Shown: positions 1 through 25,875 of the stretch, one piece after another
Layout of the letters: each line of letters opens with the position of its first letter
Numbering within the stretch: the first letter of the stretch is position 1
Virus record (IMG/VR): IMGVR_UViG_3300021959_000337
Location: 1-25,875 of that record
Reading direction: 5' to 3' (one strand)
Origin: a virus
Length of the DNA: 25,875 bases
Made by a program: the position numbers and the translations under genes
The notes under the pieces: generated by a model
Told to the model about the DNA's origin: nothing
The model's database searches: none
What the model saw: the letters and a program-made list of their open reading frames with translations, nothing else

Positions 1-2
1 AA

Positions 3-1073
3 AATGAAATACAAGTTAAAAATGCACCAGGTCGTGCATTTAGAGTTGCTGCAAAAGCAGGTACAGCTGATGGTGGTAGAAATAGTTGCTTTATAGCTGA
101 TGAAATCCACGAGTGGAACAATATTAACTTAGAACGTGTGCATTATGTATTATCAAACAATACAGCTAAACGTAAAGACGGATTAGTGCTAAATATTACA
201 ACTGCTGGTCACGATATGGATAGTATGGCAGGTCGTATGTATCAGCGTGGCTTATTAAAAGAAGCTGGTAAACAAGATGATCCTGAATTTTATTTTAAAT
301 GGATTGGTGCAAAAGAAGAAGATAACCCAAGTGATGAAAAGATTTGGGAAAAAGTAAATCCAGCTATACCTAACGATTGGTGGCCAATAGAAAACCTTAG
401 ACGTAGGCATAAATCATTACCAATTAATGAATTTCAACGTTATCACTTAAATCAATGGACAAGAACAGAAGAAGAAAGCTGGATAGAAATAGAACAATGG
501 TTAGCGTGTCAAGATGAACAATTAGAACTAGAACCAGGACTTGATTTGTTTGTAGGTGTTGATATGGCACTAAGGCACGATAGCGTTGCAATAGTTTATG
601 GTCAAAAAGATGACAATGAAATAATTAATATGATGTCAAAAGTATGGCTACCAAATGATGAAAACTTTATGGATTACCAAGAAATAGAAGCATTTATTGT
701 TTCGCTAATGAAAGACTACAAAGTTAAAGAAGTAGCATACGACCCAGCATTTTTTGAACGTTCAGCACAAGTTTTATTAGATCGTGGCGTTCCAATGGTA
801 AACTTCCCACAGACACATAGCCGTATGATACCAGCTTGTGGCAACGCTTATGATTTAATTGCAAACACAAAAGTAAGACACAATGGCGACCCAACATTTA
901 CCGACCAAGTAATGTCAGCAGCACAAAGAACTACTGATATGGGTTGGCGTTTATCAAAGGGTAGAAGTAAAAGAAAGATTGACGCTGCAATAGCTATGGT
1001 TATTATGCTTGACCGTATAACTGCACCTGATCCATTAGATGATGAACCAAAAGTTGCAATAATTAATTTATGA
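3..1073 (+). CDS. terL: Terminase large subunit, 5' end cut off by window edge
   Basis: DNA-packaging motor ATPase and nuclease. The frame is open from base 3, so the GTG at 138 is internal and the true start lies left of the window; 356 residues are visible. Visible motifs: a Walker B-like segment FIADEIHEW with Asp33-Glu34, an ATPase coupling motif TTAG at about residues 66-69, then an RNase H-like nuclease with acidic residues at about Asp187 (VGVDMALRHD), Asp247 (VAYDPAFF) and Asp327 (KRKIDAAIAM). The order and motifs match the HK97-type Terminase_1 family. The P-loop is missing because of the cut. The stop overlaps the next ATG by four bases (ATGA). Arginine codons mix CGT and AGA, unlike the next gene. 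Function is confident; the full length is unknown. Confidence 0.95.
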   Translation, partial: NEIQVKNAPGRAFRVAAKAGTADGGRNSCFIADEIHEWNNINLERVHYVLSNNTAKRKDGLVLNITTAGHDMDSMAGRMYQRGLLKEAGKQDDPEFYFKWIGAKEEDNPSDEKIWEKVNPAIPNDWWPIENLRRRHKSLPINEFQRYHLNQWTRTEEESWIEIEQWLACQDEQLELEPGLDLFVGVDMALRHDSVAIVYGQKDDNEIINMMSKVWLPNDENFMDYQEIEAFIVSLMKDYKVKEVAYDPAFFERSAQVLLDRGVPMVNFPQTHSRMIPACGNAYDLIANTKVRHNGDPTFTDQVMSAAQRTTDMGWRLSKGRSKRKIDAAIAMVIMLDRITAPDPLDDEPKVAIINL

Positions 1074-1807
1074 AATTATACAATGGCGATTGTTTAGAAA
1101 TTATGCAAAATATACCAGATAATTCTATTGACTTTATTTTAACTGATCCACCTTATGGCACAACTGCTTGTAAATGGGATTTTGTAATACCTTATGAGCC
1201 AATGTGGGCAGAGCTTAAAAGAATTAGAAAAGATAATGCTGCAATTGCTTTATTTGGCACAGAGCCATTTAGTAGCCATTTAAGATTAAGTAATTTAGAT
1301 GAATACAAATATGATTGGATTTGGGAAAAAAATAGACCAACAGGACTTCTTAATTCAAAACATCAGCCAATGAGAAATACAGAATTAATTTCAATATTTT
1401 ATAAAAAAATTGGTAAGTATTATCCAATTAAAGAACAAAGATTAAATTACAATAATAAAAAAATGACATATAAAAATTACAGTAAAGGTAATAAAGTTTA
1501 TGGTAAACATACAGATACTACAAAAAAAATAGCTGATAAATTAAGATACCCAACAACTTTAAAATTTTTTAAAACTGATGAAAATAGAAAACATTCAACA
1601 CAAAAACCAACAGATTTACTTGAATATCTAATAAAAACATACACTTTAGAAAATGAAGTAGTTTTAGACTTTACAATGGGATCAGGAAGCACAGGTGTAG
1701 CTTGTGTTAATACTAATAGAGATTTTATTGGAATTGAATTAGATAAGGAATATTATAATATAGCAAAGGAAAGGATAGATGAAAAACTATATAACAACAC
1801 TAACTGA
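1070..1807 (+). CDS. DNA methyltransferase (N4-cytosine/N6-adenine type, DPPY)
   Basis: Transfers a methyl group from S-adenosylmethionine to the exocyclic amino group of adenine or cytosine in DNA. The catalytic motif DPPY is at residues 26-29, HSTQKP at 175-180, and the AdoMet-binding motif FTMGSGSTG at 201-209. Catalytic motif first and AdoMet motif last is the beta-class order. It is 245 residues long, a complete length, with no restriction endonuclease nearby. It sits between terL and portal, a place where structural genes are normally contiguous. All ten arginine codons are AGA or AGG with no CGN, whereas terL mixes CGT and AGA, which suggests a later insertion (moron). Probable role is protection of phage DNA from host restriction; the target sequence cannot be read. 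Confidence 0.93.
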   Translation: MKLYNGDCLEIMQNIPDNSIDFILTDPPYGTTACKWDFVIPYEPMWAELKRIRKDNAAIALFGTEPFSSHLRLSNLDEYKYDWIWEKNRPTGLLNSKHQPMRNTELISIFYKKIGKYYPIKEQRLNYNNKKMTYKNYSKGNKVYGKHTDTTKKIADKLRYPTTLKFFKTDENRKHSTQKPTDLLEYLIKTYTLENEVVLDFTMGSGSTGVACVNTNRDFIGIELDKEYYNIAKERIDEKLYNNTN

Positions 1808-1919
1808 AGTACTAGGTGCAACACTTATAATTTATGGAGTATATACAATTAATGTATCACTTGCGTTTGTAATAGCTGGTGCATTTATGATATTAGGAAG
1901 TTATTTAACAGTTAGATGA
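1779..1919 (+). CDS. Small membrane protein (46 aa) upstream of portal
   Basis: Not recognised. The ATG at 1779 lies inside the methyltransferase end, preceded by a purine-rich AAAGGA sequence, and the stop overlaps the portal ATG (ATGA at 1916-1919), so it is coupled to both neighbours. The 46 residues are almost wholly hydrophobic from about residue 8 to 43 and look like two short membrane-spanning segments broken around Tyr-Thr-Ile-Asn. There are no cysteines or catalytic motifs. Small membrane proteins before portal occur in other siphoviruses, but I cannot name a family. The tight double overlap is the main evidence that it is real. Confidence 0.65.
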   Translation: MKNYITTLTEVLGATLIIYGVYTINVSLAFVIAGAFMILGSYLTVR

Positions 1920-3130
1920 GTTTATTCAAAAGAGTAGAAAACAGGGACGCAGCATTAGGCAACCTAGTTGATTTATTAGCGTTGCGTGAGGGTGGCTTGT
2001 ATAACTATACAGGCGAAAAAGTCAATGAAATGTCAGCACTTGGTATTTCAACAGTATTTAGTGCAATATCGTTAATTGCTGATAGTATCGCATTACTTCC
2101 AGTAAAAACACTTCGTTATGACGGTCAAAAAACAATTTATACTGAAAAACCTAAATTTTTAGAAAAACCAAACGTTGGTCTTGATTTAACAATGTTTTCA
2201 TTATTACATCAAACAATTACTTCATTAGCTATGCACGGCAACGCATTTATTTTAGTTGATAAAGATAGACAAGGCAGACCAATACAACTTACACCAGTAC
2301 ACCCAGAGAAAGTAAAAGTTGAAATGGATAATGGTATGAAAATTTATATGCTTATGAGTAAAAAAGGTTCATTTGAACGAAAGATTACATCAGACAATAT
2401 GTTACATTTTGTTTGGTATTCTTATCCAGGTAATTTAATTGGTGTAAGTCCATTACGTACTAACTCAAACACTTATGGATTGGCTTTAGCTATGGAAAGA
2501 CACATAGCACAGTTTTATGGTCAAGGTGGTACACCAAGTTCAGTACTTGAAACAGATAGAGATTTAACAGCTGAACAAGCAAGTGTGTTAAAGGAAACTT
2601 GGATAATGAACCACAATAGAAATAGAAAACCAGCTGTATTAACAGGTGGCTTAAAATGGAAAGCAATTAGTGCTTCTGCTGGTTCAGAATTAATTGACGC
2701 AAGAGAACAAATTGTAAATGAAATAGCAAGAGTGTTTAGAATACCAGCACATTTATTGTTATCTAAAGACGCTTCAAATGTTTATAGCAATATTGAAAGT
2801 AATGGATTAGCTTTTATTAGACATACATTATTGCCGTGGATTAGACGTATTGAAGATGGTTTAAGCTCTTTACTACCAGGTAAGCAATTTGTTAAATTAG
2901 ATACAGATGAATATAGCCGTGGCGACCAATTAAGCCGTGTTAGATCATATCAAGTTGCAATTAGTTCTGGAATTATGACACCAAATGAAGCTAGGTCAAA
3001 AATGGACTTAGAACCGTACGAGGGTGGCGACAAATTCTATATAGGATTACAAGGTGCTTTAATTGATCCATTAATAACACCACAAGGCGTAGATCAACAC
3101 GACCCAACAAACGAGTTACCAAATGATTAG
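1916..3130 (+). CDS. Portal protein (HK97 family)
   Basis: Forms the dodecameric ring at the capsid vertex through which DNA is packaged and where the tail attaches. At 404 residues it has the usual length for the HK97/Phage_portal family. Visible signatures are the N-terminal helix with GISTVFSAISLIADSIALLP (about residues 43-62), a mid-region LHFVWYSYPGNLIGVSPL, and the stem/clip segment around EIARVFRIPAHLL followed by a long C-terminal arm with MTPNEAR. Position after terL and before prohead protease and capsid fits. Start chosen at ATG 1916 because it overlaps the preceding stop. Confidence 0.95.
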   Translation: MSLFKRVENRDAALGNLVDLLALREGGLYNYTGEKVNEMSALGISTVFSAISLIADSIALLPVKTLRYDGQKTIYTEKPKFLEKPNVGLDLTMFSLLHQTITSLAMHGNAFILVDKDRQGRPIQLTPVHPEKVKVEMDNGMKIYMLMSKKGSFERKITSDNMLHFVWYSYPGNLIGVSPLRTNSNTYGLALAMERHIAQFYGQGGTPSSVLETDRDLTAEQASVLKETWIMNHNRNRKPAVLTGGLKWKAISASAGSELIDAREQIVNEIARVFRIPAHLLLSKDASNVYSNIESNGLAFIRHTLLPWIRRIEDGLSSLLPGKQFVKLDTDEYSRGDQLSRVRSYQVAISSGIMTPNEARSKMDLEPYEGGDKFYIGLQGALIDPLITPQGVDQHDPTNELPND

Positions 3131-3377
3131 TGAAGCTATTTCAGTAAGCACAACTGTTGCAACAAAAATATTAGATAAACAAAATTTTGAACAGCATATA
3201 TACGTTCATAATAACCACTCAAATAAAATGTATTTAGGTGGAAGTGATGTAACTTCAGCAAATGGTTTACATTTAGACAATGGCGAATTAATAGAAATAC
3301 GTGTACCACAAGATAACGAACTTTACGCTAAAAGCGAGGGTACAACAGGAAATATATCAATTTTAAGGCCAGACTAA
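3123..3377 (+). CDS. Small virion-associated protein (84 aa), probable beta-sandwich
   Basis: An 84-residue protein overlapping the portal end by 8 bases and the protease start by one. The sequence has alternating short beta strands (ISVSTTVATKI, HIYVHNN, MYLGGSDVT, ELIEIRVPQD, LYAKSEGTTGNISIL). This pattern is familiar from small phage structural proteins often annotated as head decoration or fibre-like proteins with a YLGGSxVT core and a final LYA segment. That family resemblance is from memory, not from a search. Its place between portal and protease supports a head role, such as decoration. No catalytic residues are visible. Confidence 0.7.
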   Translation: MISEAISVSTTVATKILDKQNFEQHIYVHNNHSNKMYLGGSDVTSANGLHLDNGELIEIRVPQDNELYAKSEGTTGNISILRPD

Positions 3378-4705
3378 TGCCATACGAAATACAAATGGAT
3401 AATCCTGATTGTAAAGGACACGCAGTAGTAAAACTAGATGATGGTCGTATTATGGGTTGCCACGAAACACACGAAGAAGCTGAAGCACAATTACAAGCTA
3501 TTTTAATTAACGAAGCTAAACAAAAAGAAGAAAACAGTTTAGATCAAGACGCAGAATTAAGGCAAGTTGATAGAACACCACCTAAATTTATGCAAGAAAA
3601 TGCACAACGTGGTTTAGATAATCTTAATAAGGCAGGGGACGGACTTACTGAAAAAACAAAACGTGAAGCAAGGCAAATGGCAAATGGCGAACAAATTAGC
3701 ATAGATAAAATAGTTCGTATTGCAGCGTGGCATAAAAGACATTTAAGCGATTTGGATAGAGAAAAAACAAATCCAAATGATCCTAAAACTTGGGTTGCTA
3801 GTGATGTCGCATTTTTATTATGGGGTTCTAATCCGTGGTCAGCACCAATGAAAGCAGCTGATTGGGCAGATAGAAAAATTGCACAACTTGTTAGCGAGGG
3901 CGAATTAGAACCTAGAAAAGAAAAAAAGAAAAAAAGGGAGTTTAGATTAATGGATAAATTTGACAAAGTAATTTCTATATCACAAACGCTTAGTATGCAG
4001 AAAAGAAATACTATTCTAAAAACAATGGAAAGACAAACTGAAAATAGAAGTTTTACATTTAGTGCAGTAGAGCAAAGAAGCGAAGATAATACAGATACTT
4101 TATTATTTACAGGATATGCTTCAGTATTTAATAAACCTTATGGCGTTTACGATAGCCGTGGACAATACAATGAAACAATTAAACCTGGTGCTTTCAAAAA
4201 GACTTTATTAGAACAAGATGACGTTAGATTTTTAGTTAATCACGACGGCATACCATTGGCAAGAACATCATCAGGTACATTACAACTAGAAGAAGATGAT
4301 TACGGTTTATTTGTACGTGCTGAACTTGATCCATCAAACCCAACAGTTGCAGAAGTTGCTTCAGCTATGAAACGTGGCGACTTAAACGAAATGTCATTTG
4401 CTTTTGCAGCTATTAAAGATAATTTTGATGTTAGTGGCGAAAATAGGGAAGTAAACGAAGCAAGATTATTTGATGTATCAGTAGTAACATATCCAGCTAA
4501 TCCGTGGGCAGGTGCAAAACTACGTGGCGTTGAATTAGAAAACCTACATAAAGAATTAGTAGAAGCTAGAAGTGGCGAAAAAGCTGCTGAAGTTTTAGAA
4601 AGTTTTATTAACAAAGTTGCTGAAAGTAATGACGTTGATAAAAAGCGAAGTAATCCTAAAGTTGATTTGTTAAAAATGAAACTTGAAAGGGACGGTATTC
4701 GCTAA
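3377..4705 (+). CDS. HK97-type prohead protease with extra N-terminal domain
   Basis: Serine protease that matures the capsid by cutting the major capsid N-terminal arm (peptidase U35/Caudovirus prohead protease). The protease part runs from about residue 225 to 400, with the catalytic His in FLVNHD (His289) and Ser in LNEMSFAF (Ser340). In front is an unusual region of about 190 residues: a short domain with DGRIMGCHETHEEAEAQL, then PPKFMQENAQRGLDNL through VAFLLWGSNPW and WADRKIAQLV, a helical module I have seen in other marine phage head proteins. The two parts are joined by a lysine-rich linker (residues 180-188) holding an A AAA AAG heptamer. An in-frame ATG at 3950 follows AAGGGAG with about 9 bases spacing, so a separate 251-residue protease could also be made. 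Confidence 0.92.
   Translation: MPYEIQMDNPDCKGHAVVKLDDGRIMGCHETHEEAEAQLQAILINEAKQKEENSLDQDAELRQVDRTPPKFMQENAQRGLDNLNKAGDGLTEKTKREARQMANGEQISIDKIVRIAAWHKRHLSDLDREKTNPNDPKTWVASDVAFLLWGSNPWSAPMKAADWADRKIAQLVSEGELEPRKEKKKKREFRLMDKFDKVISISQTLSMQKRNTILKTMERQTENRSFTFSAVEQRSEDNTDTLLFTGYASVFNKPYGVYDSRGQYNETIKPGAFKKTLLEQDDVRFLVNHDGIPLARTSSGTLQLEEDDYGLFVRAELDPSNPTVAEVASAMKRGDLNEMSFAFAAIKDNFDVSGENREVNEARLFDVSVVTYPANPWAGAKLRGVELENLHKELVEARSGEKAAEVLESFINKVAESNDVDKKRSNPKVDLLKMKLERDGIR
3920..3952 (+). promoter_or_regulatory. Possible slippery site plus internal ribosome binding site
   Basis: At 3922-3928 the sequence A AAA AAG lies in the correct phase for -1 slippage, the same heptamer as the E. coli dnaX site. 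A -1 shift would reach TAG at 3943-3945 after only five more codons, releasing the N-terminal domain alone. Immediately downstream AAGGGAG (3934-3940) precedes an in-frame ATG at 3950, so ribosomes could restart on the protease domain. Poly-lysine codons in AT-rich DNA produce such heptamers by chance, so this is a candidate only. Confidence 0.35.
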
Positions 4706-4794
4706 AGACGTATAGCCGTGGTTATAGCCGTGTATCACACTTAACTACCACACTCTACGCAGAAGTATAAGAAATAAACACAAGGAAAATAACA

Positions 4795-6129
4795 TTGAAA
4801 AAGTTAATTGAAGCTAGAGAAGCAAAAGTAGCTGAACTTGACGGTCTTGTTTCAGAACTTGATGAAATGGAAGCTGGGGAAGATTTTGACAAGAAATTTG
4901 CAAGATCAAACGAACTTCACGCTGAAATCAAAGCTATGAACGAAAAGATTGAAGAAGCAAGAGAAGCTGCTGAAACTTTAAAAGCAGTAAAAGAAAGCCG
5001 TAAGGCACTTGGTGTTGAAGATGATGACTTAGGCGAAAAAGAAGCTGTTGTAGAAGTCAGCGAACCAGATATGTATAGAAAGGGTGGAAACCACTCTTTT
5101 ATTGCAGACGCATACGCTGCTAGACGTGGCGACTTTAAAGCACAAGAAAGATTAAACAAACACCAAGAATTTGAAGCTAGAGATGTTGGAACTGGTGCAT
5201 TTACTGGATTGGTCGTACCACAGTATATGATTGACGAGTTCGCACCTATTGCAAGAGCAGGTTCTGCATTTTATAATGCTGTTCCTAAAAAAGCATTACC
5301 AGCATTTGGTAACAAAATAGAAATATCAAGAATAACAACTGGATCAGCAGCAGCCGAACAGGCTTCTGAAAATTCAGCTGTACAAGAAACCAATATGGAC
5401 GATACCTTATTGACCGTTAATGTAGATACAATCGCAGGTCAGCAAGATGTTTCAAGACAAGCACTTGAAAGAGGTGGGCAACCAGGTTTCAACTTGGAAA
5501 ACATTATCTTCCAAGACTTGGTAGCAGCTTATTACACAAAACTTGATAACTTAATGCTTAATGGTTCTGGTTCATCAGGACAACCACTAGGTATTGCTTC
5601 AGTTTCAGGTGTTAATGAAACAACTTACACAGACGCAAGTCCAACAGTTGGCGAATTATATCCTAAACTTGCAGATCAAGTTCAAGAAATCAACAGCAAC
5701 AGATTTGCACCACCAACAGCATTTATTATGCACCCAAGACGTTGGGGTTTCATTTGTGCAGGTGTTGATAGTTCAAACAGACCATTAGTTGTACCTACAG
5801 GTAATGCACCACAAAATGCAATCGGTGTAGGCGAAGCAGCTAAATATGGTAATGTCGTTGGAAACTTATTAGGTATTCCAGTTATTACAGACGCTAACGT
5901 TGTAACAAACGCAGGTGCAGGTACTAACGAGGATCAAATATACTTAGTTAAAGCTGATGACCATATTTTGTTTGAAGATAACATCTTCCAGCTTAAATTT
6001 GAGGAAACAAACGCAGGTTCATTAACAACTAAATTAGTTGTTTATGGATATGTCGCTTTTGCTTCTGGTAGATACCCACTAGGTATTTCAAAGATGAGTG
6101 GAACAGGATTGGTAACACCAACCTTTTAA
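4795..6129 (+). CDS. Major capsid protein (HK97 fold) with N-terminal delta domain
   Basis: Builds the icosahedral head. Length 444 residues. Residues 1 to about 70 are a charged coiled coil (heptad-like Glu/Lys/Leu, EAREAKVAEL, EIKAMNEKIEEA), the built-in scaffolding delta domain of HK97-type capsids, presumably removed by the protease just upstream. From about residue 130 the HK97 core begins (FTGLVVPQYMIDEF), with NKIEISRITTGSAA, the LNGSGSSGQPLGI loop, FIMHPRRW, and the P-domain end VVYGYVAFASGRYPLGI. Start is TTG at 4795, preceded by AAGGAAAA at 4782-4789; no better in-frame start is seen. A strong hairpin follows the stop at 6144-6171. Confidence 0.95.
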   Translation: MKKLIEAREAKVAELDGLVSELDEMEAGEDFDKKFARSNELHAEIKAMNEKIEEAREAAETLKAVKESRKALGVEDDDLGEKEAVVEVSEPDMYRKGGNHSFIADAYAARRGDFKAQERLNKHQEFEARDVGTGAFTGLVVPQYMIDEFAPIARAGSAFYNAVPKKALPAFGNKIEISRITTGSAAAEQASENSAVQETNMDDTLLTVNVDTIAGQQDVSRQALERGGQPGFNLENIIFQDLVAAYYTKLDNLMLNGSGSSGQPLGIASVSGVNETTYTDASPTVGELYPKLADQVQEINSNRFAPPTAFIMHPRRWGFICAGVDSSNRPLVVPTGNAPQNAIGVGEAAKYGNVVGNLLGIPVITDANVVTNAGAGTNEDQIYLVKADDHILFEDNIFQLKFEETNAGSLTTKLVVYGYVAFASGRYPLGISKMSGTGLVTPTF

Positions 6130-6143
6130 TTAAAATTGTAGTC

Positions 6144-6171
6144 TTGGTGTGTCAGGCAACTGATACACCAA
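6144..6171 (+). promoter_or_regulatory. 12-bp RNA hairpin with GCAA tetraloop after capsid gene
   Basis: Arms 6144-6155 and 6160-6171 pair over 12 positions (11 Watson-Crick, one G-U at 6151/6164) closing a GCAA loop at 6156-6159, a GNRA-type tetraloop. There is no T-run after it, so it is not a standard intrinsic terminator. Its place 15 bases after the capsid stop suggests a 3' stabiliser of capsid mRNA, a processing site or an attenuator. The pairing is read directly; the role is inferred. Confidence 0.7.
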
Positions 6172-6193
6172 ACTGCATACAGAAAGTAAAATT

Positions 6194-6370
6194 ATGGCAG
6201 ATAAAAAATTAATAGAAGCATTAAAAAAAGAATTAAAACATTACGAGATTTATGGCAAAGCAGATCGTGCTGAAGAAGTTAAAAAAGCTATTAAAGAAGC
6301 TGGTGGTAGCATTGAAAATAAAAGTGCGAAACCTAAAGCTGAAAAAAAAGTAGTTAAAAAAGACAAGTAG
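6194..6370 (+). CDS. Small lysine-rich protein (58 aa) after capsid
   Basis: Not assigned a function. ATG at 6194; GAAAG at 6181-6185 is a weak ribosome site with 8 bases spacing. Residues 1-36 form an amphipathic helical hairpin (LIEALKKELKHYEIYGKADR, then EEVKKAIKEAGG), and the rest is a very basic Lys/Ala tail of about 20 residues. Short proteins with an 'ELxxYExxGxxDRxxxV...GG' core after the capsid gene occur in many siphoviruses and are usually called hypothetical. It could bind DNA or the head interior; that is speculation. Confidence 0.7.
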   Translation: MADKKLIEALKKELKHYEIYGKADRAEEVKKAIKEAGGSIENKSAKPKAEKKVVKKDK

Positions 6371-6375
6371 GATTA

Positions 6376-6438
6376 ATGCCAAAACATCAGAGTAAGAAAA
6401 TGAAAGGTAATACTGGTAAAGGTCGTAAAGGTAGGTAA
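6376..6438 (+). CDS. Possible 20-residue basic peptide
   Basis: An ATG at 6376 six bases after the preceding stop opens a 20-codon frame ending TAA at 6438, five bases before the connector ATG. Nine of 20 residues are Lys or Arg, with Gly and Ser, so the peptide would be highly basic. AGGA overlaps the previous stop but is only three bases from the ATG. It fits the tight gene spacing of the operon, yet it is too short to judge from coding signal alone. Confidence 0.35.
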   Translation: MPKHQSKKMKGNTGKGRKGR

Positions 6439-6443
6439 TCTTT

Positions 6444-7076
6444 ATGGCAATTACAAATGGTTACTGTACACAAAATGAATTAAAGACGTTTGTTGGCATA
6501 CCTACAAGCGATACAGCTGATGATACTTTAATTGATGACGCAGTAAACGCAGCTAGTCGTCAAATAGACGCTTTTTGTGGCAGATATTTTTACGCTGATG
6601 GATCAGCTACTGCACGAAAGTTTTTTGTAAACGATTTATACCGATTACGTGTAGATGACATTTCAACAACTACAGGACTTGTAGTTAAATATGATGACGA
6701 TGATGACGGCACATACGAAATAACAGTATCATCTAGTCAATACCAGGTACTTCCAATAAATGGCATTGTTGATGGTATTAAAGGAAATCCATATTATATT
6801 ATTGAACTTATTAGTGATGGCAATAACGAATGGCCAATGGATTATTCAAGCAATAGACCACGTGCTGAAATAACTGCGAATTGGGGTTGGCCAAGTGTAC
6901 CAAGTCAAATTAAACAAGCTACATTAATGTTAGCTAGTGAATTATTTGCTATGCGTAATGCACCACTTGGTGTTGCTGGTGTTGGGGATTTTGGCGTAGT
7001 AAATATTCAACAAAATAGAGAAATTACACGACTAATAGCACCATTTCGTAAAGGCACAGTTTTAGGGGTTGCTTAA
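6444..7076 (+). CDS. Head-tail connector (adaptor, gp6-like)
   Basis: A 210-residue protein predicted to sit under the portal as the adaptor ring. The N-terminal helical part (CTQNELKTFVGIP, then DTLIDDAVNAASRQIDAFCGRYFY) is the hallmark of HK97 gp6/SPP1 gp15-like connectors. A beta-rich insert follows (RLRVDDISTTTGLVVKYD, QYQVLPING), then AEITANWGWPSVPSQIKQATLMLASELF and the C-terminal arm ending in IAPFRKGTVLGVA. This order is typical of actinophage and marine phage adaptors. The last base of the stop is the first base of the next ATG. Confidence 0.85.
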   Translation: MAITNGYCTQNELKTFVGIPTSDTADDTLIDDAVNAASRQIDAFCGRYFYADGSATARKFFVNDLYRLRVDDISTTTGLVVKYDDDDDGTYEITVSSSQYQVLPINGIVDGIKGNPYYIIELISDGNNEWPMDYSSNRPRAEITANWGWPSVPSQIKQATLMLASELFAMRNAPLGVAGVGDFGVVNIQQNREITRLIAPFRKGTVLGVA

Positions 7077-7498
7077 TGGCAACACTATCAGAAATACGTG
7101 ATGGTCTTAAAACAACTGTAGGCACAATAAGTGGACTACGTTGTTACGATACAATACCAGATAACGCAATAAACTTCCCAGTTGCAATATTTATACCTAC
7201 AGGAATTGATTTTGATTTAGCTATGCAAAGGGGAACAGATTTATATACTTTTGATATGTTAGTTGCAGTACAACGTGCAGATAGTAGAACTGCACAAGAT
7301 AAACTAGACGCTTTTATTACAGGAAGTGGTTCATCAAGCATACGACAAGTAATATATAACAATAGAAGTTTAGGTTTAAGTGAAACAGACGCAAGAATTA
7401 CTAATATGACCAATTATGCAGCTGATGTAAACCTAAATGGCATTGATGGTATAGGTGCTACATTAAACATAGAAGTTTATACGAAAGGATCAAGTTAA
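7076..7498 (+). CDS. Tail terminator/head-tail joining protein (putative)
   Basis: A 140-residue protein just downstream of the connector and upstream of the tail tube genes, the usual slot for a neck or tail-terminator protein. It starts with a helix (LSEIRDGLKTTVGTI), then alternating beta strands including NFPVAIFIPTGIDFD and LYTFDMLVAVQRADSRTAQDKLDAFI, the pattern seen in gpU/minor tail terminator-like proteins of siphoviruses. Assignment rests on position and fold pattern, not on a recognised motif. Overlaps the next start (TAATG). Confidence 0.65.
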   Translation: MATLSEIRDGLKTTVGTISGLRCYDTIPDNAINFPVAIFIPTGIDFDLAMQRGTDLYTFDMLVAVQRADSRTAQDKLDAFITGSGSSSIRQVIYNNRSLGLSETDARITNMTNYAADVNLNGIDGIGATLNIEVYTKGSS

Positions 7499-7659
7499 TG
7501 GCAAAGTTTAAGATTATTGGTAATAAAAAAGTTATGGGTAAAGAAAAAGGCGATACAATAACTATTGATGATGAAAATGTTGCTAAGTCATTAATAAAGG
7601 GTGGTCATATAGAACCTATTACTATTAAAGAAAAACCTAGAAAGAAAAAAGAAAAATAA
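7498..7659 (+). CDS. Small basic protein (53 aa) before the tail tube gene
   Basis: ATG at 7498 overlaps the preceding TAA, and the stop abuts the next ATG at 7660, so it belongs to the same translation-coupled chain. Residues 1-43 (FKIIGNKKVMGKEKGDTITI followed by AKSLIKGGHIEPI) resemble short phage proteins with an 'F.V.G...V.G...G........A..LI.GGHI' layout found before major tail genes. The last ten residues are nearly all Lys/Arg/Glu. Function unknown; probably a virion assembly or tail accessory protein. Confidence 0.7.
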   Translation: MAKFKIIGNKKVMGKEKGDTITIDDENVAKSLIKGGHIEPITIKEKPRKKKEK

Positions 7660-8385
7660 ATGGCTAAATTTGTATTTAATGACGGAAAAATATTTAGTGG
7701 TGGTTATAATTTATCAGACCACATAACAAGTGTAAATTTAGAAATTAACGCTGAAGAATTAGACGCTACGGTAATAAATAGTGGTGGTTTTAGGGAAGTA
7801 TTGGGTGGTTTGAAAGATAGCAGTATTTCAATGGACGGTTTTTTTGAAGCTGGTTCAGAAAAACCAGACGCATTACTTGGTGCTTCTATAGGTAATGAAT
7901 TAATCGTTACAACAGTTCCAGACGCAGGTGTAGGCAATACAGCATACTTTATGAAGTCCAGGTTATTTAGTTATTCAATGTTTGGTACTATAGGCGAGAT
8001 TGCACCATTTAGTATTTCTAAATCACAATCATCAGATAAAGTAGTTCAAGGCAAAGTAGAAATAGATAGTGATTTAACTGCTACTGGTAATTCATCAGGA
8101 ATACAATTAGGTTCAGTTGGTGCAAGTGAAAAGATATATGTAGCGATACATTGTTACGCAGTTAGTGGAACATCAACACCAACAGTTACTTTTAAATTGC
8201 AATCAGATGACAACGCTAGTTTTACAAGTCCAACAGACCAAATAACATTTACAGATATAACTGCAATAGGTGCAGATTTTCAAAGTTTAGCTGGATTAAT
8301 TACAGATGACTATTGGCGATTAAGTTACACAATATCAGGAACTACACCTAGTTTTTCAATACACGCAACAATCGGAATAGAATAA
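7660..8385 (+). CDS. Major tail (tube) protein, copy 1, with extra C-terminal domain
   Basis: A 241-residue tail-tube-like protein. The N-terminal half has the pattern NLSDHITSVNLEINAEELDATVI with GGLKDSSISMDGFF, which is shared with the next gene (LSDHVSSVTLEITAEEITTTAM, GGLKSGNLSIEF) and is typical of marine siphovirus tube proteins. Residues from about 150 to 241 form an added beta-rich domain (IYVAIHCYAVSG, TVTFKLQSDDNASF) like the Ig- or lectin-like decorations of tail tubes. The two tube genes look like an old duplication. Which one builds the tube and which caps or lines it is not decidable here. Confidence 0.8.
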   Translation: MAKFVFNDGKIFSGGYNLSDHITSVNLEINAEELDATVINSGGFREVLGGLKDSSISMDGFFEAGSEKPDALLGASIGNELIVTTVPDAGVGNTAYFMKSRLFSYSMFGTIGEIAPFSISKSQSSDKVVQGKVEIDSDLTATGNSSGIQLGSVGASEKIYVAIHCYAVSGTSTPTVTFKLQSDDNASFTSPTDQITFTDITAIGADFQSLAGLITDDYWRLSYTISGTTPSFSIHATIGIE

Positions 8386-8442
8386 CACACACAACTTAAC
8401 TTCTTTACTAAACTATAAAATTAGACTTGAAAGGAGTTTACA

Positions 8443-8850
8443 TTGGCAAAATTTGTTTTAACAGACGCTAGTGTAACCTTGAATAGCGTTGATCTATCAG
8501 ACCACGTTTCAAGTGTTACGTTAGAAATTACAGCTGAAGAAATAACGACTACGGCTATGGGTTCAACATTTGTTGAAAGAACAGGTGGTTTAAAAAGTGG
8601 AAATTTATCTATTGAATTTCAACAAGATTTCGCAGCTTCAGAAGTAGACGCTACATTATGGCCATTGTTAGGTTCAACTACAGCTTTTGTTGTTAAACCA
8701 ACATCAAGTGCTGTAAGTTCAACTAACCCAAGTTATTCTGGTAATGTGCTTGTAACCCAACATATACCAGTTGCTAACGGAGTAGGCGAACTTGCAACAA
8801 TGTCCATATCGTTCCCAACTTCTGGAACTATCAGCAGAAACGTTTCCTAA
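8443..8850 (+). CDS. Major tail (tube) protein paralogue, copy 2
   Basis: A 135-residue protein closely patterned on the N-terminal part of the preceding tail protein, but without its C-terminal extension. Start is TTG at 8443, well supported by AAGGAG at 8431-8436 with six bases spacing, the best ribosome site in the tail region and a hint of high expression. The core VNSVDLSDHVSS / LEITAEE / GGLKSG followed by LATMSISFPTSG is the tube fold pattern. The strong ribosome site and small size make it a good candidate for the true tube subunit. Its stop overlaps the chaperone start (TAATG). Confidence 0.78.
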   Translation: MAKFVLTDASVTLNSVDLSDHVSSVTLEITAEEITTTAMGSTFVERTGGLKSGNLSIEFQQDFAASEVDATLWPLLGSTTAFVVKPTSSAVSSTNPSYSGNVLVTQHIPVANGVGELATMSISFPTSGTISRNVS

Positions 8851-9104
8851 TGGGAAATATGATTGTCGTTATGCAAGACGGCAAGAAATATGAAATTAAA
8901 ATTAAACCAGCTGATATTGTACAGTTTGAACGCAAATTTAACGTACCAGTATCAAGGCTAAATGAAGAACAACGTTATGAGTGGTTATTATATTTGGCGT
9001 GGCTTGGTGCTAAACGAAATGGTGTTACTGAAGATTATGACACCTGGATTAATTTAGTTGAAGAATTAGACATATCAGGATCAAGTGATAATTTAAAAGG
9101 ATAA
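8850..9104 (+). CDS. Tail assembly chaperone, short form (gpG-like)
   Basis: An 84-residue protein between the tube gene and the tape measure, the fixed place of the G/GT chaperones. N-terminal beta part (MIVVMQDGKKYEIKIKPADI) then a helical part with FERKFNVPVS and RYEWLLYLAWLGAKR, which is the usual look of the actinophage and HK97 chaperones. The 3' end carries the slippery heptamer T TTA AAA six bases before the TAA, giving the longer form. Chaperones bind the tape measure during tail assembly and are not kept in the virion. Confidence 0.88.
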   Translation: MGNMIVVMQDGKKYEIKIKPADIVQFERKFNVPVSRLNEEQRYEWLLYLAWLGAKRNGVTEDYDTWINLVEELDISGSSDNLKG

Positions 9105-9232
9105 ACGGATTTATTGACTTAATTGCAACCATAGCAATAGAAACAGGGATAAGTCCACAAGACATAGCAGAACTTGATATGGAAATGTTTGACGCTTTAG
9201 TTAGGGTTATAAACAAAAAGTACGAAAGATAA
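8850..9232 (+). CDS. Tail assembly chaperone, -1 frameshift fusion (gpGT-like)
   Basis: A ribosome slipping back one base at 9092-9098 reads 83 codons of the first frame, then 44 codons of the -1 frame up to TAA at 9230-9232, giving 127 residues. The -1 extension is open without any upstream start of its own and is a typical helical T segment (GFIDLIATIAIETGISPQDI, then MEMFDALVRVINKKYER). The extension ends one base before the next ATG, exactly filling what would otherwise be a 130-base gap. The frameshift is inferred from sequence; in lambda-like phages the ratio of the two forms matters. Confidence 0.88.
9092..9098 (+). promoter_or_regulatory. Programmed -1 ribosomal frameshift site T TTA AAA
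   Basis: The heptamer has the X XXY YYZ form and lies in the correct phase (codons TTA at 9093-9095, AAA at 9096-9098) of the chaperone gene, two codons before its stop. After slippage the -1 frame stays open for 44 codons. No strong downstream stem-loop was evident by eye. Confidence 0.85.
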
Positions 9233-9233
9233 T

Positions 9234-9788
9234 ATGGCATTTAAAAAGACCGATTTAGCAATAGACAATAGCGAAGTTAGAGAACTTGTTAAAGAATTAA
9301 AACAATATGGTAAAACAGATGTTTTAAAAACACTTGCTAAATTTCACAGAGAACTTGCCAAAGAACAATTATCACAAAGCCGTACTTTAGCTAGAAAACA
9401 ACCAGTACCACAAGCTAATAAATCAGCTATGGGTTTTACTGCTTCAGGAACTAGAACAGAAGCAAAAATTAATATAAAAACAACAGATCGCTATCCATCA
9501 GCATTGTCTATGGAATTTGGTCGTAGGTTTCAATATGTACCAGTTCGTGGTGGAAAGACAAGGGCAATAACTGCTGCTGAAGTAGGTAGATTACCACATT
9601 CAAGACCAGGTGCTAAGTTCCCATATAGAAAATGGATTGGCAACGCAAGGGATCGTGGCGATAGTACATTTACTAAACTAGGTAATCAAGGTTATGTAGT
9701 TGGTAAAACTATTGCACGTAATCAAGATGAAATACTTGAAAGTTACAATGATAAAATGTACGAAGCATTAGTAAAGGCAATTAAATAA
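9234..9788 (+). CDS. Minor tail or tail-completion-like protein (gp10-like, tentative)
   Basis: A 184-residue basic protein between the chaperones and the tape measure. It has an N-terminal helical region (VRELVKELKQYGKTDVLKTL), a central SALSMEFGRR followed by VPVRGGKTR, then HSRPGAKFPYRKW and a C-terminal helix (YNDKMYEALVKAI). The 'EFG...HP/HS.PG...' layout recalls HK97 gp10-like neck/tail-completion proteins, but that family usually lies before the tube gene, so the position is unusual. Tail-related by context; specific role not certain. Confidence 0.5.
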   Translation: MAFKKTDLAIDNSEVRELVKELKQYGKTDVLKTLAKFHRELAKEQLSQSRTLARKQPVPQANKSAMGFTASGTRTEAKINIKTTDRYPSALSMEFGRRFQYVPVRGGKTRAITAAEVGRLPHSRPGAKFPYRKWIGNARDRGDSTFTKLGNQGYVVGKTIARNQDEILESYNDKMYEALVKAIK

Positions 9789-11182
9789 TGGCATTTGAAA
9801 AAAAAGTATCAATAGCAATCATTGGTAAAACTGATGATTTTGTTAAATCTTTAACCAAAGGTCAAAAAGCATTAAGTGGTTTTGGTAATGTTGCAGGTGC
9901 TATTGGTAAAGCAACCGTTGCAGGATTAGGTCTTGTAACTGCTGCTGCTGTAACTGTTGGTAAAGATATGGTTGAATTGGCTTCTAATGCAAAAGAAGCT
10001 GAAGCAGCTTTTGAAGCAACATTTGGTCAAGCAATACCTGAATTTGGTAACTTTATTGAAGATTTTTCTGCTAAAGCTGGTTTAGCAACATTTGAATTAA
10101 AAGACTTACTTAAAACTTCTGGATCAGTTCTACAAGGTATTGATTTTACAGCTGAAGCGTCAGCAAACTTATCACAACAATTAGCAACTGTAGCTGGGGA
10201 CGTAGCTGCGTTTAACAACGTTCAAGGTGGTACGCAACCAGTATTAGAAGCATTTACTAAAGCACTATTAGGCGAAAGGGAAAGTCTTAAAACCTATGGT
10301 ATAGCTATATCAGAAGCAGAAGTACAAACTAAAGCGTTTGAAATGACTGGTAAAAGTAGTGCTGCTGAATTAACCAGACAAGAAAAAGCATTAGCAACTT
10401 ATGAATTATTAGTTAAAAAATCAGCAACAACACAAGGTTACTTAAATGCTGAACAAGATAGTTTCGCAACTAAATCTAAACAAGCACAAGCAAAAATTAA
10501 AGAATTACAAGCAACATTAGGTGCAGAATTATTACCAATAGTTGAACAGTTGTTACCAGTTATTATTGATATGGTTCAAGAAGTTGGGCCGCATTTAACT
10601 GAAGCAATTAAAACAGTTGCACCGTTTGTTGCTTCAATAGGACAATTATTTGCTGATTTAGCACCACCAATAATTGCAATCATTACATTACTTTTAAATT
10701 TATTAGCACCAGCATTTAAAAAGTTTACAGAAATAGTTAATAAATATATTGCACCATTTTTAACGAACCTACCAAAGAATTTTGAAAATATGATTAATCG
10801 TATAATTCGTGCATTAAATACATTTATTGAAAAAATCAATGGGTTTGCACAAAAAGCACAAAACTTATTAGGCAAGATTGGTATAAATATAGATTTACCT
10901 AAATTAAATAAATTTGGCGAAGTATCGTTTGGTTTAGCTAATGAAAAAGTTAAATCAGTTGTATCACAAGAAACAATAGATCCAGCTGCAACAATATCAG
11001 CATTAGCAGCAAGTCAGCAACAAGCAGCAGCGTCATTAAATAAAACAGTTGGTGCTGGTTTAACAGTAAACTTTAATGGAACAGTAACTAATCCACAACA
11101 AGCTAAAGATGTTGTCATTCAAGGATTAAAAGAATTTAATCGTACAGAGGGTGCGTTAAATAGAGTTATAACAATACAATAA
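9788..11182 (+). CDS. Tape measure protein (short)
   Basis: Sets tail length and is threaded through the tube. The 464-residue sequence has the usual parts: an N-terminal region (VSIAIIGKTDDFVKSLTKGQ), a Gly/Ala-rich hydrophobic stretch (AGAIGKATVAGLGLVTAAA, about residues 37-56), the conserved helical block around FEATFGQAIP and LLKTSGSVLQGI, and a long hydrophobic segment (about 270-320). At roughly 1.5 angstrom per residue, 464 residues imply a tail of only about 70 nm, a rough family rule rather than a measurement. Overlaps the next start by one base. Confidence 0.9.
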   Translation: MAFEKKVSIAIIGKTDDFVKSLTKGQKALSGFGNVAGAIGKATVAGLGLVTAAAVTVGKDMVELASNAKEAEAAFEATFGQAIPEFGNFIEDFSAKAGLATFELKDLLKTSGSVLQGIDFTAEASANLSQQLATVAGDVAAFNNVQGGTQPVLEAFTKALLGERESLKTYGIAISEAEVQTKAFEMTGKSSAAELTRQEKALATYELLVKKSATTQGYLNAEQDSFATKSKQAQAKIKELQATLGAELLPIVEQLLPVIIDMVQEVGPHLTEAIKTVAPFVASIGQLFADLAPPIIAIITLLLNLLAPAFKKFTEIVNKYIAPFLTNLPKNFENMINRIIRALNTFIEKINGFAQKAQNLLGKIGINIDLPKLNKFGEVSFGLANEKVKSVVSQETIDPAATISALAASQQQAAASLNKTVGAGLTVNFNGTVTNPQQAKDVVIQGLKEFNRTEGALNRVITIQ

Positions 11183-12411
11183 TGGCAGCACCAGTAGTAC
11201 GTGTTCGCATAGGTTTTACGCAAAACACATTTACACTTGATGACTTAGTTCGTGGTGTTTTAGATAGTGCTGAATTAGGTGGTGCAACACCATTAACTGA
11301 TGTTACAAGTGATGTACAAAGCATAAGTATTAATCGTGGTAGATCAAGGGACACAGATAGCTTTTTTGCAGGTTCGTGTTCAGTACGATTATTAAATAAT
11401 GCACGTAAATATGAAAACACCAATACATCAAGTCCATATTATCCTGGTATTGAACCATTAATTACATTACACGTGGACGCAACAACTAATGGTGGATCAA
11501 CGTATGAAGATTTATATGTGGGTTTCGTTACAGATATAAACCTTAATTATCCTGATAAAAATAACTCTTTTGCTGATTTTATAGCTAATGATGGTTTTAT
11601 GAAGATTGCTAATACACAACTTATAGACGCTTCATTTAGCAGTACAGATAGTGGTACTTTAATTGGCAACGTCTTAGATAACGCAAATGTTAAATTTGGT
11701 GCTGGTAGAAGTATTGAAACTGGTATAAGCACAATGCAATCATTAAGTGGTTTAAGTGAAAATACATTATCAGTTTTACAAAATATTGAACGTTCTGAAA
11801 ATGGTTTATTATTTATTGCTAAAAATGGCCAATTAACGTTTAAATCAAGGCATACAACGTTCCCAAGCACACCAGACGCTACATTTAGTGATGATGGTTC
11901 AGATGTACCTTATTTGCGTGTAGATTATATAAATGATGACAATGAAATTTATAATATTATTTCATTAGAACGTTTAAGTGGTACAACACAAACAGTACAA
12001 GACGTTGCTTCACAAGGTAAATATCTAATTAGAACATTAAGCAGATCAGGATTGTATAACAATAGTGATAGTGATGTTTTAGACGCAGCAAACTTTTTAC
12101 TTGGTAAATATAGTTCAGCTTTAATACGTTTTGATAATTTAATTGTTGATCTAACAGAAGCAACTACAGGTAATCAAAATACAATATTAAGTCGTGAAGT
12201 TGGGGACGTAATACAAGTAGAATTAACACCACCTGGTGGTGGTAGTCCAGCACAAATAACGTCTTTAGAAGTTATTGATAGTATAAGTTATAACATTACA
12301 CCTGATATATTTAGCTGTTCATATAAGCTATCTAACGCAGATGTACAAGCATTTTTACGTTTAGATAACGCTTTATTTGGTCAATTAGATGATGATAAGT
12401 TAGGTTATTAA
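11182..12411 (+). CDS. Minor tail protein/tail hub
   Basis: A 409-residue protein directly after the tape measure, where distal tail and hub proteins sit. The N-terminal part has VTSDVQSISINRGRSRDTDS and a beta-rich region (GSCSVRLLNN, PLITLHVDA, LYVGFVTDINLNYP), then ENTLSVLQNIERSENGLLF (a segment common in phage hub proteins) and a C-terminal beta domain. The 'INRGRSR' plus 'LYVGFVTDI' layout is frequent in actinophage minor tail proteins. No lysozyme or peptidase motif is visible. It probably links tube to fibres. Confidence 0.75.
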   Translation: MAAPVVRVRIGFTQNTFTLDDLVRGVLDSAELGGATPLTDVTSDVQSISINRGRSRDTDSFFAGSCSVRLLNNARKYENTNTSSPYYPGIEPLITLHVDATTNGGSTYEDLYVGFVTDINLNYPDKNNSFADFIANDGFMKIANTQLIDASFSSTDSGTLIGNVLDNANVKFGAGRSIETGISTMQSLSGLSENTLSVLQNIERSENGLLFIAKNGQLTFKSRHTTFPSTPDATFSDDGSDVPYLRVDYINDDNEIYNIISLERLSGTTQTVQDVASQGKYLIRTLSRSGLYNNSDSDVLDAANFLLGKYSSALIRFDNLIVDLTEATTGNQNTILSREVGDVIQVELTPPGGGSPAQITSLEVIDSISYNITPDIFSCSYKLSNADVQAFLRLDNALFGQLDDDKLGY

Positions 12412-12456
12412 TGACACATACAATTAAAATAAACAAGAAAGGGATAAACTAAAAAT

Positions 12457-13158
12457 ATGGCAAACGGATTTAAAGTTTTTGCAGTTGGCGAAGTCTTAAC
12501 AGCAGCAGATGTAAATGATTACTTAATGGAACAATCCATATCAATATTTGCAGATAGTACAGCAAGGGACGCACAAATAACAAGTCCAATAGAGGGTATG
12601 TTTTGTTATTTAGCAGATACCAACGAATTACAATTTTACAATGGATCAGCGTGGGCAGGTTATATTGGCGATGGCGATATAACTGGTGTTACAGCAGGAA
12701 CAAACCTTAGTGGTGGTGGAACTTCAGGTGATGTTACACTTAACTTATCAATAGATAGTGAAGTAGCTTTTGCAGATCAAGTAGCAAGTGCCGTAGTATT
12801 AAAAGATTATGCAGAAACAGATGTAGCAGTAACAAGTTCAAGTGGTGTTGTAGCAATAGATTTAGCCAATGGCAACACAGGAACAATTACTTTAACTGAA
12901 AATATTACAGATATAGATTTTACTAATGTTCCTGCTAATGGAGTTTCAACTTTTACTTTACAAATTACACAAGATAGCACAGCAAGAACAGTTGCAATTA
13001 ATGCAGTAACAGTAAATGGTGGTGGAGATGTAACTGCAAAAACAGCAGGTGGTGCAGGTTTTACAATGAGTACAGGTAGTGGTGCAATAGACTTAGTGAC
13101 ATTTTTATTTGTAGATGCAGGAACACCATTACTTAATGCACTACAAAATTTTAGTTAG
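12457..13158 (+). CDS. Tail fibre protein (N-terminal attachment plus beta stalk)
   Basis: A 233-residue fibre-like protein. It opens with GFKVFAVGEVLTAADVNDYL, a common start of marine phage fibres, followed by a region ending in GMFCYLADTNELQFYNGSAW (about residues 46-65) and the Gly/Thr-rich GDITGVTAGTNLSGGGTSG, seen at the foot of many phage fibres. The remainder is repetitive beta sequence. AAAGGGA lies 12 bases before the ATG. The fibre genes from here to 14832 use AGA, AGG or CGG for arginine and no CGT, unlike the neighbouring tail genes, a sign of separate origin. Confidence 0.78.
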   Translation: MANGFKVFAVGEVLTAADVNDYLMEQSISIFADSTARDAQITSPIEGMFCYLADTNELQFYNGSAWAGYIGDGDITGVTAGTNLSGGGTSGDVTLNLSIDSEVAFADQVASAVVLKDYAETDVAVTSSSGVVAIDLANGNTGTITLTENITDIDFTNVPANGVSTFTLQITQDSTARTVAINAVTVNGGGDVTAKTAGGAGFTMSTGSGAIDLVTFLFVDAGTPLLNALQNFS

Positions 13159-13168
13159 GAGTTAGCTT

Positions 13169-13741
13169 ATGCCATTAGGTGCAGCAAGATTTGGACTTCT
13201 TGGTGGAGTTGCAGATTTAGGCAAATTAGAATTAATTGAAACTCAAACTGCAAGTGGAACTGTAGAATTTATTGAATTTCTTGATTTACAAGAAAGTACA
13301 TATAATGTTCATTTATTAACTGTTAATAATTTACATTTAGCAAATAACAGTAGCTTGGTGCTAAGTCGGTTCTCAACTAATGGTGGAACTAGTTATATCA
13401 ATACAGGTTATCAATATGCACAACAAAGGTGTCAAGCAAATGGAAGTTTTGCAGAAGATAAATCAGCAGGAACAAGTAGTTTGCAATTTGTATATTTTGC
13501 AGGAAATGGAACAGGGGAAACTTGTAACTTTTATGCTTACTTATATAACTTAGGGGACAACACAAAATATAGTTTTGTAACAATGCACAATAATTATATG
13601 ATAAGTGGTGTTCAAATTAGTTCTTTTGGAAGTGGAGTTTTAGCACAAGCAAATACAGTTAATGCTTTTAGGTTGCAATCAAATGTAACTGACAACTTTA
13701 CAGATTATGACATATCCCTATATGGAATTGCAGAGAGTTAG
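13169..13741 (+). CDS. Receptor-binding-type protein, paralogue A
   Basis: First of three tandem genes of similar layout: a short N-terminal segment, a core ending near residue 50 with 'Y(D/N)V(Y/H)' (here STYNVHLLTVNNLHL), a middle with 'NNG..F' type loops, a strand block with FYAYLYN and YSFVTMHNNYM, and a final IDYDISLYGI-like strand ending in YDISLYGIAES. This layout is common in tail tip or receptor-binding proteins of marine phages (recognised by pattern). 190 residues. TAGGAG overlapping the previous stop is its ribosome site. Likely contacts the host surface. Confidence 0.68.
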   Translation: MPLGAARFGLLGGVADLGKLELIETQTASGTVEFIEFLDLQESTYNVHLLTVNNLHLANNSSLVLSRFSTNGGTSYINTGYQYAQQRCQANGSFAEDKSAGTSSLQFVYFAGNGTGETCNFYAYLYNLGDNTKYSFVTMHNNYMISGVQISSFGSGVLAQANTVNAFRLQSNVTDNFTDYDISLYGIAES

Positions 13742-13744
13742 ATT

Positions 13745-14275
13745 ATGGCAGGTAATTTAGAATTTATAAAATCTGTTAGTGGAACTTCTGTTACTTCATT
13801 AACAGTAACAGATTGTTTTAGTGCTGATTATGATGTGTATTATGTATCAATTACTAAAATTGACCAATCAGCAACAGGAACAGGTATAGTTTATAGATTT
13901 TTAGACAGTTCTAATACTGCTATAACAAGTGCAAGTTATGACCAAGCAACTTTAGTTATGAAATCAAATACAACTTTTTCTGAAAGTAGAGGAACAAATG
14001 CAACTTATGGATTTGGTGCAGTAGGTTATGGAATTAGAGATGCAGAGGATGGAGTAGGTGCAAGTATTTATGTTTATAATCCTTATGACAGTTCCTCTTA
14101 TAGTTTTGTTTCTGCACAAAATAGTTTTATTGTTCTTGCAGGAACAACTTTAGAGGGATATAAAAATATAAGTGTTTTAAAATCTGCACAACAATGTAAT
14201 GGTATTCAATTTTTAAATGAAGCAGGAAGTTTTGACAATATCACAGTTAATGTATATGGATTGGCTAGTAATTAG
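13745..14275 (+). CDS. Receptor-binding-type protein, paralogue B
   Basis: Second of the three tandem paralogues, 176 residues. Shared positions are FSADYDVYYVSITKI near residue 30, a middle with SASYDQATLVMKSNTTFSE, a strand block IYVYNPYDSSSYSFVSAQNS and a final FDNITVNVYGLASN. It starts three bases after the previous stop. No cysteine pairs or catalytic residues. Divergence from the other two copies is large, which fits host-range variation in a fibre cassette. Confidence 0.66.
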   Translation: MAGNLEFIKSVSGTSVTSLTVTDCFSADYDVYYVSITKIDQSATGTGIVYRFLDSSNTAITSASYDQATLVMKSNTTFSESRGTNATYGFGAVGYGIRDAEDGVGASIYVYNPYDSSSYSFVSAQNSFIVLAGTTLEGYKNISVLKSAQQCNGIQFLNEAGSFDNITVNVYGLASN

Positions 14276-14283
14276 GAGTAATA

Positions 14284-14832
14284 ATGGCAGGTAGCTTAAT
14301 AAAGGTTGATGAATTTACAATATCAAGTCCAGTAGCAAGTGTAATTCTTGGTGGTGGAAGTAGTGGTAGTAGTGGATTAAATGCTTCTATTGATAGCACT
14401 TATGATGTGTATATGGTTAAGATAAATGGTTTATCTCCTGATACTGCTGAAAATTTAGAGTGTAGAGTTACAGAGGGTGGAAATGATAACTCAACTGCTA
14501 ATTATGATTGGGCAGCTAAAGGTTTAAAAACAAGTGGTGCTTTTGATAATAACAATAATACTAATGCTACACAATGGGATGTGTCAGGTAGCTTTATAAA
14601 TGCAACAACAGGAAATTTTAATGCAATTATATACATTTTTAATGCAAATAATTCAGGGGAATACACATTTATTACTTTTGAAACTTCACATTATTCAGGT
14701 AGTGAGCATTATGGAAATCAGGGTGGTGGTGTATTTACAAGCACTTCTAGTGTTGATGGATTATTTTTTCAAATTGATAGTGCAAATAATATTGATAGTG
14801 GAACATTCACTTTATATGCTTTAAAGAAGTAA
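14284..14832 (+). CDS. Receptor-binding-type protein, paralogue C
   Basis: Third tandem copy, 182 residues. It begins with MAGSLIKVDEFTISSP and a Gly/Ser-rich loop (GGGSSGSSG), then STYDVYMVKINGLSPDTAEN, which aligns by eye with paralogue B (ADYDVYYVSITKI). The later part repeats the plan (FNAIIYIFNANNSGEYTFITFE, then SGTFTLYALKK). AGGAG sits before its ATG. Tandem multiplication of a tip protein suggests alternative or hetero-oligomeric receptor binding, which is inference. Confidence 0.66.
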   Translation: MAGSLIKVDEFTISSPVASVILGGGSSGSSGLNASIDSTYDVYMVKINGLSPDTAENLECRVTEGGNDNSTANYDWAAKGLKTSGAFDNNNNTNATQWDVSGSFINATTGNFNAIIYIFNANNSGEYTFITFETSHYSGSEHYGNQGGGVFTSTSSVDGLFFQIDSANNIDSGTFTLYALKK

Positions 14833-14864
14833 GTATAAGAAATATATAGTAAGATAGGAGAGAT

Positions 14865-15167
14865 ATGGCAACATTAGAAGAACTACAAGTAGAGGCAGCA
14901 GCAGAGATTGAAGCTGCTAAACCTCTATTTAAGCAAGTAAACAATGAACGCTTAGAGTTTAGTCAAGCTGATTATGACCAAGCTATTGTAGATCTAGCTA
15001 ACTCAAAATGGCAAGATCAACAATTTGGTTATATACAAGCTAGACAAGAGGCTTATGGATCAATCGCTGAACAGCTTGATATGATGTATTGGGACGGTGT
15101 AAATGGTACAACAACCTGGTCAAATCATATTGCACAAGTCAAAGCTGATAATCCAAAACCAGCTTAA
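14865..15167 (+). CDS. Conserved phage protein after fibres (100 aa)
   Basis: A 100-residue acidic protein following the fibre genes, with AGGAG 6 bases upstream of the ATG. The C-terminal half (RQEAYGSIAEQLDMMYWDG followed by TTWSNHIAQVKADNPKP) is a pattern I know from small proteins next to fibre genes of cyanophages and pelagiphages, with the 'YxSxxEQLDMxY...W...hi..VK...PKP' signature. Function is unknown; a fibre-assembly or tail accessory role is possible. The first 40 residues are helical (EELQVEAAAEIEAAKPLF). Confidence 0.65.
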   Translation: MATLEELQVEAAAEIEAAKPLFKQVNNERLEFSQADYDQAIVDLANSKWQDQQFGYIQARQEAYGSIAEQLDMMYWDGVNGTTTWSNHIAQVKADNPKPA

Positions 15168-15170
15168 TAA

Positions 15171-15449
15171 TTGACCGAACTTCAAAAATTACGTGAATTA
15201 GCACTTGAACGTGCTAATTTTCGTTGCGAGTGGCCAGAGTGTAATAACACAAATTACAAATTAGAAATGGCACATATTCTAGGTATTGGTATGGGTGGTC
15301 GCAATAAAACAGAAAAATTTGATTTAAACAATGTTGCTATGTTATGTAAATTGCACCACGATATTTATGATGGTAGAACAATATCATTGGCAAAAAAAGA
15401 GTATCGCATACTGTTAAAATCGTATTTAGATTATGAGCGACAACAATAA
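15171..15449 (+). CDS. HNH endonuclease-like protein (92 aa)
   Basis: A compact HNH (beta-beta-alpha metal) nuclease. Visible are zinc-type cysteines Cys19 and Cys24, the catalytic-type His in EMAHILGIGMGG (His35), Asn53/Asn54 in LNNVAMLC, and Cys59 plus HH at 62-63. The frame opens with TTG at 15171, directly after an in-frame TAA at 15168-15170, so no earlier start is possible; there is no clear ribosome site, so translation may be coupled to the previous gene. It could be a free-standing nuclease or a decayed homing-type HNH. Unlike the HNH at 25435 it lacks an N-terminal zinc ribbon. Confidence 0.8.
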   Translation: MTELQKLRELALERANFRCEWPECNNTNYKLEMAHILGIGMGGRNKTEKFDLNNVAMLCKLHHDIYDGRTISLAKKEYRILLKSYLDYERQQ

Positions 15450-15618
15450 CTACACGCAGAAAGAGATGACAACAAAAATAATGCTAGATATTGAAAAGAT
15501 TTTTAACAAACTTGATGAACTACAAAAAGATATAAATACTAGACCAACACGTGCAGAAATATACGGTTGGATTATTGCCGGGATTTCAATAGCCACACTT
15601 TTAAACGTTTTAATGTAA
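15433..15618 (+). CDS. Small membrane protein with C-terminal segment (61 aa)
   Basis: Overlaps the HNH gene end by 17 bases. Residues 1 to about 40 are hydrophilic and helical (IMLDIEKIFNKLDELQKDI looks like a short coiled coil), and residues 44-60 (YGWIIAGISIATLLNVL) form one membrane segment at the C-terminus. Another in-frame ATG at 15466 preceded by AAAGAG could be the start. No family recognised; a holin accessory or inner membrane protein is possible. The next gene has the opposite layout. Confidence 0.62.
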   Translation: MSDNNNYTQKEMTTKIMLDIEKIFNKLDELQKDINTRPTRAEIYGWIIAGISIATLLNVLM

Positions 15619-15812
15619 TGAAAATAGATTTAAAACAGCTTACACCGATATTAATTACAGCTTTGTTAGGCGTAATAGGTTGGTTATTTAATACCATAGA
15701 AGAACTACAGATTGCACATAGTTCAATGATGGAACAATTACGCATATTAGAAAAAGATTTAGATATGCAAGAAAGTCTATTTAGTGAACTATTGTTTAAA
15801 ATAAGTGGTTAA
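15618..15812 (+). CDS. Small membrane protein with N-terminal segment and coiled coil (64 aa)
   Basis: The ATG at 15618 overlaps the previous stop (TAATG). This fits better than an upstream in-frame ATG at 15567, which would lie within the preceding gene. Residues 8-22 (TPILITALLGVIGWLF) form one membrane segment, followed by a coiled coil (EELQIAHSSMMEQLRILEKD). The layout mirrors the preceding gene. Such pairs occur near lysis genes as holin-like or accessory proteins; the function here is unproven. Confidence 0.62.
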   Translation: MKIDLKQLTPILITALLGVIGWLFNTIEELQIAHSSMMEQLRILEKDLDMQESLFSELLFKISG

Positions 15813-15815
15813 ATA

Positions 15816-15974
15816 ATGGATTATATTATTGGATTTTTATTAGGTTTTTTTTTAAAAGATATTGGTAACTTTGTTAAAAGAATAAGTCAAAACGATTGGG
15901 AAAACCGTAACTATTACGATAATTCATATAAATGGATTGATCTAAGCGATGACGATGACTTTTACAATGACTGA
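15816..15974 (+). CDS. Small membrane-anchored protein (52 aa)
   Basis: ATG at 15816, three bases after the previous stop. Residues 3-13 (YIIGFLLGFFL) are a short hydrophobic N-terminal stretch, followed by a basic-to-polar segment and an acidic end (DLSDDDDFYND). Only 52 residues; no recognisable family. It overlaps the next short gene by eight bases, which supports translation in this compact block. Possibly part of the lysis-associated set, by context only. Confidence 0.5.
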   Translation: MDYIIGFLLGFFLKDIGNFVKRISQNDWENRNYYDNSYKWIDLSDDDDFYND

Positions 15975-16077
15975 TATATTTGTAGCTGATTGCGATAAAT
16001 GTTTACAACCTTATTGGAACGAACAAAACAATAGTGTTTGCAGTAAGTGTGAAAATTTACAAAAATACGACACATAA
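15967..16077 (+). CDS. Zinc-ribbon-like micro-protein (36 aa)
   Basis: ATG at 15967 overlaps the previous gene. Four cysteines in two CxxC pairs (CDKC at residues 9-12 and CSKC at 25-28) separated by 12 residues fit a single zinc knuckle. At 36 residues it would be little more than the metal site. It ends eight bases before the promoter-like sequence at 16093. Whether it is translated is uncertain; the spacing and Cys pattern are the evidence. Confidence 0.45.
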   Translation: MTDIFVADCDKCLQPYWNEQNNSVCSKCENLQKYDT

Positions 16078-16092
16078 ATAAAAAAACTGATA

Positions 16093-16134
16093 TATAATTA
16101 TCTTATGACGTACAAAACAAAAGGAGTTAAAAAT
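16093..16134 (+). promoter_or_regulatory. Promoter -10 (TATAAT) plus conserved leader
   Basis: TATAAT at 16093-16098, with no clear -35. Nine bases further on begins ACGTACAAAACAA (16108-16120) followed by AAGGAG, with the ATG 27 bases after the leader start. The same leader with the same 27-base length occurs at 23276-23302. A new transcript after a gene block is supported by the terminator at 16352. Confidence 0.6.
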
Positions 16135-16329
16135 ATGTCAAAAATTATAATAAAAGAAGAACACGGTTCAGCATACACAATAAATGAAAATAACGAATTT
16201 ATAGGTTATCCGTTAAATAAAGATGGAACTATTGATAAATATTGTGAATTTTTTGTTGATTATTCTTTTTTAGAACAACACGAAATTGATAGTTTAGAAA
16301 AAGTAAGATTAGAATTAATTAATAAATAG
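16135..16329 (+). CDS. Hypothetical small protein (64 aa)
   Basis: Not recognised. Start chosen at ATG 16135, served by AAAGGAG nine bases upstream. An earlier in-frame ATG at 16105 would lie only seven bases after the -10 sequence, and the conserved leader argues against it. Sequence: SKIIIKEEHGSAYTINEN, a Tyr/Phe-rich middle and an acidic helix at the end. It stands alone between its own promoter and a terminator (16352-16377), so it is likely a monocistronic, possibly early, gene. Such host-takeover genes are often unrelated to known families; that is inference. Confidence 0.72.
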   Translation: MSKIIIKEEHGSAYTINENNEFIGYPLNKDGTIDKYCEFFVDYSFLEQHEIDSLEKVRLELINK

Positions 16330-16351
16330 TACCTACACAACTAGTACATTA

Positions 16352-16377
16352 AACCCACTTTAATTAGTGGGTTTTTT
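16352..16377 (+). terminator. Intrinsic terminator
   Basis: Arms AACCCACT (16352-16359) and AGTGGGTT (16366-16373) pair over eight bases around the loop TTAATT, followed by T residues to 16377. It closes the single gene at 16135. Confidence 0.85.
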
Positions 16378-16392
16378 GTTTTAAAAACTGTT

Positions 16393-16418
16393 TAATGTCG
16401 TAATTATGTAGTAAACTT
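16393..16418 (+). promoter_or_regulatory. Upstream element shared with 22097
   Basis: TAATGTCG at 16393 followed by TAAACT at 16412 (19 bases from the start of one to the start of the other) matches a second copy at 22097/22116 in about 21 of 26 positions. It sits before the gene at 16440 and may be a promoter or activator site. No standard -35 is visible at 17-base spacing. Confidence 0.35.
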
Positions 16419-16439
16419 AAATTAAACAACTAGGGCTTT

Positions 16440-16712
16440 ATGGTTAAAGATTTTGACGCATTTATTAGCGAAAAGGCAAATGAATTGCCAAATAGACGCT
16501 ATGAACAACGCTATCCACATCACGTTAAGTTAATAATAAAATTACTTAGTATATGCCACGAAAAAAAGAAAACTACAATAAACCATTATTTGTATAGTTA
16601 TAGATCAATCGCTGAATATATGTATGATGTTTTAGAACATAGAGAAGTTACTAAAGATGGTTTGCGTAAAGCAGTAGCACGTATAGCAAAGGAACAAAAA
16701 CTTGAACTTTAA
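16440..16712 (+). CDS. Hypothetical protein (90 aa), helical
   Basis: No family recognised. The sequence is basic and helical: VKDFDAFISEKANELPNRRY, VKLIIKLLSICHEKKKTTIN, and a segment YRSIAEYMYDVLEHREVTKD followed by RKAVARIAKEQKL. The RSIAEYMYDVL and VTKDGLRKAV helices could form a winged-helix DNA-binding unit, which is a guess from the pattern. Ribosome site weak (TAGGGC before ATG 16440). It overlaps the phosphoesterase start. Confidence 0.68.
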   Translation: MVKDFDAFISEKANELPNRRYEQRYPHHVKLIIKLLSICHEKKKTTINHYLYSYRSIAEYMYDVLEHREVTKDGLRKAVARIAKEQKLEL

Positions 16713-17910
16713 TGAATTTTTAGAAGTTAAACAACAACAGAAAAAACCAGCTGAAGATTGGCCAAAAGGTTTTAAACCTGGTGTTGAGTGGAACGGTAAA
16801 AAAGGCGAAATAGTTACAAAAGGTTTATTAGATAAAGGCGACTTAAATTGGGACGATTGGATTGATTATTGGATTGGTAAAGGTGCAAGTAAAACGTTTT
16901 ATGTTAAAAAAGACGAACCAATAAATTTTAGAGTATGGGACGGACACGGAACAGATGGAGTGCAAAAGTTTTATTATTTCAAAACAAATCTTTATAGTCG
17001 TGAAAACAGTACACCTGATGAAGATATAAAAGTATTAGCTAATAAGATTTCAAAAATAAAACCTAATCAAAAACCAAAAGTTAAAGTACACGAAAGCTGT
17101 TTGGTTATAAGTTTAGCTGATTGGCAAATAGGTAAAAAAAATACAGAACAATCAGTAGCACAATATTTTGAAAGCATTTATGCAATTAAAGATGATTTAA
17201 AAAACTTACGTAAAAAATACACAATAGAAAAACTTGTTTTATGTGGTTTAGGCGATCTAGTTGAAAACTGTAGCAATAATTTTTACCCAATGGGATTATA
17301 CGAACAAGAGTTTGATAATAGACAACAAATGCGTATAGCTAGGCGTATGCTAACTAAAACAATAGAAATACTTACACCATTATTTACTGATGTAATTGTT
17401 ATGGCAACAATGGGTAATCACGGCGAACGTAGGCAAAATGGTAAAGCATACACAAGTTTTGGCGATAATATGGACGCTGAATTATTTGATAGCGTACAAG
17501 AAATATTTAGTAAATCAGAAGCGTTTAAACATATCAAATGGTACATACCTGATAATTATTTAACTACTAGCGTTCAGGTTTTACCAAATACAGTTTTATC
17601 AATAGCACACGGTCATCAATGCCGTGGTGGTGGTAATGCACAACAAAAGGTAGTTAATTGGTTTACAAAGATGAGTTCAAACAAAACTAAAAGTGAAATG
17701 TATGATACAGATGTTTTGTTAGTAGGTCATTTTCATCATCATTTTAGCGTTGAAGTAGATCATAGGCTTGTTTTATGTTCAACAGCTTATGATTTATCAG
17801 GACAACAATGGTTTAGTGAACAGGGTGGTGGATCAGCATTACACGGTGTTACTGCATTTTTAATGCACAACAAAGTTGGTCGTAAATGGTCAGATATTAA
17901 TATATATTGA
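16702..17910 (+). CDS. Calcineurin-like metallophosphoesterase
   Basis: A 402-residue two-metal phosphoesterase that cleaves phosphomonoesters or phosphodiesters; the substrate is unknown. Metal-ligand motifs are in family order: Asp140 in SLADWQIG (Gln in place of the usual second ligand His), Asp185 in GLGDLVEN, Asn239-His240 in MGNHGE, His303/305 in AHGHQ and the final VGHFHHHF with His343/345. Residues 1-125 are a separate N-terminal part with tryptophan-rich loops and a charged linker. Start is TTG 16702, supported by AAAGGA at 16688. Similar proteins occur in actinophages and may process nucleic acid or nucleotides during infection. Confidence 0.88.
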   Translation: MNFNEFLEVKQQQKKPAEDWPKGFKPGVEWNGKKGEIVTKGLLDKGDLNWDDWIDYWIGKGASKTFYVKKDEPINFRVWDGHGTDGVQKFYYFKTNLYSRENSTPDEDIKVLANKISKIKPNQKPKVKVHESCLVISLADWQIGKKNTEQSVAQYFESIYAIKDDLKNLRKKYTIEKLVLCGLGDLVENCSNNFYPMGLYEQEFDNRQQMRIARRMLTKTIEILTPLFTDVIVMATMGNHGERRQNGKAYTSFGDNMDAELFDSVQEIFSKSEAFKHIKWYIPDNYLTTSVQVLPNTVLSIAHGHQCRGGGNAQQKVVNWFTKMSSNKTKSEMYDTDVLLVGHFHHHFSVEVDHRLVLCSTAYDLSGQQWFSEQGGGSALHGVTAFLMHNKVGRKWSDINIY

Positions 17911-17911
17911 T

Positions 17912-18700
17912 ATGAAGATAATTAGCAGAGAATTGTGGGGTGCAAACCCACCTAAAACAAAATTTAGTAAATTAGGCGAAGTTAAAGGTTTAGTTATTCA
18001 TTGGTCAGCTTATCCAAAAGCATTAACCGTTAATGAAGAAATGGCACAAGTTAAACAAATACAAGCATTACACCAAAACGATAGAAATTGGAACGATATT
18101 GCTTATAACTTTTGTGTTGGCGATAGTGGTAATTTATATGAAGCTAGGGGTATGGATAATAGAAGTGCTGCACAAGGTGGCAACAGCAGGTCAGAAATAA
18201 ATTACAATAATAAACATTATTACGCAGTTTGTTGGCTTGGTGGATCTAATCCTAATGACCAACCTAGCAAAGAAGCTGTACTTGCTGTAAAAGAACTATG
18301 GAAAGAAGTTGGTGGCGAATTAAGACCACATAGTAGTTTTAAACAAACTGATTGTCCAGGTAATGCGTGGCGTAAATGGATTGAAGCACGTTTAACTTAT
18401 GAACCAAAAGAAATGAAAGCTAATACAACTGTACAAGAAGTAACTAGAACATTATCAATTAGAAAAGGCGATAGTGGTACACAAGTTGAAGAAATACAAA
18501 TAATGTTAAATATGATTAATAAAGTACAGCTTACAATAGATGGCGATTTTGGAAGTAAAACTTTAGCAGCTGTTGTTAGTTTTCAAAAAAAATATAAATT
18601 AAAACCTGATGGCATTGTAGGAAATATGACTTATGCAAAGTTAGTTGAAGTAAATAGGGCTAAAATGAATAAAGGAAAGGGAAAATATAAAATTGAGTAA
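17912..18700 (+). CDS. Endolysin: N-acetylmuramoyl-L-alanine amidase plus PG-binding domain
   Basis: Cuts the amide bond between the muramic acid and the stem peptide for lysis. The amidase_2/PGRP domain spans residues 1 to about 160 with zinc ligands His30 (LVIHWSAYP), His140 and Cys148 (RPHSSFKQTDCPG) and the core DIAYNFCVGDSG. A peptidoglycan-binding_1 domain follows at about 185-252 (LSIRKGDSGTQVEEIQ, IDGDFGSKT, PDGIVGNMTYAKL). Start ATG 17912 is chosen because an upstream in-frame ATG at 17876 lies inside the phosphoesterase gene. 262 residues. It is followed by the holin, a complete lysis pair. Confidence 0.93.
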   Translation: MKIISRELWGANPPKTKFSKLGEVKGLVIHWSAYPKALTVNEEMAQVKQIQALHQNDRNWNDIAYNFCVGDSGNLYEARGMDNRSAAQGGNSRSEINYNNKHYYAVCWLGGSNPNDQPSKEAVLAVKELWKEVGGELRPHSSFKQTDCPGNAWRKWIEARLTYEPKEMKANTTVQEVTRTLSIRKGDSGTQVEEIQIMLNMINKVQLTIDGDFGSKTLAAVVSFQKKYKLKPDGIVGNMTYAKLVEVNRAKMNKGKGKYKIE

Positions 18701-18911
18701 ACAAAATAAAGTTTTTAAAGAGTGGGCAATAAAAGTTAGTATTAGAACTTTTCGTACATTTCTTCAAGCATTTTTAGGAATTTTAATTGCTTCTGGTGCA
18801 GATATGATACAAATTGATGTTTTGCAAAACGCATTGATTTCTGGTATGGTTGCTGGTGTAACAGCGTTGCAAAATGGTTTAGAGGAGTGGACACCAAAAA
18901 ACAAAGGATAA
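18693..18911 (+). CDS. Holin (r1t-like family)
   Basis: Forms membrane lesions that let the endolysin reach the wall. TTG start at 18693 overlaps the endolysin end by eight bases; GGAAAGGG upstream is the ribosome site. 72 residues with a basic N-terminus (SKQNKVFKEWAIKVSIRTFRT), a membrane segment (FLQAFLGILIASGADMI), a second hydrophobic helix (LISGMVAGVTALQNGLEE) and a charged tail. The RTFLQA...AGVTALQN pattern matches r1t-type holins of actinophages. Strong terminator downstream. Confidence 0.85.
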   Translation: MSKQNKVFKEWAIKVSIRTFRTFLQAFLGILIASGADMIQIDVLQNALISGMVAGVTALQNGLEEWTPKNKG

Positions 18912-18944
18912 TTATTTAACCAACCCAATCGCAGCTAATAAAGA

Positions 18945-18975
18945 AAAAGACCGACTTGTGTAAGTCGGTCTTTTC
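18945..18975 (+). terminator. Strong intrinsic terminator
   Basis: Arms 18945-18957 and 18962-18974 pair over 13 bases (core AGACCGACTT/AAGTCGGTCT) with a GTGT loop, and T residues at 18971-18974. It separates the late structural and lysis region from the replication region. Best terminator in the window. Confidence 0.92.
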
Positions 18976-18981
18976 TTATAT

Positions 18982-19038
18982 ACGTACAAACAAAATGGAG
19001 TGTTCGTTTGATGTTTTAATATTAACAGACTTTTTTTT
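18982..19038 (+). other. Orphan copy of the leader with start-stop and T8
   Basis: ACGTACAAACAAAATGGAGTG at 18982-19002 matches the leaders at 16108 and 23276, but the start after it is ATG TTT TAA at 19011. A short stem GTTTG/CAGAC and eight T residues (19031-19038) follow. There is no -10 at the same distance upstream. This is either a decayed gene head or a small RNA; the stretch 18976-19046 otherwise has no gene. Confidence 0.4.
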
Positions 19039-19046
19039 ATAAATAC

Positions 19047-19074
19047 TTCACATTGTTAAAAATTTCTATATAAT
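19047..19074 (+). promoter_or_regulatory. Promoter TTCACA-16 bp-TATAAT
   Basis: TTCACA at 19047-19052 (five of six match to TTGACA) and TATAAT at 19069-19074, spaced 16 bases, upstream of GGAG and ATG 19103. It lies directly after the strong terminator, at the head of the replication gene block, and is the best-looking sigma-70-type promoter in the window. Confidence 0.7.
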
Positions 19075-19102
19075 AAAAACAGTTACAAAAGGAGTGTAAT
19101 AA

Positions 19103-19303
19103 ATGGAAAACAATATAAGCATAATCTACATTACATTAGGTCTATTGTTTGTTTTAACAATAGGTGGATCAATACTTGCTGAATTAGCTGTATGGATTGG
19201 GAAAATATTAGGTTATGATTTTGATGACAAAAACGTTGATTTTTTACAACGTTTGGAAAATGGCGAAACATTAGACGCAGAAAATATGTTTAGTAATGAG
19301 TGA
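19103..19303 (+). CDS. Small membrane protein (66 aa) at head of replication block
   Basis: First gene of the transcript from the promoter at 19047, with AAAGGAG nine bases before the ATG. Residues 6-30 (SIIYITLGLLFVLTIGGSIL) make one membrane segment, then AVWIGKILGY and an acidic C-terminus (ENGETLDAENMF). Its stop overlaps the next ATG by eight bases. No family recognised. An early membrane protein could act on the host envelope or exclude superinfection, by analogy only. Confidence 0.68.
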   Translation: MENNISIIYITLGLLFVLTIGGSILAELAVWIGKILGYDFDDKNVDFLQRLENGETLDAENMFSNE

Positions 19304-19646
19304 AGATTATAAACAATATGTTGGCGTTGATAATCGCAAAATAAAAGTAATAACAAAACCGTGCATTATGTGTGGCAATACAGGTGCTGTTGAAGTTTAT
19401 AGAGCAGATTATATAGCTTGGACTAACGGCACATTAATTCAAGATGTAATGCCATATCTTACTAGATCACAATCAGAACAAATGATTAATGGAACGCACC
19501 AAAAATGTTCTATGGAATTATATGGTCAATTAGATTGTGAACATAATTTTATTGAAGATACAATAAGCAAAACTAATGTACGTTGTTGTGAAAAATGCGA
19601 ACTATGGGAAGATGATCAATTAAAGGAAGATAATGGAAAAATTTGA
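19296..19646 (+). CDS. Zinc-binding phage protein with CxxC and CxHx-CxxC motifs (116 aa)
   Basis: An uncharacterised 116-residue protein. Residues 20-75 (TKPCIMCGNTGAVEVYRADY, then WTNGTLIQDVMPYLTRSQSE and the MINGTHQKC end) follow a pattern common in actinophage early genes: CxxCG, a Trp-Gly-x-x-Ile-Gln-Asp block and a late Cys. The C-terminal part has CEHNF plus CCEKCELW, a second zinc site. Located between an early membrane protein and the small gene at 19633. Function unknown; a protein-protein or nucleic-acid adaptor is possible. Confidence 0.72.
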   Translation: MSEDYKQYVGVDNRKIKVITKPCIMCGNTGAVEVYRADYIAWTNGTLIQDVMPYLTRSQSEQMINGTHQKCSMELYGQLDCEHNFIEDTISKTNVRCCEKCELWEDDQLKEDNGKI

Positions 19647-19782
19647 AGTTTTTTTAATTGGCAAAAAATCAACATTTGCTACAAGCGAAGATGAAGCAAT
19701 AAAAAATGTTGAAGATGAATTAAAAATGGTACACACCAATTTTAATATAGAAATATCAGGTATAAAGAAAGTAGAGGAATAA
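19633..19782 (+). CDS. Hypothetical small protein (49 aa)
   Basis: ATG at 19633 overlaps the previous stop and has AAAGGAAG nine bases upstream. 49 residues, acidic to neutral: EKFEVFLIGKKSTFATSEDE followed by IKNVEDELKMVHTNFNIEIS, a beta-alpha-beta mini fold by pattern. No family recognised. Its stop is four bases before the next ATG, so it is part of the operon. Confidence 0.62.
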   Translation: MEKFEVFLIGKKSTFATSEDEAIKNVEDELKMVHTNFNIEISGIKKVEE

Positions 19783-19785
19783 ATT

Positions 19786-20298
19786 ATGGCGTTAAGCGAT
19801 AAGGAACAATTAATGATAATGAAGCAAGTTGCATTAAAAGCTGGTGTTGATTTTATGAAAGAACGTGTAAACATACCAGCTGATGTTGCAGAACAGCTTG
19901 ATGAAACAAAAAAGGTTGCAAATACTTTTTTTGAGTGGTTGCAAAAAGATACAGGTATTAGCGAAAATGATGTACCAAGTGTTGTAGAACCTGAACCAGG
20001 TAGAGAAGTTAAATATAAATACAGTAACGTAAAAGTTGGCGATAAACCAACATTTGAACCTAAGTGTCCACAATGTGGTTCTAAAGTGTGGGATAACCGT
20101 AAAACTGCTACAGGTAAACAACCATTATGGAAATGTGGCAATAAAGATGGTTGCGATACAGGTAAAGGTTTTGCGTGGGCTAGTTGGGACGCAAATGAAT
20201 TTGTTAATGCTGAAATGCAATTTAACAAAAGCAATAAAGCAGAAGTCGTTAATCTTGACGAAATGATTAATGAAGCAGATGACGATTTACCGTTTTAA
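19786..20298 (+). CDS. Zinc-ribbon protein with SSB-like acidic C-terminal tip
   Basis: A 170-residue protein with three visible parts: an N-terminal helical region (residues 5-55), a zinc ribbon with Cys94, Cys97, Cys117 and Cys123 (PKCPQCGSK, LWKCGNKDGC), and an acidic end finishing EADDDLPF. That last tip is nearly identical to the C-terminal hook of bacterial single-stranded DNA-binding protein (DDDIPF), which recruits replication and repair proteins. No OB fold is evident. In this replication block it could be an ssDNA-associated protein that borrows SSB partners. The tail is seen directly; the role is inferred. Ribosome site AGAGGAA precedes ATG 19786. Confidence 0.75.
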   Translation: MALSDKEQLMIMKQVALKAGVDFMKERVNIPADVAEQLDETKKVANTFFEWLQKDTGISENDVPSVVEPEPGREVKYKYSNVKVGDKPTFEPKCPQCGSKVWDNRKTATGKQPLWKCGNKDGCDTGKGFAWASWDANEFVNAEMQFNKSNKAEVVNLDEMINEADDDLPF

Positions 20299-20420
20299 TG
20301 ACCATATTAGAAAACGTTAAACAGATATTACGGCACATAACTACGTTAGATCAACTTAACGAAGTTAAAAAAATGGTTGCATTAGTAGAAATGGAGTTAA
20401 AACAAAATGCAAAAAGATGA
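20298..20420 (+). CDS. Short helical peptide (40 aa)
   Basis: ATG overlaps the previous TAA (TAATG), and the stop overlaps the next gene by 14 bases. The 40 residues form a single heptad-like helix (TILENVKQILRHITTLDQLN, then VKKMVALVEMELK). No family. It fits the coupled gene chain of the replication block and may be a dimerising partner or a leader for the next gene. Confidence 0.5.
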   Translation: MTILENVKQILRHITTLDQLNEVKKMVALVEMELKQNAKR

Positions 20421-20901
20421 ATTTATATATTGGACTAATTGGCTAAAAATACGTTGGCCAAATGCTAAATTAAACGAATTTGAAATTAAATCATTATTTG
20501 ATGATTTTAAAATTTATGATGATGAAGTGTTTGGTAAAGTATTGCTTGATTATTTTGAAAGTGGTAATGAATTTTTAGATTGGTCAAAAATAAAGAAATT
20601 ATGTAAAGAATTTCAAATACAATCTTATAGGGATAAATCACAATTATTAAGTGAACAAAAGCAATTAGAAAGTAAAAAAGCTGATCCACCAAGTAGTTTA
20701 CAATCTTACTTAAAAATGCTTGGTTATAAAACATTTGCTGAAGCAGTATTTTATAAAACACAAGATTTGTATAAATTTGGTGGATTAAGAGATTGGCAGC
20801 GTGAAATATTTAAACCATACGTTGGTTTAACATACCAGGTTGCTACAGAAAAGGGTTGGCGTTATGGACTTGGAATTGAATTAAATGACAGAAGAAATTG
20901 A
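20407..20901 (+). CDS. Possible helicase loader-like protein (164 aa)
   Basis: Directly upstream of the initiator. The N-terminal 65 residues (FIYWTNWLKIRWPNAKLNEF, KSLFDDFKIYDDEVFGKVLL) follow the all-helical plan of G39P-type replicative helicase loader/inhibitor proteins: a Trp-rich first helix, an acidic helix, then a short segment like FLDWSKIKKLCKEF. The C-terminal part is helical with RDWQREIFKPYVG. Phage replication blocks often pair a loader with an initiator as here. Assignment is from pattern and position only. It overlaps the next ATG by 17 bases. Confidence 0.45.
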   Translation: MQKDEFIYWTNWLKIRWPNAKLNEFEIKSLFDDFKIYDDEVFGKVLLDYFESGNEFLDWSKIKKLCKEFQIQSYRDKSQLLSEQKQLESKKADPPSSLQSYLKMLGYKTFAEAVFYKTQDLYKFGGLRDWQREIFKPYVGLTYQVATEKGWRYGLGIELNDRRN

Positions 20902-21619
20902 TTTTATTGGTAGCGAATACGAATTTACATTTACAATAGTGCCACATTGGTTGTTAGAAGTGTTAAAACCACTTGAACTAGCAACCTACGTAGCATTAGG
21001 TCAATATGCAGATAATAAAACCAAAGAGTGTTGGCCAAGTGTATCTAAATTAGCTGAAGATATTGGTAGATCTAGGCAAAGCACCATAAAAGCACTACAA
21101 GGACTAGAGGATAAAGGCGTTATTGAAGTAAAACAACGTTTTAAAGATAAAGGCGAACAAACAAGCAATCTTTATATCCTTAAATTAACTAGGGGGGTGT
21201 CAAGAAAACTTGACAGGGGGTGTAAAGAAAACGTTACAGGTAGGGGTATAGAAAACTTTACACGAACTATATCCAATATAACTATATCCAATGAACTATA
21301 TTTTGACACCTACGACAAAGAAAAACAAAAAGAATATGTTGATTTGCTGGTAGATGTATTTAATTTAACTAACATAACCAAAAATAAATGGGGACAGCTT
21401 TACAATACGGCTAAACAGCTATTTGAAGCAGGTGTTTATCCTAATCAAATACCGTTGTTGGTCAAAAATTGCGTATTAACCTATGGCGAAAAATACACCA
21501 CAGTAAACAGCATTTTAAATCATACAGAATTACTTAATGGCGTAAAAAATAAATCAGCAGATGATATTAAAAAGCTAATTGATCAGAAAGCATTACAAGA
21601 TTGGGCAAATGATAACTAA
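20885..21619 (+). CDS. Replication initiator (O-like, winged helix) with internal origin
   Basis: A 244-residue DNA-binding protein. Residues 25-100 form a winged-helix domain (LELATYVALGQYADNKTKEC, WPSVSKLAEDIGRSRQSTIK, ALQGLEDKGVIEV) like phage replication initiators and MarR/GntR-type readers. Residues 103-126, a low-complexity linker, are encoded by three iteron-like palindromes (21192-21262), followed by AT-rich repeats. The C-terminal domain (about 145-240) is helical and would contact the loader or helicase. A wHTH domain, iterons inside the gene and a separate C-domain copy the plan of lambda O. The initiator role is inferred from this arrangement; no enzyme motif is visible. Confidence 0.75.
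   Translation: MTEEIDFIGSEYEFTFTIVPHWLLEVLKPLELATYVALGQYADNKTKECWPSVSKLAEDIGRSRQSTIKALQGLEDKGVIEVKQRFKDKGEQTSNLYILKLTRGVSRKLDRGCKENVTGRGIENFTRTISNITISNELYFDTYDKEKQKEYVDLLVDVFNLTNITKNKWGQLYNTAKQLFEAGVYPNQIPLLVKNCVLTYGEKYTTVNSILNHTELLNGVKNKSADDIKKLIDQKALQDWANDN
21192..21304 (+). repeat. Candidate replication origin: iterons plus AT-rich repeats
   Basis: Three G-run-preceded palindromic units: TGTCAAG-AAAA-CTTGACA (21198-21215, perfect), TGTAAAG-AAAA-CGTTACA (21221-21238), and GGTATAG-AAAA-CTTTACA (21245-21262, degenerate left arm), with starts 23 and 24 bases apart, about two helical turns. Then ACTATATCCAAT twice (21266-21277 and 21281-21292) and a third partial AACTATATTTT (21294-21304), an AT-rich unwinding-like tract. 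All lie in the coding frame of the initiator. Confidence 0.75.
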
Positions 21620-22094
21620 GTGCATATTACTGTACGCATTAATAATTAATAATTTTGCTATTGGCGTAACACCAACAGTTAATGATTTAGAACAACTAAA
21701 AGATTGCGATAACTACATACCTGGTAGTTGCTATCAATACGCAACATTACTTGTAGAACATTTTGAAGTAGAAGATATTGAAACAGCAGTAAAAGTAATG
21801 TGGTGCGAAAGCAGAAATGACGCTACAGCGTATCGTTGGCAAGATCAAGATAGTTCATTATTTCAAATAATACCTAGAACTTGGGGTTGGGTAAAAGAAC
21901 ACCACGATATACCTTATTGGGATTATCCTATTGGCAATACCTACGCACAGTTTATACCAGCTTATAATATTGAAGTAGCAGGATTATTAGTAGCTGATAT
22001 GCACAGTAGGGGTAATTATTGGCAACCTTGGGACGCTAGTAAAGATTGTTGGGAAGATACAGACAAATGGATTGCAAAGTGGAAAAATGAATAA
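21609..22094 (+). CDS. Secreted lytic transglycosylase/lysozyme-like protein
   Basis: A peptidoglycan-cleaving protein (SLT/lysozyme-like fold). Start ATG 21609 (161 residues) overlaps the initiator stop; an upstream ATG at 21579 is less suitable because it lies deeper in that gene. Residues 1-20 (MITKCILLYALIINNFAIGV) are a signal-peptide-like hydrophobic leader. The catalytic Glu is likely Glu67 in VMWCESRNDATAY, followed by SSLFQIIPRTWG (about 83-93), IPAYNIEVAGLLVADM and the late WQPWDASKDCW, the usual SLT order. Having a second wall enzyme, exported, outside the lysis cassette and in the replication block is unusual. Five cysteines (5, 33, 41, 66, 147) may form disulfides. Confidence 0.8.
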   Translation: MITKCILLYALIINNFAIGVTPTVNDLEQLKDCDNYIPGSCYQYATLLVEHFEVEDIETAVKVMWCESRNDATAYRWQDQDSSLFQIIPRTWGWVKEHHDIPYWDYPIGNTYAQFIPAYNIEVAGLLVADMHSRGNYWQPWDASKDCWEDTDKWIAKWKNE

Positions 22095-22096
22095 CG

Positions 22097-22121
22097 TAAT
22101 GTCGCAACTATAAAGTAAAAT
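22097..22121 (+). promoter_or_regulatory. Upstream element shared with 16393
   Basis: TAATGTCG at 22097 and TAAAAT at 22116 match the element before 16440 with identical spacing, about 21 of 26 positions overall. It stands before AAAGGAG (22130) and ATG 22140. It is either a promoter of unusual type or a regulator site. Confidence 0.35.
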
Positions 22122-22139
22122 AATAACAAAAGGAGTGAA

Positions 22140-22412
22140 ATGAAAAATAAAACAAAAGAACCTACATTAGTAACTATTGAAAAAGATTGGTCATATAAAA
22201 AAAAGAAATTTTTTGAATTAGAAAATCTAATTAGACAATCTGAAGCAGTTGAAGAAAATTTAATTACTGTATTACAACAAAATAGAAAAGTAATGCAATC
22301 ATTAAATGCACAACGTTTAGAGTTTATACCAATATCTTTAGAACCAACCGATCTAATACAAGAACGAATAATTAAATTACCTGGTATTAAAAAAGAAGAT
22401 CATTGGGTTTAA
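22140..22412 (+). CDS. Hypothetical coiled-coil protein (90 aa)
   Basis: No family recognised. AAAGGAG about four to six bases before ATG 22140. A basic N-terminal part (TIEKDWSYKKKKFFELENLI) leads into a long helix with heptad spacing (RQSEAVEENLITVLQQNRKV) and a non-helical end with Pro residues. It starts a two-gene unit with the nuclease at 22413, the two being directly adjacent. A partner protein of that nuclease is possible by position only. Confidence 0.68.
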   Translation: MKNKTKEPTLVTIEKDWSYKKKKFFELENLIRQSEAVEENLITVLQQNRKVMQSLNAQRLEFIPISLEPTDLIQERIIKLPGIKKEDHWV

Positions 22413-22790
22413 ATGAATTACAACAAAAAGTTTGATATACAGCTTAAACAAGGCGAAAAGCTAGAAGAACAATTAGCACAATTCTTTACTGGATCAAACA
22501 TTGAAGTTAAATCAGAACGTCATATATGGGAACAAACAGGCAATCTATTTATTGAATATGAATATAAAGGCCAACCTAGTGGTATAGCAATAACAACAGC
22601 TGATTATTGGGCATTATGTTTAGTACGTAATGAACAACTGCTACAGATGTATATATTGCCAACTGAAACGCTTAAACGCATAACTAGGCCATATTTTAAA
22701 ACAGAACGTGATGTAATTGGTGGCGATAATAATAATTCTAAAGGCATAATTGTACCAATAAATCAAATTGCACACGGCTATAAGTATTAA
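22413..22790 (+). CDS. PD-(D/E)XK-type nuclease (resolvase-like)
   Basis: A 125-residue protein with the phage pattern GEKLEEQLAQFF, then IEVKSERHIWEQTGNLFIEY (Glu-x-Lys-like catalytic pair near residue 31-33), then GQPSGIAITTADYWALCLV. This is the layout of a PD-(D/E)XK nuclease common in marine phages, often called Holliday junction resolvase-like. The E-K pair and Glu18/19 are candidate metal ligands. It begins with no gap after the preceding stop. Function in recombination or DNA processing is inferred. Confidence 0.7.
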   Translation: MNYNKKFDIQLKQGEKLEEQLAQFFTGSNIEVKSERHIWEQTGNLFIEYEYKGQPSGIAITTADYWALCLVRNEQLLQMYILPTETLKRITRPYFKTERDVIGGDNNNSKGIIVPINQIAHGYKY

Positions 22791-22802
22791 TAATGCCAAA
22801 AA

Positions 22803-22831
22803 TAATGTAACAAATACATTAATACTATAAT
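22803..22831 (+). promoter_or_regulatory. Promoter TATAAT before 22862
   Basis: TATAAT at 22826-22831 with TAATGT 17 bases upstream (22803-22808) as a poor -35. It lies just before the ATG at 22835, which would leave no room for a leader; the transcript would start near 22838, so the ATG at 22862 with AAAGGA ahead of it is the better start. Confidence 0.5.
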
Positions 22832-22861
22832 TCAATGAATAAACTAAAGGATATGTGCGAT

Positions 22862-23248
22862 ATGAACGCAGGTTATAATGACGTAAAAGAACTTGTAATG
22901 AACGTTATGGGTTTAAGTGATTGGTTGCAAGATAAAGAACCAGTAGAACCTGATTTTAAAAATGATAGTTGTGGTGGTATGAACTTTACAATTAACTGGT
23001 TAGATAATACTAAATCACGTTACTGCATACGCTTAAATGCAGACAACACATACGATATGCAAATATTTCAGTATCAAAACTATAAACAGCTTGGGTTGGC
23101 AATAGAACGATCTTTACCACGTGAAAGTATTTTGATGTTATTAAGCACAACATACCAAGAAATTACATCACAATCTAATCAAGTGCTTGAAAGTTTAAAA
23201 TTTGATTTAAGTAAAGAAACACAAGAAATTTTAAAAAACGAAACATAA
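22862..23248 (+). CDS. Hypothetical protein (128 aa)
   Basis: Not recognised. The frame is open from ATG 22835, but that codon is four bases after the -10 sequence; the ATG at 22862 has AAAGGA (22846-22851) ten bases upstream and is preferred. If 22835 is used the protein has 137 residues. Sequence: NAGYNDVKELVMNVMGLSDW, a beta-rich middle (MNFTINWLDNTKSRYCIRLN, YDMQIFQYQNYKQLGLAIER) and a long final helix. The middle resembles no catalytic family I know. Confidence 0.65.
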   Translation: MNAGYNDVKELVMNVMGLSDWLQDKEPVEPDFKNDSCGGMNFTINWLDNTKSRYCIRLNADNTYDMQIFQYQNYKQLGLAIERSLPRESILMLLSTTYQEITSQSNQVLESLKFDLSKETQEILKNET

Positions 23249-23259
23249 AATTTTTTTTA

Positions 23260-23302
23260 TGCTATACTGATTATAACGTACAAAACAAGAAAGGAGTTCA
23301 CA
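23260..23302 (+). promoter_or_regulatory. Extended -10 promoter plus conserved leader
   Basis: TGC-TATACT at 23260-23268 is an extended -10. Seven bases later begins ACGTACAAAACAAG (23276-23289), then AAAGGAG, with the ATG exactly 27 bases after the leader start, as at 16108. The promoter drives the short gene at 23303. Confidence 0.7.
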
Positions 23303-23440
23303 ATGAGTAGCGAACCAATACAATGGGCAGAAGTTACTGCATTACAAAATTCTAATGAAATTTGTGAAAATTGTAATAATACAGCTATAAAAGAATATGC
23401 GTTTGATGACAGCGTATTTTATTATTGTGTAGAACACTAA
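23303..23440 (+). CDS. Zinc-finger micro-protein (45 aa)
   Basis: Strong own promoter, leader and AAAGGAG. Cys21 and Cys24 (CENC) plus a C-terminal FYYCVEH (Cys42, His45) fit a compact C2-CH zinc site of treble-clef type. 45 residues, acidic N-terminus. It ends 47 bases before the hairpin at 23488. An isolated zinc peptide under a strong promoter suggests an early regulator or a host-binding factor; no family recognised. Confidence 0.6.
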   Translation: MSSEPIQWAEVTALQNSNEICENCNNTAIKEYAFDDSVFYYCVEH

Positions 23441-23487
23441 TATTTTAAATACTGTATCTATGTAAACGGAACTTGTATTTAATAGTA

Positions 23488-23512
23488 AAACCCCACAAAC
23501 AGTGTGGGGTTT
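23488..23512 (+). terminator. Intrinsic terminator-like hairpin (weak T-run)
   Basis: AAACCCCACA (23488-23497) and TGTGGGGTTT (23503-23512) pair over ten bases with a five-base loop. The following bases are GCTATTGTTATTG rather than T's, so termination may be weak or the hairpin may act otherwise. Confidence 0.7.
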
Positions 23513-23526
23513 GCTATTGTTATTGT

Positions 23527-24177
23527 ATGACGTGGCAAAACAGGGCGTTGTGCAAAGATATGCCAACACAATTATTCTTTCCTGGTACTGATGAACGTAC
23601 TGATAAGCAATATTGGGAAACGCATAGTATATGCCGTGATTGTCCAGTAAATTTACAATGCTTATTATTTGCACTAGATGAAGATTTAGAATATGGATTA
23701 TATTGCTTACCTGAACGTGTAAGACGTAGATTTAAAACAAAACCACCAGCTGATATTAAAAAAACAATGCAAGAAACATTTACCACAATAGATATTATTG
23801 AAGCTGAATTTGATTATCACGGTAAGCTAATTAAAAAACGTTGCTTACGTTGTAATCGTAAAACACGTGGCTTTTATAAAGATTATGAAAATTGGGGTGG
23901 CAAAAGTCATATATGCGTTAGTTGTCATATAGAAATACAAAATAACAAGCAAGTAGATAAATTACTTGATCGTGAAAAACCTAGCAAATCAAGACCAGAG
24001 TTTGATAGCTATGGACAGTTGGTAAGTAAATGTTGCACTAAATGTGGCAAAAGAAAGATAGCTGATGAATTTAGTAAAAGACCACAAGGCATTGGTGGTA
24101 AAACAAGTTGGTGTAAAGCGTGTACAAGAAAAAATTTAGAATTATGGCAACAAAAACAAAATAAAAAGGTAAAGTAG
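23527..24177 (+). CDS. WhiB-family regulator fused to duplicated zinc module
   Basis: Residues 1-70 are a WhiB/Wbl domain: Cys9, Cys36, Cys39 and Cys45 (C-x26-C-x2-C-x5-C) for a [4Fe-4S] cluster, then EYGLYCLPERVRRRF in the place of the usual GVWGG turn and basic helix. WhiB proteins are transcription factors specific to Actinobacteria and their phages, some binding the sigma factor. Residues 92-134 and 157-199 are two copies of one zinc module (EFDxxGxLxxxxCxxC... GGKxxxCxxC), with Cys106/109/130/133 and Cys169/173/196/199. Start ATG 23527 lies seven bases after an extended -10 (TGC-TATTGT, 23512-23520), consistent with a leaderless transcript; no ribosome site is visible. A Wbl fused to paired zinc modules is unusual. 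Confidence 0.82.
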   Translation: MTWQNRALCKDMPTQLFFPGTDERTDKQYWETHSICRDCPVNLQCLLFALDEDLEYGLYCLPERVRRRFKTKPPADIKKTMQETFTTIDIIEAEFDYHGKLIKKRCLRCNRKTRGFYKDYENWGGKSHICVSCHIEIQNNKQVDKLLDREKPSKSRPEFDSYGQLVSKCCTKCGKRKIADEFSKRPQGIGGKTSWCKACTRKNLELWQQKQNKKVK

Positions 24178-24192
24178 ATAAAAAGGAGTGTT

Positions 24193-24738
24193 ATGGATTT
24201 ACCAAATAAAAAATACAAGATTATATACGCAGATCCACCGTGGTCTTATGGTGCTTGGTCAGATAAAAGTAGTGGAAATGGTTTAGCTGCTAAACATTAC
24301 AAAACAATGACCAATCAAGATATTTGCGAACTTAAAGTAGAAAATTTAGCAGAAAAAGATTGTGTATTATTTATGTGGGTTACTTATCCACATTTACAAA
24401 CAGGTTTAGATGTTATCAATGCGTGGGGATTTACATTTAAAACAGTCGCATTTACTTGGATTAAAAGACATAAAAATAACGAGTACTGCAAAGGTTTAGG
24501 ATATTGGACTAGGTCTAATGCTGAAATATGTTTATTAGCAATAAAAGGATCACCTAATAAATACGTTATTGACAGATCTGTAAGTCAAATAATAGATACT
24601 GTAAGAGAAAAACATAGTAAAAAACCTGATGTTGTACGTGAACGCATAGTACAACTGTTAGGCGATTTACCACGTATAGAATTGTTTGCTAGACAAACAG
24701 CAGACGGTTGGGATAGTTGGGGTAATGAAGTTAATTAA
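24193..24738 (+). CDS. MT-A70 family DNA N6-adenine methyltransferase
   Basis: A 181-residue MT-A70 type enzyme. The catalytic DPPW is at residues 14-17 (YKIIYADPPWSYG), and later conserved blocks are CVLFMWVTYPHL, FKTVAFTWIK, YWTRSNAEICLLAIKG and PRIELFARQTADGWDSWGNE. It has AAAAGGAG before ATG 24193. Target site unknown. Second methyltransferase of three; overlaps the third by 14 bases. Confidence 0.92.
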   Translation: MDLPNKKYKIIYADPPWSYGAWSDKSSGNGLAAKHYKTMTNQDICELKVENLAEKDCVLFMWVTYPHLQTGLDVINAWGFTFKTVAFTWIKRHKNNEYCKGLGYWTRSNAEICLLAIKGSPNKYVIDRSVSQIIDTVREKHSKKPDVVRERIVQLLGDLPRIELFARQTADGWDSWGNEVN

Positions 24739-25435
24739 TAAAGACTTTAAAGAAGCTAATTGGCCAAAAGAAATACAAACTTTAATAGTTGATCCACCAT
24801 ACAATATAGGATTTAATTATAAAGGTGGTTATAAAGATAATTTAAAAAAACACGAATATGAAACATTAATATATGAAATGCTGTTAAAAAGTTATGAAAA
24901 TATAAAAGATAATGGATCATTATTTATAATTAATTATCCTGAAATAATTGCTAATTTATTTATAACAATAGAACATACACAATGGCAATTTCATCAATGG
25001 ATTAATTGGGTATATCCAGCAAATATAGGCTTTAGTAATCAAAAGTTTACACGTGCAAGTAGGTGTATATTGTGGCTTACAAAAGGAAATCCAAAAGTAT
25101 ATATAGATCGTGTTACACAACCTTATAAAAATCCTAATGATAAGCGTATTAAACAACATATAGCTAATGGTCGTAATGGGACACATCTTTACGATTGGTG
25201 GGAAGTTAATTTAGTAAAAAACGTAAGCAAACAAAAAAACAATTATACAAATCAAATACCAGAAGAAATACTTAAACGTTTAATACTTACTACTACTGAT
25301 GAACAAGATTTAGTAGCAGATCCTATGTGTGGTACAGGCAGTACGCTAATTACTGCTAGTAAACTAAATAGAAATGGTTGGGGTTGTGATATTAACAGCG
25401 ACTTAAAAGAACTATGGGATAGTTATACATATTAA
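24725..25435 (+). CDS. DNA methyltransferase (N4/N6, DPPY, beta class)
   Basis: Third methyltransferase. Start ATG 24725 (236 residues) is chosen over an in-frame ATG at 24686, which lies in the MT-A70 gene. DPPY at 23-26, then the AdoMet-binding motif DPMCGTGSTL at 199-208, again the beta-class order. Between them lies TRASRCILWLTKGNP. Its arginine codons include CGT, unlike the methyltransferase at 1070, so it looks native to this genome. No restriction partner, so a self-protection role is likely. Confidence 0.9.
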   Translation: MKLINKDFKEANWPKEIQTLIVDPPYNIGFNYKGGYKDNLKKHEYETLIYEMLLKSYENIKDNGSLFIINYPEIIANLFITIEHTQWQFHQWINWVYPANIGFSNQKFTRASRCILWLTKGNPKVYIDRVTQPYKNPNDKRIKQHIANGRNGTHLYDWWEVNLVKNVSKQKNNYTNQIPEEILKRLILTTTDEQDLVADPMCGTGSTLITASKLNRNGWGCDINSDLKELWDSYTY

Positions 25436-25776
25436 TGCAAACATACCAAAGACCGTGTTTAAAGTGTCGTAGGTTATTTACACCAGATAATAACAGTAGA
25501 AGTTATTGTGCAGAACACATACCAATAATAAAACCTAAAAAGTATTATAAAAAAGGTAAAAGTGCTTATGATGACGCAGAATATAGACGCAATCGTAAAT
25601 TAATTAGACAACAACAAAAGTACTGCGTATGGTGTGGGACAGCTGGAACAAGTCAAAATAAACTACAAGTAGATCATATCCTACCTATAAGCCGTGGTGG
25701 TTCACATCATATAAGTAATTTGCGTATATTGTGTCAGAATTGCCATAAAAAGCGTCAAGGAGTGGCACATAGGTAA
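25435..25776 (+). CDS. HNH endonuclease with N-terminal zinc ribbon
   Basis: A 113-residue HNH nuclease. N-terminal zinc ribbon with Cys8, Cys11, Cys25 and His28, a basic linker (PIIKPKKYYKKGKSAY), then the HNH core: CVWCG (Cys64/67), QVDHILPISRGG (Asp80-His81), NLRILC (Asn95) and CQNCHKKR (Cys100/103, His104). Such HNH proteins next to the terminase assist cos cleavage and packaging in HK97-like phages. Its position at the right end, just before a G-rich non-coding tract, fits that role. ATG overlaps the previous stop (TAATG). Confidence 0.9.
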   Translation: MQTYQRPCLKCRRLFTPDNNSRSYCAEHIPIIKPKKYYKKGKSAYDDAEYRRNRKLIRQQQKYCVWCGTAGTSQNKLQVDHILPISRGGSHHISNLRILCQNCHKKRQGVAHR

Positions 25777-25875
25777 ATATGCCATAAATAGCTAGAAATG
25801 TCTAAAAACCCCATAAATAAGGCGTTTAGAGGGTATAAGGGGGGATAGTTTTTTTCTGGGTAAAGGGTCTACCAC
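25777..25875 (+). other. G-rich non-coding end, possible cos region
   Basis: About 99 bases with no gene. They hold a direct repeat CCATAAATA (25782-25790 and 25811-25819), a run GGGGGG (25839-25844) and TTTTTTT (25849-25855). No small terminase gene has begun by the edge. The G-run and its place after the HNH gene suggest a packaging end, but no cos sequence can be proven here. Confidence 0.3.

Follow-up and report, generated by a model that had tools for sequence, protein, structure and literature searches.

A candidate theta-type replication origin in the linker codons of a winged-helix initiator gene from a metagenomic phage

The window analysed here, a 25,875-base metagenomic virus record that is probably incomplete, carries a cluster of iterons followed by an AT-rich repeat tract in the codons for the disordered linker of a winged-helix initiator, and this stretch is constrained as DNA (Table 1). 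Judged from the sequence and from analogy with characterized systems, the segment is very probably the theta-type replication origin of the phage, located inside its own initiator gene and functioning through binding, melting, and recruitment. By analogy with lambda, SPP1, and pSK41, winged-helix dimers would bind the three iterons, the resulting initiator-iteron complex would melt the adjacent AACTATATCCAAT AT repeats, and the C-terminal helical domain, carried on a flexible linker, would recruit host replication proteins. The first-pass annotation of this DNA had proposed an origin within the initiator gene, a proposal now supported by repeats at the same place in homologues and by a very strong DNA-level constraint. 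The internal-origin layout is already well known and the phage adds another case, probably in Actinomarina phages, providing a concrete candidate replication origin for the phages of uncultured streamlined marine bacteria.

Table 1. Coordinates, in the window, of the initiator gene, its domains, and the elements of the proposed origin
Feature	Position	Strand	Basis or detail
Replication initiator gene, HTH_36 winged-helix type, 244 aa	20885..21619	+	Pfam and PHROG profile matches
Winged-helix DNA-binding domain, residues about 16-101	20930..21187	+	Pfam match to residues 27-78; pLDDT about 66-84
Disordered inter-domain linker codons, residues 102-143	21188..21313	+	pLDDT under 50, near 30 (AlphaFold2)
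DNA-constrained segment, codons 103-138, proposed origin	21191..21298	+	Synonymous difference 0.019, against 0.316 outside the segment
Iteron 1	21193..21215	+	G-run and perfect 7-4-7 palindrome TGTCAAG-AAAA-CTTGACA at 21198-21215, 7/7 arm pairs
Iteron 2	21216..21238	+	G-run and imperfect palindrome at 21221-21238, 6/7 arm pairs; codon frame differs from iteron 1
Iteron 3	21240..21262	+	G-run and imperfect palindrome at 21245-21262, 5/7 arm pairs
Candidate DNA-unwinding element	21264..21307	+	AACTATATCCAAT at 21265 and 21280, partial AACTATAT at 21295, period 15; stability; synonymous difference 0.009
C-terminal helical domain, residues 145-243	21317..21613	+	Model; exchanged between phages

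The initiator protein

The N-terminal part of the product matches HTH_36 (PF13730; 49.1 bits against a cut-off of 25, E 5e-13), and the 244-aa product as a whole matches the PHROG profile for replication initiation proteins (E 1.7e-17) and PHROG profiles named O-like (E 7e-12). In Pfam, neither Phage_rep_O (PF04492) nor RepA_N (PF06970) matched the initiator at E values up to 1, and the C-terminal domain DnaB_2 (PF07261), present in L071, L230, and L238, gave no match in the initiator of the window; no sequence relatives were found in the PDB. An AlphaFold2 model predicts a winged helix at residues about 20-99, disorder across residues 102-143, and helices from residue 145, in agreement with the earlier placement of the repeats between the winged helix and the C-terminal domain. 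Fold comparison of the winged helix returned the N-terminal domains of RepA_N proteins (4pql, 4pt7, and 5kbj; Z 9.7, 9.5, and 8.7, respectively), though unrelated winged helices score alike. Modelled alone, the C-terminal domain forms five helices with fair confidence; it matches no Pfam family, its best fold match is to unrelated AAA domains (Z 5.5), and no DnaD or RepA C-terminal domain occurs in its list of PDB fold matches. By analogy, it is the probable replisome-recruiting part of the protein. Of the window genes scanned, none was recognised as encoding a polymerase, a helicase, or a helicase loader.

Anatomy and distribution of the repeats

The repeat architecture had been described as three 18-base palindromic units, one of them perfect, each preceded by a G-run and starting 23 and 24 bases apart, with two full and one partial AT-rich 15-base repeats on their 3' side; the coordinates and arm pairing obtained here agree with that description for both elements. 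When the gene was recoded 1000 times with its peptide preserved, the triple-repeat score never reached the observed value of 29 (maximum, 27; 0/1000), while a single palindrome equally good arose in 17 of the 1000. Based on nearest-neighbour stability, the least stable 44-base interval of the gene starts at 21264, on the AT repeats and adjoining the 3'-most iteron, and across the whole record only 4.9% of 44-base intervals fall below the interval at 21263 in stability. When up to three mismatches were allowed, the iteron motif occurred in the window only at its three sites, with no second iteron site found, and in the viral collection the exact iteron pattern is confined to contigs carrying the initiator gene. 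GC skew across the window has no sign change and gives no origin signal, but it is uninformative because all of the genes lie on one strand. The window contains two DnaA boxes, fewer than expected by chance, and none near the proposed origin. Points that weigh against the origin reading are the imperfect palindromes of iterons 2 and 3, a C-terminal domain with neither a fold match nor a Pfam match, and a neighbourhood in which no helicase loader was recognised.

Repeats occupy the linker position in all 21 full-length relatives of the first homologue set and are present in homologues ranging from 88 to 33% identity. The first-pass annotation had named homologues without repeats at this place as evidence that would tell against an origin; every close homologue with a full linker has repeats there. 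In a second clade the units, three or four in number, are spaced 24 bases apart, follow a shifted consensus (AGTAAAGAAAACTTAACT), and are accompanied by similar AT repeats. In the more distant L057-L061 (33-36% identity), inspected by eye, the repeats are weaker and contain CTAG, and the tract includes AACTATA.

Constraint on synonymous sites

Synonymous differences were determined by aligning the window with 12 homologues 65-88% identical to it, 13 sequences in all. At codons for the same amino acid, they amount to 2.3% in codons 103-128 (the iterons) and 0.9% in codons 129-140 (the AT repeats), compared with 33.5% and 28.9% in the N- and C-terminal parts outside the segment, respectively. 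No other run of 36 codons in the gene is as atypical as codons 103-138, which have the most unusual codon usage of the 208 runs compared and retain codons that are otherwise rare in the phage, such as TCC, GGG, and GTG. Linker repeats together with a dip in synonymous change offer a simple means of locating origins in phages known from metagenomes.

A segment of this kind could instead have no role as an origin and act as an operator, bound by the initiator within its own gene or by a repressor, or as an attenuator whose RNA hairpins stop or delay expression. Folding of the segment as RNA is mildly better than that of shuffled sequences in the window (z -2.4) and more clearly so in two relatives (L015, z -3.7; L020, z -3.4), but the predicted structures vary from one relative to another and are missing in L005 (z -0.2). 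Arm pairing also decays in units 2 and 3, where some homologues have only 3-4 of 7 pairs left, while the core GT..AG-AAAA-C...ACA persists. As neither an operator nor an RNA element explains the AT-rich repeats, constrained still more than the iterons, or the fixed pairing of the segment with initiator genes, such a role is very unlikely.

Exchange of the C-terminal domain

Relatives that share a winged helix can differ sharply beyond the linker. Between the window and L005, identity is 90% in the winged helix compared with 46% in the C-terminal domain, L015 and L017 share 93% and 48%, respectively, and trees of the N- and C-terminal parts disagree. The switch point between relatives is the end of the proposed origin segment, the exchanged part being 21299-21619 in the window; L005, L015, L017, L045, and L053 are the other sequences concerned. 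Based on these sequences, the DNA-binding domain stays linked to its putative binding sites when the C-terminal domain is exchanged, which suggests how phages change replisome partners with initiator and origin staying matched. The swap parallels the plasmid initiator pPR9 Rep, whose N-terminal domain is of the same Pfam family (PMC5703833).

The position of the switch point raises the possibility that the segment serves chiefly as a recombination joint, or as some other cis site such as one for partition or packaging, and is conserved for that role, given that close relatives exchange C-terminal domains at its end. Shared origin DNA serving as homology would easily explain such exchange, however, and the gene is an initiator, with lambda, SPP1, and pSK41 all having proven origins at the same place, making this alternative highly improbable. 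L045 and L053, almost identical in their N-terminal parts, differ in both C-terminal type and iteron number.

One DNA repeat read in several frames

Because iterons 1 and 2 lie 23 bases apart, they are read in different codon frames (TCA AGA AAA CTT GAC and AAA GAA AAC GTT ACA, respectively). In a distant family (L062-L065), GGTATC...GATACC repeats occur in all three frames, encoding GGINLIP, EVSKQYP, and GYQNDT. The same repeat DNA is thus read in different frames while synonymous sites are nearly frozen, so that it is DNA that is constrained; the linker peptide probably arises as a tolerated by-product of the origin sequence, a clear example of a protein segment dictated by a DNA site. Two earlier expectations about the peptide need revision. 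The palindromes had been thought to encode a repeated RG-containing linker, when in fact the RG comes from the G-runs (AGG GGG/GGT) and the palindromes, read in two frames, give VSRKLD as against CKENVT and IENFT, with no single repeated peptide. Further, conserved iterons had been forecast alongside a drifting linker peptide; within the close clade neither drifts, DNA and peptide being frozen together. Although RG and KEN-T motifs recur inside the linker, the idea that a repeated basic peptide was selected for the protein, with the DNA similarity incidental, is scarcely credible given the nearly frozen synonymous sites, the rare codons that are kept, and the different peptides that result from the same DNA in two or three frames.

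Relation to known internal origins

The arrangement that had been likened to lambda O does hold at the level of layout and not at that of sequence. In lambda, four annotated iterons followed by an AT-rich tract lie within O (PMC7466680), and ori-lambda and the window share a mid-gene array of inverted-repeat iterons of 18-19 bp with an AT-rich tract after them (PMC7466680), whereas the window has three iterons and its AT tract consists of 15-base repeats; no sequence homology to lambda O was found (hhalign probability, 0.6%). In SPP1, the direct repeats bound by the initiator and an AT-rich unwinding element (oriL) are within the initiator gene 38 (gp38; PMC6316719), and the window likewise has repeats and an AT-rich element inside its initiator gene, but SPP1 differs in possessing a second origin, oriR, and a phage-coded helicase loader and helicase, while no second site was found in the window.

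The staphylococcal plasmid initiators, pSK41 RepA_N and pPR9 Rep, have a winged-helix N-terminus, binding sites central in the rep gene, a linker encoded by the origin, and a variable C-terminal domain (PMC5703833), a plan that the window shares with putative binding sites and a proposed origin. In pPR9 Rep, an N-terminal PF13730 (HTH_36) domain, described as phage-like, is joined to the pSK41 C-terminal domain (PMC5703833). These are plasmids of Firmicutes, however, and the window differs in that its C-terminal domain is without a Pfam match and its initiator without a RepA_N match. For pSK41, the linker peptide is reported to be dispensable. Among phages with HTH_36 initiators, phi31.1 Orf269 (Lactococcus), Laroye gp88 (Arthrobacter), and Pavtok gp51 (Erwinia) also carry linker-codon repeats with an A/C-rich or AT-rich repeat tract after them, but differ in their C-terminal domains and, except for phi31.1, have unrelated iteron sequences. 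The iterons of phi31.1 orf269 (L242; GGGGGTATTAAAGAAAAC) are similar to the window iterons although the hosts are very different.

Inferred host

No named phage is similar to the window at the DNA level. One relative sits in a contig from a Candidatus Actinomarina single-cell genome. The window also encodes a WhiB-like protein (23473-24177) that points to an actinobacterial host and whose C-terminal part matches restriction-alleviation/endonuclease VII PHROGs. The single-cell contig, the WhiB gene, and the low G+C together suggest that the host of the phage is Actinomarina.

A possible shared motif in the unwinding element

Most of the distant HTH_36 initiators surveyed carry linker repeats that are unrelated in sequence, including those from phages of Arthrobacter, Microbacterium, Parageobacillus, Pseudomonas, Halomonas, Erwinia, Serratia, Klebsiella, Clostridioides, Lactococcus, and others. 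The same holds for prophage-like genes in Actinomycetota. Three short proteins without a linker (L072, L073, and L076) were uninformative for the repeat survey. Not all HTH_36 matches in Actinomycetota genomes are initiators, and several of the exceptions look LexA-like by eye. Gordonia Daredevil, PFR1, and ShowerHandel match mainly at the C-terminus, with no convincing HTH_36 domain.

In many of the surveyed initiators, the iterons are followed by a coding-strand tract with AAC-containing repeats. When all 5-mers were compared over the 300 bases that follow the winged helix, AACTA ranked first for occurring twice at a distance of 10-16 bases. An AACYA pair is present in 7 of 25 families compared with 0.56 expected from dinucleotide shuffles (0/500 as high), and in 7 of 28 compared with 0.96 expected from peptide-preserving recoding (0/400 as high), counts that include one representative of the Actinomarina group, concern a motif noticed before it was tested, and may cover a few distantly related families. 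The pair never occurs on the opposite strand in the 25 families. The sites are at 21265-21302 in the window, at about 3025-3065 in L062, and in the linkers of L069, L071, L074, L228, and L237, and some of the spacings change codon frame (14 bases in L071). The strict AACYA form is absent from most of the families surveyed.

It is possible, if on the whole doubtful, that HTH_36 phage initiators share a grammar for the unwinding element, consisting of a strand-specific AACYA every 10-16 bases just 3' of unrelated iterons and kept across phages with unrelated hosts. If so, AACYA would have a common reader, for example a host factor or whichever part of the initiator keeps hold of the opened strand, and would be of use in marking such origins in raw sequence. 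This regularity is the part of the analysis that could be new, and is offered as a lead. A longer form, GAACTA three times at period 15, was rejected as an origin marker; at least 102 viral-contig loci were analysed and, among the matches listed, eight were in winged-helix genes, seven of these belonging to one close family.

Other genes in the window

Three consecutive open reading frames at 13169-14832, each encoding 176-190 aa, resemble by eye tandem related tail or fibre proteins. Near the right end, genes for an MT-A70-like protein and an N6/N4 methylase overlap (24193-24738 and 24686-25435), and another open reading frame (1070-1807), methylase-like by eye, lies beside the terminase.
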